Positions 1-64,000 are shown, counted from the first letter of the stretch. The stretch is 64,000 bases of DNA from Sulfurimonas sp. (GCF_026991475.1 NZ_JALXBK010000094.1:1-64000); one strand, 5' to 3'. Numbers and translations are program-made. Notes: generated from the sequence alone by a model not told the origin.

Positions 1-343
1 CACGTATAAACTGCTCTGTTTGGTCAAGCATGTCATTTACACCCCATGCAACTGCCTGCATCGTATGTGTCTCATCTATATCTGTAATACGGTGAGAGAG
101 CTCTCCTCGTCCTGCTTTAATGAGCACGTCACGCACTTGACGAATAAGAGCATCATTAAAAATCTTGTCGCAAACATCATCTGCTTGTAACAGTGTTAGA
201 AGTAGTGTTGCAATGGTACCTACAAATACCAATCCTGCTGCAATGTATTCTCCTTCATACCCAAAGTAGATAATAATAGCTAAGAGTAGTGCATAAAGCC
301 CACTATGCTGTTTAGTGCTGTAAATTGAAGACAAAATCGTCAT
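1..343 (-). CDS. Methyl-accepting chemotaxis / energy-taxis protein N-terminus, CetA-like (partial, runs off window start)
   Basis: Minus-strand frame open from ATG at 343 to window edge: MTILSSIYSTKQHSGLYALLLAIIIYFGYEGEYIAAGLVFVGTIATLLLTLLQADDVCDKIFNDALIRQVRDVLIKAGRGELSHRITDIDETHTMQAVAWGVNDMLDQTEQFIR; two TM segments followed by HAMP-like sequence; not in ORF track. Confidence 0.7.
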   Translation of the reverse strand, partial: MTILSSIYSTKQHSGLYALLLAIIIYFGYEGEYIAAGLVFVGTIATLLLTLLQADDVCDKIFNDALIRQVRDVLIKAGRGELSHRITDIDETHTMQAVAWGVNDMLDQTEQFIR

Positions 344-821
344 AACTCTCTCCCTTCTCTTTTAGTATAGTATTGAGTAATTTTTCAGAAGCTTCCATTC
401 CACCACTCTGCTCTACTGCAAAAAGCTGCTTATAGAGTTCAGGAATAACCTGCATTGATTTTGCAGAGGGTTTTCGTCTGACTGAGTGCAAGTCGATGAC
501 ATTGCCATTTTTATCAAGCGTGACCGTCACATTGGCAAGTACCCAGTAAAAAGAGCCATCTTTACACATATTTTTTACATAGGCAAATATCTCCCCTTTT
601 GCCTTTACTCTATCCCATAGATATTTGAAGATTATTTTTGGCATGTCAGGATGTCTTAAAATCGAGTGGGGTTTTCCAAGCAGTTCCGATTCAGAATATC
701 CCGATATTTTTATAAAGATTTTATTCCCATAAATTATGCGTCCGTTTGCATCAGTTTTCGAGACAATGAACTCATCTGCCGAAAGCTGTTTTTCGTTGTT
801 ATTTGGTGCTATTTTAGCCAG
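312..821 (-). CDS. PAS-domain energy-taxis sensor, CetB-like; the supplied ORF (312-644) is truncated, the frame extends to a putative CTG start at 819-821
   Basis: Frame upstream of M(644) reads (CTG)AKIAPNNNEKQLSADEFIVSKTDANGRIIYGNKIFIKISGYSESELLGKPHSILRHPDMPKII..., the conserved N-terminal half of a PAS domain; no stop until TAA at 822-824. Confidence 0.75.
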   Translation of the reverse strand: MAKIAPNNNEKQLSADEFIVSKTDANGRIIYGNKIFIKISGYSESELLGKPHSILRHPDMPKIIFKYLWDRVKAKGEIFAYVKNMCKDGSFYWVLANVTVTLDKNGNVIDLHSVRRKPSAKSMQVIPELYKQLFAVEQSGGMEASEKLLNTILKEKGESYDDFVFNLQH

Positions 822-955
822 TTATACTCCTACATGTTTATTACAAAATATAATAATATTAGTCCTAAAAGTCTAAAAGATAGTTTAAAATTTTACCAAA
901 CTTTTAAATAATTTGATTTTTTTGTGATAGCTATCTATTTTGATACAATACATAT

Positions 956-1603
956 ATGAAAATACTATTATTAGAAGATGACACGGCACTCGCAAGCATT
1001 TTAGTGGACTACTTAGAAGATGAATATGAAGTCACACAAACATACAGCATGAAACAAGCACTGCGTTTAAGCGAAGAGGAAAATTTTGATCTCTACATTT
1101 TTGACATCAATGTTCCTGATGGAGACGGCATTTCACTTTTAAAAGAACTGCGTGATTTTCAAAATGAAACACCTGCCATATTTATCACTGCGTTTGAGAG
1201 TACCAAGTACCTCAAATCTGCTTTTGAATCAGGTGCAAATGACTTTATACGAAAACCTTTTGACCTTGAAGAACTTACCCAGCGCATTGAGAACATCAAA
1301 CGCCACTTTGGACTTGAAGGAGTTCTCAAAATAACCCCAACACTGGAATTTGATGTTAAAACACATACCATTTTTGATGCTCACAAGAGAGTGCGTCTCA
1401 CACATAAAGAGAGTGAATGCCTGCACTACTTCTACAAAAATCGCCATCGTGTTGTTAGCTCCGATGAGTTGCTACAAAATTTTTGGGAGTTTGATGAGAT
1501 GCCAGGAGATGATGCCATCCGTACTATTGTAAAAAATCTTCGTAAACATATAGGAAAAGAGCATATTGTAAACATTCGGGGAGAGGGGTATAAGTTTGAA
1601 TGA
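956..1603 (+). CDS. OmpR-family two-component response regulator
   Basis: MKILLLEDDTALA receiver with FDINVPDGDG and a C-terminal winged-helix domain. Confidence 0.9.
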   Translation: MKILLLEDDTALASILVDYLEDEYEVTQTYSMKQALRLSEEENFDLYIFDINVPDGDGISLLKELRDFQNETPAIFITAFESTKYLKSAFESGANDFIRKPFDLEELTQRIENIKRHFGLEGVLKITPTLEFDVKTHTIFDAHKRVRLTHKESECLHYFYKNRHRVVSSDELLQNFWEFDEMPGDDAIRTIVKNLRKHIGKEHIVNIRGEGYKFE

Positions 1604-2711
1604 GTTAGAAAAGAGATCATTTTACTCATTTTTAGCGCTTTATCTAAGCTCTTCTGCTATATTTATTCTATTGCTTGGTTACTGGTACTACGATGCGCAA
1701 AAAAATGCACTTGAGAGTGAAACCTACTACAAACTCGAACACCTTGCTGATAAACTTGCAGGAAGCATTATCAATGCGCAGATGAAAGGAACTGTCCTTC
1801 AATTACCAGAGCAAAAAGGCTTTGAGTACAGTCTCATTCCTACACAAGATCGCGCAAATTACCATGTCGGTTACTTTGAAAAAGATGCTCAAAAGGTCTT
1901 AGTATCTGCTGCGCCCCAAGAACATCTTAACATCGAGTACGTTGTAGTACGCACTAACACCTACTTTACGAAGCTGCATAAACTCCAAACGCAGGTACTT
2001 ACTGTAATGGGCATCAGTTTTGTGCTTATCGTACTTATCTCCTTTTTTCTCGCCAAACTCTTTATGAAACCACTGCATAACAGAATGAGTCAAATAGAGG
2101 GCTTCATTCAAGATGTCTCACATGAGCTTAACACCCCAATAACGGCGCTAAAAATGAGTGCGAGCAGAGCAATAAAAAAAGAGGTTTATGATAAAAAAAT
2201 ACTCACCAATATCTCTATAAGTACCAAACAGCTTGAAAGCATCTACAAATCACTCACCTTTTTAAACTTCAAGCAAAAAATGCAGGAGAGTGAACAGGTA
2301 AACCTAAAAGTAATACTAGAGAAAAATATCAGTTACTACGAAGAGCTCACCAACGCGAAACATATAGAGATAAAAAGTTCACTTGAAGATGTAACATTTA
2401 ACATCATCCCTGCGCGTGCCGAGCTGCTCTTTTCCAACCTCATCTCAAACGCCATTAAATACTCCATGCCAAACACAACCATAAGCATAACACTCACACC
2501 GGAGTATTTCACTATAAAAGATGAGGGAGTTGGCATATCAAAAGAGAAACTCGAAGCTATATTTGAACTCTACAAACGAGAATCTGATATTGCAGGAGGC
2601 TTTGGAGTGGGGCTAAACATTGTCAAACAAATTTGCGATGCGTACAACATCAAAGTAACTGTAAGCTCCGAACTTGAAAAGGGAAGTGAGTTTACACTCT
2701 TCTTCCCTTAA
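1596..2711 (+). CDS. Sensor histidine kinase
   Basis: H-box DVSHELNTPITALK, HATPase motifs; overlaps the response regulator by 8 nt. Confidence 0.9.
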   Translation: MNELEKRSFYSFLALYLSSSAIFILLLGYWYYDAQKNALESETYYKLEHLADKLAGSIINAQMKGTVLQLPEQKGFEYSLIPTQDRANYHVGYFEKDAQKVLVSAAPQEHLNIEYVVVRTNTYFTKLHKLQTQVLTVMGISFVLIVLISFFLAKLFMKPLHNRMSQIEGFIQDVSHELNTPITALKMSASRAIKKEVYDKKILTNISISTKQLESIYKSLTFLNFKQKMQESEQVNLKVILEKNISYYEELTNAKHIEIKSSLEDVTFNIIPARAELLFSNLISNAIKYSMPNTTISITLTPEYFTIKDEGVGISKEKLEAIFELYKRESDIAGGFGVGLNIVKQICDAYNIKVTVSSELEKGSEFTLFFP

Positions 2712-2713
2712 GC

Positions 2714-3793
2714 TCATAGCAGTTCAAGCACCTGACTTTTAAATTTTTTGTGTATAAACGGTGAAGTCATGGCAGAAAGCAATGCAGAATAATTTGGAGA
2801 AAAAGTAACTGTGTCTCCTACTTTAAGTCCACTTTGTTTAGCATCTAAAATCATATGATCACTACTACCACCCAAAATATCAACATCAATTTGGGGTGTT
2901 AATCCATCAATAGCAACATCTTCTCGACCAAGTCCAAGAATAACACGGGGGATTATTCCTCTATCTTCAAAGTGTGGTATTTCGCCAAAGGCATTCAGTG
3001 CCATCTCTCCATTTGGTAAAGAAGGTTTTCGTTTTGCCTCTATCACTTCTGCCACAATTTTAAAAGCATCTTGATAAAGACCCTCTATTTTATGTCTATA
3101 AAGAGTTTCAACTCCTAAAAAAATGGATTCGCCCAGTCGCACATTATTCACTCTTCCTGGACGGCCATTTTCCTGAAGCCAGATAAAGTTAGCAGAATTT
3201 CCACCTGAAATTATTGAGAGTTTAATACTAAATTGCTGTTCAATCATATCAGCTAGAAGCGAGAGATGGTTCATTTTTTCCTGATTGGGCTTTATACCAC
3301 CAAAGCAAGCAAAGTTTGCACCAATACCAATCAGTTCGATGTTAGGAAGTCGAAGAATTTTTTCTACATTGTCGTGAAGGTGTTCAGGGAGAATCCCTTC
3401 TCTTCTATCGCCCATCTCCACCATAAGAATGACTTGATGCTTTTTTTTCTGTTTGATTGCTTCCTTGTTCAAGGCTTTTATAACTACAAACTCTGTATTA
3501 AGAGAGATATCTACATAACGAACTACCCGTTTGACATCCGAGAGAAAAGGAGTGCGAATCAGACAAAAAGTTGCATCGACTCCAGCTTTTTTCATACGAA
3601 TAATATCCTCGATACGTGAATCACCGAGCAGGCTGATACCAGCATCTACAAGTGTCTGTGCAATATGGGCTTCCCCAAGATTCACTTTATCGATCCCCAT
3701 CACTTCAATACCAACTTCTCCCCACATCTCTTTGATGCGAGATGCATTGTGAGCAATTTTGTTTAAATCTATTTCAATATAAGGTGTTCTCAC
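2714..3793 (-). CDS. PLP-dependent amino-acid racemase (alanine/ornithine racemase Orr-like fold)
   Basis: PYIEIDLNKIAHNASRI...GIDKVNLGEAHIAQTLVDAG...GGNSANF...VRLGESIFLG; GTG start overlaps the upstream stop (TAGTG). Confidence 0.75.
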   Translation of the reverse strand: MRTPYIEIDLNKIAHNASRIKEMWGEVGIEVMGIDKVNLGEAHIAQTLVDAGISLLGDSRIEDIIRMKKAGVDATFCLIRTPFLSDVKRVVRYVDISLNTEFVVIKALNKEAIKQKKKHQVILMVEMGDRREGILPEHLHDNVEKILRLPNIELIGIGANFACFGGIKPNQEKMNHLSLLADMIEQQFSIKLSIISGGNSANFIWLQENGRPGRVNNVRLGESIFLGVETLYRHKIEGLYQDAFKIVAEVIEAKRKPSLPNGEMALNAFGEIPHFEDRGIIPRVILGLGREDVAIDGLTPQIDVDILGGSSDHMILDAKQSGLKVGDTVTFSPNYSALLSAMTSPFIHKKFKSQVLELL

Positions 3794-4869
3794 TATTTCT
3801 TTTTCTTCAAAAGTTCAGGAAATTGTCTCTCAATAGCATCTATGATGCATTTAGTATCTCGCTTAAGAACATCTGTTACCGCTCTTTTGTAGCTTTTTTT
3901 ATACTCCTCAATTGTCTTATCAATCATAGCATTATCCATATCTTCATGATTTAAAGTAATTGCTATTACTGGTGCATTAGTAAACATCTCATTGAGTTTA
4001 ATAGCATCTTCAAGTTTTGGTATTGGAAAATCTGGATAATCACCCATTATTTTACGCATTGGTGCATGTTGTAAAATAACGCCATTTGCCTGTGAACCAC
4101 GACTGATGGCACATGAACTTAGATAAGCTGGATGTGTCAAAGCACCCTGCCCTTCAATAATGAAAATATCGGATTGCTCTGCATCCCAAGCACGAAGTAT
4201 CTCCCCTTCGACAACGCCAGCAGCAAAATGTCCTGCTATTGCATCCATAGGTGCTCCGTATTTAGCTCCTTGCATAAGACCTGTTTGCCCTGTTGAAATC
4301 ATCACTGCTTTATAACCTACATTTATAAGAGCTTTTGTTACAATAGTTGCTGTAGTTCGTTTACCAATGGCACCGTCTGTTCCAAGTACAGCTATTCGAG
4401 GTGCAGTTACTTTGAGAATTTCTCCTGTAAAAACACGACGCAAATTTTTTCCCTCATATTTTCTTACATCTGTAACAGTTACACCATGTTGCTTAGCCTT
4501 TTTCATAAATGCCTTATCATCACTTAAAAAATGGTGCATACCACTTACAATGCTCAATCCTTTGCTCATCGCCTGTTCCATCAGAGTAATATCACCCTCA
4601 GAAAAATCACCAGTTAATGGTGCAATACCATAAATAAATGTTTGTGGTTTTTTTGAGAGAGAATTTAGAGCATCATCTAAATTTTTAAAAATCATAATAC
4701 CATTTGCAATGCCATCCAACACTTCACCCGCATCTTGTCCAGCAAATTGGCTATCTATAACACCAACTATTTCATATCGTTCAGAGTGACGGACAAGCCC
4801 ATTGGCTGTCTTTCCGTCCATCTGAGTAAAAAATCCTTCACTATACACAACTGCTGTTGCTTTTTTCAT
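3793..4869 (-). CDS. DUF1611-family protein (P-loop-like; DgcN-related)
   Basis: GTDGAIGKRTTATIVTKAL P-loop-like motif, FIIEGQGALTHPAYLSS...ISRGSQANGVILQHAPMR typical of DUF1611. Confidence 0.75.
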   Translation of the reverse strand: MKKATAVVYSEGFFTQMDGKTANGLVRHSERYEIVGVIDSQFAGQDAGEVLDGIANGIMIFKNLDDALNSLSKKPQTFIYGIAPLTGDFSEGDITLMEQAMSKGLSIVSGMHHFLSDDKAFMKKAKQHGVTVTDVRKYEGKNLRRVFTGEILKVTAPRIAVLGTDGAIGKRTTATIVTKALINVGYKAVMISTGQTGLMQGAKYGAPMDAIAGHFAAGVVEGEILRAWDAEQSDIFIIEGQGALTHPAYLSSCAISRGSQANGVILQHAPMRKIMGDYPDFPIPKLEDAIKLNEMFTNAPVIAITLNHEDMDNAMIDKTIEEYKKSYKRAVTDVLKRDTKCIIDAIERQFPELLKKKK

Positions 4870-4906
4870 TCTTATCCTTAAGATTTATATATCTTCTTCT
4901 TGAATC

Positions 4907-5941
4907 TTATTTTCTAAGTTCTTTCTCTTTTGCTATCAATGCAACGACACCATCATGCATATCTTGAACAGCTTGAACTTCTGTTATACCTAAGCGTCTA
5001 CGATTGCTAATGTCATAAACTCCACCCTCACTTTCACTGTGTTCACCATTAATTCCACGGATTTGAAGATGGTACTTGTCTGTAATAGCTTTAAATCTGT
5101 CCATATCTTCTGCAAGTTTTGGCAAGGCGATGTGAACACTAGCTCTCATGGCAGTTCCTAAATTCGTTGGACAACTTGTAATGTAACCTATATGCTCACT
5201 ATATGAAAAAGGTACTTTAGTTTCAATACTTTTAATTGCATTTACAAGACGAGTAAAGACCTCTTTTATATCTCCACCCTGTTGCATGGAGATAATACGA
5301 AGCTGATCCTCTTCATTGACCCAAACTAAAAATGTTTTATCATTATTGTGATAAATTCCACGACCAGCAGGCCAATCACGATTGAGTCCAGCAGCATCTA
5401 AAAAGCGATCTCCCTCTTTAAATAAAAAGTGATCTTTGATGAGTGAATCTTGCACCTCTTTTGACATCCCAAGAAGAGGATAATACTCTCCTTTAAGTTC
5501 ACCATCAAGTCTCTTAAGACCAGCAACAACACTTGATTCTACATGATCACGCTGCTCTTTTGATATAGCAGGGCCAAGAGGCATATTGTCCATATTTCTT
5601 CCAACACGAATACGAGTAGATAAAATAAACTCATTATCAGGGTCAGGATTTGGAGCATTCAAATCATCTGGGTTAAGATTGCTTTTATGAGAATCAGTTT
5701 TAGCAAATCCATGATACTCTTCAATAATAGGATCAAAAAGTTTGTCAAAAACATCATAAGACTCTTTGTCACCTGCATAGACACCTATGCCACTATCAAT
5801 ATTTTTCACACCTGAATTAATAGCTTGTTCAAGCGTAAAACCATTAGAAGTTTTTTTATTTTTAAGTGCTTCAAACACCTCAGGTGTTAGATATTTGCAA
5901 AGAAGAGATTTGCAATCTTTTGGAAAATTTGGGTAGTTCAT
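4907..5941 (-). CDS. ATP:guanidino phosphotransferase, full-length arginine-kinase type
   Basis: Complete N-domain (KYLTPEVFEALKNKKTSNGFTLEQAINSG..DSGIGVYAGD..YDVFDKLFDPIIEEYHGF) plus catalytic domain (STRIRVGRN; RDWPAGRGIYHNNDKTFLVWVNEEDQLRIISMQQGGD; SCPTNLGTAMRASVHIALPKL; GEHSESEGGVYDISNRRRLG). Confidence 0.95.
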   Translation of the reverse strand: MNYPNFPKDCKSLLCKYLTPEVFEALKNKKTSNGFTLEQAINSGVKNIDSGIGVYAGDKESYDVFDKLFDPIIEEYHGFAKTDSHKSNLNPDDLNAPNPDPDNEFILSTRIRVGRNMDNMPLGPAISKEQRDHVESSVVAGLKRLDGELKGEYYPLLGMSKEVQDSLIKDHFLFKEGDRFLDAAGLNRDWPAGRGIYHNNDKTFLVWVNEEDQLRIISMQQGGDIKEVFTRLVNAIKSIETKVPFSYSEHIGYITSCPTNLGTAMRASVHIALPKLAEDMDRFKAITDKYHLQIRGINGEHSESEGGVYDISNRRRLGITEVQAVQDMHDGVVALIAKEKELRK

Positions 5942-6162
5942 TATATATCCTTTTTAGTAAAATTGAGCATCAAGTTGTTTTGTAACACTTGAGTAGTATT
6001 TATATTCCAACGCTCTATGCAGTAGCTTGAAAAATCCTCATATCCTTGCTTATAAAGCTCCATCTCTTGAATTACTTCAAAAGCCTTATAAAGCTTTTGC
6101 AAGTTTTGCATCTCATCAGAAATGATAGCTTCGCATTGCTGTAAAAGTACAGTTTGACTCAT
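5941..6162 (-). CDS. Small protein of unknown function (73 aa), between argB and the arginine kinase
   Basis: ATGA overlap with argB and TAATG overlap with the kinase support real coupled translation; no recognised domain. Confidence 0.75.
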   Translation of the reverse strand: MSQTVLLQQCEAIISDEMQNLQKLYKAFEVIQEMELYKQGYEDFSSYCIERWNINTTQVLQNNLMLNFTKKDI

Positions 6163-7010
6163 GATTTTATCACCGTTCCAACCCCCTCACTTGTAAAGAT
6201 TTCAAGTAACAATGCATGCTCAATTCGCCCATCAATTATGTGAGCTTTCATGACACCACCATTAACGGCATCAAGGCAAGCATCTACCTTTGGGATCATA
6301 CCTCCATCTATAACGCCATTAGCTTTGAGAGTCTTGATTTGTTCTTCATTTAGTGTATGAATAATCTCTTTTTTATTGTTCATTACACCTGGCGTGTCTG
6401 TCATAAAAATAATTTTTCGTGCCTTAAGACTAGCAGCAATATGACCTGCAGCGATATCTGCATTTATATTAAATCCAGGATGTCCATTTTGATTTGATGA
6501 TGCTACAGGTGCTATGACAGGAATAAATTTTTCAGCTATTAAATTATTAATCACTTGAGGGTCTACTTTTGTCAGTTCTCCTACGTAGCCATATTTTTGC
6601 ATATCTATCGGTTTGGCTTCAAGCATTGAAGCATCTTTACCACTTATACCTATAGCCTTTGCACCATATTCATTCAGCAAAGCAGTAATCTCTTTGTTAA
6701 TACTTCCAGAGAGAACCATTTCAACTACTTCCATCACCTTTTCATCTGTTACACGCAGTCCATCTATAAAATGAGAGCCGATTTTAAGACGCTCTAACAT
6801 ATCTCCAATAGCTCTACCACCACCATGTATAATAACAGGCTTAATACCCACCAAATACATCAGCACAATATCTCTTGCGAACTTTTCTTTAAGTTCGGGA
6901 GTTATCTGCGCTGAACCACCATACTTAATGACAAATATTTGATTTGCATAGCGTTTTATGTATGGCAAAGCATCAAGCAATACTCTTACTTGGTTAATTT
7001 TTTGTTTCAT
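6159..7010 (-). CDS. argB: N-acetyl-L-glutamate kinase
   Basis: FVIKYGGSAQ...VIIHGGGRAIGDML...GFNINADIAAGHIAASLKARKIIFMTDTPGV. Confidence 0.95.
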   Translation of the reverse strand: MKQKINQVRVLLDALPYIKRYANQIFVIKYGGSAQITPELKEKFARDIVLMYLVGIKPVIIHGGGRAIGDMLERLKIGSHFIDGLRVTDEKVMEVVEMVLSGSINKEITALLNEYGAKAIGISGKDASMLEAKPIDMQKYGYVGELTKVDPQVINNLIAEKFIPVIAPVASSNQNGHPGFNINADIAAGHIAASLKARKIIFMTDTPGVMNNKKEIIHTLNEEQIKTLKANGVIDGGMIPKVDACLDAVNGGVMKAHIIDGRIEHALLLEIFTSEGVGTVIKS

Positions 7011-7048
7011 ATATATTCTTTAAATAGTAAAATCTTTTCAGTTGTTTA

Positions 7049-7054
7049 ATTATA
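7049..7054 (-). promoter_or_regulatory. Candidate sigma70 -10 box for the argB/arginine kinase operon
   Basis: TATAAT on the minus strand, 38 nt upstream of the argB ATG. Confidence 0.5.
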
Positions 7055-7088
7055 GTTGATAAAAATGTAAGAGTTGTGAAATGTAGTT

Positions 7089-8957
7089 TTATTTTCTTTG
7101 TGGAAGAGTAAGTTTAAAGCAGGCTCCATTATCTGTATTGTATGCAATAATTTTGCCATTCATTTTCTGTTCTACAATAAGTTGCGACATATAAAGACCT
7201 ATACCTATACCACCATCCTTATATTTTGTACTGGTATAAGGTTTAAATATTTTTGGCAATATACTTAACTCAATACCACCACCATTATCGCAAAACAGCA
7301 CATTAAGCATACCATTTTCAGAACTTATATCTATATTTATTCTACCTTGCTGCGTTTGTCTGGCAAGTGCATCTTTAGAGTTATTAAGCAAGTTAAGTAT
7401 GACCTGCGAAAATTCACTAGCAGAACCTTGTATAAAATAAGTGTTTGGTTTTGCATCAAAATGAACGCTAATATGGTAATAATCAAGTGCTGCTGAAACT
7501 ATTTGAATAGCTTTTTGTATGCAGAGAACTAAATCAAATTTTTCATCAACTCTGTTAGGGCTAAAAAAAAGTCTAAAATCATCAATAGTCGTTGACATAT
7601 ATTTTATTATTTCATTTGCTTTGTCCAGACGCACCTTTAAATACTTCTCATCAAGTTCATCAAAGGCATATGCAGATTCTAAATTCATAAAGATACCACC
7701 AAGTTGTGCCAATGGCTGACGCCATTGATGGGCGATATGTCCTATCATCTCACCCATAGAAGCCATTTTTGATTGTTGCATCATAAGGTACTCTTGTTCA
7801 ACTCTTAATTTATTTTCTTCTTTTATCTCATTTTTAAGTTGTTGCTTAATAGATTCATGTTCTGTAACATCTTTAGCAATCAACTTAATGTAGTTACTAT
7901 TGATATTTTTTGAGAGAGAACCTGAAAATTCAAAGTTGTACCCATTAATTTTCAGAGCGAAATTAATGATTTTTTTCTCTTTGTTGAGAGTGCTATAAAG
8001 TTTTTTCCAGCTCTCATGAAATAAATACTCTGGATGTTTTTCAACTGCTTCACTACCAAAATATTCATATGCTTTACGATTCATCCAATGAATAACCTGT
8101 TGTTTTGGTGCATCATAAATCTCAATAATAGCTTCAGGAAGAAAATCCATTATCTCTTTTGCATGACGAAGTTTTATCTCCAACATACGAGCAACATTAC
8201 CTTTGACATGTTTAAAAATATCTCTGTTAGTTAAAAGTGCATACATCTCGCCTTGTTCATTAGTTACAAGTACGCGTCTTAAACTTTTTTTTCGCATTAG
8301 TGCTATGACCGTTGTTATTGCCTCATCAATAGATACACTCACAACAGGGGAGGACATCAAACTCTCAACAGATGTATTTAAATCAATATGTTTATAACTT
8401 GCATTGAGAATATCTTTTTCAGTAACAATTCCTACTACCTTGGCTTCTTTTGCAACTATAACAGAGCCTATCTTAGAATCTGACATCTGCTTTAGAGCAT
8501 CAAAAAGAGTTGTTTTTGGAGATACAGCGACAATACTTACATCATGATTTAAAAGATCACTAACCTTCAAATCAACCTTATAAACATCCTCTTCCAAAAA
8601 AGAAAAAAGATCCTCTTGGCACACGGTACCTGCATATTTTCCTGCATCATCTACAAGAACCAAACGGCGTATATTATTTGTCACTACAAGTTCAAAAGCT
8701 GATTCTACAGGTCTGTTACAATGAGCCGTTATAACAGGTTTTTTTGCATATGGTACTATTTTTTCATCAAAACAAATACCTTTTTGAAGTAGCTCTAATA
8801 TCATACTCTCAGTAACTATTCCAACAGGAAATTTTTTGTTTAGAATTACTACAGAACCATTGTTGTTTTTTAGCATACAATCCATTGCCTGAGATATTGT
8901 AGCGGTATCTACAATAGAAAAGTTTTTTTTGTGAGCTATATTAGAAAGAGTGTTCAT
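7089..8957 (-). CDS. Sensor histidine kinase with tandem CBS-domain pairs and a PAS-like domain
   Basis: Repeated CBS motifs (VVGIVTEKDIL, SSPVVSVSIDEAITTVIALMRKKSLRRVLVTN), HisKA MIGHIAHQWRQPLAQLGGIF, HATPase NLLNNSKDAL...GIGLYMS. Confidence 0.9.
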   Translation of the reverse strand: MNTLSNIAHKKNFSIVDTATISQAMDCMLKNNNGSVVILNKKFPVGIVTESMILELLQKGICFDEKIVPYAKKPVITAHCNRPVESAFELVVTNNIRRLVLVDDAGKYAGTVCQEDLFSFLEEDVYKVDLKVSDLLNHDVSIVAVSPKTTLFDALKQMSDSKIGSVIVAKEAKVVGIVTEKDILNASYKHIDLNTSVESLMSSPVVSVSIDEAITTVIALMRKKSLRRVLVTNEQGEMYALLTNRDIFKHVKGNVARMLEIKLRHAKEIMDFLPEAIIEIYDAPKQQVIHWMNRKAYEYFGSEAVEKHPEYLFHESWKKLYSTLNKEKKIINFALKINGYNFEFSGSLSKNINSNYIKLIAKDVTEHESIKQQLKNEIKEENKLRVEQEYLMMQQSKMASMGEMIGHIAHQWRQPLAQLGGIFMNLESAYAFDELDEKYLKVRLDKANEIIKYMSTTIDDFRLFFSPNRVDEKFDLVLCIQKAIQIVSAALDYYHISVHFDAKPNTYFIQGSASEFSQVILNLLNNSKDALARQTQQGRINIDISSENGMLNVLFCDNGGGIELSILPKIFKPYTSTKYKDGGIGIGLYMSQLIVEQKMNGKIIAYNTDNGACFKLTLPQRK

Positions 8958-9661
8958 TTATTTATCCCATCATAAAGACGATACCCGATGGCACTTATGT
9001 TTTCAATAATATCAGAATGTGTTTTTTTACGGATATTTCTTATTTGTGCACGAATAGCATCTTTGCTCATTGGTCTCTCTTGCCACACTTCATACTCTAA
9101 GACATCATAAGAGAGGGTCTGCTCTTTATTTGCTATAAAAAACTCCAGTAACTGCATCTCTTTTCGACGCAGATGTATCTCTTTTTTTTCTAGTAAAACT
9201 AACTTTGAAGCTTTATTATAAAAGTAGCCTTTGCCAAGATCTATGAGCTGAGTATTTTCATCATTGTTGTACTCTAAAGCAGCTTTACTAAGAGCATTAA
9301 CCAACTCAATACTAGTAACAGGTTTTACAAGATAGCGAGTAAGTGTCAGCTCAACAGCTGTAAGTAAAAACTCTTTATCTGTATATGCAGTCGATATAAT
9401 AATACGAGTTTTTAAATCATTCTTTCGCACAATCTTTGCTAAATCAATACCACTCATACCTGGCAAATTTATATCCAAAAGAAGAATATCAGGTTTTATT
9501 TTTTCATACAGTTTCAAGCCATCTTCTGCATTATTGGCCAAATACAAACGAGAGGTATATCTTTTTAAAAACTCTGCAATATGCATTTGAATATTTTCAT
9601 CATCTTCAACATATAAAATAGTTAAATTTTTAATTGTGGAGGCAAAAAGAGAGTGGTTCAT
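8954..9661 (-). CDS. Response regulator with winged-helix output
   Basis: LTILYVEDDENIQ..ILLLDINLPGMSG; 4-nt overlap with the kinase. Confidence 0.9.
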   Translation of the reverse strand: MNHSLFASTIKNLTILYVEDDENIQMHIAEFLKRYTSRLYLANNAEDGLKLYEKIKPDILLLDINLPGMSGIDLAKIVRKNDLKTRIIISTAYTDKEFLLTAVELTLTRYLVKPVTSIELVNALSKAALEYNNDENTQLIDLGKGYFYNKASKLVLLEKKEIHLRRKEMQLLEFFIANKEQTLSYDVLEYEVWQERPMSKDAIRAQIRNIRKKTHSDIIENISAIGYRLYDGINK

Positions 9662-9904
9662 TTTTTAAAATCTTGGAGTTCTATCAAAATCAAAGGCACC
9701 AAAACTCTGTACAAAATCTATAAAACAAAAAGTTCTTGTTATACTTATATTCATTACTCCCTCCACAAAATTAGCAATACAATTCTCTTTTAAAATTATA
9801 ACAAGTTTAACTAAAATACTTTGTGATATACTAAAGTAAACATTTACTTCTGCTTGGCACTTTTTTTGCTTAAGTAAGAATAAATAGATTATATAGGGTA
9901 CTCA

Positions 9905-12256
9905 ATGGCTAAAGCGAACGACGATATTATCATCATTGAAGATAGTGATGCCGCTTTAGATAATGAAGATGTAGCGCAACAAATAGTTGATTTTGATGAG
10001 GAAGAAGAGGCTAGAAAGAAAAAAATAATTCTTTTTGGTGGAATTACTGTTATTATTGTACTACTTATTGTTACAACTGTACTTCTTCTACTTTTTAAAC
10101 ACTCAAAAGAGCAGCAAAATATTGACTTTTCCATTTTAGATAAAAAGCTTGATACAAATAAAACAGTTGTCATTGCACCAACAAAACTGGAAAATATGAT
10201 AGCAAAAGCAAACTACCTCTACAGTAATGGTTCAAAAGAGAAAGCACTCACACTTTATGAAGACATAGCACAATACTCTAAAGCTATATCAGTGTACAAT
10301 TTAGGTGTTGCACAACTCAAAGGTGGACAGTACAAAATAGCTTTAAAAACTTTTCAAGATGCCATAAAAAACAATGAAAAACGCTGCGTAAGCGCTATAA
10401 ACGCAGCGGTATGCTGTTTGCACCTAAATGATGAAAAAAGCTTTAAATACTACATAAATCTAGCCTACGCATATCTTCCTTATGAAATAAATTCACCTCT
10501 ATACTCCTATTATTATACACTTGTAAATTATTATAAAAAGAATTATCTCTCTGCACTAAATTCACTAAAACACGCTTCATCAAATACCTATCCTGAAGCA
10601 CAAGATCATCTAAGTGCAAAAATAAATGCTCTTTACAATAATAATTATGATGCCATTGATGCACTTGAAAAATTATCTGATCCAACTGATACTTTTAGCC
10701 TAGGACTTCTTTATGCACGCATTGGAGATTTTAATTTAGCCGTTAATCATTTTCAAGATGCCCTGCTAAAAGAGATACATCCAATACGCGCAGAGTTGGC
10801 ACTTGGTTTAATTAATCTAAAAGCTGGACATATTAAGAACGCTACGCAAGAGATAAATAGCGTTACAAAAAAACACCCAAATAAAGTCTACAATTACTAC
10901 CCTATTACAGTAAAATTAAAAAATTCTCTTTTTGATCCACAAAAAGCACAAAAACTTTACCGATTAAAAATAATTAAATCTCAAAATATTGCATTTGAAA
11001 AAATCTTTTATTTTTCACCATACAAAATTTTTAATGCTAATCAGACTATTAGTTACATTAGAAAAGGGAATGCGAACATCTATATAGACAATGTAGCATC
11101 TGCACAAAAATATCTTAAACACAGCGCATCTTCTTCTAGTGTAAACGCAGGGATTACACGCGCCATAAAAAAAGCGCTCTCTATGAAAATAAGAGAAGCA
11201 AATAAAGAGCTGCAAAAACTCGCTAAAATCCAACCAAAGCACTCAATTTTGCAGTACAATCTTGCACTTACTTATGCACAATTAGGGAACATCAATCAGG
11301 CATATAAACATTTTTTACGCTCTTATCATCTTGATGCAAAAAATTATCTTTCTGGTATTTATGCCGTTATGACAGGAAAAATGATAAATAAAAATACAAG
11401 AAAGCTTAAATCAATTATTGCAGACTCTGTAAGCTTGGAGGATGATAATGAAGAGAGTGATCTTTATAAAACACTTCTTCAAATAAGTGCAAATGACTAT
11501 CTATCTGCTGTAGAATGGACAGAAAATAGCTATAAACCAAGACCTCTATATCTGGTACTTTCCACACTTATAGGTATGAAGTTACACCATTATGACAAAG
11601 CTCAAAAAGCCGCGCAAAAATTAACAATAGAGTTTCCACATGATATTCTTCCACACCTTATCTATATAGAGACACATTTTTATAATGATACACCTGCAAA
11701 ATATGTTGAAGATGTCAATCGTTACTTAAAAAAGCAATCATTTAGCTTTACAGATCTCTATTATGGTCCTTATGTTACAAGGTATCTCTATATTCAAGAA
11801 AATCTCATTACAGGGCAACTCTACTATTTACGCAAACAGCTTGAGGCTAAACTCGATACGACGACACAAGAGACGCACGAAATTGAAAGTGCTTTGGCAT
11901 TGACTGCACTGTACAATAAACAGTATGAAGAGTCTTATATGCTTTACAACCATCTTATAGATACATTGAAAGTTCAGGATGCATATACTCTTTATCTTGG
12001 TGCAGTAGCATCTACTGCTGCGAATCATCATGCCAATGCTATCGCACTACTTGAGTTGTCAATTTTGAAAAATAGAAGTTTTTATGAGAGTAGATATGCG
12101 TTAGCACTTTTATATCTTGAAACAAAAAATAATGAGGGCGCTACAATTCAACTGGGGAAAATAAAGAGTAATAACTTTACATCAAACTATTTTAATTTTA
12201 GTATCAACGAAGATGAGCTACTTTATAAGAAGCAACATCCCCAAACACAACCTTAA
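9905..12256 (+). CDS. TPR-repeat protein with a single N-terminal TM helix (PflB-like flagellar motor scaffold candidate)
   Basis: Acidic N-terminus, TM segment IILFGGITVIIVLLIVTTVLLLLF, many TPR-like repeats; topology and length resemble epsilonproteobacterial PflB. Confidence 0.55.
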   Translation: MAKANDDIIIIEDSDAALDNEDVAQQIVDFDEEEEARKKKIILFGGITVIIVLLIVTTVLLLLFKHSKEQQNIDFSILDKKLDTNKTVVIAPTKLENMIAKANYLYSNGSKEKALTLYEDIAQYSKAISVYNLGVAQLKGGQYKIALKTFQDAIKNNEKRCVSAINAAVCCLHLNDEKSFKYYINLAYAYLPYEINSPLYSYYYTLVNYYKKNYLSALNSLKHASSNTYPEAQDHLSAKINALYNNNYDAIDALEKLSDPTDTFSLGLLYARIGDFNLAVNHFQDALLKEIHPIRAELALGLINLKAGHIKNATQEINSVTKKHPNKVYNYYPITVKLKNSLFDPQKAQKLYRLKIIKSQNIAFEKIFYFSPYKIFNANQTISYIRKGNANIYIDNVASAQKYLKHSASSSSVNAGITRAIKKALSMKIREANKELQKLAKIQPKHSILQYNLALTYAQLGNINQAYKHFLRSYHLDAKNYLSGIYAVMTGKMINKNTRKLKSIIADSVSLEDDNEESDLYKTLLQISANDYLSAVEWTENSYKPRPLYLVLSTLIGMKLHHYDKAQKAAQKLTIEFPHDILPHLIYIETHFYNDTPAKYVEDVNRYLKKQSFSFTDLYYGPYVTRYLYIQENLITGQLYYLRKQLEAKLDTTTQETHEIESALALTALYNKQYEESYMLYNHLIDTLKVQDAYTLYLGAVASTAANHHANAIALLELSILKNRSFYESRYALALLYLETKNNEGATIQLGKIKSNNFTSNYFNFSINEDELLYKKQHPQTQP

Positions 12257-12897
12257 AAAAGATAGCCTAAAAGTGTCTCACTTGCGCTAACTTTTGTGCC
12301 GGCCGTAAGATGTAGTTTAAATGATTTTGGCAAATAAATAGTGCTAACACCACTAAGCATTGTCCCATATCTCGAACCTTTTATAAGCTCTTCATTCTCA
12401 TTTATATCAAGAAAAATAGGAGCAAAACTTCTTGAGAGTTTATGTACCACTTTTACTATATGATTATCTTCATCTACAAGCTCAAAACTAGCATATTCAT
12501 TTAATGCATCAAAAAGCTTTGCATCCTTTGCAAGACGAGCACCTTTTACAAAAGTTAGATTTTGCACTTTTGCACTGTATGGAACTCTCAAAACAGAAAC
12601 ATCTTGATAACGAGATGCAATTGTCACTTTATAAGCGAAAATATCATCTTCAAGGTACTCTATATTCAAGACTTCACCATCAACAGGAGATACAAAAGCA
12701 TTTTTTTCATAATCCTGTATAGATTTCTCAGGATTTCTAAAAACATATGCACTCAAAAGCATAAATACAAACGCAGCAACAGCGAGTAACTCCAAATCTA
12801 AAATTAGGAAAATAATAGCTGCAACAAAAGCATATGCAATATATTTTAGAGCATGCTTATGTAGAATAAAAAGATTATTGTCCATTATCCAACTCAT
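12253..12897 (-). CDS. psd: Phosphatidylserine decarboxylase-family protein
   Basis: FVSPVDGEVLNIE...RVPYSAKVQNLTFVKGARLAKDA...KGSRYGTMLSGVSTIYLP. Confidence 0.8.
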   Translation of the reverse strand: MSWIMDNNLFILHKHALKYIAYAFVAAIIFLILDLELLAVAAFVFMLLSAYVFRNPEKSIQDYEKNAFVSPVDGEVLNIEYLEDDIFAYKVTIASRYQDVSVLRVPYSAKVQNLTFVKGARLAKDAKLFDALNEYASFELVDEDNHIVKVVHKLSRSFAPIFLDINENEELIKGSRYGTMLSGVSTIYLPKSFKLHLTAGTKVSASETLLGYLF

Positions 12898-14863
12898 TTG
12901 TTATAGTTTTACTCATATTTGCATCTTCTTTCAGCTCTTCTTCTATCGTTTCAGCACCCTCTACGACTTTTGATTTTATATTGTTTGCTTTTTCAAAGTC
13001 TATAATTATTTTACGAACTTCATCACCTGTAATATTCTCTTTTTCATATAAAAGAGCCACCATACCTTCTATAGCATCTCTATACTCTTCAAGACGTGCC
13101 ACAACAGCAGCATATCTCTCATCAAGAGACTGTTTAATAAAGTCATCCATCTCTTGTGCCATTTTATCACTATATTCACGAGATGCTTGTTGTCCTGTAC
13201 CTAAGAAAGATTGGCGTGATTTTTCAAGTACCATCAGTCCTGCAATATCAGTCATACCATAAGTTTGTACCATAGATTTTATAATGTCTGTTGCACGTTC
13301 AAGATCATTTCCTGCACCAGTTGAAATCTCACCAATAAAAACTCTCTCAGCAGCACGACCACCAAGAAGAACATCTACTTCTGCCCAGAGTTCATGCATC
13401 TGCATCATAAACTTATCTTCTTCTGGTTTATTTAGAGTATACCCAAGAGCGGCAAGTCCACGAGGAACTATTGAAACCTTAGATACTTTTTTAGCACCAT
13501 CAGTTGTCTCTGCCATAAGTGCATGTCCACTCTCATGATATGCCACTATTTTTTTCTCTTTTGGATTGATACGACGTGATTTTTTAGCAAGTCCGGCAAG
13601 AGCACGCTCAACCGCTTCAAACATATCTTGCTGTTTCACTGTTTTTTGACTTTTACGCCCTGCTAAAAGTGCCCCTTCATTAATAACATTTGCCAAGTCA
13701 GCCCCAGCCAAACCTGCTGTTAAACGTGCAATCTCTTCTAGGTCAACATCATCATCAATTTTTACATTTTTCACATGTACTTTTAGAATTTTAACACGTC
13801 CCTCAAAATCTGGTTTATCAACAAGAACTTGTCTATCAAAACGTCCAGGTCTTAAAAGTGCTTGATCTAAAATTTCTGGTCTATTTGTAGCTGCTAAAAT
13901 AATAACAGGAGTGTTTGTTCCAAAACCATCCATCTCTGCAAGAAGTTGATTCAGAGTTTGTTCTCTCTCATCATTACCACCCATTGGACCACCAGATGCA
14001 CGGCTTTTACCAATAGCATCAATCTCATCAATAAATATAATAGATGGAGCGTCTTTTTTTGCCTGCTCAAACAGATCACGCACACGAGCAGCACCAACAC
14101 CTACAAACATCTCAATAAAACTTGAACCACTCACTGAGAAGAAAGGAACTTCTGCTTCACCTGCAACAGCCTTTGCAAGAAGTGTTTTACCAGTACCAGG
14201 ACTACCAACAAGCAGCACCCCTTTTGGAATTTTTGCACCGATTTCTACATAGCGTCCAGGGTATTTTAAAAAGTCAACTATCTCTTGCACTTCTTCTTTT
14301 GCCTCTTCTACGCCTGCTACATCTTCAAATTTTGTATCTGGTTTTTCTGAACTAATAAGCTTTTTAGAATTTCCCATTCCAAGAAGACCACCACCCATAC
14401 TTTTTTGCATACGCCCAGCAAAAAACATCCAAATGGCAATAATAATAAGAAAAGGAAAGAGCCATCCAAACATATCAGTAAACCAGTTTGTTTCACTAAA
14501 ACCTGTGTACTCAATTTTTTCTTTATCTAAAAGTTTTACAAGCTCTGGATCACCTTTTATAACTCGAGTTGTATAAATTTTGGAACCATCAGAAGAGACA
14601 GCCTTAATATAGCTTTGCCCTATTTCCACTTTTTTGACAGATTTGTCTTTTACTAAAGATTTCAATTCAGAGTAGTCAATTTTTTCTACTTTAGTAGCAC
14701 CATTTCCACCCATAGTCCCGCTAGTCATACCAGCACCATCGCCAACCATTACCTTAAAAAGTAATATAACTACAACTGAAAAAATCGCAAATGTAATAAG
14801 TGGATTTTGGTTAAAAAAATTATTGTTGTTATTGTTGTTATTATTATTTTCGTTTTTAGCCAT
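12875..14863 (-). CDS. ftsH: ATP-dependent zinc metalloprotease FtsH
   Basis: AAA+ [27 protein letters not shown] zinc site; poly-Asn N-terminus. Confidence 0.97.
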
Positions 14864-14864
14864 T

Positions 14865-15698
14865 TTATTTCTCTTTTATTTTTAATACGAGTGTTACCCA
14901 CTCTTCTTGTGCTATCTTCTCTATAATCTCACAATCTTTGTAGTAATTCAGCACTTTCGTTTCATATTTATCTAAAATACCTGATAGAACCAAAACCCCA
15001 TCATTATCTAGTGCATTTTTAAGATCGTTTGCAATAAATGTCAATACATCTGCAACAATATTTGCTACAACAATTTTATATTTTTGATCTAAATTAGTAG
15101 CGGAACCTTCCCAAATAGAGTGAAATTCCAAATTATTTAATTTTGCATTTTTTATAGAGTTTTCAACTGATATTGGATCAGTATCACAAGCATCAACTAC
15201 TGCACCAAGTTTCATAGCTGCCATGCCAAGTATGCCACTTCCACAACCAACATCTAAAACTTTATCACCCTCTTGTACATATTTAGAAATCGCACGGAGT
15301 GAAGAAGCAGTTGTTGGATGATGTCCCGTACCAAAGGCAAGAGCAGGATCAATTGCAATATTAATTAGATTTGGATTTGGTTCACTCCAAGTTGGATGAA
15401 TATAAAATTTATCAATAGCTAAAGGTTCTATAGAGTTTTTATAAGACTCTACCCAGTCGTTATTTTCAAGCTGTTTTTGCTGACACTCAAGCTCAATATC
15501 TTCATCAAGTGCCTTTTGTAGAGCCTCAGTAAACTGTTCTAAGCCCCAAACAATAGTCTCTAAATTATCTTCACTACGAATGACAAAACCACCATCAATC
15601 TCTTCAAAACCAATAGGAAGAGTGTCTGCTAAAAAATCTGCATACAAATCATGGTGTGACGAGACTTTTACACTAAGCTCGTAATAATGCTCCTGCAT
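14865..15698 (-). CDS. prmA: Ribosomal protein L11 methyltransferase
   Basis: IDPALAFGTGHHPTTASSL...VLDVGCGSGILGMAA. Confidence 0.93.
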   Translation of the reverse strand: MQEHYYELSVKVSSHHDLYADFLADTLPIGFEEIDGGFVIRSEDNLETIVWGLEQFTEALQKALDEDIELECQQKQLENNDWVESYKNSIEPLAIDKFYIHPTWSEPNPNLINIAIDPALAFGTGHHPTTASSLRAISKYVQEGDKVLDVGCGSGILGMAAMKLGAVVDACDTDPISVENSIKNAKLNNLEFHSIWEGSATNLDQKYKIVVANIVADVLTFIANDLKNALDNDGVLVLSGILDKYETKVLNYYKDCEIIEKIAQEEWVTLVLKIKEK

Positions 15699-16072
15699 TA
15701 TTGGGAAACACCCATCACAGCAGCTAATTTTTCTTTTAATACTTGAGGAGTAAAAGGTTTTACAATGTAGTTATTTACACCTGCTTTAAGTGCAGTAATA
15801 ACCTCAGCTTTACCACCTTCAGTTGTTACCATGATAATAGGAGTATCTTTAAAACGTGCATCAGCACGAACTTTTTTTACAAGTTCAAGTCCATTCATTT
15901 CAGGCATATTCCAGTCTGTAATAAGCATCTCAATATCTGGATTTGCATCCATCTGAGCCCATCCTTCGACTCCATCTGCACCCTCAAGTATATCTTTATA
16001 TCCAAGACGAGCCAGAGTATTTTTAATTATACGACGCATTGTAGAACTATCATCAACAACAAGTAATTTCAA
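15698..16072 (-). CDS. cheY: Chemotaxis response regulator CheY
   Basis: Single receiver domain MKLLVVDDSSTMRRIIKNTL...MLITDWNMPEMNGLELV...NNYIVKPFTPQVL. Confidence 0.93.
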   Translation of the reverse strand: MKLLVVDDSSTMRRIIKNTLARLGYKDILEGADGVEGWAQMDANPDIEMLITDWNMPEMNGLELVKKVRADARFKDTPIIMVTTEGGKAEVITALKAGVNNYIVKPFTPQVLKEKLAAVMGVSQ

Positions 16073-16135
16073 ATGAAATCCTTTAAATATATATTTTATT
16101 TTGCTTATAATATCAAAATTTTGTTTGTATTACTA

Positions 16136-16846
16136 TTAATCTAGGAGTTTAAACATCTTCTCTAAATCTAATTTTCCTTCATAATATGCCTTACCAATAA
16201 TAACACCATCAACTTCATTAGTAGCTATAAGTGCTTTTATATCATCTTCATCCTTAACACCACCACTTGCAATTGTGCTCACCCCACTTGCACGCGCTAT
16301 ATCTAAGGTAAAGGCAACATTTACACCACTCAGCGTTCCATCTTTTGAAACATCAGTACAAATAATAGCCTCAACACCTGCATTTGCAAACTCTTTTGCC
16401 AAGTCAGTAGCCTTCATCGTACTTACTTCACCCCAACCCTCAACCGCAACATATCCATCAATAGCATCAATACCCACTGCAATAGGATACTTCGCCGCCA
16501 TATCTTTTACAAACTGCGGATCTTTTACAGCAATTGAACCCAAAATAATTCTGTCAATGCCAATTTCTAGCATCTTTTGAATAGTCTCTTCATCACGAAT
16601 ACCACCACCGAGTTCCAGCTTTACATTACAATTCTCTCGTATTTTCACTATCTGCTCAAGATTTTTCGGCTCACCTGCAAAAGCACCATTAAGATCAACA
16701 AGATGCACCCACTCAGCTCCCATTTCTTCAAACTTTTTTACAAGTTCATACGGCTCATTTGAGTAAATCTTCGCACTATCCATCAAGCCTTTGGTAAGGC
16801 GTACCGCTTTTCCATCTTTTAAATCAATCGCTGGGTATAAAGTCAT
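16136..16846 (-). CDS. hisA: Phosphoribosylformimino-5-aminoimidazole carboxamide ribotide isomerase
   Basis: [17 protein letters not shown]...[12 protein letters not shown]. Confidence 0.95.
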
Positions 16847-16858
16847 TTTTTTCCTTCT

Positions 16859-17470
16859 CTATAGTTGTATAAAATTTTCTAAAATTTTGAGTCCGTTATC
16901 TTGACTCTTTTCAGGGTGGGGTTGGATGCCCATGATGTTGCCATGCGCTACGGCTGATGTGAATTTGTATCCGTAATATGTTTCACCTATAATGTCTTTC
17001 TCATCATCACAAACTGCATGATAAGTATGTACAAAGTAAAGGTAATGTTCATCATCTAAGTTTTCAAAAAGAGGATGTTTTTTTGTGAACATTCTGTTCC
17101 ATCCCATATGAGGAATTTTTAAGGCTTCATCAAAATTTTTCTTTTCAAACTTAACTACTTTTCCTTTGATGAGAGCCAGACCTTTGTGTGCACCGAACTC
17201 TTCACTACTCTCAAAAAGCAGCTGCATACCAAGACAGATACCTAACATCGGCTTGCCACTTTTTGCAAAGGCTTTGATGGCATCTACCATATTACGCTCT
17301 TGCAGATGTTCCATAGCATCACCAAACGCACCAACACCAGGGAGTATAAGTTTATCGTATTCCTGAAATTTTGCAGGATCACTCTCTACTACTGTCTCTT
17401 GCCCTAGTTTGGCAAATGCGTTTTTAACGCTCGCCAAATTTCCCATATTATAATCAATAATTGCTATCAT
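16859..17470 (-). CDS. hisH: Imidazole glycerol phosphate synthase glutaminase subunit
   Basis: IIDYNMGNLASV...LGICLGMQLLF...GIQPHPEKS. Confidence 0.95.
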   Translation of the reverse strand: MIAIIDYNMGNLASVKNAFAKLGQETVVESDPAKFQEYDKLILPGVGAFGDAMEHLQERNMVDAIKAFAKSGKPMLGICLGMQLLFESSEEFGAHKGLALIKGKVVKFEKKNFDEALKIPHMGWNRMFTKKHPLFENLDDEHYLYFVHTYHAVCDDEKDIIGETYYGYKFTSAVAHGNIMGIQPHPEKSQDNGLKILENFIQL

Positions 17471-17472
17471 TT

Positions 17473-18378
17473 TTACTCATCTATTTTTAATTTTGTAAAT
17501 TTTATATATACTGCCAAACTCACAATCAATACAGCCACACCTATAATAATATAAATGGCATATATCAATTTATCTGGGTCGGTTATTGCAAACTTAAACA
17601 CCAGCATCAAAGCTTCAATTGAGAGTGCAATAATAATGGAACCTAAAAAGCGTACCATCGTTTTATGCGGTCCTGAAATATTATGCTCTTTATGCCGTCC
17701 CAGTATCTCCTCTTCAATAAGAGTTTTAGAGAGATCAAAAATAGCCAGAGAAAGAGTTAAAAGAATCGTTGCTTCAAAGACATCTTTTATTTTAAAATGA
17801 GCAGTAGAAATTTCATAAACAAAAAAGCTCTGTACACCTTTAACAAAAAGAAGCAGTGCTACTAAAATAAGTGCTATTGAAAAAGCAGCATAACTGTACT
17901 TGAAAAATTCTTTTGTAAAAGTGTCTAAAGTAGTAGGATGCGCAACTTTTAACACCTCTTCAAGAGGCATATCAATACATGCCACATACTTTAACTCTCC
18001 ATCTTCATTAAATATTGGTGAAGAGGTAGTAACACTCAAATCTCCTGTAATTAATGAAGGATACGGGTCAGTAAGTGTACATCTCTCTTCTCTTACAGCA
18101 CGATAATAGTACGCCCTATCCGCCCTAATTTTTCCAATATCATCATCAATTTGCTCTGTTTTGGTAAATGTAGGACTAACCTGCACACCCTTCTCATCTA
18201 AGAGGTAAACACCCTCGCAGCTATCTAACTCCGATTTTATTTTCAAAAGGCGGGGTACAATCATTTCACGGGTAATTGAGGGGAGTCGGTTTGGAATATT
18301 TTTTGAAAAAAGATAACAAAAATATGCTCTTGCTTTTGTGCGACTTTCAGAAAAGCGTTGTATATCTGATGGAACCAT
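17473..18378 (-). CDS. PDC/Cache-type sensor-domain membrane protein without recognisable output domain
   Basis: Extracytoplasmic PDC-like segment (VYLLDEKGVQVSPTF...YYYRAVREERCTLTDPYPSLITGDLSVTTSSPIF) followed by several TM helices. Confidence 0.7.
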   Translation of the reverse strand: MVPSDIQRFSESRTKARAYFCYLFSKNIPNRLPSITREMIVPRLLKIKSELDSCEGVYLLDEKGVQVSPTFTKTEQIDDDIGKIRADRAYYYRAVREERCTLTDPYPSLITGDLSVTTSSPIFNEDGELKYVACIDMPLEEVLKVAHPTTLDTFTKEFFKYSYAAFSIALILVALLLFVKGVQSFFVYEISTAHFKIKDVFEATILLTLSLAIFDLSKTLIEEEILGRHKEHNISGPHKTMVRFLGSIIIALSIEALMLVFKFAITDPDKLIYAIYIIIGVAVLIVSLAVYIKFTKLKIDE

Positions 18379-18438
18379 TCATCTACCCCTTATTTTACTT
18401 TATTCTAATTATATCAAAGATTCACTATAATGTCATCA

Positions 18439-19434
18439 ATGAATAAAGAGATCAAAAAACTAGCAATTGTCCGACTCTCTGCACTTGGCGATATAGTCAA
18501 CAGTGCAATTGTCGTGCAATTCATCAGACAAAAATATCCAAACGCAGTGATAGATTGGGTTACAGAAGAGATGTTTAGTGATGCGGTGAGCCTTCTTGAA
18601 GATGTTCAACATGTGCATACAATAAACCTTAAACAGCTCAAAAAAGAGAAGAGTTTTAAACTTTTACAACAAAACATCTCAAAACTCCGCGCTTTAGGTG
18701 AGTATGACATCATCATTGATATGCAGGGACTTATAAAATCAGCCATAGTTGCAAGGCTCATAGGTAAAAATACACATGGTTTTGACAAAGATTCAACCAG
18801 AGAGTCTCTTGCTGCTCTTTTTTACAAAACAACTTCTCATATTGCTTACAGTGAAAATGTTGTCAAACGCAACTGTTTTGTAGTTGCAGATGCGCTAGAT
18901 TTTACCATTACAGATGCAATGATTTTAAATAAAAAACCTCTATTTCAAGTTACAAAAGAGTACCAACTACGCAGCGAGAAAAAAAATATTGCCTTTGTTG
19001 TTGGGGCATCTTGGAAATCTAAAATTTATCCAAAAGAGGAGCTTGTAAAAATTTGTAATGCACTACAAGAGCAAGCTTTCATTATCTGGGGAAGTGAGAG
19101 TGAAAAAGCTGATGCAGCGTGGATTTGTGAACACTCAGAGTATGCAGCACTAGCACCTGCTATGAATTTAAGCGAACTTATTGCTTTTATATCACATCTT
19201 GATCTGCTCATAGGTAATGACACCGGTCCTACGCATATTGCATGGGCACAAAACATTCCATCTATTACGCTACTTGGACCAACAAACAGACGTATGCTTT
19301 ATGAAACACAAAAAAATGTGGCAATAGAGTCGCCCTCTACTGTCAATATAATGAAGATAGATAAAAATGATTTTTCTATAAAAGATATACCTTATGAAAA
19401 AATCCTCAAAGAGGCAAGGGAGTTACTAAAATAA
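18439..19434 (+). CDS. waaC: Lipopolysaccharide heptosyltransferase I
   Basis: KLAIVRLSALGDIVNSAIVVQFIRQKYP...GNDTGPTHIAWA; annotated start 18430 lies inside a TATAAT, so 18439 is the preferred start. Confidence 0.88.
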   Translation: MNKEIKKLAIVRLSALGDIVNSAIVVQFIRQKYPNAVIDWVTEEMFSDAVSLLEDVQHVHTINLKQLKKEKSFKLLQQNISKLRALGEYDIIIDMQGLIKSAIVARLIGKNTHGFDKDSTRESLAALFYKTTSHIAYSENVVKRNCFVVADALDFTITDAMILNKKPLFQVTKEYQLRSEKKNIAFVVGASWKSKIYPKEELVKICNALQEQAFIIWGSESEKADAAWICEHSEYAALAPAMNLSELIAFISHLDLLIGNDTGPTHIAWAQNIPSITLLGPTNRRMLYETQKNVAIESPSTVNIMKIDKNDFSIKDIPYEKILKEARELLK

Positions 19435-20318
19435 TGGGCTATAAATCTCTTCTTATCTTAGAAAAAATTCTTATGGCTTTACCAAAAAGTGCTCGTAAGA
19501 ACTTTTTTGTTTTTTTAGCGTTCATTGGCTATATTTCAAGTAAAAAATACCGCAACATTGTCAAACAAAACCTCGACTATGCATTTGATAACAGTATGAG
19601 TGAAGCAGAGATAAAAACAATAACAAAATACTCTTTTAAAAACTTACTTTTTAATTTTATGCACCTAATGGAACTGCGCCATATGACAAAAAAGGAACTT
19701 GCAGATAAAGTTACAGTTGTCAATAAAGAAGCAGTTGATAGAGTGCATAAAGAAGGGCGTGCTGTCATTTATGTCACATCTCACTACTGTGCTTGGGAAC
19801 TTGGAGGGGCATCTGTAGGTGCCTTTATTGAGCCTACTGCAGCAGTATATAAAAAGATGAAAAACAGTGTTTATGAAGAGTGGTTATTAGATGCTCGTTC
19901 TCGATTTGGAAATAGTAATTTGGAAAAAACAAATGTGCTAAAACCACTTATTCGCCTTATAAAAAACGGCAAAGCAAGTGGTATTTTAATCGATACAAAT
20001 ATTAATAAGAGAGAAGGGGTTCTTGTTAATTTTATGGGTAAACCCATTCGACAAACGGCAACGCCTGCCTACTTAGCACGAAAATTTAACGCAGCAATCA
20101 TTCCCGTTACTATTCGCACTGATGATGAAGAGCACTACACACTTATGCTTTTTGATGAAATTAAAGTTCCTAAAACTGAGAATGAAGAAGATGACATTCA
20201 AAAAGCGACACAACTCCAAGCGGACTGGCTCACTTCTATCATCACAAAAGAGCCAAAATTTTGGTTTTGGTTACATAGAAGATGGAAGAGTGATAATCCT
20301 CAAATCTACAAAAAGTAG
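19434..20318 (+). CDS. lpxL: Lipid A biosynthesis lauroyl acyltransferase
   Basis: LpxL/HtrB family: YVTSHYCAWELGGASVG...WFWLHRRWK. Confidence 0.88.
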   Translation: MGYKSLLILEKILMALPKSARKNFFVFLAFIGYISSKKYRNIVKQNLDYAFDNSMSEAEIKTITKYSFKNLLFNFMHLMELRHMTKKELADKVTVVNKEAVDRVHKEGRAVIYVTSHYCAWELGGASVGAFIEPTAAVYKKMKNSVYEEWLLDARSRFGNSNLEKTNVLKPLIRLIKNGKASGILIDTNINKREGVLVNFMGKPIRQTATPAYLARKFNAAIIPVTIRTDDEEHYTLMLFDEIKVPKTENEEDDIQKATQLQADWLTSIITKEPKFWFWLHRRWKSDNPQIYKK

Positions 20319-20321
20319 ATT

Positions 20322-21374
20322 TTAACACTCTTTTTTTGAATCATATTCTCTTGAGCGTGCTTCAAACAACTTTAAAATTGTTAGAAAAAATGCAGTAATT
20401 GCAGGACCTAAAATCATTCCCCAAAATCCAAAAGTTGTAAGACCCGCTATAATGGCAAAAAAGATAACTAGCTCATTCATTTTAGTTACACCATCTTTAT
20501 GTATTTTTTGATTAATTTCTCTAATAATAAGAGGTTTAACAAAAGTATCCGCAACAATGGAAATAACAACTACTGAATAGAGTGCAATAAAAATTGCATT
20601 ACTGTTATGCCCAATAGAGAACTCATAAATCATAAATGGCAACCACATTAGTACACCACCTATAACAGGAATTAAAGAAGCAAAACCATACATAATTCCA
20701 AAGAGTAAGCCATTGTAGCCCATAAAAGAGATTGCAATTCCAAAAAGTGCGCCCTCAAACATTGCAGTTGCAATGATAGAGTAAAAAACAACACTCATAA
20801 CAGAAGAGAGTTCTCGTATAAGCAGCTGTGCATCTTCAACAGACATCTGTACAATACGCTTTAAAAAATCAACCATACTTGCACTATTATAATTGGCAAA
20901 AAAGTAAAATACAATTACTAAAAAAGCATTTTTAACAAACCCTGCGCTAAAAGCACCAATTTTACCTGCAATATCTAAGCTATGAGCCGTAAAAGCATTA
21001 ATATTTATATCTTTTAAACTGTCTGCAAAATAGGGTTTTACAAAGCGTAAATATTCAGGAGGATTTTCAATAAAATGTTTTACATACATCTCGACATTTT
21101 TAAGAGTATTGGGGTTTAGATGGTTTAATTTTATAGTTAAATTTGTCAAAAAATAACTCAATGGTGCGAAAAACAGTATGGCAAGCAAAAGGCTTGACAA
21201 GAGTGCTGCTGCCATTTTTGAGTGGAATTTTTTTTCAAAATAATCTTGTATATTTGATGTTGAAATTGACAAGAGAGCAGCTATTGTAATCACCATTAAA
21301 AAAGGTGCATACAGAAGATACATCCAGTAAAGGGCAACGCCAAATAAAATAGCAATAAAGTATTGTGTTCTCAT
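20322..21374 (-). CDS. AI-2E/PerM-family transporter
   Basis: Multi-TM; SLIPVIGGVLMWLPF and WGMILGPAITAFFLTILKL family signatures. Confidence 0.85.
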   Translation of the reverse strand: MRTQYFIAILFGVALYWMYLLYAPFLMVITIAALLSISTSNIQDYFEKKFHSKMAAALLSSLLLAILFFAPLSYFLTNLTIKLNHLNPNTLKNVEMYVKHFIENPPEYLRFVKPYFADSLKDININAFTAHSLDIAGKIGAFSAGFVKNAFLVIVFYFFANYNSASMVDFLKRIVQMSVEDAQLLIRELSSVMSVVFYSIIATAMFEGALFGIAISFMGYNGLLFGIMYGFASLIPVIGGVLMWLPFMIYEFSIGHNSNAIFIALYSVVVISIVADTFVKPLIIREINQKIHKDGVTKMNELVIFFAIIAGLTTFGFWGMILGPAITAFFLTILKLFEARSREYDSKKEC

Positions 21375-22403
21375 CTAAAAAAGTGTCCCGTCTGCGTTTA
21401 CACAACTCATATTTAAAACATCATAAGTAGCAGGTGTTGCCCTACGCCCCTTTGCTGTTCGCTCCAAATATCCATTTGCAATAAGATAAGGTTCTAGTAC
21501 ATCTTCAACAGTCCCCTCATCTTCACTCAAAGCTGCTGCAATGGTACTCAGTCCCATCGCCCGTCCATTTGCAGATACAAGAAGGTTTAAAAGACGTAAA
21601 TCCATCTCATCAAAGCCATGAGAGTTTATACCCAGCTCATCAAGCGCATATTTTGTTCTGTTATGGCTGATGTCTGCTTCATCCGCTACATCTGCAAAAT
21701 CTCTTACACGACGGAGTAAACGCAGCGCTATACGTGGTGTACCCCTGCTGCGTTTAGCTATCTCAAACGCAGCTTCATAAATAATCTCTTTTTCAAGTTT
21801 CTCTGAAGCCTGCGCAATAATTCGGGCAAGTTCATCATTTGAGTAAAAGTTCATACGAAAACTCATTCCAAATCTATCACGAAGTGGATTTGAAAGCATT
21901 CCTGCACGCGTTGTCGCACCAATAAGTGTAAAACGTGGTAAATCAATTTTCACCGTCTGTGCAGCAGGGCCACTCCCTATGATAATGTCGATACGGTAAT
22001 CTTCCATAGAAGAGTAGAGTATCTCTTCAACAGCAGGAGAGAGACGATGAATTTCATCTATAAATAAAATATCACCCTCTTCTAAGTTTGTTAAAATTGC
22101 TGCTAGATCACCGCTCTTCTCTATCATTGGTGCGGCTGTCACTTTGATGTTAGCGTTCATCTCATTTGCTATAATAAGTGCTAAAGTTGTCTTTCCAAGT
22201 CCAGGAGGTCCATAAAAAAGAACATGGTCAAGTGCCTCTTGGCGTTTTTTTGAAGCCTCAATAAATACAGAAAGATTTTTTTTAATCTGCTCTTGTCCAA
22301 TGTATTCACTCCAGGCATCTGGGCGAAGTGTAACCTCACTATTTTCATCTTCAATACTAAAAGTTTCAATATCAACAACACGATCCATTAAGATTTCACC
22401 CAT
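21375..22403 (-). CDS. ruvB: Holliday junction branch migration helicase RuvB
   Basis: [19 protein letters not shown]...[13 protein letters not shown]...[18 protein letters not shown]. Confidence 0.97.
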
Positions 22404-23194
22404 TAATATGTATGTTCCTCAGCTGGAAATGCTTTTGTTGCAACTTCATCAGCATACTCTTTAACTGCATTTTTCACCAAAGTTGCACCATCCAAATATT
22501 TTTTTACAAACTTTGGTGTGAACGCTTCAAAAAGTCCTAGCATATCTGAAAAAACAAGTACCTGACCATCAACATCAGCCCCTGCACCTATGCCAATAAC
22601 AGGGATACTCACTGCCTCTGCGACCTCTTTTGCAACATCTGCTTTTGTTCCCTCTATCACCATACAAAACGCACCCGCTTTTTCTACTGCTTTTGCATCA
22701 GCAATGATAGACTCTCTTTGCTCTTCCGTCTTCCCCTTGACCTTATATCCGCCTTCACTGCGAACAGACTGGGGAAGCAGTCCTATATGCCCACATACAG
22801 CAATGCCATTTGCACTCAAATGTGCAATAATATCAGCTTTGTCTTGACCACCCTCTATTTTTACACAATCAGCCTGCGTTTGTTGAAAAATTTTTATAGC
22901 ATTGTCCAGTGCTCTCTCTTTGTCAATGTAAGTACCAAAAGGCATATCACATATAACAAAACTATTTGGTGCGCCCATACATACTGCGTTTGTGTGGTAA
23001 ATCATCTGCTCTAAAGTTGCAGAGATGGTATCACTCTTACCTGCAAAACTCATGTTAAGGCTATCGCCTACCAAAATCATATCTGCACTTTCGCTGACAA
23101 GTTTAGAAAACAGCGCATCGTAAGCCGTAATCATGACTAATGATTTTACACCTTTAGCCTGTTTTATGGAAGATATTGTTAATTTTTTGCTCAT
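22403..23194 (-). CDS. panB: 3-methyl-2-oxobutanoate hydroxymethyltransferase
   Basis: [28 protein letters not shown]...IPVIGIGAG. Confidence 0.95.
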
Positions 23195-23283
23195 TTGAAA
23201 ACTCTTTGTAGTTTAATAAAAGTATTTTAACTAAAAATTGCTATAATTTGGTAATAGACTTCTATTATAAGGGGAATTGTTTA

Positions 23284-23685
23284 ATGGGTATACGCAGTGA
23301 TTTAGAAACAAACTTTGATTATGAAATCGTTGATGAGTTTTTAGACCACTACTCTATGATGGTTGAAAGCATGGAAGTGATGATTATTGACCTAACAAAA
23401 CCTAATATGTACAAGAGAAGTATTAATGAACTTTTTCGTGTATTTCACAATATAAAATCAGCTTCTGGATACTTGCAAATACTACCTATGAATAAACTGG
23501 CATCATTTGTCGAAGATGCACTTGAAGATTTACGCAATAACAGCACCTCGATTAATCAAGAAACAGTTGATTGGCTTTTACAAATAAGTGATATGTTTGC
23601 CATCTGGCAAGATGATCTTAAACAAGACAGCGAACTTAGTAAAATAAAATTTTCCCTACTTAAAACTCCCGATTTGGATAAATAA
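23284..23685 (+). CDS. HPt-like phosphotransfer domain protein
   Basis: LFRVFHNIKSASGYLQILPMNKLASFVEDALEDLRN resembles a CheA-type HPt helix with candidate phospho-His; start moved from 23248 to ATG 23284 behind AAGGGG. Confidence 0.65.
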   Translation: MGIRSDLETNFDYEIVDEFLDHYSMMVESMEVMIIDLTKPNMYKRSINELFRVFHNIKSASGYLQILPMNKLASFVEDALEDLRNNSTSINQETVDWLLQISDMFAIWQDDLKQDSELSKIKFSLLKTPDLDK

Positions 23686-24425
23686 TGAAAAAACTCGTAG
23701 CATATATAACCTCTGGATACCCAGAAAAATCTTTTAGTGTTGATTTGGCACTCTCTCTTGGAGAGAATGGTGTTGACACTCTCGAACTCGGTGTTCCTTT
23801 CTCTGACCCAGTAGCAGATGGTCCTGCCATTGAAGATGCAAACCATAAGGCACTGGAACTTGGTTTTAAATTTAAAGACCTTTTGGAAATTTCAAAAGTC
23901 GTAGCACCAAAAGTGGACACCCTCTGGATGGGTTACTTTAACAGCTTCTACCAACAAGATCTGCATAAATTACTGCCACTTGCAAAAGAGCTTGGAGTAA
24001 ATGGGCTTATTATTCCTGATGTACCGCATGAAGAGGCAAAACTCTATAAAGAGCTTTTTGCTGCAAATAGTATTGCAAATATCTCTTTTGTAGCACCTAC
24101 TGACTCTGAAAAACGAATAGAAGAGCTTGTAAGCGATGCACAGAAATTCATCTATATGGTAGCTTACACTGGCATAACAGGAGCAGGAGTGGCAGAAGAT
24201 TTACAGCCATTTTTAGCTTCTATAAAAAAATATACACAAACACCCGTATATGTCGGTTTTGGAGTTAATGAAAAGACCGCAAAAGAGAAGGTAAAAGGGG
24301 CTGATGGTGTCATCGTTGGAAGTGCTTTTATAAACATCCTTTTAAACGAAAAGCTATCATTAAGCCAAAAAATAGCACAATGCAGCGAGCTTGCAAAAGT
24401 CATCAAAAACGAAATAAACGCTTAA
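23685..24425 (+). CDS. trpA: Tryptophan synthase alpha subunit
   Basis: VAYITSGYPEKSF...DTLELGVPFSDPVADGPAIEDAN...YTGITGAG. Confidence 0.96.
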   Translation: MKKLVAYITSGYPEKSFSVDLALSLGENGVDTLELGVPFSDPVADGPAIEDANHKALELGFKFKDLLEISKVVAPKVDTLWMGYFNSFYQQDLHKLLPLAKELGVNGLIIPDVPHEEAKLYKELFAANSIANISFVAPTDSEKRIEELVSDAQKFIYMVAYTGITGAGVAEDLQPFLASIKKYTQTPVYVGFGVNEKTAKEKVKGADGVIVGSAFINILLNEKLSLSQKIAQCSELAKVIKNEINA

Positions 24426-25351
24426 TCTTCCTTAATTTCAAAAAGCACTAAAAGTGTTTTTTGAAACATATTGTTATTGTCATCACTCACCATTATAAAT
24501 CTATTTTTTCCTACTTTTGTCACACCCTCAAAGTTGTCTATATTCCACCCTTTATTTGAGTCAAACGCAGCGAGTAATTCACTTTTACAGAGATGATTTT
24601 TATTGCAAGAGGAGAGATCTACTTTTACAAGTGCAGTATATCGTCTTGGCAAAAAATAGTGATAGCTACGAAGAAGTACAACTATATTATTTTCATCTAT
24701 AAACTCAAGACCTGTAATATTCCCATATGCTTGAAACTTATAAATATTTGTATTTGAATAGAGTCTATGGTATTTTTTATCAACATTTTTCAAAGGCTCT
24801 TCAGGTGCTGTAATGATACCGTACTTTTTATTGTAAGCTACAGCTTCAAGTCCTTTGTTTTTACTCTTATATAGCTCTAAATTTTGTAAGGCTTTATTTA
24901 TGTGTATCTTTTTTATTTTAACACCTTCAGGTGTGAAAAGATTCACCCTCTCTTTCCCCTCAAATGAAATGAGTAAATCATCTCCTTTTAAAGCCAAACC
25001 TTCAGAGTCATGATGATGAATTTTAGAGTATTTTTTACGCAATTTATACTTATGAACAAATGTTAACTTAATAATTTTATTATGCTTTATAAGCAGCCGA
25101 AAAACAACAAGATAGCCCTTGTCGCTCACTGCATAGAGGTAACCATTTTTATATGCAAGTCCAGATAATTCGCTAATTTTCACACCAGAAATATCATCAA
25201 ATTTCAGACGCTTGCTATCAAGAATTTTAATTTTTTCATAGCTGCTCTCTTTCATTGAGCTAGGTTTGATCTCAAACGCAGTCATACCTGCAAAAAGAAG
25301 TTGCCAAGAGAATAAAAGTAAAAAAATAGTTTTATCTATTGAATTTTTCAA
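24422..25351 (-). CDS. Secreted phytase-like/SdiA-regulated esterase-like protein
   Basis: Signal peptide; ISELSGLAYKNGYLYAVSDKGYL...HHDSEGLALKGDDLLISFEGKERV...NIDNFEGVTKVGKNRFIMVSDDNNN. Confidence 0.7.
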   Translation of the reverse strand: MKNSIDKTIFLLLFSWQLLFAGMTAFEIKPSSMKESSYEKIKILDSKRLKFDDISGVKISELSGLAYKNGYLYAVSDKGYLVVFRLLIKHNKIIKLTFVHKYKLRKKYSKIHHHDSEGLALKGDDLLISFEGKERVNLFTPEGVKIKKIHINKALQNLELYKSKNKGLEAVAYNKKYGIITAPEEPLKNVDKKYHRLYSNTNIYKFQAYGNITGLEFIDENNIVVLLRSYHYFLPRRYTALVKVDLSSCNKNHLCKSELLAAFDSNKGWNIDNFEGVTKVGKNRFIMVSDDNNNMFQKTLLVLFEIKED

Positions 25352-25381
25352 ATACTACCTCTTGTATGCTATAATCTAAAT

Positions 25382-25597
25382 ATGAAAATATGGATATCAA
25401 AAACAGTTACACCAAGCTACAAACTAATAAAACTACATTGTGAACAGCACAGTAATTACGTATATTTGGGAGATTTAGATGATAAAGAACTGAAAGAGTT
25501 TCTCCTCAGTGAACAACAAAATCTTGATGTTGCTAAAAATATCAAACTCTTACACTACTATGGGTATTTACATCTTTTTATAACGCAAAAAGGCTAA
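25382..25597 (+). CDS. Small conserved protein, unknown function (71 aa)
   Basis: ATG directly downstream of a TATAAT box, followed by a terminator-like hairpin. Confidence 0.6.
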   Translation: MKIWISKTVTPSYKLIKLHCEQHSNYVYLGDLDDKELKEFLLSEQQNLDVAKNIKLLHYYGYLHLFITQKG

Positions 25598-25608
25598 GAA
25601 AAAAGCCT
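25591..25608. terminator. Short hairpin AGGCT...AGCCT between convergent genes
   Basis: 5-bp stem with A-rich flanks in the 9-bp intergenic/3'-end region. Confidence 0.4.
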
Positions 25609-26203
25609 AATGCATTTCATATTTAAAGATAATACTTGCATACCCTGTAATAAAATTATTAAATGTATAAGTCACATTATCTTTTGTATTTGTAGCGTCA
25701 AGCATCATAAGTCGTGCTCCCACTTCTAAGTCAATAAGTTTACTTGCATGAAAATTAAGTCCTGCATCAGCTCCATAATATGGATTTGAAATCAATCGCT
25801 TAGTTGTCTCATTTGGTGCTTTAAATTTCATATTTGCAATACCTGCATTTAGCCCAATATAAAGATTCATTTTAGTAGATACATTTAAAAGATAATCCAA
25901 CTCTCCACCATATGTTCCTATGTAATCATAAGAGCTATCTGGATTAGTATAATAATCTGCTGTTAAGAATATTCTATAGTTATAAGACTCTGCACCAATT
26001 TTTATACCGATATTTTGAACAGTTTTGTTTACTGAATCACTCATAGTAGCAGTATCAACATCACTATTAATACTCGTCATCCCACCCTCAATTCCAATAA
26101 GTGAATAATCTGGGTAAATTACCGTATCTGCCATTGCAGCACTACTTAACATCGCGGCTGCAACAAGAGCCTTACCTAATCTATTTTTTATCATTATCTT
26201 CAC
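25607..26203 (-). CDS. Outer-membrane beta-barrel protein
   Basis: Signal peptide, alternating strand pattern, terminal aromatic-rich strand NNFITGYASIIFKYEMH. Confidence 0.7.
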   Translation of the reverse strand: MKIMIKNRLGKALVAAAMLSSAAMADTVIYPDYSLIGIEGGMTSINSDVDTATMSDSVNKTVQNIGIKIGAESYNYRIFLTADYYTNPDSSYDYIGTYGGELDYLLNVSTKMNLYIGLNAGIANMKFKAPNETTKRLISNPYYGADAGLNFHASKLIDLEVGARLMMLDATNTKDNVTYTFNNFITGYASIIFKYEMH

Positions 26204-26206
26204 CTT

Positions 26207-28009
26207 TTAAAATTCGTCTACAACAATAATATCTGTAATTGTTATACTACCCGCTTTTTTTTGTGTTTCATTTACATCTTCCAATTCAACATAGGCACCA
26301 CCATGTCGACTAAGTGCAAGGTTATCACAAGTACCAACTTGTCCATGAAATATAGCTTTTTTATATACAATATTATCAGTCGTAACTATCTCTGCCCTGA
26401 AGTTACCATTTCTATACCATTCAGAAGTATTTTTCAATGAAATAGGAATGAAGTATGTTGCATCAGTAGTTCCAGCAGGAATACTTTTTGTTATATCTTT
26501 AAATCCCATACCACGCAATAATATCTTACGCGCTTCTCCAACTCTTGTATCTTTCCCATTAGCAGAACCTATTAAATTTATCCAAAATATAACTGACTTA
26601 CCAGTAAGATAATAATCATATTCCATATCCAAAACTGTACTTGCATTCTCATCTAAAATATAATTATTATTTTTTGGATAAACATTACCTACCCATTCTT
26701 CCCCAAATTGACAAGTATCTTGTCTATAGTTATTTCCCACTGCAAAACCTAATTTTGACACATTCTTTCCATAATAATTTTCAATTAATAGTAGGTCAGT
26801 ATCACCATTACTACTTTTGTTAATATCCCATTTTCCTGAAGCATCATAGGTATATCCATTTCCAAATGTTACCAAATAATCATGTTCAGGATCCACATTT
26901 GAAAAAAAGTTTTCGGAGGTATGAAATATATCATTTGGCGTTGCATTTTCAATACTTCCGCCTCTTGGTGGAATAGAGTAAAGATAATTCATACTGTTAG
27001 TTGCTGTCGATGCACCACTTTGGACATAGCCTGTAATCATACCTGTAGAAATAGTAGGTTTTGTATTAATAAGATTACTATATTTATCTGTTGCTGTAAG
27101 TACCCAATGATCAATAAATTTAGCATGTTCCTTATCTTGTGATGTACCTGCATATGAAAGACTAAACGCAGTTGGTGGACCTGACAAAACAACCACACTA
27201 TATATTTTAATAAGATCTTTTTCCTCGTGATTAGCATCGAAAAAGTGAGCTTCTACCTTTAATGGAATAAGACCAGATTTTGTATTAGTATTCACGTTAA
27301 CTGTAATTCTATTTTTATCTGTTACAGTGAGTGTACTTAAATTTTCATTTCCATAACTATCTGAAAGTGTTGCTAGACCAGGGTTTAAAGAGCTAACTGT
27401 TAATGAAATTATATCATCGTCAGCAACTTTATTGTTATTTGAATCTTCTACATTATAAGATATAGCCTTTGTTGCGTTTAAAGCCAACTTAACATTTTCA
27501 CCATTACTAGAAACAAGCTTATAACTTGAAACTATTGTCTGATTTGTTTCAGGGACAATTGACATCGTATACTGTTTAATATTAGATGGGTCAGAATCAT
27601 GATAAAAGCCAAAATAGATATTAGATGTATCAGCACTTAAATCTTTTGGAGCAGTATATGTAAAAGTTGCAACACCATTAGTCAATTTTGATGCATATTT
27701 ATCAAACGTACCGACATCTCTGCCTTGTCGTACATCTGGAGAATTTATAAGTTTTACTTCTCCTTCGGAGTAGGGGTTATTTGCACTATCAAACACACGT
27801 ACATCAATAGTAACAACCTGACTATTTGTAGTAAGAACTGTACTTGAAACTGGTAAGACAACTGTCACTGCAGGGTTTGTAACATTACTCTCCACAACAT
27901 TTTCGTTACTATTCGCACCACTATTTGGAGTGTCACTATTATTTCCTTGACACCCACTCAACATTAGTAGAGTAACCAGTGCTACAACCGTTAATCTTAG
28001 TAAATTCAT
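26207..28009 (-). CDS. Surface lipoprotein with Ig-like (invasin/Big-type) repeats
   Basis: Lipobox LLMLSGC; repeated VVTIDVRVFDSANNPYSEGEV..., NGVATFTYTAPKDLSADTSNIYF, VEDSNNNKVADDDIISLTVSS. Confidence 0.7.
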   Translation of the reverse strand: MNLLRLTVVALVTLLMLSGCQGNNSDTPNSGANSNENVVESNVTNPAVTVVLPVSSTVLTTNSQVVTIDVRVFDSANNPYSEGEVKLINSPDVRQGRDVGTFDKYASKLTNGVATFTYTAPKDLSADTSNIYFGFYHDSDPSNIKQYTMSIVPETNQTIVSSYKLVSSNGENVKLALNATKAISYNVEDSNNNKVADDDIISLTVSSLNPGLATLSDSYGNENLSTLTVTDKNRITVNVNTNTKSGLIPLKVEAHFFDANHEEKDLIKIYSVVVLSGPPTAFSLSYAGTSQDKEHAKFIDHWVLTATDKYSNLINTKPTISTGMITGYVQSGASTATNSMNYLYSIPPRGGSIENATPNDIFHTSENFFSNVDPEHDYLVTFGNGYTYDASGKWDINKSSNGDTDLLLIENYYGKNVSKLGFAVGNNYRQDTCQFGEEWVGNVYPKNNNYILDENASTVLDMEYDYYLTGKSVIFWINLIGSANGKDTRVGEARKILLRGMGFKDITKSIPAGTTDATYFIPISLKNTSEWYRNGNFRAEIVTTDNIVYKKAIFHGQVGTCDNLALSRHGGAYVELEDVNETQKKAGSITITDIIVVDEF

Positions 28010-28121
28010 ATACCTTCCCCTTTTTTACAATCACAATTAAGAAATACTACTATTGTACTTGAATATTTATAAATTACAAATTAAAACCATTAAAGTTAAA
28101 TCGACCAATGGAGCTATTAAT

Positions 28122-29330
28122 TTAATTTATAGATTTAGCACAACAGTATCCACTCGAAAATGCCCACTGAAAATTATATCCACCAAGCTCACCTGTCACA
28201 TCTACAACTTCCCCTATGAAGTAAAGATTTTTTACTTTTTTTGCCTCAAGCGTTGCAAAATCCAACTCCTCTGCTAAAACACCGCCACGGCTCACTTCTG
28301 CCTTTGTAAAGCCAAAGTTTCCAGCAGGAGCAAAGGTATAATTATGCAGATTATTCAGTAAAGCTTTTTCCTCTTTTGTAAGTTTATTGCACTCTTTATC
28401 TTTGCACCCTACTGCGTTTAGAAGTGCTTTTGCAAGTCGCTTCGGCAGAGGCAATACAGAGCTTATAAGCTTTTTACTTGCCTTTGTAAGCTCTAGGACG
28501 CTCTTATTTGGTAAAAAATCTATGCTTATCTCCCCTTTTTTCCAGTAAAGTGAAGCCGAAAGCACAGCAGGACCGCTTATGCCTTTATGAGCAAAGAGCA
28601 TCTCCTCATCTATTACTCTATCTTCTACTTTTATCTGCACATAACAGCTCAAACCACTCAGTTCTTTCATCCAAAACTGCTCTTTTTGCAGCGTGAGTCC
28701 CACAAGTGCAGGGGTAAACTCTTTAACATTGAGTCCAAAACTTTTTGCTATTTCAAGTCCAATACGGCTTGCACCTATACTTTTAAAACTCTCTCCACCT
28801 GTTGCCACAACTACTTTTTTCGCCTGCATAGCTCCTTTATCAGTTGCAACAGTAAAAATATCATTATCTTTTCTCACAGAGATTACTTTATGGTTTAAGA
28901 TGAGTTCAGAGTGTTTCGCACTGCGTTTAAGTAGCTCTATAATATCATCCGCACTGTGTTTACAGAAGTAGTATCGCCCCTTTCGCAGCTCCAATTCTAC
29001 TCGGTTTCTCTCCAACCACTCAAGCAGCTTATCGCGTGAAAACTTTTTCAATACTTTTGCTATAAGCTCGCTCTCACCATCAAAATTCTCCAACTTTACA
29101 CTTGCATTTGTGATGTTACACTTTCCACCACCAGAGATCTTAAGCTTTTTTGCAGGCTTTTCATTCACATCAATAATGGCTACACTCTTTTTTTTACTCA
29201 AATTTGCAGCACACATCAAGCCTGAAGCCCCTGCTCCCAAAATAATTATGTCATATATTTTCATAACGACATTATACGCTATAATTACAAAAACATTTAA
29301 AGAAGAAAAACTATGAGCAACAAACTCCAT
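28122..29330 (-). CDS. BaiN/HI0933-family flavoprotein (NAD(P)/FAD-dependent)
   Basis: DIIILGAGASGLMCAANLSKK...GGGKCNITNASV...GGYNFQWAFSSGYCC. Confidence 0.9.
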   Translation of the reverse strand: MEFVAHSFSSLNVFVIIAYNVVMKIYDIIILGAGASGLMCAANLSKKKSVAIIDVNEKPAKKLKISGGGKCNITNASVKLENFDGESELIAKVLKKFSRDKLLEWLERNRVELELRKGRYYFCKHSADDIIELLKRSAKHSELILNHKVISVRKDNDIFTVATDKGAMQAKKVVVATGGESFKSIGASRIGLEIAKSFGLNVKEFTPALVGLTLQKEQFWMKELSGLSCYVQIKVEDRVIDEEMLFAHKGISGPAVLSASLYWKKGEISIDFLPNKSVLELTKASKKLISSVLPLPKRLAKALLNAVGCKDKECNKLTKEEKALLNNLHNYTFAPAGNFGFTKAEVSRGGVLAEELDFATLEAKKVKNLYFIGEVVDVTGELGGYNFQWAFSSGYCCAKSIN

Positions 29331-30632
29331 ATAGTCTCACTCGGCTGTACAAAAAATCTGGTAGATACTGAAGTGATGATGGGCAGACTAAAAAACTTTG
29401 AACTCACTGACAACAACGAAGATGCGGATGTTATCATCGTAAACACCTGCGGATTTATTGATGCAGCAAAAGAGGAGTCTCTTAACACTGTTCTCTCTTT
29501 GCATGAAGCACGAAAAGAGGACTCTTTGCTTGTGATGGCGGGATGTCTGAGTGAGCGTTATCAAGAGGAGCTTATGGAGCAGATTCCAGAAGTAGACATC
29601 TTTACAGGCGTGGGTGATTATGAGAGAATAGATGAACTATTACAAGAAAAAAAGAGCCGTTTTTCTGATGAAGTTTACCTCATAGATGGGGCAGAGCGTG
29701 TTGTTACCGGTTCAACTTATCACGCCTACATTAAACTGAGTGAGGGGTGTAACCAGACTTGTAGCTTTTGTGCCATTCCATCATTTAAAGGAAAACTCCA
29801 CTCGCGTAATTTAGACTCCATCGCAAAAGAGGTCGAATCACTCGTAGCAAAAGGCTACTGGGACTTCTCTTTTGTTTCTCAAGACTCCTCTTCATTTCTT
29901 CGTGACCAAAATGTCAAAGATGGTCTAAGTCTTTTAATGCAACGAATAGAGCTCATTGAAGGTGTAAAATCAGCAAGGATTCTCTACCTATACCCATCTA
30001 CGACAACTATGTCGCTGCTTAAAAACATTGCAAAAAGTAAAATCTTTCACAACTATTTTGATATGCCTATACAACATGTCAATGATGATATGCTGCGTAT
30101 TATGAAGCGTGGATTTGGTAAAGAGAAGACTTTGGAGTTATTGGACTTTATGCGTTCACTTCCAAACTCATTTGTGCGTACAAGTTTCATAGTAGGGCAT
30201 CCACATGAAACGCAGGAGATGTTTGATGAGATGTGTGAATTTGCCGCAAACTTTGGCTTTGACCGTGTCAATGTTTTTGCATACTCCGATGAAGAGACAA
30301 CTTCTGCTTATGAAATGGAAAATAAAATCTCCGATGAAGTAAAAGCGGAGCGTGCAGAAATTTTAGGAAATATCGTTGCTGAGGCTACAAAAAAATCACT
30401 CCAAAAAGAGGTAGGTCAAATGCGCCAAATAGTCATAGATGGTGAAAGTGATGAGCATGAGTATCTCTTGAGTGCAAGAGAGTTGCTGTGGGCACCAGAA
30501 ATAGACGGCGAAATCTATGTAAATGACAGAAGTGTAGATACAGATTTAGAGTTTGGTAAAATCTATAACGCAAAAATCACGGAGCTTGTAGGTAACATCC
30601 TTACAGCGACTGTTGATAATGTTGCAGAATAA
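29313..30632 (+). CDS. rimO: Ribosomal protein S12 methylthiotransferase RimO
   Basis: MSNKLHIVSLGCTKNLVDTEVMMG...SEGCNQTCSFCAIPSFKG. Confidence 0.95.
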   Translation: MSNKLHIVSLGCTKNLVDTEVMMGRLKNFELTDNNEDADVIIVNTCGFIDAAKEESLNTVLSLHEARKEDSLLVMAGCLSERYQEELMEQIPEVDIFTGVGDYERIDELLQEKKSRFSDEVYLIDGAERVVTGSTYHAYIKLSEGCNQTCSFCAIPSFKGKLHSRNLDSIAKEVESLVAKGYWDFSFVSQDSSSFLRDQNVKDGLSLLMQRIELIEGVKSARILYLYPSTTTMSLLKNIAKSKIFHNYFDMPIQHVNDDMLRIMKRGFGKEKTLELLDFMRSLPNSFVRTSFIVGHPHETQEMFDEMCEFAANFGFDRVNVFAYSDEETTSAYEMENKISDEVKAERAEILGNIVAEATKKSLQKEVGQMRQIVIDGESDEHEYLLSARELLWAPEIDGEIYVNDRSVDTDLEFGKIYNAKITELVGNILTATVDNVAE

Positions 30633-31605
30633 AGAAGCACTCAAACGCAGTAAAAATCTTCTGGCATTCTCTGCCGGAGGAGACTCCACCGCCCTATTTT
30701 TTCTTCTACTTGAAAATAACATCTCCTTTGACATTGCCATCATTGATTATGGGCTGCGTTTGCAAAGTAAAGAAGAAGTCGCTTATGCTAAAGAGCTTGC
30801 AAAAAAGTACGATTTGAAATGTTTTGTACATAATGCCGAAAATATAGAGTCAAACTTTGAAGCAAATGCCCGCAAGGTGCGCTACGACTTTTTTGAAAAA
30901 CTTATACAAGAACACAACTACACTGCTCTGCTCACCGCACACCACTTAGGCGATAGATTTGAGTGGATGTTGATGCAGTTTTGTAAAGGTGCAGGTTGTG
31001 CAGAACTCACAGGAATGCAGAGCATTGCTAAACGCAGCAGTTATACGCTTTATCGTCCACTGCTGCAAGTTGATAAATCTGACCTCTTAGAGTATCTGCA
31101 TAAAAAAAATATACAATATTTTGAAGATGAGAGCAACAGCGATGCAAAGTACAAACGCAATAGCTTCCGTAAACTCCATACAACACCACTTTTAGCAGAG
31201 TATAAAGAGGGAATTAAACGCAGTTTTGCTTATATGGATGAAGATGTTGCAACACTCATCCAAACGCAGGAGATACACACCTGCAATCAGCTTACCTATT
31301 TTCAAACTACCCACTCCAAACGCAACGATATTTATACTATAGATAAATACCTTAAATCACAAGGGCATATCATTACAGCTGCAGAACGACTACTCTTAAA
31401 AGAGGAGAGTTCTCTTGTTATAGGACGTAAATATGTTGTTGTGTTTTACAAGGAGTTTGTGTTTATTGCGCCCTTTGTAAAAAATGAGAAAATGGATAAA
31501 AAATTCAAAGAGCAGATGCGTATTTTAAAAATAGATCCAAAACTCAGAGGCTATTTGGCTTTTGATACAGAGGCAGTTGCATTGGTATCTTCTTTATTGC
31601 AATAA
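30613..31605 (+). CDS. tilS: tRNA(Ile)-lysidine synthetase
   Basis: LLAFSAGGDSTALFFLL PP-loop; LTAHHLGDRFEWMLMQFCKGAG. Confidence 0.92.
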   Translation: MIMLQNKEALKRSKNLLAFSAGGDSTALFFLLLENNISFDIAIIDYGLRLQSKEEVAYAKELAKKYDLKCFVHNAENIESNFEANARKVRYDFFEKLIQEHNYTALLTAHHLGDRFEWMLMQFCKGAGCAELTGMQSIAKRSSYTLYRPLLQVDKSDLLEYLHKKNIQYFEDESNSDAKYKRNSFRKLHTTPLLAEYKEGIKRSFAYMDEDVATLIQTQEIHTCNQLTYFQTTHSKRNDIYTIDKYLKSQGHIITAAERLLLKEESSLVIGRKYVVVFYKEFVFIAPFVKNEKMDKKFKEQMRILKIDPKLRGYLAFDTEAVALVSSLLQ

Positions 31606-32135
31606 ACTTTCATTGTAAATGAAGAGGCTATAGAATCCCCTTTGCGTTTAAATGTAATAGGAAAATTAACGCCTATTATCCAGTCACTTTTATTAATAGC
31701 ATCTAAGAAATTATAGAAATTTTTAGGAGAAGCTATACTTGAAGTTGTATTAACCTCATAAACATCAAACCCATCCTCTTGACCTGACTTTGAAATTTTT
31801 GCAAGATGCAGAGATGAGAAGTAATTTTTATGCTCTTTTTGAAATCTTTTTGCATCAAACTTATTCTCAAACGCAGTAATAATATGTCTATTTTTACTCT
31901 GCAAGTTTTTCAAGGTATCATAAACCTTATCATGATAATTTTGATATTTTTGTAACTTAGCACTACTTTTTTGAAGCTCCATGCGCTCCTCTCTATACTG
32001 CTTCCCTTTTGGAATAAGAACAAGAAAAGAAAAAAGTAACACGAATAAAAAAAGAAACAATGATGAGAGTAAAATATAGAGATAATGGCGAGAGATATTA
32101 ATTTTCATCAGAACCCACCTCACTACTAAAATCAT
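31551..32135 (-). CDS. PilO-like inner-membrane protein (putative pseudopilus/transformation assembly component)
   Basis: N-terminal TM, coiled-coil, small C-terminal ferredoxin-like region; position after PilN-like gene. Family call is structural inference. Confidence 0.45.
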   Translation of the reverse strand: MILVVRWVLMKINISRHYLYILLSSLFLFLFVLLFSFLVLIPKGKQYREERMELQKSSAKLQKYQNYHDKVYDTLKNLQSKNRHIITAFENKFDAKRFQKEHKNYFSSLHLAKISKSGQEDGFDVYEVNTTSSIASPKNFYNFLDAINKSDWIIGVNFPITFKRKGDSIASSFTMKVYCNKEDTNATASVSKAK

Positions 32136-32634
32136 CTTTCATATAGTTTGTAGAGACAAAACGCAACCAACCATTTTTTGTAGGATAAAAACTACTGTAA
32201 GTCTCTTGAAATATTGAACGTAGTGGTGCTTGAAGCATAAAATTATAAACATCTTTATTAGGTGTTATTCCATATAAAATAAGTCCATTTTTTAGGAGTT
32301 TTGCTTGAGAGAGCGTAATTCTTTGTGGTACAAGGTCAAACAGGTTTGCTATTGAATCTTTTAAAACGCTATTTTGTGTATAAATTTTCATTCCCAATGC
32401 CTCTTGCCTTTGAACAAATGCTATCTTCTTTTTCATATCAACAATACTTTTTTTAAGTTCCACCTGTGTTGATAAAATATGATTTTTATCTTTTTGAAAA
32501 TTATAATCTTTATAAAGAAGAAAAATATATGTTGTAAATAGCATAATAATTGTGATAGAAAAAAATGCAATTACAAGCTGTACTTCTTCTGTAAAAGGCG
32601 TTTTTTTGCGTGCTTGTATGTAGCTGTATTTCAT
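32098..32634 (-). CDS. PilN-like inner-membrane protein
   Basis: Single TM plus periplasmic coiled-coil with LVPQRITLSQAKLLKNGLILYGITPN, Fimbrial PilN-like. Confidence 0.5.
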   Translation of the reverse strand: MKYSYIQARKKTPFTEEVQLVIAFFSITIIMLFTTYIFLLYKDYNFQKDKNHILSTQVELKKSIVDMKKKIAFVQRQEALGMKIYTQNSVLKDSIANLFDLVPQRITLSQAKLLKNGLILYGITPNKDVYNFMLQAPLRSIFQETYSSFYPTKNGWLRFVSTNYMKDDFSSEVGSDEN

Positions 32635-33671
32635 AATTTTAACTCTCTTTTTGCAAGCTCACACAGCTCAAGAGCCAAGTCTGTTCGTCGTATATAGACA
32701 TTAAAAAACATCTCCTCTTCAAGATACTTTTTAAAATCATTAGTCACTCCAACGGAATCAGCTACATAGACATTTTCTACAAACCTGCTCTCAAAGCGTG
32801 CATCTTTATAAAATTGTCCCACAGAACCTTGAATAAGTGTAAAACGCTGATAATCTTCATTAAACTTATTATCATCGGCCTCTTCAAGAGCATCAGTCGA
32901 CTCTAGCAACTCTTCTTCTATATCTTTAGAGTCTGAAAATTCATCTATATCCTCTAAAGAATCTAAATCTTCAATATTTGCAAAATCTTCCAACTCTGCA
33001 TTTTCGTCATCTATTGCAGATATATCATCAAGCTCGATAGCTCCATCATCAGCTAAAAGCAGATCACTATTTTCGTGTTCCTCTTCCAAACTAATTCCAT
33101 CAAAATCATCTTTTGTCATCATATCTAAATGATGTGCGTAAAGAAGTTGAGAATTTTCAAAAATAGCTAAAGATAAAAAATTTTCTTGAACGAGAATATA
33201 CATTGCTAATTTACTATCTATTTTATCTTTAAAAAAATAAGCTAAAAGAGTAAAAGGTGAAAAAATATAATCAACACCTACAGCAGCATAGCGTTTTTTA
33301 ATCACTAAAAGATTCTCTTTTTCAGTATAGTATGCCCAGTTGTTCGTACATTTATACTCGCCATTATCAATGTTTGCGTAAAATTTCATTCTCTCTTTTG
33401 AGCAGGTAGGTAGAGCGCCTTGTGAGTGTGACATATCTAAAACAGAAATATATGAGTAAGGAGATTCAGAAGTATGAGCAGTTATAAATTCATACATATT
33501 TTCATCACATTCCAGAGTTTCAAACTCCTTTTCAAGACTACTTAAAAGACCCTTCCTTGAATGTTTTTCAATATATACAACAGTACTAAAACGTTTTGGG
33601 ACAATATTTACAAATATCTTTAAATATATAGCTTCAAATATTTTGCCAAGCACTACTTCTCTCCGCCACAA
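32631..33671 (-). CDS. PilM/GspL-like cytoplasmic protein with acidic insertion
   Basis: Large acidic low-complexity stretch (ELDDISAIDDENAELEDFANIEDLDSLEDIDEFSDSKDIEEELLESTDALEEADD); gene order with PilN/PilO-like genes. Confidence 0.4.
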   Translation of the reverse strand: MWRREVVLGKIFEAIYLKIFVNIVPKRFSTVVYIEKHSRKGLLSSLEKEFETLECDENMYEFITAHTSESPYSYISVLDMSHSQGALPTCSKERMKFYANIDNGEYKCTNNWAYYTEKENLLVIKKRYAAVGVDYIFSPFTLLAYFFKDKIDSKLAMYILVQENFLSLAIFENSQLLYAHHLDMMTKDDFDGISLEEEHENSDLLLADDGAIELDDISAIDDENAELEDFANIEDLDSLEDIDEFSDSKDIEEELLESTDALEEADDNKFNEDYQRFTLIQGSVGQFYKDARFESRFVENVYVADSVGVTNDFKKYLEEEMFFNVYIRRTDLALELCELAKRELKL

Positions 33672-34528
33672 AGAGGATGTGCTTTGTTATAATTTTGTTG
33701 TTTCAATGCACTACCTAATTTTGTATATATTTGTGTTGTTGCCATAGATGAATGACCCAACAATTCACTGACATCTGTTATGGGCGCTCCACCATTTAGA
33801 AGTGAAGTTGCATAAGAGTGGCGCAACTGGTGAGGTGTTACCTGCAAGCCAATGCGCCTAAAGACTTTAGTAATCACATATCTTAAACTATTTTCGCTTA
33901 ATTTTTCGCCTTTTTTCTCAAAAAGAAATCTTTTTGGAGAATAAACGGCCAAATACTCATCAAGAATCTTTTTTGTGGAGGGTAACATTGGTATATCTCG
34001 TTGTTTATTTCCTTTACCTGTCACTCTTAGCCACTCCAAAGAAATATCTTGCAACGCGATATGAGAAAGTTCAGAAATACGCAGACCAAAAGTATAAAGC
34101 ATCAAAACAACAACCCGTTCAAATAAATCAGCCTCTTGCAAAGCCTCTAAAATATGTTCATGTGAAATAGGCTTAGGCAGTGTTTTGGCTACTTTTATAC
34201 TGGCATCGCCTTTAAGTAAAATCCTCATACCATTCTCATTAAGATATGTTGTAAAACTGCGTACTGCACTCAATTTTTTACTGATTGTTTTAGCATTTAA
34301 TGCTGCTATGTGATGTCTATAGGGCATAAGATTAAATATTTCGCGTCCATCCTCTTCTGCTATTTCTATAAAGGTAAATGCTTCACGGAGTGCTTCATCA
34401 TAACTTTTAAGTGTCAAATCAGAATAACCTCTCACATCTTTGAGATAATCCAAAAAATCTACTCTTTTATTATCTATTAACTTTCTCAAGCAATTTCTCA
34501 AAATTATCATGATATTTTCGTGCTTCAT
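33653..34528 (-). CDS. Tyrosine recombinase, XerC/D/H-type
   Basis: TFGLRISELSHIAL; HQLRHSYATSLLNGGAPITDVSELLGHSSMATTQIYTKL. True start probably internal (overlap with upstream ORF). Confidence 0.88.
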   Translation of the reverse strand: MKHENIMIILRNCLRKLIDNKRVDFLDYLKDVRGYSDLTLKSYDEALREAFTFIEIAEEDGREIFNLMPYRHHIAALNAKTISKKLSAVRSFTTYLNENGMRILLKGDASIKVAKTLPKPISHEHILEALQEADLFERVVVLMLYTFGLRISELSHIALQDISLEWLRVTGKGNKQRDIPMLPSTKKILDEYLAVYSPKRFLFEKKGEKLSENSLRYVITKVFRRIGLQVTPHQLRHSYATSLLNGGAPITDVSELLGHSSMATTQIYTKLGSALKQQNYNKAHPLCGGEK

Positions 34529-34925
34529 TAACCAAAGATTTATTGGTCATAACACTCGGAGCTAATTTCGTATAAGAGTCCACTACTATCTCACTCATCA
34601 TCTTTATTTTTGCTCTATCAGCATCTGAAATAGTTGTTTTATTGGCAATCTCATTAATATCAAGCATATATTTTTTTGCCTCATCAATATACTTCACATA
34701 TTTAAGAGCGGTTTTTGACTGTGCCATTACTGTAGCTGCCATTCGATTGTACAAATCCATAGAAAAAGCTTCATTTGCACTCTTATATGCTTTATTATAT
34801 TGACCAGTTTCATAGTAGTATTTTGCTTCAAGAGATTTTTCATAAGAGGGATGAGATAGAAAGTAAATAACCATTATAAGAACAAGGATTAACGCAGTAA
34901 TTGGAAAAAAGTATTTACTATTCAT
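34470..34925 (-). CDS. Membrane-anchored protein of unknown function
   Basis: N-terminal TM; conserved-looking ORF coupled with its neighbours. Confidence 0.65.
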   Translation of the reverse strand: MNSKYFFPITALILVLIMVIYFLSHPSYEKSLEAKYYYETGQYNKAYKSANEAFSMDLYNRMAATVMAQSKTALKYVKYIDEAKKYMLDINEIANKTTISDADRAKIKMMSEIVVDSYTKLAPSVMTNKSLVNEARKYHDNFEKLLEKVNR

Positions 34926-35538
34926 GAGCCAACAATCCTTTTTGTATCATTTCTCGTGCAACATCGAGTTCCATAGAACTCACATCGAGTTCTGATGAAG
35001 CATAATAGTGCAAAACTCCAAATGGTTTGGGAATTATAAATTTATCCCAAGAGTGTAACTGCCAAAATTTTGTTGGTTTTATCTCAACTAAGACTATTTT
35101 AGCACCCGCTTTTTGCGCCATTACTATTATACCATCTGCAACTTCATGGCGAGGTCCTTTTGGTCCATCGGGTGTAATTCCAATGTCGTACCCCTCTTTT
35201 ATAGTCTTAATTGCTTGAATAAGAACCCTTGCTGCGTTTCGATTAGTAGAACCCGCTAAAGTACCAAGTCCAAAATACTTAATGGTACGTGAAATAAGTT
35301 CTCCATCAAAATGGTTAGAAATAAGTACTTTTGCATGCGGTTTTTGTCTGTAATGTTTGTAAAGATAAGGAAGCATTAAAAGCTCTCCATGCCAACAGGC
35401 AAAAATAACACTCTCATCAGTTATTTTTTGCGGTGCATGAAAAACTTTTTTGTTTGTGTAGTAAAGAAAGCGTATCAGCAAAGAGCCAATAAAAGGGACA
35501 AATATAAGAGCAAGAGCGCGGCTGACTTTTTTAAGCAA
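34918..35538 (-). CDS. DUF374 lysophospholipid acyltransferase-like protein
   Basis: [63 protein letters not shown]. Confidence 0.85.
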
Positions 35539-36835
35539 CTACTTCGCCTGTTAAAATTGTTCTGCCAATAGCAGTGACTTTAACATCTCTAAATTCTCCT
35601 AAAAGTTCTTCTGAACCTTTTACTTTTAAGACAAGATTATTATCACTTCGACCAGCGACATAGCCATCTCTATGTAAATCTTCAAAATATACTCGGTAAA
35701 CATTCCCCATAAGTGTTGCGTTTTTCTCGTCCATAATCTCATTATGGAGTGACTGCAGGTAGCTAAGTCTATCAGATGCGACTTCTTCATCTACAACATT
35801 TGTAAAGTGTTGTGCTTCTGTCTCAGGACGAGGAGAGTATTTAAAAGAGAAAATTTGGTCAAACTTCACCTGTTTCATAACATCAATGGTCTCAGCAAAG
35901 TCTGCATCACTCTCACCTGGAAATGCGACGATGATGTCTGTTGAAATACTTACCTCAGGACAGACTGAACGCAGTTTTGCAACACGATTTAAAAACCACT
36001 CTTTTGTATAACCACGTTTCATCTCTTTAAGCACTTTTGTAGAGCCACTTTGTAGCGGCATATGCATAGACTTACAGATTTTTGGATTGTGTGCAAACTC
36101 TTCAATAAACTCATCATCCATATGAAAAGGATGTGGAGAGGTAAAACGAATTCGTTCTAAGCCTTCAATCTTTGAAAGACGACGCAATAACTCTGTAAAG
36201 TTCACCTTTTCATGTTTATCTGATGAGAAACGGCGACCGTAATTATTGACATTTTGTCCAAGTAAAAAGAGCTCTTTTGCACCCTTGCCAACAGCTCTTT
36301 TTGCTTCATTAATAATCAAATCATCAGGAATGGAAATCTCATCCCCTCGTGTCTTTGGAACAATACAAAATGTACACTTTTTATCACATCCAATAGAGAT
36401 ATTTATAAAAGCTTTATATGCAGATGAGCGAAAATCATCAAAAGCAAATTCACTCTCATCATAGTTTATATCTATCTCTACTGCTTTATCTTTATGTAAA
36501 ACTTCACTAATTTTAGAGACATTTCTTGCACCTAATACAAAGTTTACATAAGGAGCGCGTTTAATAATCTCTTCACCAAGATGTGAAGCTGTACAACCAC
36601 ATACACCAATCTTAGCCGATGGTTTTTTCTTTTTGTTAAAGCCGCCAAGCTCTGAGAAGAGCTTATGCACGGGGCGTTCTCTTACTGAGCAGGTATTTAT
36701 CAAAATAAGGTCGGCTTCTTCTAGTGTCTGAGTTGTTTCATAGCCCTCTTTTTCACGAAGCTGTGCTATCATATGCTCAGAATCACGACTATTCATAGCA
36801 CACCCTAAAGTTTCAATAAATAACTTTTTACTCAT
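35531..36835 (-). CDS. miaB: tRNA-2-methylthio-N6-dimethylallyladenosine synthase
   Basis: [20 protein letters not shown]...[18 protein letters not shown]. Confidence 0.95.
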
Positions 36836-36844
36836 AACTTCTCT

Positions 36845-37090
36845 TTAGCTCATTATGTGAACTTGGTACATATAGTCATTATCGGCTAGTCCGTACTTCA
36901 CTTCACTCATATAAAAACTTTTACCCATAGCTTCATAATGATCTTGCAAAGCAAGCAGATCTTTATGTGAATTATCTTTATCAAAATAAAATATTATACT
37001 ATCGTTTTTTTCTACTTCTGCATCTAGCTTGCTCAAGTCAACCTTTTTAGGTTTTGCATCTAAATCAGTTCTGGCAAATTTTAAATCCAT
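36845..37090 (-). CDS. HP0268-family small protein
   Basis: MDLKFARTDLDAKPKKVDLSKLDAEVEKNDSIIFYFDKDN; position next to miaB as in Campylobacter. Confidence 0.75.
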   Translation of the reverse strand: MDLKFARTDLDAKPKKVDLSKLDAEVEKNDSIIFYFDKDNSHKDLLALQDHYEAMGKSFYMSEVKYGLADNDYMYQVHIMS

Positions 37091-37270
37091 TTCATTTCCT
37101 CATTTAATATATTAAAAGTCTTGCATTATAGTAAAAAACTAATAAAAATAGGGTTAAAGAGCTACTCTATATTTTTATCACTTTTTTAGGTATAATTACA
37201 CACTTCGTAAGAAATCCCCACAACATTATTATCATTGTCAGATTTCTTCAAAAAAAGGAAACTATACATT

Positions 37271-38404
37271 ATGGAAAAAATTTTAGATATTGCTGAAGCA
37301 ATTGGACATGAAAAAGGTCTACAACCAGAAAAAGTGATGGAAGCACTTAAAGTTGCGTTTGTACAGACTGCAAAAAGAGTTATTGGACACAACCTCGCTT
37401 TTGAGGCCTATGTTGATGAAGATACAAAAAATCTTAAAATCGTTCAGACGATTACAGTCGTAGCAGATGATGATGCAAAACTTGAAGATGAAGAGCTAGC
37501 TCCTGCATATATCTCTATTACAGAAGCTAGAGAGTATGATGATCAGGTAGAGCTTGGAGATCAGCTTCAAATTGATCATGATTTAGAAGATTATGGACGT
37601 ACTGCAGCTTCTGGTTTGCACCGTGAAATTGAGTACCATATTCAACGTCTTGTTGAAGATGAAATATTCAACAAATACAAATCAAAAATAGGCACACTTG
37701 TAAGTGGACGAGTAACACGTGTGGATTCTAAAAACAACACTTATATAGAAGTTGATGAAATTCGTGCTGTACTACCGATGAAGAGTCGTATAAAAGGTGA
37801 AATTTTTGAAGTTGGTGACCATATTAAGGCAGTAGTTCGCCGTGTCAATATGGACAAAGAGAATGGTATGCAAATAGAACTCTCCAGAACTTCTCCTAAA
37901 TTTTTAGAAGCACTTTTAGCACTTGAAGTACCTGAAATAGCAGAGGGTTCTGTTATCATCGAAAAAGCAGCACGTATTCCAGGCGAGCGTGCAAAAATTG
38001 CCCTCCTGAGCACACATCCTCAAGTTGATGCAGTTGGTGCTACTGTTGGTGTAAAAGGTGTACGTATAAACGCAGTGAGTGAAGAGCTAATAGGCGAAAA
38101 CATCGACTGTATTGAATACACAAATATTCCTGAACTTTTTGTCTCACGTACCATGAGTCCTGCCATTATCTCTCATGTAGAGATTGTAAAAAATGAAGAG
38201 GGTGAAAATGAAAAAGCCATCATTACCCTTCCAGCAGACCAAAAGTCAAAAGCAATTGGAAAAAGTGGTATAAATATTCGTCTTGCATCTATGCTAACAG
38301 GAATGCAGATAGAGCTTGTAGAAAATGACTCTGTAACAAATGAAGATGGTGAGATTCAAGAGAAAAAAGATGGTGTTGATGCACTAGAGGCACTCTTTAA
38401 TTAA
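37271..38404 (+). CDS. nusA: Transcription termination/antitermination factor NusA
   Basis: S1 and KH domains (IPGERAKIALLSTHPQVDAVGATVGVKGVRINAVSEEL); start at MEKILDIAEAIGHEKGL preferred over 37235. Confidence 0.95.
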   Translation: MEKILDIAEAIGHEKGLQPEKVMEALKVAFVQTAKRVIGHNLAFEAYVDEDTKNLKIVQTITVVADDDAKLEDEELAPAYISITEAREYDDQVELGDQLQIDHDLEDYGRTAASGLHREIEYHIQRLVEDEIFNKYKSKIGTLVSGRVTRVDSKNNTYIEVDEIRAVLPMKSRIKGEIFEVGDHIKAVVRRVNMDKENGMQIELSRTSPKFLEALLALEVPEIAEGSVIIEKAARIPGERAKIALLSTHPQVDAVGATVGVKGVRINAVSEELIGENIDCIEYTNIPELFVSRTMSPAIISHVEIVKNEEGENEKAIITLPADQKSKAIGKSGINIRLASMLTGMQIELVENDSVTNEDGEIQEKKDGVDALEALFN

Positions 38405-38419
38405 TTCATTTATTAAAAC

Positions 38420-38450
38420 AAATCCTTATGCGCGATTAGCATAAGGATTT
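38420..38450. terminator. 12-bp perfect hairpin between nusA and the convergent permease gene
   Basis: AAATCCTTATGC-GCGATTA-GCATAAGGATTT; overlaps the last permease codons. Confidence 0.7.
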
Positions 38451-39385
38451 AATTTTAATAGTATCAAATCTGCTATAATATTTCCAAGCAGTGTTAATAA
38501 TGCAGTAATCATTAAAATCCCCATAATTATTGGGTAATCTCTACTTAGGGCGCTCATATAAAAGAGTTGTCCCATCCCCTCAATGCTAAAAATAGACTCT
38601 AAAATAACACTCCCACCTATAAGACCTGGCAAAGAGAGTCCTAGTAGCGTAATAATTGGCGGCATTAGATTTGGTAAGATGTAAAAACGCAATAGCTGCG
38701 TTTGCGTCACTCCGCGAGAGCGTGCAAAGAAATAGTAATCGCTCTTGAGTATCTCTAAAGTAAGAGAACGAACATAAATTATCATACTTCCAAGCCCTAC
38801 AAATATCATCACACCTATTGGCAAAACCAAGTGCCATCCCATATCTAAAAGCTCAGCAAATCCCTCTTTAGGAGTCACAGAATGCAAGCCTGCAATAGGA
38901 AACCAAGAGAGCTTAATGGAAAAAAGTATGATAAAAAGAAGTGCCAAATAAAACGAGGGCATAGAAAAAGAGACCAAAGAGATTTGGCGAATAATATAAT
39001 CACTCTTCTTTTCATAACTTAGTGCTGCTTTAATACCTAAATACAGAGAGAGAACAAATACCACAATCAAAGCAATAAGATTCATAGAGAGTGTAATAGG
39101 TAGCCGTTTAAGTATTTCAGCACTAACATCCTGCCCAGAGACAAAAGAGATACCAAAATTAAGTGTTACAATATTTTTTACCCACTCAATATACTGTATA
39201 AAAAGTGATTTATCTAAACCATAAACGGCTTTAAGTTTTTCTATCGCTTGAGGCGTCATATTTGGATTAAGTTGTCCTGCACCAAAAAAACTGTTAGGTG
39301 CTGCATGAATTGCCAAAAATGAGACAATAGAAATGAGTAAAAGCATAAAAAATATGTAAGAGAGTTTTTTCAAAAATGTTATCAT
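38426..39385 (-). CDS. ABC transporter permease, DppB/OppB type
   Basis: RLPITLSMNLIALIVVFVLSLYLGIKAA...FARSRGVTQTQLLRFYILPNLMPP; EAA-like loop. Confidence 0.9.
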   Translation of the reverse strand: MITFLKKLSYIFFMLLLISIVSFLAIHAAPNSFFGAGQLNPNMTPQAIEKLKAVYGLDKSLFIQYIEWVKNIVTLNFGISFVSGQDVSAEILKRLPITLSMNLIALIVVFVLSLYLGIKAALSYEKKSDYIIRQISLVSFSMPSFYLALLFIILFSIKLSWFPIAGLHSVTPKEGFAELLDMGWHLVLPIGVMIFVGLGSMIIYVRSLTLEILKSDYYFFARSRGVTQTQLLRFYILPNLMPPIITLLGLSLPGLIGGSVILESIFSIEGMGQLFYMSALSRDYPIIMGILMITALLTLLGNIIADLILLKLNPYANRA

Positions 39386-39421
39386 AAAAAAATTATAGCA
39401 TAAAAGAAGAGATGAGAAAGT

Positions 39422-39444
39422 TTATCTCCCATAAAGGGAGATAA
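39422..39444 (-). terminator. Hairpin downstream of porin gene
   Basis: TTATCTCCC-ATAAA-GGGAGATAA perfect 9-bp stem. Confidence 0.65.
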
Positions 39445-39469
39445 GGTTTAGTTTGAACTTAATCAGTGA

Positions 39470-40810
39470 CTAGAAGTTTAATTTTGCATATACTTGAACA
39501 CTGTTTGTGTTATCACCATTACCAACTGTAGAGTTAATATACGCTAAAGTAGTATCAAGTGGACCAAACGATTTAGAAGCTGTCAAAGTAACTTCTTGAA
39601 GATCACCAGCATCATTTGCTGCATTATGATCAGCATTAGTATAATATGCACCTAAGTCAAAAAGACCATTTACAGGTGAAGTTACAGTTACATTATAAGC
39701 TGTAGTATCAGTTCTTGTTACAAAACCATAGTTCCACCATGCTTCAGTATAAAGTTTAGACTGTGCAGTTGATGAGTGATTTGTAACATCCGTATTTGTA
39801 GCAGTATTAAAGCCAGCAAATCCGAGTGAACCATCTTTATTAGTTTGAGAGTATGCAACGCTTGCAGCGAACATATCTTTCATACCGTAACCAAGTTTTA
39901 CAGCATAAACATTATCTTCTTTACTTCCACTAGCAGCTGCAGTTACACCAGAGTATTGTGCACCAAGAGTAAGACCTTTAGCACCTAAAGAAGATGCATC
40001 CAAATCAGCTTGTAACCAGTATGCAGTTGCAACTTGTGTAACATCATAGTACCATGCTTGCGCAGTAAGTGGTTTCCAAGAGTTATTGATAACACCCGCT
40101 GCATATGCACCGTTTGTACCATAAGTAGTAAAATCACCATTTGCATTTACAACAGGAGCTACTGCTAAATTATAAGTTTTTTGTACTGCGCTTTGTGCAT
40201 TTTGTCCAAAAGTTTCAGTACCATTACCATTACCAATATACGCACCTACTAAAGTAGTATCAGGAATATCTTGATTGATTAATACTGCACCCTCGAAAGT
40301 ATTTTCTTCAGCAGTCCATGTTTCAGTAAATGCAAGTGGAGTATCTAAAGCCATACGACCAAGTTTAGCAGTAGTTTTACCTGCTGTTGCAGCTACCCAT
40401 GCTTCTTTCATCCAACTAGCATTTTCAACTTTCGCACCACCTAGTACTTTACCATAACTAGCACCAGTTGGAGCAGTTGCAGTATGTGAACCAGCCCATA
40501 CATTAGATACCAAATTGTTTTCTAAACCTAAAGTTGTAAGTACTGTATAACCAGCACCCGCACTAATAGATACTAAATCATTTTTTACTAAATCTGCACT
40601 TACATTTAAGTTTACTGCAACATCAGCTGCACTTGAGTCTTTTGAAAAAAGAGTACCACTTGTACGCCCTTTTACTGCATCATAACCAGATGCGCCATCA
40701 GTAGTATTGTAGAAAAGGTTAGCATCACCACTTACTTTTACATTTTCAAGAGCAAATGCACTTGAACCTATTAATAGTGCTGCCACTAAACTCATTTTTG
40801 TAAATTTCAT
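39470..40810 (-). CDS. Outer-membrane porin
   Basis: Signal peptide MKFTKMSLVAALLIGSSAFA, beta-barrel pattern, terminal SVQVYAKLNF. Confidence 0.8.
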   Translation of the reverse strand: MKFTKMSLVAALLIGSSAFALENVKVSGDANLFYNTTDGASGYDAVKGRTSGTLFSKDSSAADVAVNLNVSADLVKNDLVSISAGAGYTVLTTLGLENNLVSNVWAGSHTATAPTGASYGKVLGGAKVENASWMKEAWVAATAGKTTAKLGRMALDTPLAFTETWTAEENTFEGAVLINQDIPDTTLVGAYIGNGNGTETFGQNAQSAVQKTYNLAVAPVVNANGDFTTYGTNGAYAAGVINNSWKPLTAQAWYYDVTQVATAYWLQADLDASSLGAKGLTLGAQYSGVTAAASGSKEDNVYAVKLGYGMKDMFAASVAYSQTNKDGSLGFAGFNTATNTDVTNHSSTAQSKLYTEAWWNYGFVTRTDTTAYNVTVTSPVNGLFDLGAYYTNADHNAANDAGDLQEVTLTASKSFGPLDTTLAYINSTVGNGDNTNSVQVYAKLNF

Positions 40811-40918
40811 ATATTCTCCTTATCGTTTTACAAATTTCATCATCAGTATAGCACAGCATACTCTTGCAATTTGCTTAAATTCAGTATATTTATATAGTTT
40901 TCAGCTATAATTCTTATT

Positions 40919-41219
40919 ATGAAACAACCTATACAACTAATTTTAACAACCATTATGCTATTTATGACAGCATGTAGTGCACCTAAGGTAACAAACTCAT
41001 CACAAAGAAGTGATAAAAAGAGTGGTTTTTTACAAGAACATTTAGATAACTGGCTGCAAAAGGATTGGGAACCTGCAGTGAAAGAGAAAGATAAAGAGAC
41101 TTCTGAGCGATTTAGACTACAAGACTATGTAGATAAAGCCTCTCTCTATATGAAAGCACATCCAAGTGATTACAATAATTCAAATGTAAAAAAGTTAGAG
41201 GCGCTTCCCGTTATAGGTA

Positions 41220-41224
<5 letters not shown>
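40919..41224 (+). CDS. Small lipoprotein
   Basis: Lipobox LFMTACS. Confidence 0.65.
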
Positions 41225-42064
<840 letters not shown>

Positions 42065-42076
42065 CTAATTTTTCCT

Positions 42077-42787
42077 TTATTTAGTTTTATCAAGCTCATC
42101 GGCGTATTGAATCATTTTGCCAAAGTGTTCTGCATATAAGGCTGCACTCCCCACTAAAATACCATCAACATTTTTCACACTCAAAACATCTTTTGCATTG
42201 TTTACTTTTACACTGCCACCATAAAGCAGTGGTGCAGAAGATATTTTTTTCAACTCTGCATGAATGTCTTCAATATCTTCAAGTGTAGGTGTAAGTCCTG
42301 TGCCAATTGCCCATACAGGTTCATACGCAACAACAAGATTTTCATAATCACTGTCTATGCCTTCATATTGTTTCTTTATATATGTAAGCATTGTTTGCTT
42401 GGATGCTTCACGAATCTCTTTAGGTTCGCCCACACAAAAGACAATTTTAAAACCTTTTTCTTTAAAATAATTGAACTTTTGTACTAAAAATTCTTGACTT
42501 TCACCCAAAATATGACGGCGTTCACTATGTCCGATTAAAATCGTTTTTATACCAAATTCATCAAGTTGTTCGAGTCCTGTTTCACCTGTAAATGCTCCAT
42601 TTTGTGTTGGGTATGCATTTTGAGCACCAATAGTTATGCTTTTTGTTTGGAAACTATCTAAAGATGTCATAGCAGGAAAAACCAAAACATCAGAAGATGA
42701 GACATCTGCAAATTTTTGCAACTCTTGTATATAACTGTGTGTAGCACTGCGTGTCAGGTTTGTTTTTAAATTCGCTGCTATTATCAT
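42077..42787 (-). CDS. tpiA: Triosephosphate isomerase
   Basis: IIAANLKTNLTR...GHSERRHILGE...AYEPVWAIGTG...LYGGSVK. Confidence 0.95.
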   Translation of the reverse strand: MIIAANLKTNLTRSATHSYIQELQKFADVSSSDVLVFPAMTSLDSFQTKSITIGAQNAYPTQNGAFTGETGLEQLDEFGIKTILIGHSERRHILGESQEFLVQKFNYFKEKGFKIVFCVGEPKEIREASKQTMLTYIKKQYEGIDSDYENLVVAYEPVWAIGTGLTPTLEDIEDIHAELKKISSAPLLYGGSVKVNNAKDVLSVKNVDGILVGSAALYAEHFGKMIQYADELDKTK

Positions 42788-42789
42788 TT

Positions 42790-44001
42790 CTAACTCTCTT
42801 CTTTACTTTTTTCAACCATCAAAGGTTTCACACCCGGAAGAATTTTACCCTCAAGAAGCTCCAGTGAAGCCCCTCCACCAGTTGAAATAAAACTCATCTC
42901 ATCATCAACACCAACACGCTGCACTAGGTCTGCGGTATCACCACCACCAACAACTGTTGTCGCATACGAATCGGCTACAAAATGTGCTATTTTTGAGCTA
43001 CCTCTTGCAAATTTGTCCATTTCATAAACACCCATTGGTCCATTCCAAAGTACTGTTTGAACATCGTTTAAGCCTTCGCGATAGAGTCTTACAGTTGCAG
43101 GTCCAATGTCAAGCCCCATCCAACCACTTGGAATCTCTTGTGCAGTTACAATCTTACTTACAGCATCTTCTGCAAACTTCTCAGCAGCAACTACATCTAC
43201 AGGAAGATAGAGTTTCACACCAAGTTTTTTCGATTCATCCATGATGCTTTGTGCCTCTTGCAACAAATCATCTTCAACTAGTGATGCACCTATGTTGTAG
43301 CCCATCTGCTTTAAAAATGTAAATGCCATTCCTCCACCAATGAAGATTTTATCTACTTTTGGTAAAAGATTTACAAGTGCTTCAAGTTTTCCTGAAACCT
43401 TACTACCACCAACTATTGCAGCAAAGGGACGTACTGGGCTATTTATAAGTTTTCCAAAAAAGTTAATCTCGCGATCAAGTAAAAAGCCTGCTGCTTTATG
43501 TTCATTGTCAAAAAAGTGCGTGATACCTTCTACAGAAGCATGAGCACGGTGGCTTACACCAAAAGCATCATTAACATAAAACTCAGCCATTGATGCCAAA
43601 GTCTTTGCTAAAACAGGATCATTTTTTGTCTCACCAGCTTCAAAACGAAGGTTTTCAAGGAGTAGTACTTCTCCATCTTTAAGAGCTGCTGCTTTACTCA
43701 TAGCATCTTCACCAACTACATCTTTAGCCAAAGTTACATCACGCTTTAAAAGATGTTGCAAACGACGTGCTACAGGTGCAAGTGAATACTTTTCAACCAC
43801 TTCGCCCTTTGGACGACCAAGGTGAGAAGCTAAAATTACTGCACAATTTTGGTCAAGACAATAATGAATTGTTGAAATTGCTGAACGAATACGTCTATCA
43901 TCTGAAATATTTCCAAACTCATCCATTGGTACATTAAAATCACATCTTATGAAAACTTTTTTACCTGCCAAATCTAACTTTTTTATATTTAATAATTCCA
44001 C
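42790..44001 (-). CDS. pgk: Phosphoglycerate kinase
   Basis: [32 protein letters not shown]. Confidence 0.97.
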
Positions 44002-44010
44002 TATTATCCT

Positions 44011-45018
44011 TTAATTTTTTTTACTTATATGAATTGCCATATCAAGAAGGCGTGAAGAGTAACCCCATTCATTGTCATACCATGACATTATTTTTATCAT
44101 ATTTGAACCTATTACTTGAATCAAATCCTCTGCAACAATAGAGCTATAATTACATCCAACAAAGTCTTGCGAAACACGCATCTCTTTGTCTATGAGTAAA
44201 ATACCTGCAAACTCACTCTCTGCTTTTTTATTAAAAAGTGCTCTAACTTCTGCTTCTGTTGTATTTTTACCGACAACAACATTCAAATCCATCATAGAGA
44301 CATCAGGGGTTGGTACACGCACACTCTGTCCATGTAATTTACCTTCAAGCTGTGGCATAACGCGGTTAATGGCCTTTGCTGCACCAGTTGTTGTTGGTAT
44401 CATATTTACAGCTGCCGCACGAGAACGCCTTTTATCACGGGTATGCTTTACATCGAGTAGATTTTGATCATTTGTATAGGAGTGAATGGTCGTCATTAAA
44501 CCTTTTTCAATGCCAAAAGCATCATCAAGAATTTTTGCTACAGGCGCTAAACAATTTGTCGTACATGAAGCATTAGAGACAATGCTCTGCCCCGCATACT
44601 CTTGCTCATTAACACCCATTACAAATGTAGGTGTTACCTCATCTTTTGCAGGAGCAGAGAGCAAAACTTTTTTTATACCATTATCTATGTATGTTTGAGC
44701 AATTGAAGAAGTTAAAAAGAGCCCTGTACACTCAAGCACCAAATCAGCACCACACTCATAAAAGGGAAGATTTTTTGGCTGGGATTCTGAGAAAATTTTA
44801 ATACTTTTTCCATCTATAGAGATGTGCTCTTCATCAATTTTAGAGACCAAAACATCAAATGTTCCATGAACAGAATCATTTTGTAAAAGATAGAGCATCA
44901 TATCTATCTCTGTTAAGTCATTAATGGCAACGATTTGTACATCGTCTCGTTTCGACGCAATACGAGTAACACAACGCCCTATTCTACCAAAGCCATTAAT
45001 AGCTATTTTCAATGCCAT
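44011..45018 (-). CDS. gap: Glyceraldehyde-3-phosphate dehydrogenase, type I
   Basis: KIAINGFGRIGR...SNASCTTNCLAPVAK. Confidence 0.97.
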   Translation of the reverse strand: MALKIAINGFGRIGRCVTRIASKRDDVQIVAINDLTEIDMMLYLLQNDSVHGTFDVLVSKIDEEHISIDGKSIKIFSESQPKNLPFYECGADLVLECTGLFLTSSIAQTYIDNGIKKVLLSAPAKDEVTPTFVMGVNEQEYAGQSIVSNASCTTNCLAPVAKILDDAFGIEKGLMTTIHSYTNDQNLLDVKHTRDKRRSRAAAVNMIPTTTGAAKAINRVMPQLEGKLHGQSVRVPTPDVSMMDLNVVVGKNTTEAEVRALFNKKAESEFAGILLIDKEMRVSQDFVGCNYSSIVAEDLIQVIGSNMIKIMSWYDNEWGYSSRLLDMAIHISKKN

Positions 45019-45079
45019 TATTTATCCTAAAAAATTTAATTGGATTATTTTATCCAAAATTAGTTATAATTCGTATTAA

Positions 45080-45640
45080 ATGGAAACAGTAGCACTCTAT
45101 GGAGGTTCTTTTGACCCTCCACATATTGGTCATGAAGCGGTTGTAAAAGCACTTAGCGAACTTTCGTTTATTGATAAAACGATTGTAATGCCGACCTATC
45201 TCAATCCATTTAAAAGAGCTTTCTTTGCCCCACCAGAGCTGCGTTTGAAATGGTTGAAAAATATTTTTTCTTCTTATAAAAATGTACAAATTAGCTCTTT
45301 TGAGGTGGATTTACAAAGGGAAGTGGCTACTGTTGAAACGATTAAATATTTGAAAAAAAAATATTCTAGAATTTACCTCGTAATAGGTGCAGATAATCTA
45401 AAATCGCTGCATAAGTGGCAGGATTATGATGAATTGAAAGAGTCAGTCCACTTTATAATAGCAAAAAGAGATGCAGTTACAGTCTCTGATGACTTTATCA
45501 AGTTAGAGATTGACGAGAATATTTCTTCTTCATCTTTACGAAAAAATATGGATATAAAAAAATTACCAAAGGCAGTTGCTAAACAAATTGCCCAATACTA
45601 CAAGGAACACAATGCAAAACAGAATACAAAAAATAACTGA
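45080..45640 (+). CDS. nadD: Nicotinate-nucleotide adenylyltransferase
   Basis: ALYGGSFDPPHIGHEAVVKAL; SSSSLRKNMD. Confidence 0.93.
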   Translation: METVALYGGSFDPPHIGHEAVVKALSELSFIDKTIVMPTYLNPFKRAFFAPPELRLKWLKNIFSSYKNVQISSFEVDLQREVATVETIKYLKKKYSRIYLVIGADNLKSLHKWQDYDELKESVHFIIAKRDAVTVSDDFIKLEIDENISSSSLRKNMDIKKLPKAVAKQIAQYYKEHNAKQNTKNN

Positions 45641-45929
45641 TTCACTCGACAAAAACAAAGCAGAAGCAATAGAAGTTTTTGACCTTAATGATAAAAACTA
45701 CATCGTTGATTATGCGGTTATTGCATCATCACTCGGACAAAAACACACTTTAGCGCTACTAAACCATCTTAAAGATGAGCTCAAACCTCAAGAGTATTTT
45801 AACAATGTTGATGAGAGTGGAGACTGGGTTGTGATTGACTTAGGTGATATTCTTATTCATATAATGACTCCTGAATATAGAGTTAAGTATGATATGGAAA
45901 CATTTTTGAGTGAGTTAGGGAGTCACTAA
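45576..45929 (+). CDS. rsfS: Ribosomal silencing factor RsfS
   Basis: [41 protein letters not shown]...[22 protein letters not shown]; true start probably 45612 (MQNRIQKI). Confidence 0.92.
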
Positions 45930-47327
45930 CTTCTCATTTAACTTCTCTAGTATATCTTTATAGTTGTAGATTGACTCTACATACTTCACAGGTTCTTCCC
46001 CTCTTGCGTAACCATATTTTAGATTTCTATAATATTTTTTATGAGAGAGAAGTGGAAGCACTATCTTCATGTCACTCCAAACATTTGGATTTAACCCTAA
46101 CTTTTGTGCTAGTTTACGAGCATCTTGTATATGACCAAATCCAATATTATAAGCAGCAAGTGCAAATTTTAACTTACTCTCATTCTCTACTTCGGGAGGA
46201 ATATGTTTGATCATCTGCATAAGATGTCTTGTTCCTCCATTAACACTCTCTTTAGGGTCTAGTCTATGTTTTACACCTAACATTTTTGCTGTCTTTTTTG
46301 TAAGCATCATAAGCCCACGCACACCAGTAAAACTTTTTGCTCGTGGATTCCAGTGAGACTCCTGATAAGAAACAGCAGCTAAGAGTGTCCATGGTATCGC
46401 ATATTTTTTTCCTGCTGTTACGAAATATTTTTTATATTTTGGTAATCTACTTTTTATACGCTTATAAAACATTTTTGCATTATAATAATCAAAAAAGAGA
46501 ATATAACCATAATAGCGATCTTTTAATTGTGTCATTTTTCCTTTTTGGTTATAGTCATTCAGCCATGCGTACATATCCATCGCTAATTTTGGTCTATTTT
46601 TTGGAAGTATCCAAGCAAGTTGCTCCCTGGCACTAATAGAAAATGCTAAAGCAATATTTGGAAAATAGCGTAGATTTATAGAGTAAATATTTGAGTCAGC
46701 AATGGTACAATCAATTTGATGTTTTGCCACCATCTCTAGTAACTCTTCTGTAGAGTTATCAGAATTAATGACTGCATTTATGTCAAAGCCATCTTTTTTT
46801 AATGATGTAATTGTCTCTGCATAACTTGTATCTGCCCCAACCATTATATTGAGCCCTTCTAAGTCCTCTACATCTCGTGGAAATTTATCACCTTTTAACA
46901 TATCTCTGTTACAGATTACCTGCTCTTGTACCTCAAAATAAGAGGGTCCAAAATTATATTTTGCTTTTCTTTGGGCAGTTTTTGCTAAAGATGCAGAGGT
47001 GATGTCAATATCACTGCGTTTAGAGAGTGCTAAAGCTTCTTGAACTGTATGTGCTGCCGTAACATTTAGCTCAACGCCCAAATGCTTGGCATAAGATTTG
47101 AGTAAATCATACTCAAATCCCTGTGGACCATCAGCACCTATAATATATGTTGAAGGTGCATTCAAAAGTACTACATTTAACATCCCTCTTCTTTTTATTT
47201 TTTCTAAAAGAGAGACTTTTTTTTGAATTTTAGGTTTTGGCACTGGCGCAGGATGACTTACCCACCCTATGGCAAAAGAGAGAAATGCCAGAGAAAAGAT
47301 AAGTAACATATAAAGGAACTTATTCAT
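45915..47327 (-). CDS. MltF-like membrane-bound lytic transglycosylase
   Basis: SBP_bac_3-like domain fused to an SLT domain ([35 protein letters not shown]). Confidence 0.88.
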
Positions 47328-47350
47328 TTTATAAGTTTACATTCTTATTC

Positions 47351-48628
47351 TTATGCAAATATAAAACGGTTTACCCCATCTTCATACTCATAAGCTAAGA
47401 CCTGATCATGTGCTTTTAAAATAGAATCAACAAGATAAAGCCCCAGTCCAAAACTATTTTTTGAAGGGTTGTCCTTTGTAAATGGTTCTATATAATAGTG
47501 TAAAGGATGAGAAAGTCTTTCACCTTTGTTTTCAAAACAGAGCTCTTTTCTCTCATTTATATAGATTCTAATATGTCCATCTGTTGAGTATTTCATTGCA
47601 TTATCTATCATATTTTTTATAGCAGTTGTGTAGAGTCTGTAGTTAGCATGCATTTTTACCTCACCACTAATCTCAGAGCTAACTCTACTTCTCTCAACCA
47701 TCGCCATATCAATAGCACCATCAATAATATCAACAAGCCTATACTCACTAAACTCTTTTTTATCATCAACACTCGTCACCTCTTCTATCATCGCAAATTC
47801 AGTAACAAGTGCTTCAAGACGTTTAAAAATAGAACTAAATCTATCGCGCTGTTTTTGAGAATCCAACATCTGTGTCGCAATAGTCCCCTTGGCAATTGGT
47901 GTTTTAAGTTCATGCATAAGATTGCGTAAAAAAAGAGTACGGGATTCTAATATATTGTTAATACGAACCCTTGCTTTTTCCATCTCATTTGAGACTAAGC
48001 CTATTTCATCTTCATTACGTGTTTTAAAGGAGATATCCATATTACCTCTTCCATACAGAGCAATCTTTGTACGCAGACGGATAAGAGGACTTAATTTTCT
48101 TAAAACTAAAATAAAAGAGAGACAAATTATGGCAAAAGTTGTTGCATATGCATACAATATATTCACCCAGCTGTATGGGCGGAGTTGGTTATCTTTTATG
48201 AGTATATCACCCTTTGGTGTCTCAATTTGAAAGTATATTTTATGTCCAAATTTCAACATAGTTGCACGGAGTTTACTTACGGTATTTTTCGTATACATTC
48301 CCTTTGCATTTATCATTAAAGAGGTATTAAAGCTATTAAAACCTTCGCGCTTAAGGATTTTACCTTTGCTTAGTATTTTTTTGGAAACTGCTTCATCTTT
48401 TACAACATCAAGATCATATACAGCCAAATTTGCTTCAAGCATAATTTCAGAACTTAAACGCTGTTGGTGTTCACGGTAAATTTGTGTAATCACCGAATAT
48501 TTTGTAAATATATGGTTTATGTACTGTTCGCGGTTGAGTTTGTAAAATTCAAAGAAAACTATACTGACACTTACTAGAGAGACTATAAGTGCAAAAAGTA
48601 TAGTGATGAGGACTGCATGGCGTTTCAT
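47351..48628 (-). CDS. Sensor histidine kinase, ArsS-like
   Basis: HAMP, RNLMHELKTPIAKG H-box, GLGLYLVDSIL. Confidence 0.88.
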   Translation of the reverse strand: MKRHAVLITILFALIVSLVSVSIVFFEFYKLNREQYINHIFTKYSVITQIYREHQQRLSSEIMLEANLAVYDLDVVKDEAVSKKILSKGKILKREGFNSFNTSLMINAKGMYTKNTVSKLRATMLKFGHKIYFQIETPKGDILIKDNQLRPYSWVNILYAYATTFAIICLSFILVLRKLSPLIRLRTKIALYGRGNMDISFKTRNEDEIGLVSNEMEKARVRINNILESRTLFLRNLMHELKTPIAKGTIATQMLDSQKQRDRFSSIFKRLEALVTEFAMIEEVTSVDDKKEFSEYRLVDIIDGAIDMAMVERSRVSSEISGEVKMHANYRLYTTAIKNMIDNAMKYSTDGHIRIYINERKELCFENKGERLSHPLHYYIEPFTKDNPSKNSFGLGLYLVDSILKAHDQVLAYEYEDGVNRFIFA

Positions 48629-48629
48629 A

Positions 48630-49304
48630 TTATTTTAAAAGTTTATAACCAACACCACGAACTGATTCTATAAGAGACTTGTCTCCAAGTTTATTGCGAA
48701 TACGCCCCACCATAACATCTATGCTTTTATTTGAAGAGTCCTCATTGATTGCGTTTACATTATGAATCAAATCTTCACGAGAAACTACAAGCCCTTGTTT
48801 ACTTATCATATATGATAAAATTCCAAACTCTGCGTTTGTAAGCTCAATATTGCGTCCTTTATATGTGATGGTCATTGTCTCTTTATCACATTTAAAGTCA
48901 CTTTTATTCTCTTCTTTTGCTTCCGTTTTTGCTTCATAACGACGAAGTACTGAGTGAATACGCGCTTCAAGTTCTCGTGGATCATAAGGCTTTGGAAGGT
49001 AATCATCTGCACCAAGTTCAAGTGCTTTTATTTTATCTGTAACATCACTTCTAGCACTTGAAATGATAATAGGAATATCTTGACGTTCACGAATAGCCTC
49101 GCACACTTCAAGTCCGTCCATTCCCGGTAGTGTCAAATCCAAAATAACTAAATCAAAAGGTTCAAGTTTTAAAATACTTACTGCCTTAAAAGGGTCATCT
49201 TCAGTAATTACTTCAAAATCAAACTGCTCAAGATACTCAGTAAGTATCTCAGCAAGTTCTAAATCATCTTCTATCATTAATATTTTTTGTTTTTTATCTG
49301 ACAT
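48630..49304 (-). CDS. OmpR-family response regulator, ArsR(acid)-like
   Basis: KILMIEDDLELAEILTEYLEQ...LVILDLTLPGMDGLEVC...ESVRGVGYKLLK. Confidence 0.9.
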   Translation of the reverse strand: MSDKKQKILMIEDDLELAEILTEYLEQFDFEVITEDDPFKAVSILKLEPFDLVILDLTLPGMDGLEVCEAIRERQDIPIIISSARSDVTDKIKALELGADDYLPKPYDPRELEARIHSVLRRYEAKTEAKEENKSDFKCDKETMTITYKGRNIELTNAEFGILSYMISKQGLVVSREDLIHNVNAINEDSSNKSIDVMVGRIRNKLGDKSLIESVRGVGYKLLK

Positions 49305-49329
49305 TTTTTAACCTTTTTTTAATATTATA

Positions 49330-51474
49330 TCACATTAACATTAGTGTAACTCTATAGCCTATAAATGCTAAGCTATATGCTACCACAGAAGTAAAAACAA
49401 AAAGATAAAATGCATATTTCCAACTTCCTGCTTCTTTAGCAAAGACCGTTGTTGCTGCCAAACACGGCAGATATATCATAATGACAATTATAAACGCAAC
49501 AGCGGAAGCAAAAGGAATATTTTTACGAATATTATTTGCCAAAGATTTTGATGATTCATCTACATCTCCACCAATAGAGTAAAGAACACCTAAAGTAGAA
49601 ACAACCACCTCTTTTGCTGCCAAACCAGCTTGTAGTGCTACATTCATTTTCCAATCAAAACCAAGTGGTGCGACAATAGGTTGTGTAAATTTGCCCAACC
49701 TTCCTAAATAACTCTCTCCTAGTTGTGCTTCTGCAAGTTGATTTTCTAAAAGTGCTTTTTGTTTGACACTGACACTTTTTTCAATCTTTGCAGCATAAAC
49801 TTTATCGAGATTTACATCATGAGGATAGTTACTTAAGAACCAAACTAATATTGCAGCACCAGCAATGAAAGTACCTGCTTTTTTAAGATACATAATAGTC
49901 TGCGTTAAAACAGTATGCCAAATAAGCTTCAACGTAGGAAGTCTATACTTTGGCATTTCCATAACAAATGGTTCATCTACACCCTTAAACGCAGTAATCT
50001 TCAAAACTTTTGCAAATATAAGCCCTAAAATCGCACCTGAAATATAGATACCAAAAAGGACATTTCCTGCCATACTTTGAGCAAAGAACGCCCCAGTAAA
50101 AAGTACATATACAGGAAGCCTTGCTCCACATGACATAAATCCAATGATAAAAAGCGTTAAGAGTCTATCTCTGTCATTTTTCAAAATTCTCGCACTCATA
50201 TATGCTGGAATAGAACAACCAAACCCTGTTACAAGCGGAATAAAGCTCTGCCCGTGCAAGCCAAACTTATGAAAAAATCCATCGAGTAAAAAGGCAACAC
50301 GACTCATATAACCCGTTGTTTCGAGTAGTGCAATACCAATAAATAAAATAATAATATTTGGCGTAAAAAGCACAACAGCACCAACACCGCCAATAATTCC
50401 ATCAACAACTAAAGAGCGTACATCGTCATTTGATATTGTTGGAGCTATAGTGGTTCCAAGCCATGTGAAAAAGGCACTTATCCAATCCATTGGAATATTT
50501 CCAAGTGTGAAAGTCAACTGAAACAGACTCCACATAAAAAATAAAAATATGGGAATACCGAAAATAGGATGGATTAGAAGCCTATCTATTTTCTCTGTTA
50601 ATGTTTTTGCCTCATGCTTTGTTGTTGTTTGCTTCACAACTTCTGCGACTATACCACGGTTAAACGCAGCATATTCTTCTGCAAATGCCTCTTTTATATC
50701 ATCAGTATTATGATGCAATTCTATATGTTTTGAAGCTTCTATGACAATAGGTTGCAGTTCTGTCCATATAGGCTCTTCATGCAGTTTCTCATAAGTTTTT
50801 TTATTCTCTTTAAGTAGATTAATCGCTATATTTCTATAACTGTTTACAGCTTGAAAATTATGCTTTTGTAAATAAGAGACAATATTTTCTATCTCCTCTT
50901 CAACTGCTTCACTAAAAATAAGTTTAGGCTCTTTTTTCTCCCCTTCAAACTTTTTCACAACAGTATCAATTAACTCTTCAATCCCTGTTTTTGCAGCTGC
51001 CGAAACTTTTACACAAGGAATATTGAGCAGTTCACTCATATATTGTGCATTTACTTCTATGCCCTCTTTATCCGCTTCATCACTCATATTTAGCGCTATT
51101 ACAAGTTTTTTACTCATTGTGAGCAGTTCAGAAGTAAGTTGAAGATTTTTTTCTAAATTGGTAGAGTCCATAACATTAATAATAATGTCATACTCTTCAG
51201 CACACAAATAGTTATGTGTAACTCTCTCTTCTATTGTATAATCAGTAAAAGCATAGGTTCCTGGCAAATCAACAACTGTAAATTTATAATCTTTATAATC
51301 AAAAAGCACTTCTGTTTTATCAACCGTTACACCAGAAAAATTTCCAACATGTAGATGTGCATTACTCACCGAGTTAATGAGCATACTTTTTCCAACATTT
51401 GGTTGTCCGACAAGTGCTACTTTAATATGTTTGGCAGTTATTGGACAAATTATTTTTTCATTACTCTCTTTCAT
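49330..51474 (-). CDS. feoB: Ferrous iron transport protein B
   Basis: KVALVGQPNVGKSMLINSVSNAHLHVGNFSGVTVDK...TVVDLPGTYAF; multi-TM. Confidence 0.97.
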   Translation of the reverse strand: MKESNEKIICPITAKHIKVALVGQPNVGKSMLINSVSNAHLHVGNFSGVTVDKTEVLFDYKDYKFTVVDLPGTYAFTDYTIEERVTHNYLCAEEYDIIINVMDSTNLEKNLQLTSELLTMSKKLVIALNMSDEADKEGIEVNAQYMSELLNIPCVKVSAAAKTGIEELIDTVVKKFEGEKKEPKLIFSEAVEEEIENIVSYLQKHNFQAVNSYRNIAINLLKENKKTYEKLHEEPIWTELQPIVIEASKHIELHHNTDDIKEAFAEEYAAFNRGIVAEVVKQTTTKHEAKTLTEKIDRLLIHPIFGIPIFLFFMWSLFQLTFTLGNIPMDWISAFFTWLGTTIAPTISNDDVRSLVVDGIIGGVGAVVLFTPNIIILFIGIALLETTGYMSRVAFLLDGFFHKFGLHGQSFIPLVTGFGCSIPAYMSARILKNDRDRLLTLFIIGFMSCGARLPVYVLFTGAFFAQSMAGNVLFGIYISGAILGLIFAKVLKITAFKGVDEPFVMEMPKYRLPTLKLIWHTVLTQTIMYLKKAGTFIAGAAILVWFLSNYPHDVNLDKVYAAKIEKSVSVKQKALLENQLAEAQLGESYLGRLGKFTQPIVAPLGFDWKMNVALQAGLAAKEVVVSTLGVLYSIGGDVDESSKSLANNIRKNIPFASAVAFIIVIMIYLPCLAATTVFAKEAGSWKYAFYLFVFTSVVAYSLAFIGYRVTLMLM

Positions 51475-51698
51475 ATCTCTTTTACCTCTATTTGTGCAGC
51501 TTCTTCAGAACGAAGTGCCAAACGCATCTTCCCCACCTTAATTTCAATAGTCTTTTTACGTGGAGCCTGTGCCAATACTTCTAACTCAGCATCTTTCATA
51601 ATACCAAAAGAGATAAGTCTCTGTTTCAAATCATACGCTGCATTTAGCTTAGAAACTTTTACTTTTTCACCTCTGTCACAATCTAACAAATTTTTCAT
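51471..51698 (-). CDS. feoA: Ferrous iron transport protein A
   Basis: FeoA SH3-like domain, 4-nt overlap with feoB. Confidence 0.9.
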   Translation of the reverse strand: MKNLLDCDRGEKVKVSKLNAAYDLKQRLISFGIMKDAELEVLAQAPRKKTIEIKVGKMRLALRSEEAAQIEVKEI

Positions 51699-51710
51699 TT
51701 GACTCTCTTT

Positions 51711-52982
51711 TTAAAAATTATAATGTAGCATTACCTGCGCACGGTTCCAGTCATTAGCTGTTTTTGCACTACTTTGTCTATCCTCTTCAATCACATACAC
51801 ACCACTTACAATAAACTCATCATTTACATTGTATTCAAGCCCAATATCTTGTTCCCTAATATGGGCTTTAATATTTAAACTGTCCTTGCCACCAAAAAAA
51901 TTACCATATGCATAAAGAAGGTTAAAATTATCATAATTATACGACATTCCACTAACAATAGCCTGAGCTTTTCTATCTATTGCTATTACATCTATTGTCA
52001 TCGTATCCATACTTGTAAAAAGGGAACCTCCACCTGCTCCTAAATAGAATTTATTACCATGAGAAGCATCACAACTGTTGTAGGCAAAGTTTACCCCAAG
52101 ACCACTAAATATAAATTCCAACATTCCACCGTAAACATCTGCATCATATCCACTGCTTGAGAGTTCATCTTCTTTTAAAAGTTGTACCATTGCGTGCAGA
52201 TTCACACTTTTTGTAAGAGGATAATTTATACCTGTGTCAAAATAAATTGCATTTGTGGTATCTGTAAAATTATAAAACCAAGTATTAAGCTCATAAACAT
52301 CATCATAACTGACTCCAGCAAAATTTATCCCATTTTTTACAATAGCACTCCAACCCTTATCCAAATCGGCATCAATACCCTGCCAATTATTTATGCGTCC
52401 TGCCATTAAGTTAAATCCACTAAGTTTATAACTAGCCACATACGCTTCAAAACTATTTTGAATCATTCTAGTATCATCACTATCCGCAAGTGGAGTGTCT
52501 AGCTGCTGTCGACCAGCTCTAAAATTAAAATTTTTATGCATATAGTTGATGTATGCTTCTCCTATTGTTGTATATTCCCCTTTTGATGAAGAGAGCTCAT
52601 CATTATGTACTTCATTTTTCCCACTTGCAAGAGGAATGTCATGCGAAGTATAAACCGCTACACCAGCATTGAAACCATTAAACTCTGCCAACTCATACTT
52701 TAATATTCCACCTATAGCTGTTGCATAGTCGTTTGCGACTCCACTCTCTTTTTGCTTATATCCGGCATACATGGTTTTAAATTGTCCTGAAACTTTTCCA
52801 TCTTTAAACATATGTTTAAAATTATCTACCATAGATACATTCTTATCTTGCATCTTTGAGACTTGTCCCATTACCTCTTTTACAGAGTGCAAGCGCTTTC
52901 TTGGTGCAACTTCCCCAGCAGTTAAAGCTACACTAAGAGAAGTTATAAAAAGCATTGTCAATACACTTTTAGCCATCTTCAT
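51711..52982 (-). CDS. Outer-membrane porin (OprD-like), upstream of feoAB
   Basis: Signal peptide; porin-like barrel with FRAGRQQLDTPLADSDDTRMIQNSFEAYVASYKL; C-terminal aromatic HYNF. Confidence 0.8.
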   Translation of the reverse strand: MKMAKSVLTMLFITSLSVALTAGEVAPRKRLHSVKEVMGQVSKMQDKNVSMVDNFKHMFKDGKVSGQFKTMYAGYKQKESGVANDYATAIGGILKYELAEFNGFNAGVAVYTSHDIPLASGKNEVHNDELSSSKGEYTTIGEAYINYMHKNFNFRAGRQQLDTPLADSDDTRMIQNSFEAYVASYKLSGFNLMAGRINNWQGIDADLDKGWSAIVKNGINFAGVSYDDVYELNTWFYNFTDTTNAIYFDTGINYPLTKSVNLHAMVQLLKEDELSSSGYDADVYGGMLEFIFSGLGVNFAYNSCDASHGNKFYLGAGGGSLFTSMDTMTIDVIAIDRKAQAIVSGMSYNYDNFNLLYAYGNFFGGKDSLNIKAHIREQDIGLEYNVNDEFIVSGVYVIEEDRQSSAKTANDWNRAQVMLHYNF

Positions 52983-53040
52983 CCATATACCCCTAAATAA
53001 TTTTCAGAAATAGTAACCATTATCAACTTATATTTTACTT

Positions 53041-53065
53041 AGTAATGATAATAAATATCATTACT
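53041..53065. promoter_or_regulatory. Fur-box-like perfect inverted repeat
   Basis: AGTAATGATA-ATAAA-TATCATTACT, between divergent porin-feoAB and pssA. Confidence 0.65.
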
Positions 53066-53134
53066 GTATCTATTTTATTTCTCTGTTTATATCCATTTGC
53101 TATAATTACCTTTCAATAATTACTAAGGAACAGT

Positions 53135-53692
53135 ATGAAATTTTTATGGACACCCACTTCGCATTTTAATCTAGCCAATCTTTTTACTTTTGTAAATATA
53201 GCAGCTGGGCTTATGGCAACTTACTTTATCACACAAAATAATTTTGTTCTTGCAATTATTTTAGCGTGGATTGGTGGTGCATTTGATATTTTTGATGGAA
53301 AAATTGCTCGTAAATATAATCTTTCAAATGAATTTGGTATTCAACTAGACAGCTTTGCAGACTTTTTAAGTTTTGTCCTTGTTCCTGTGTTTTTAATCTT
53401 TCAAGCATCTTATGCTCCAACACTTAGCGGATTTTGGCTTATTATTGCTGCAGTTGTAAGTATATACTATGTTATTTCAGGACTACGCCGCCTTATACAT
53501 TTTAATATAAATGCAGATGCAGGAGAAGTTGAAAACTATTTTACAGGTGTTCCTACTCCTCTTGGAGCTATACTTTTATGGCTGACATATTTACTCAACA
53601 CCTACGCTATTTTACCTGCTGGCGGTGTTATTTTATTTATGCTTGTCATTGGATGGAGCCTTAATTCAACTATAAAAGTAAAACATCCCTAG
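53135..53692 (+). CDS. pssA: CDP-diacylglycerol--serine O-phosphatidyltransferase
   Basis: CDP-OH-P motif DGKIARKYNLSNEFGIQLDSFADF. Confidence 0.88.
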   Translation: MKFLWTPTSHFNLANLFTFVNIAAGLMATYFITQNNFVLAIILAWIGGAFDIFDGKIARKYNLSNEFGIQLDSFADFLSFVLVPVFLIFQASYAPTLSGFWLIIAAVVSIYYVISGLRRLIHFNINADAGEVENYFTGVPTPLGAILLWLTYLLNTYAILPAGGVILFMLVIGWSLNSTIKVKHP

Positions 53693-53704
53693 TTTTACTT
53701 TTAT
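53672..53704. terminator. 13-bp AT-rich hairpin overlapping pssA stop
   Basis: ATAAAAGTAAAAC-ATCCCTA-GTTTTACTTTTAT perfect. Confidence 0.6.
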
Positions 53705-53708
53705 CATT

Positions 53709-54095
53709 TTACTTTGAGTTTACCCCATAGCGCCCAGTTCCTATTAGCACAATCACTAATGCCATTACAAAAAACATAAGCGGCGTTTCAAAACTAAATG
53801 CACCATATTTTGTAAATGAGAGATGAAATCCATAAGCAAGATAGATAGCCATCAACATATTAAACGCAACAATACCTGAAGCGATACGCCCATAAAGTCC
53901 TAAAATAATAAACAAAGGAGCAATAAGTTCTCCTACATAAACACCATAGGCAAAAAATGCGGGTAAGCCAGCAGAAATAACTAGAGCGTGTACGCCACCT
54001 ATGCCATGGATTAATTTATGAATACCATGCGCTAAAAGCAAAGATCCAAGTGTCACACGTAAAAGCAGTTTCGCAATATCTGGATATGTAGGCAT
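53709..54095 (-). CDS. DoxX-family membrane protein
   Basis: LLLRVTLGSLLLAHGIHKLIHGI; four TM. Confidence 0.85.
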   Translation of the reverse strand: MPTYPDIAKLLLRVTLGSLLLAHGIHKLIHGIGGVHALVISAGLPAFFAYGVYVGELIAPLFIILGLYGRIASGIVAFNMLMAIYLAYGFHLSFTKYGAFSFETPLMFFVMALVIVLIGTGRYGVNSK

Positions 54096-54097
54096 TT

Positions 54098-54298
54098 TTA
54101 TTTCTCCTGTGCTTGTTGTTTTCTAAATTTACACGAACCAATAGTTATCTCTTTACCCTTAGAAATAACCTCTTTTACATAGCGCAGTGTTCCTTGCACA
54201 TCTGCATCACCTATCTCTTCTTCAATAATTTTTAAAAGCTCATTCTCATCTGTTAAAGTCCATTTTTTTTCATAATTGTAGCGCGTTTGAATTTGCAT
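54098..54298 (-). CDS. Small conserved protein, unknown
   Basis: Coupled to the DoxX gene; 66 aa. Confidence 0.55.
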   Translation of the reverse strand: MQIQTRYNYEKKWTLTDENELLKIIEEEIGDADVQGTLRYVKEVISKGKEITIGSCKFRKQQAQEK

Positions 54299-54337
54299 AT
54301 TTATCCTTTTAACTTCACAATCATAGCAAAATTAAAC

Positions 54338-55582
54338 TCAAAATTTCTCACTCTTAAGTGAAAGCTCTTTTTTAGGCTTCAAGCCTAACTCTTTCATTGT
54401 TTGTGCTCTTTTTATAACATTCCCTTTTCCGCTGCTAAGTCTATTCATCGCTTTATCATAAGCATCATGAGCTTTGTTTAGATGCGCTTCTATATTTTGC
54501 ATCTCCTCCACAAAAAGCACTAGTTTGTCATACATCGCTTCAGCCTCTTTAGCTATTTTTTGTGCATGTTCTTCCTGTCTTTGTGTACGCCAAATATGTT
54601 CTATAGTTCGTAGCGTAACAAGTAGAGTCGAAGGAGAGACTACAAGTATTTGACTCTCATATGCATGCTTAAAAAATTCACCATCCTCTTCAAGCGCAAG
54701 TAAAAATGCTCCTTCAATTGGCATAAAAAGAAGTACAAAATCAAGTGTATTTACCCCTTGCAATTTTTCATACTCTTTGTTAGAAAGTTCTTTAATATGC
54801 GCAGAAATACTTGCTATATGCTCACGAAGTGCTCTCTTTTTGGCTGCCTCATCCTCTGCGTTTACAAAACGCTCATACGCCACAAGTGAAACTTTTGAAT
54901 CAACAATAATATCTCTATTTTGCGGCATATGAATAATAACATCTGGTCTATATGTTCTATTTTCATCTGATTTTAGTGTTGCTTGGAGTTCATACTCCAC
55001 ACCTTTTCTCAAGCCTGATTGTTCCAAAATATTTTCTAAAACAAGCTCACCCCAGTTTCCCTGCATTTTGTTTTCAGATTTTAGTGCTTTAGTAAGGTTA
55101 AGCGCCTCTTGTGAGAGTTGCTCATTCATCTTTTGTAAACGCAGTAGTTCATCTTTAAGTAAAAAACGCTCTTTAATATCTACTTCAAACTGCTGGCGTG
55201 ACTGTTTAGAAAAATTTGCCACCTGCTCCCGAAAAGGTGCCAAAAGCAACTCAATTTGCTCTTTATTTAAGGCTCCAAACTCTTTTGATTTCTCATCAAA
55301 AATTTTGTTGGAAAGCATTTTAAACTCTAAAGACAACTCCTCTTTTGTGCGTTTAAGTGTCTCTATTTTCTCTTTTGAGTAGTACATTTCATTTTCATAT
55401 CTTGTATTTAACACAGCATAATCTATTTCTAAACTCTTATACTCCTGCTCAAGCTCTTTAAACTCTTGTACTTTTTTAATTAATATTTTATTTACCGAAA
55501 GCTCTTTTACATAAAGAATCACAAACACCAGCAATATAACAAGAAGCAAAGCACCTGCAATTAACAGAAGATTCAGATCCAT
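54338..55582 (-). CDS. rmuC: DNA recombination protein RmuC
   Basis: GNWGELVLENILEQSGLRKGVEYELQ...RPDVIIHMPQNRDIIVDSKVSL. Confidence 0.93.
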   Translation of the reverse strand: MDLNLLLIAGALLLVILLVFVILYVKELSVNKILIKKVQEFKELEQEYKSLEIDYAVLNTRYENEMYYSKEKIETLKRTKEELSLEFKMLSNKIFDEKSKEFGALNKEQIELLLAPFREQVANFSKQSRQQFEVDIKERFLLKDELLRLQKMNEQLSQEALNLTKALKSENKMQGNWGELVLENILEQSGLRKGVEYELQATLKSDENRTYRPDVIIHMPQNRDIIVDSKVSLVAYERFVNAEDEAAKKRALREHIASISAHIKELSNKEYEKLQGVNTLDFVLLFMPIEGAFLLALEEDGEFFKHAYESQILVVSPSTLLVTLRTIEHIWRTQRQEEHAQKIAKEAEAMYDKLVLFVEEMQNIEAHLNKAHDAYDKAMNRLSSGKGNVIKRAQTMKELGLKPKKELSLKSEKF

Positions 55583-55807
55583 ACATCATCCTAATATTTT
55601 TTCTTTATTATATCTTTTATTGTCTTTTGTAACATTATAAATTAATTTAATTAATAACATTTCTATTTTTAATGAAAATTTAGAAATATTTCGCTATAAT
55701 TCCACAAATATTTTAAGGGGAAGATGCCCTGATAGACCTGAGTACATTTTAGAGAACTTGCGTCATCTCCTTATATATAAAAAGGCTACTTAAAGCCACA
55801 AAGGATA

Positions 55808-57334
55808 ATGATGCAAGAAAATGCACAAATAGAAGAACCGACAATCACTTTTGATTCATTAGGTTTAAAACCAGAGATATTAAAAAGCGTAAAATTTGCA
55901 GGTTTTACTGTACCTTCACCAATTCAAGAACAAGCTATTCCTGTTGTTTTAGCAGGTCGTGATATGGTTGGACAAGCACATACTGGTACTGGTAAAACAG
56001 CTGCGTTTAGTCTTCCTGCACTAAATAATATGAAACTAGACGGAAGCGTTGAGCTTTTAGTAATCACACCAACTCGTGAACTTACAACACAAGTAAGTGA
56101 TGAAATTTTCAAATATGGTCGTAACTTAGGTGTAAAAACTGTTACTGTTTATGGCGGTAGCTCATACAAACGCCAACTTGACCTTATAGGTAGAGGTGCA
56201 TCAGTTGTTGTTGCAACACCTGGTAGAATGCTCGACATTCTTAAACGCGGTATGCTTAATAACTTTGCACCAAGTATGGTTGTTCTTGATGAAGCTGATG
56301 AGATGCTTGATATGGGATTTTTAGATGATATTAATGAAATATTTTCATATCTTCCAACAAATCGTCAAACACTTCTTTTTTCAGCAACAATGCCACAACC
56401 AATTAAAACACTTGCTGCAAAAATTTTAAAAGATCCTGAGTTTATCTCTATCACTAAAGGTGAAACAACAAATACAGACATCGAACAACTCTACTATGTA
56501 ATTGATGAGCATGAACGTGATGATGCTATTATCCGTCTTATGGATTCAGAACAAACAAAAAAAGCAGTAGTGTTTTGTCGTACAAAATCTGAAGTAGATA
56601 GACTCTCAAATGTTCTAAGCAATGCAGGTTACCTTGCAAATGGTCTGCATGGAGATATGGAACAACGTCAACGTGAGACTGTTATTAAAGGGTTTAAAAG
56701 TGACTCTATAAAAGTTCTTGTTGCTACTGATGTTGCTGCTCGTGGTATTCATGTAAACAATATTGAACATGTATTTAACTACCATATTCCATTTGACCCA
56801 GAGAGTTATGTTCACCGTATCGGTAGAACTGGTCGTGCAGGTACAAAAGGAAAAGCAATTACACTTTTAACTCCATTAGAGTTTAAAGAGTTGCAACGCA
56901 TTAAGAAAAAAGTTGGTACATCTATGGAGCATGCATTTGTTCCTAGTAAAACAGATCTTCGTGCAACTACAATTGATAAAATTGTAACAAATATTGAAAA
57001 TCAAAAAATCTATGATGAAGCACATGTAGTCATCGAAAGATTGAGAGATGATATTGATGAAGAGACTATTATGTTCAAACTTATCTCTATGATTTTAGAT
57101 AAACAAGACATTAAGGGACCAAGTAACATCGGTATTCCTGCTGATAAACTTGTAGCTATTTTGGAGCGTGCTTCTAAACGCAATGACAACAGAAGAGGTG
57201 GTCGTGGTGGTAGTTATCGTGGTAACAACCGTAACCGTTCTGGCGGTAGTCGTAGCCGTAGTAATTCTAGCCGTGATGGCGGTGGATACAGAGGTAACAG
57301 AAGTAATTCTAACCGCAACAGAAACAGAGACTAA
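55808..57334 (+). CDS. DEAD-box RNA helicase with C-terminal RGG/RS-rich tail
   Basis: AHTGTGKTAAF, VLDEADEMLD, SATMP, HRIGRTGRAG; tail RRGGRGGSYRGNNRNRSGGSRSRSNSSRDGGGYRGN. Confidence 0.95.
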   Translation: MMQENAQIEEPTITFDSLGLKPEILKSVKFAGFTVPSPIQEQAIPVVLAGRDMVGQAHTGTGKTAAFSLPALNNMKLDGSVELLVITPTRELTTQVSDEIFKYGRNLGVKTVTVYGGSSYKRQLDLIGRGASVVVATPGRMLDILKRGMLNNFAPSMVVLDEADEMLDMGFLDDINEIFSYLPTNRQTLLFSATMPQPIKTLAAKILKDPEFISITKGETTNTDIEQLYYVIDEHERDDAIIRLMDSEQTKKAVVFCRTKSEVDRLSNVLSNAGYLANGLHGDMEQRQRETVIKGFKSDSIKVLVATDVAARGIHVNNIEHVFNYHIPFDPESYVHRIGRTGRAGTKGKAITLLTPLEFKELQRIKKKVGTSMEHAFVPSKTDLRATTIDKIVTNIENQKIYDEAHVVIERLRDDIDEETIMFKLISMILDKQDIKGPSNIGIPADKLVAILERASKRNDNRRGGRGGSYRGNNRNRSGGSRSRSNSSRDGGGYRGNRSNSNRNRNRD

Positions 57335-57351
57335 AAACTCCTCCACTCTTA

Positions 57352-57375
57352 AAATGTTCCTCTTTTGGAACATTT
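57352..57375 (+). terminator. Hairpin after the helicase gene
   Basis: AAATGTTCC-TCTTTT-GGAACATTT. Confidence 0.5.
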
Positions 57376-57428
57376 CTCCAAACTCAATAAATACAATAAA
57401 CTCCATAAAATTTTGATATAATGAACTT

Positions 57429-57809
57429 ATGAAAAATTTAATTATATACGAAAACTCCCATTTTTACATAGAAAAAGAGAAAAGTGAAATCCCTTGGGTT
57501 AAAATATTTTCTAAAGAACCATACAAAGAGCTAGGTGATATGCCAAAAGCATTGCGTTTAGAATTATGGGAAATATATTATATTGTCGAGGAGGAGATGA
57601 AAAAATATTACAAACCCCATAAAATAAATATGGCATCATTTGCAAATATGCTTCCTCGTGTCCATATACATGTTATGGCAAGATATAAGGAAGATAGTTA
57701 CTTTCCTAACCCTATGTGGGGAAAAAAGCTACGAGAATCAAATTTAAAATTGCCAAAAGAGGAGCTATTTTATAAAAATCTGTTCCATGCATTAAGCAAT
57801 AAAAATTAA
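57429..57809 (+). CDS. HIT-family protein
   Basis: Histidine triad PRVHIHVMARY. Confidence 0.75.
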   Translation: MKNLIIYENSHFYIEKEKSEIPWVKIFSKEPYKELGDMPKALRLELWEIYYIVEEEMKKYYKPHKINMASFANMLPRVHIHVMARYKEDSYFPNPMWGKKLRESNLKLPKEELFYKNLFHALSNKN

Positions 57810-57824
57810 TAAATTTTTTTTAAA

Positions 57825-58823
57825 TTATTTAGTTGGTGCAAATGGAATCAAAGCACTTCCCCAAGTAAGCCCTCCACCAAAGGCATCAAGAAGCATCATT
57901 TCACCTGCTTGAAGTTTACCAGATTCATATAAGTCATTTATCGCCATTGGGATAGAAGCTCCAGATGTATTACCATATTTTTCAACCGTAATTACAACTT
58001 GATCTTCTCTCATATTTAAGGCATCACCAACCGCTTTAATAATACGTAAGTTTGCTTGATGCGGAATGAAATGTTTAATATCTTCACTTTTAATATTATT
58101 ATCTTCTAAAATCTCTTTTACATCTTTAGTCAATGTACGTACTGCAACTTTAAAAGTCTCATTTCCTTTCATCTGCATGAAACAATTAGCAGCTTCACCT
58201 TCAAGAGAATCATGAGCCGAACCTGTACCACCATTTGGAGTCATAAGCAGATCGGCATACTCTCCATCAGCACCAGTGTGAATATCAATAATAGCTTCAT
58301 CTTTGTTATTTGTAGCGGAGATAACAGCAGATCCTGCCCCATCACCAAATAAAATACAAGTTCCTCTATCAGTGTAGTCCGTAATGGCAGAGAGTTTTTC
58401 AGCACCTACAATAAGAACATTTTTTTTCATTCCAGATTCAATAAATGCTTTAGCAATAGAGATAGCATAAATAAATCCAGTACATGCAGCAGTAATATCA
58501 AACGCAGTCGCACCTTTGATGCCTAGTTTATTTGCAATAACCGTAGCAGTTGATGGCATACAAAAATAATCAGGTGAAATTGTAGCAGTCACAACAAGAT
58601 CAATATCTTCCAGTGCAACACCACTTCTATCTAATGCTTTTTGTGCAGCCTTAACGCCTAAATCACTTGTAAATTCAGTGTCAGCCGCGATATGACGCTC
58701 TTTAATACCTGTTCTTTTTGTAATCCACTCATCTGAAGTATCAACCATTTTTGATAAATCACTATTTGTTAATATTTTCTCAGGTACATAAGCACCAATT
58801 GATCTAAAAGCTGCATAAGCCAT
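57825..58823 (-). CDS. fabH: 3-oxoacyl-ACP synthase III
   Basis: AYVPEKILTNSDLSKMVDTSDEWI...FDITAACTGFIYA...HQANLRI. Confidence 0.97.
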   Translation of the reverse strand: MAYAAFRSIGAYVPEKILTNSDLSKMVDTSDEWITKRTGIKERHIAADTEFTSDLGVKAAQKALDRSGVALEDIDLVVTATISPDYFCMPSTATVIANKLGIKGATAFDITAACTGFIYAISIAKAFIESGMKKNVLIVGAEKLSAITDYTDRGTCILFGDGAGSAVISATNNKDEAIIDIHTGADGEYADLLMTPNGGTGSAHDSLEGEAANCFMQMKGNETFKVAVRTLTKDVKEILEDNNIKSEDIKHFIPHQANLRIIKAVGDALNMREDQVVITVEKYGNTSGASIPMAINDLYESGKLQAGEMMLLDAFGGGLTWGSALIPFAPTK

Positions 58824-59822
58824 CTATAAATCCTTTTGTTTTAACTCTTCTAAACGCTTAATAATATGTTCATTTACGCCCGTATCAACATAACTGATAG
58901 CCTGATAAATTGCATTTTCAATAGCTTTGGCATTACTTTTACCATGACTAACGATTGCACATCCTTTTATCCCTATAAGTGGAGCACCACCTACTTCAGC
59001 ATAATCAATCTCTTTTTTAAGAAGTTTGAAAACTTTACGCATTAAAAGTGCCCCAGTAATTCTAATAGGTGATTTTTTAATATAATCTTTTAAAAGTCCT
59101 GAAATTGTAGAAGCAACACCTTCACTCGTTTTTAGAACAAGATTTCCAATAAAACCATCGCAAGTAATAACATCACAACTTCCGTTGAATATATCGCCAC
59201 CTTCAACATTCCCTTTAAAGCCAGGGTAACCCTCTAAGAGTTTAAACGCAGCCTTTGTGACTTCATTCCCTTTTGATGACTCTTCCCCATTTGCAAGAAG
59301 TCCAATCGAAGGTTCTTTAATACTAAGTACATCTTCAGCATAACATCCACCCATCACGGCAAATTCTGCTAAATGTACTGCTTTTGAGTCAACATTTGCA
59401 CCTACATCAAGTAAAATTGAACGTCTGTTTAATTTTGTAGGCATAAGCGTCACAAGGGCAGGACGAGAGACACCTTTTAGACGTCCAAGTCTTAAAGTAG
59501 CTAATGTCATTGTTGCACCACTGTGTCCAGCTGAAACAACACCATCAGCTTCACCATTTCTTACGAGATCTACAGCGCAATATATGCTACTATCTTTTCG
59601 TTTTACTGCATCTGTAGCAGCATCACTCATAGATATAACATCATCACATTCGACAATTAAAATCTTATCTCTATAACGTTTTGGTAACAGAGGTAAAATT
59701 TCTGATTTTTTACCTACAAGAATAGGTGTAAAATGACGCTTTGAAAGTGCTTTAACACATCCCTTTACAATTGGCTCGGGACCAAAGTCCCCACCCATTG
59801 CATCAATGGCTATCTTAACCAT
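58824..59822 (-). CDS. plsX: Phosphate acyltransferase PlsX
   Basis: KIAIDAMGGDFGPEPIVKGCV. Confidence 0.97.
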   Translation of the reverse strand: MVKIAIDAMGGDFGPEPIVKGCVKALSKRHFTPILVGKKSEILPLLPKRYRDKILIVECDDVISMSDAATDAVKRKDSSIYCAVDLVRNGEADGVVSAGHSGATMTLATLRLGRLKGVSRPALVTLMPTKLNRRSILLDVGANVDSKAVHLAEFAVMGGCYAEDVLSIKEPSIGLLANGEESSKGNEVTKAAFKLLEGYPGFKGNVEGGDIFNGSCDVITCDGFIGNLVLKTSEGVASTISGLLKDYIKKSPIRITGALLMRKVFKLLKKEIDYAEVGGAPLIGIKGCAIVSHGKSNAKAIENAIYQAISYVDTGVNEHIIKRLEELKQKDL

Positions 59823-59825
59823 TAA

Positions 59826-59975
59826 TTATTTATACTCACCAGTAGTTGGATTAATGTGGTGTGGTAATCTATAAGTTCCATCTTTGTCTTTAACTGGACG
59901 TGCTAATGAAATTTTGTAATGTGTTCTTCTTTTTGCTGAACGTGAGTGAGATACTCTTCTCTTAGGTACTGCCAT
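59826..59975 (-). CDS. rpmF: 50S ribosomal protein L32
   Basis: Translated by hand: [49 protein letters not shown]; below the ORF-track length cut-off. Confidence 0.95.
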
Positions 59976-60021
59976 AGTAATTTTTTCCTTTTATTTAATT
60001 TTACAAGACCGACTAGGTCAC

Positions 60022-60381
60022 TTAATTTTGTTCTTTGCAATTATCACACGAGTGATAATCACTTTTAATGAGCTCAATTTCAGAGTTTAATAACTCTTGC
60101 ATATCTACCTGCCCATCAAATGATTCAACAACATCCAAATTGAGGCTGCCATCATCTTCATAAAGTCCATCACTGATGAGGAACTCTACTTTTTCACTTA
60201 AATCCATACAAAATTCATCTCCACAGATATCACACTGAGTTTTAAGAGAACCTTTAATATTTGCACTAAGTAAAATTAATTTCCCTTTATAATACTCTAA
60301 ATGACCTTTAAAGCTTATCCCATTAGATTCTAATGAAAAATCCAATGGTGTAGATGTTACTTTTCTTAGCACAACTCTCAT
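60022..60381 (-). CDS. YceD/DUF177-family protein
   Basis: CxxC zinc-like pairs (CDICGDEFC, CDNCKEQN); located upstream of rpmF as usual. Confidence 0.85.
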   Translation of the reverse strand: MRVVLRKVTSTPLDFSLESNGISFKGHLEYYKGKLILLSANIKGSLKTQCDICGDEFCMDLSEKVEFLISDGLYEDDGSLNLDVVESFDGQVDMQELLNSEIELIKSDYHSCDNCKEQN

Positions 60382-60423
60382 GGAATCATCCTAAAAAAAA
60401 GAAAAAATGAATTTTCATTAAAC

Positions 60424-60840
60424 TTAAGAAATTTCTCTTTGAGAGAAAAAGAATGCAATTTCATTTGCTGCATTTTCAACAGAATCACTTCCGTGAACTG
60501 CGTTTGCATCTATATTTTCAGCAAAATCTGCACGGATTGTGCCAGCTTCAGCTTCTTTAGGGTTTGTTGCACCCATTAAATCACGATTTTTTTGCATTGC
60601 GTTTTCGCCTTCTAAAACTGTAACAACAACTGGACCACTGATCATAAAATCAACTAAATCGTTGAAGAAAGGTCTCTCAGCATGAACTGCATAAAATGCT
60701 TCTGCATCTGCACGTGATAATTGAAGTTTTTTAGTCGCAGCGATACGAAGACCATTGCTTTCAAAACGGTCTAAAATTTTGCCTATAACACCTTTTGCAA
60801 CTGCATCTGGTTTGATTATTGATAGTGTTCTTTCCATCAA
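60424..60840 (-). CDS. ndk: Nucleoside diphosphate kinase
   Basis: [21 protein letters not shown]...[12 protein letters not shown]. Confidence 0.97.
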
Positions 60841-60953
60841 ATCTCCTCTGAAAATATAAAATTAGAGTGGAATTATACCTGAAAAAAAATTGTTTTTAGT
60901 TTAAATAAGAAAATTGAGCTGATTTTACTCTGTTTGAAGTTTAAAAAGAAGAG

Positions 60954-60982
60954 TTGTAAAGCGCCAAATTGGCACTTTACAA
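60954..60982 (-). terminator. Hairpin downstream of ferredoxin gene
   Basis: TTGTAAAGCGCC-AAATT-GGCACTTTACAA with one mismatch/wobble. Confidence 0.6.
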
Positions 60983-60995
60983 AATAAAAATATTA

Positions 60996-61280
60996 CTATT
61001 CTACCACTGGTTCGTGGTTTGAGCGTTGCTCATCAGTAATATCTTCGCGATGCTCTGGAGAATCACCAATAGCATCCCAAGTAATACAACCCTCAGTTGG
61101 ACATGCAGTTGCACATGCTGGTTCGTCATGATGACCAACACACTCTACACATTTATCACCATACACGTAGTAAATTTCTTCACCTGTTGGATTATCATCT
61201 TCATCTACAATTGCTTCTACTGGACATTCGTCTATACAAGCACCACAGTTAATACAAGTATCACCAATAATTACTGCCAT
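60996..61280 (-). CDS. 2[4Fe-4S] ferredoxin
   Basis: CINCGACIDECPVEAI ... CVECVGHHDEPACATACPTEGC. Confidence 0.92.
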   Translation of the reverse strand: MAVIIGDTCINCGACIDECPVEAIVDEDDNPTGEEIYYVYGDKCVECVGHHDEPACATACPTEGCITWDAIGDSPEHREDITDEQRSNHEPVVE

Positions 61281-61394
61281 TATCTTCTCCTAATTTTTTA
61301 TCAAGGTAACTATACACTTTAGAATTTTAAATATAGCTAAAAACTCTTTATATATCTAAAATATGTAGCTTTTAGTTACATATAATTCTAAAAA

Positions 61395-62552
61395 TCAGAT
61401 ACCTAAATAGCTTTTAATTTCATCAACTCTATCTGTTTTTTCCCAACTAAAGCCATCTTCTTCACGTCCAAAGTGTCCATAAGCTGCTGTTTTTCTATAT
61501 ATAGGTTTCAATAGATCAAGTGATTTAATTATTCCAGCAGGAGAGAGATCAAAAATATCCTTCACGCAGCTCTCAATATTATCTTCTGAAACTTTTCCTG
61601 TACCATGTGTATCTACCATAATGGAAACAGGCTGAACAACACCAATCGCATATGCTACTTGGATAGTTACTCTATCACATGCACCAGAAGCTACAAGATT
61701 TTTGGCAACCCAGCGAGCTGCATACGCAGCACTTCTATCGACCTTGGTCGGATCTTTTCCTGAAAATGCTCCACCACCATGAGGACAACTACCACCATAA
61801 GTATCTACTATTATCTTACGCCCAGTAAGTCCTGCATCACCTTGTGGTCCACCTATTACAAATTTTCCAGTTGGATTAATGTGAAAAACAGTCTCTTCGC
61901 TTAGCATATCTGCAGGAATGACCTCTTTTATGACCTCTTTAATCATATCCTCACGAATCAACTCTTGTGAAATTCCCTCATGATGTTGCGTAGAAATAAC
62001 AACAGTTTCAACAGATACAGGCTTATCATCAATATATTTTACACTGATTTGTGCTTTTCCATCAGGACGAAGATAAGGGACAATCCCCTCTTTACGAACA
62101 TAAGCCAGTCGTTGTGTTAAACGGTGTGCTAAATGAATAGGAAGCGGCATCAAAACATCTGTTTCACGACAAGCATAACCAAACATCAAACCTTGATCAC
62201 CAGCACCTGTCTCTCCACCTGCCTGATCAACTCCCTGATTTATATCAGGAGATTGTTCCCCTATTCCATTTAAAACAGCCGCAGAGCGGTAGTCAAATCC
62301 ATAAGTTGCATCCGTATATCCAATACTTTGAATAACTTCTCTTGCAATCTCTTGCATTGGCGCATACGCCGTAGTCTTCAGTTCGCCTGCAATTACACAA
62401 AAACCATTAGACACGAGAGTTTCACACGCCACTCTCGCATTTTTATCATTTTCAATAATATAATCCAGAACTGCATCACTGATTTGATCTGCCATCTTAT
62501 CAGGGTGCCCTTCTGTTACAGACTCTGAAGTAAATATATACTCTTTCGTCAT
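61395..62552 (-). CDS. metK: S-adenosylmethionine synthetase
   Basis: [24 protein letters not shown]...[22 protein letters not shown]. Confidence 0.98.
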
Positions 62553-62719
62553 CGATTTTCCTTATTGAAGTACAGAGTCAAGCTCCATAAATCGTTGCAA
62601 TTATAACCAAAAATATAAAACTTTTCTTTAACATATAAAAGTTCCTCTTTACGTTCAGAACTTTGTTAAGATACTTTAGATAAAATCATCTTATAAATTT
62701 AATATACAAGGACAAATAT

Positions 62720-63316
62720 ATGTTAGTAACAAACCCAGCTCCAGATTTTACAGCTACTGCAGTTTTAGCAGACGGATCAATCGTTGAAGATTTTAAATTG
62801 AGTGAAAATTTCGGTGAAAAAGGTACAGTTGTATTTTTTTATCCACTAGATTTTACTTTTGTTTGCCCATCAGAAATCATTGCATTTTCACATAGACATG
62901 ATGAATTTAAAAGTCGTGGTGTAAATGTTGTAGGTATCTCTGTAGATTCACAATTTTCACACTTCGCTTGGAGAGAAACTCCAGTTGAAAAAGGTGGTAT
63001 TGGACACATTAACTTCCCATTAGTTGCAGACCTTACAAAAAACATCGCTCGTGATTATGATGTACTTTTAAATGATGCTGTTGCACTTCGTGGTTCATTT
63101 TTAATTGACAACAATGGTATTGTTCGTCACGCAGTTGTAAACGACCTTCCACTTGGAAGAAATGTTGATGAGATGTTAAGAATGATTGATGCACAACAAT
63201 TTACTGACGAGTTCGGTGAAGTATGTGCTGCTGGTTGGCAAAAAGGTGATGAAGGTATGAAAGCAGACGCCGAAGGTGTTGCTGAGTATCTTGCAAAACA
63301 CGAATCAGAGTTATAA
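62720..63316 (+). CDS. 2-Cys peroxiredoxin (AhpC/TSA family)
   Basis: FFYPLDFTFVCPSEIIAFSHRHDEF...GEVCAAGW. Confidence 0.96.
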   Translation: MLVTNPAPDFTATAVLADGSIVEDFKLSENFGEKGTVVFFYPLDFTFVCPSEIIAFSHRHDEFKSRGVNVVGISVDSQFSHFAWRETPVEKGGIGHINFPLVADLTKNIARDYDVLLNDAVALRGSFLIDNNGIVRHAVVNDLPLGRNVDEMLRMIDAQQFTDEFGEVCAAGWQKGDEGMKADAEGVAEYLAKHESEL

Positions 63317-63331
63317 GAGACTCTTTTTTGT

Positions 63332-63355
63332 AGACAGAGAATTTATTCTCTGTCT
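63332..63355. terminator. 11-bp hairpin between convergent genes
   Basis: AGACAGAGAAT-TT-ATTCTCTGTCT, overlaps the 3' end of the small lipoprotein ORF. Confidence 0.6.
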
Positions 63356-63537
63356 AATTTATCTAAAGCTTTTTCACTCGCTTTGTTTGCTCGATTGTAG
63401 AACCCCTTATCTTGATGAGATGCACAGGCACTAAATACAATTAACATCATAAAACTAATCAAAAACAATTTTATATATTTATCGGTATACAACTTGGTTT
63501 CTTCCTCCCTCTTTGGCTTCATACAGAGCCTGATCAA
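63343..63537 (-). CDS. Small lipoprotein (start likely internal)
   Basis: LIVFSACASH lipobox; upstream part overlaps the GGDEF ORF. Confidence 0.5.
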   Translation of the reverse strand: MIRLCMKPKREEETKLYTDKYIKLFLISFMMLIVFSACASHQDKGFYNRANKASEKALDKLDRE

Positions 63538-63985
63538 CCCTCTCTAGTAGTGCAGATTTCCGTTCAGCTATCTTATACTCTCCAACTCCTATGCTAACGG
63601 TAATATTATAATGACCAGACATAGCAGTCTGCTCAACAAGAGCGCGAATTTTTTGAGCGACATTAAGTGCTTCTTCTTTCTTAGTATCATCAAGAATAAG
63701 CATAAACTCCTCTCCACCCCATCGACCAAAAGAGTCCACTTGACGTATGCTTGTTTGAATAAGTCTCGTCAAATCTTTTAAAACAAGATCCCCTACATAA
63801 TGACCATAACTATCATTTATATTTTTAAAATGGTCAATATCAAACATAAGAAGTGAAAAAGTTGTATTGCTGCGTTTAGATCTCGCAATGTGTAACTCTA
63901 TCTCTGTATTAATTTTATATCTATTATAAATCTGTGTCAGACTATCAGTTGTAGCCAGATTTTTAAGTTTTTTCTCAAGCTTCAT
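63479..63985 (-). CDS. GGDEF-domain diguanylate cyclase (probably continues past the window end)
   Basis: DSLTQIYNRYKIN...FDIDHFKNINDSYGHYVGD...GRWGGEEFML. Confidence 0.92.
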   Translation of the reverse strand: MKLEKKLKNLATTDSLTQIYNRYKINTEIELHIARSKRSNTTFSLLMFDIDHFKNINDSYGHYVGDLVLKDLTRLIQTSIRQVDSFGRWGGEEFMLILDDTKKEEALNVAQKIRALVEQTAMSGHYNITVSIGVGEYKIAERKSALLERVDQALYEAKEGGRNQVVYR

Positions 63986-64000
63986 CTGCCTTGTGACATT

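Follow-up and report, generated by a model that had tools for sequence, protein, structure and literature searches.

Organization of the locus

The window, that is, the whole stretch of DNA analysed (64,000 nt), belongs to a Campylobacterota assembly (G000) of 2.07 Mb in 131 contigs. Five minus-strand genes lie at 2714-7010, and the ORF check on the sequence recovered all of them together with their junctions. The first gene, argB2 (6159..7010), encodes a second, AK-linked N-acetyl-L-glutamate (NAG) kinase (TIGR00761) and overlaps orf73 (5941..6162), which encodes a small helical protein of 73 aa, at an ATGA junction. A TAATG junction, with one base common to both genes, joins orf73 to the arginine kinase (AK) gene (4907..5941; 344 aa, PF02807 and PF00217). 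After a spacing of 37 nt, AK is followed by a gene for a DUF1611 protein with Rossmann and P-loop regions (3793..4869; PF17396 and PF07755), which overlaps at TAGTG the gene for a PLP enzyme of the alanine/ornithine racemase family (2714..3793; PF01168). These last two are treated below as accessory genes 1 and 2. No terminator or separate promoter was seen in the 37-nt gap in a consensus scan, which performed at chance level overall. The coupling of five genes through these four junctions, proposed in an earlier note on this DNA, was thus borne out, and the TATAAT that the note had placed upstream of argB is present at 7049-7054.

The unit was found to extend upstream beyond these genes, on the same strand. 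A conserved promoter element (7049..7081) consists of a tandem repeat, TTTCACAACTC followed by TTACATTTTTA, and then the TATAAT (-10) box. Next come the genes for a soluble sensor histidine kinase of 622 aa with four CBS domains and HATPase_c (7089..8957) and for a response regulator of the OmpR/PhoB type of 235 aa with Response_reg and Trans_reg_C domains (8954..9661), which overlap by 4 bases. The nearest AK relative sharing the gene set of the window is at locus L009 in genome G014, which is labelled Sulfurimonas. At the other end of the unit, another OmpR-type regulator and a membrane histidine kinase are encoded at 956-2711, convergent with the racemase gene and 2 nt away from it.

The arginine kinase and its distribution

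Both phosphagen kinase domains were present in AK, with scores above the cut-offs (PF02807, 108.6 bits; PF00217, 262.3 bits), and phmmer comparison with solved arginine kinases gave E values down to 1e-252. The arginine-type specificity loop NIDSGIGVYAGD and the NEEDQLR, CPTNLGT and GEHSES motifs are kept. By its domains and motifs, AK is a canonical two-domain phosphagen kinase with standard L-arginine specificity motifs. Assignment to the protein-arginine kinase McsB was rejected because the score was 142 bits against a cut-off of 500 and because the phosphagen N-domain is present. The idea of a virus-borne AK was also rejected, since the AK query found no relative in IMG/VR.

Arginine kinases are known in bacteria, including a Campylobacterota case in Sulfurovum, and their origin is debated according to a review (PMC6429109). 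The AK of the window is the same two-domain enzyme as the known bacterial ones, such as those of PE36 and Sulfurovum (PMC6429109), for which the open-access literature searched yielded neither an operon nor a dedicated argB, an orf73 or a partner of the two-component type.

AK was present in 50 of 399 genomes of the order, distributed over 18 of 87 genera. Because argB2 was absent from 40 of the 55 distinct AK loci in the AK tree (some of these being contig edges), AK does not need argB2. The loci with a solo AK do not form a separate family, since carriers of argB2 are interleaved among them on the tree. This pattern fits one gain of argB2 and several losses.

A second phosphagen kinase, approximately 41% identical, was observed in tandem with the main AK in one carrier (L020, 9096-10280) and on a different contig from the main AK in another genome (G436:C63:17991-19037). 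A contig labelled Thermus/Deinococcus (L031) encodes a Campylobacterota-like AK and is probably mis-binned or reflects a transfer.

A second NAG kinase gene linked to AK

ArgB2 scored 261.6 bits against TIGR00761 (cut-off 151.3). Another argB, 67% identical to argB2, was found in G000 in a housekeeping context (C78, 11642-12481). In a tree of 40 rows, all 14 AK-linked ArgBs tested formed one clade with support of 99/92, and the C78 copy fell outside it. Among the 31 AK genomes searched, the carriers of argB2 also had an additional argB, except G413, where none was found, and G418, where there is a contig-end fragment; AK genomes without a linked argB had one argB, or none in the case of G420. 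Consequently, the link between arginine biosynthesis and a phosphagen kinase drawn in the earlier note is stronger than was claimed, argB2 being an extra, AK-specific paralogue.

The whole of ArgB2 could be aligned with the solved NAG kinases of Pseudomonas aeruginosa (2buf) and Thermotoga maritima (2bty). Because the N-terminal helix and the C-terminal EIFTxxGxGT segment of arginine-sensitive hexameric NAG kinases are conserved in this full-length alignment, ArgB2 should be an arginine-sensitive-type NAG kinase. It differs from 2buf and 2bty in being a second genomic copy, in having its own clade and in lying inside an AK operon. Few diagnostic differences separate ArgB2 from the housekeeping ArgB, and those in the window (Y21, S79, V143, M203 and A266) are conservative. 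The idea that ArgB2 is a feedback-deaf copy was rejected, since the segments of the arginine site are retained and the sequence bears no sign of escape from feedback.

The orf73 family

Alignment of 13 orf73 homologues revealed nine invariant residues (L7, Q9, C10, E11, I13, I14, A27, I31 and W52), and at least 12 loci besides the window encode a conserved version of the protein. In the AF2 model (mean pLDDT of 82), a long helix is followed by three short helices. No fold match to this model was found in the PDB, and no family match to the protein in Pfam or NCBIfam. A relationship to helix-turn-helix proteins, suspected from an LYxxxYxDFxxYCxxRW motif, was rejected, as it received no profile support.

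A profile search detected orf73 in 10 of 329 genomes of the order, each time between argB2 and AK. Its co-occurrence with AK gave a Fisher probability of approximately 3e-10, assuming that the AK frequency of the 399-genome draw holds in the 329-genome draw. Judging by this distribution and by the alignment, orf73 is a real protein family found only in argB2-AK cassettes, the exceptions being remnants and one locus at a contig edge. The 73-aa ORF, listed in the earlier note as a member of the operon, thereby gained the standing of a recurrent family. It is most likely a partner of ArgB2 or an operon-specific regulator. Because solo AK loci lack orf73, except for the remnants and the contig-edge case (L014), its partner is likely to be ArgB2 rather than AK.

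Conservation and loss of the cassette

Reading of the AK loci showed that the order argB2-orf73-AK recurs in 17 distinct Campylobacterota genomes of several families (the window, L009, L013, L016, L017, L018, L020, L023, L024, L025, L030, L033, L071, L072, L163, L164 and L202). The genomes surveyed were mostly metagenome bins. A response regulator and a histidine kinase of the 622-aa type lie directly upstream in most of these carriers. Other genes separate the kinase from argB2 in L013 (genome G407) and L024 (G309), and no histidine kinase of this type was found upstream of argB2 in L020 and L163. Genomes G243 and G360 have the orders regulator-kinase-AK and AK-regulator-kinase, respectively, both without argB2, and in G286 the regulator and kinase genes are present with no AK alongside. 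Thus, of the neighbourhood suggested in the earlier note, conservation with the kinase was established for argB-orf73-AK, and not for the DUF1611-Orr genes, which were found at three Campylobacterota loci.

Two Sulfurimonas bins have kept AK next to traces of the other genes. In G072 (L011), a fusion joins the initial 72 nt around the start of the regulator gene to orf73 from approximately codon 40 onward. In G023 (L007), the upstream region of a TPR gene leads, through a short stretch, into the final 24 nt of orf73. These fused remnants indicate that the cassette was once present in both genomes and that regulator, kinase, argB2 and orf73 have been lost as a block, independently, at least twice, with AK retained. 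It appears that, in Campylobacterota, argB2-orf73-AK together with the regulator and kinase genes has for the most part been passed on, transferred and lost as one unit. The architecture of the cassette, namely its gene content and order, the second argB and its clade, the promoter element described below and the deletions, is nearly certain.

The promoter element and the two-component pair

The pattern ATTTCACAACTCTTACATTT-N8-TAnaaT was found with 0-2 mismatches in all 15 argB2 promoters examined. At most one mismatch was seen in 12 of these 15, and in 5 of 3000 Markov-shuffled sequences. A search of the 2.07-Mb G000 assembly with one mismatch allowed returned a single match, the perfect copy at 7049-7081, and the reversed-pattern control returned none. 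Perfect sites at argB2 were also present in G014, G232, G309, G407, G409, G410, G423 and G426; G309 and G407 have one extra perfect site each, ahead of the genes that separate the kinase from argB2. The pattern search found no perfect element in G243 and G360, which have the regulator, the kinase and AK without argB2, and because of this absence the control of AK must differ in these two genomes.

These data bear on the possibility that argB2 and orf73 are carried along as neutral passengers, a chance argB duplicate having settled beside AK as a redundant copy, with the two-component system controlling something else. It would be consistent with this that many AK loci lack argB2, which has been deleted at least twice, and that ArgB2 is without visible functional divergence. 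However, neutral passengers would hardly be expected to keep a fixed order, a monophyletic argB2 across several families and an orf73 that is always in between, and the nearly unique element is the only clear block common to argB2 upstream regions across genera, where the remaining intergenic DNA is hard to align. This explanation is considered unlikely.

The regulator combines a receiver with a winged-helix Trans_reg_C domain and is encoded in the same unit as its kinase, as in two-component operons of the OmpR/PhoB type; its ortholog lies upstream of argB2-orf73-AK in many loci. It is a candidate activator of the operon. The histidine kinase has no strong hydrophobic stretch (maximal Kyte-Doolittle value of 1.43). 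It was found at an identity of at least 46% in 9 of 200 genomes of the order, 8 of which carry AK, a co-occurrence with a Fisher probability of approximately 2e-7, assuming that the AK frequency of the 399-genome draw holds in the 200-genome draw.

Pho boxes are direct repeats with an 11-bp period close to the -10 box, and the spacing of the element, a direct repeat with the same period shortly before the -10 box of argB2, resembles that of Pho-box promoters. With PhoB/OmpR-type activation the window has in common this repeat approximately 10 bp before the -10 box and an OmpR-type regulator in cis, whereas the half-sites, the nearly single-site regulon and the soluble CBS histidine kinase are different. 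The regulator might therefore be supposed to answer phosphate or phosphonate status, not energy charge, with phosphoarginine as the phosphate store. Apart from the Pho-box-like repeat, this supposition could appeal to the second element of G407, which precedes genes for a cytidylyltransferase-domain protein and a PhnW-like transaminase and then Pot/PhnT-like transport genes. However, those genes score below the PhnW and PhnT cut-offs and look equally like polyamine transport genes, the second element of G309 instead precedes potassium-channel/TrkA-like genes, and a soluble kinase with four CBS domains is unlike PhoR. Control by phosphate status is thus regarded as rather improbable.

The DUF1611-racemase pair

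The DUF1611 protein has both the PF17396 and PF07755 domains and a P-loop (GTDGAIGKRTT). It scored 150.9 bits against the DgcN model NF041892, and the racemase scored 402.2 bits against the Orr model NF040742, each below a cut-off of 480. The presumed PLP lysine of the racemase, K36, is kept in all seven homologues aligned. The labels of DgcN relative and Orr-like racemase given to these proteins in the earlier note therefore hold at the level of the superfamily (DUF1611/DgcN and Ala_racemase_N, PF01168) and not at that of the specific enzymes. The partner likewise differs from the DgcN-DgcA D-glutamate pathway, being a PLP enzyme of the alanine/ornithine racemase family and not DgcA.

The pair was found downstream of AK in three Campylobacterota cases, i.e., the window, L009 and, after a carbonic anhydrase gene, L034. 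Full-length DUF1611 was present in 1 of 397 genomes of the phylum and in 1 of 299 genomes of the order. PF07755 matches in 33 other Campylobacterota were rejected as DUF1611 proteins, since they are similar only over P-loop stretches of approximately 50 aa in frames of mostly 210-250 aa. On plasmids of Vibrio, Ruegeria, Phaeobacter and Aliiroseovarius, the genes for the best plasmid relatives of the DUF1611 protein (45-49%) overlap a racemase gene in the same way, and no AK is annotated within the 9-kb flanks of these pairs. Vibrio plasmids carry both a DUF1611 protein of the window type (45-48%) and an annotated DgcN (29%). The DUF1611-racemase pair is read as an independent mobile two-gene module that hitch-hikes on the AK cassette here.

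The two proteins had been suggested to serve the phosphagen pathway, either by making or regenerating a guanidino phosphagen of D- or N-acyl type or by keeping glutamate and arginine in balance. By its spacing the pair belongs to the same transcriptional unit, all three Campylobacterota cases are just downstream of AK, and DgcN relatives convert D-glutamate toward L-glutamate, close to the substrate of ArgB (PMC12363236, PMC10845958). However, the pair occurs at only three of the AK loci read, its plasmid counterparts are coupled without an annotated AK nearby, the protein lies far below the DgcN cut-off while Vibrio plasmids hold both types, and AK keeps L-arginine motifs. A place in the core of the phosphagen pathway was rejected on the rarity of the pair and on the plasmid arrangement. 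Comparison of genomes gave no support to the D- or N-acyl variant, and any phosphagen role of the pair is highly improbable.

At plasmid loci of marine Vibrio and Roseobacter (L178-L183), several DUF1611-racemase pairs had genes of the heat-shock and stress response (GroEL/ES, Hsp20, HflKC and NhaA) in their vicinity.

Proposed function of the cassette

Enzymes of the arginine kinase family store phosphate as phosphoarginine and return it to ADP. The locus is best explained as an arginine-phosphagen cassette that has its own NAG kinase and a two-component switch and to which the DUF1611-racemase pair has been appended; for the whole functional chain, read from sequence, the probability is estimated at roughly 0.6. 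The CBS domains of the soluble histidine kinase would serve to sense an adenylate or energy signal, and the kinase would then, as the pairing of the two proteins suggests, phosphorylate the regulator. Layout, conservation and uniqueness of the element suggest that the regulator would bind the tandem repeat of 11-bp period and turn on argB2-orf73-AK. ArgB2, identified by its sequence, would add NAG kinase capacity and thus arginine supply when AK is made, and AK would store phosphate as phosphoarginine and give it back to ADP, buffering ATP. The DUF1611 protein and the racemase, independently acquired, would act on some other amino acid and be dispensable for the phosphagen function. A more specific version is offered tentatively: a CBS switch sensing energy charge may drive both AK and ArgB2, the latter as a dedicated enzyme for the committed step of phosphagen synthesis, in a unit that is complete, regulates itself and can be transferred, with orf73 coupling ArgB2 or relieving its inhibition. 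That ArgB2 has turned to a different AK-linked substrate, some other acid in acylated or carbamoylated form, as its distinct clade and partner protein orf73 might suggest, is scarcely credible, since the aligned segments match the Pseudomonas and Thermotoga NAG kinases and the few diagnostic changes are conservative.

If the arginine-phosphagen reading is true, the host, a bacterium of marine type, may make arginine for phosphate storage on demand. A cassette tying AK to its own enzyme of arginine synthesis and to a sensor would give access to the purpose of bacterial arginine kinases and to the regulation of the phosphagen pool, by way of an inducing signal to seek, a defined promoter element, the small protein orf73 and natural deletion variants. 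No description of this combination was found in the open-access literature searched, subscription papers lying outside the search.

Other genes near AK

Several further genes were observed close to AK or argB2. A carbonic anhydrase gene lies directly downstream of AK in L013, L024, L034 and L170, and in broken form in L016; it also occurs without argB2. Bicarbonate from this enzyme could go into the carbamoyl phosphate used to synthesize arginine. In L010 (5938-7976), L016 (5741-7801) and L030 (9122-11167), AK has genes for DUF6394 and a TrkA-type channel as neighbours, and in L024 (G309; 1632-3922) different potassium-channel/TrkA-like genes, served by a separate copy of the promoter element, lie between the kinase and argB2. 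A link to potassium is possible. In L240 (3399-5980) and L013 (1222-5861), the genes between the kinase and argB2 encode a cytidylyltransferase-domain protein, a PhnW-like transaminase and a Pot-type transporter, and a second perfect promoter element stands in front of them.
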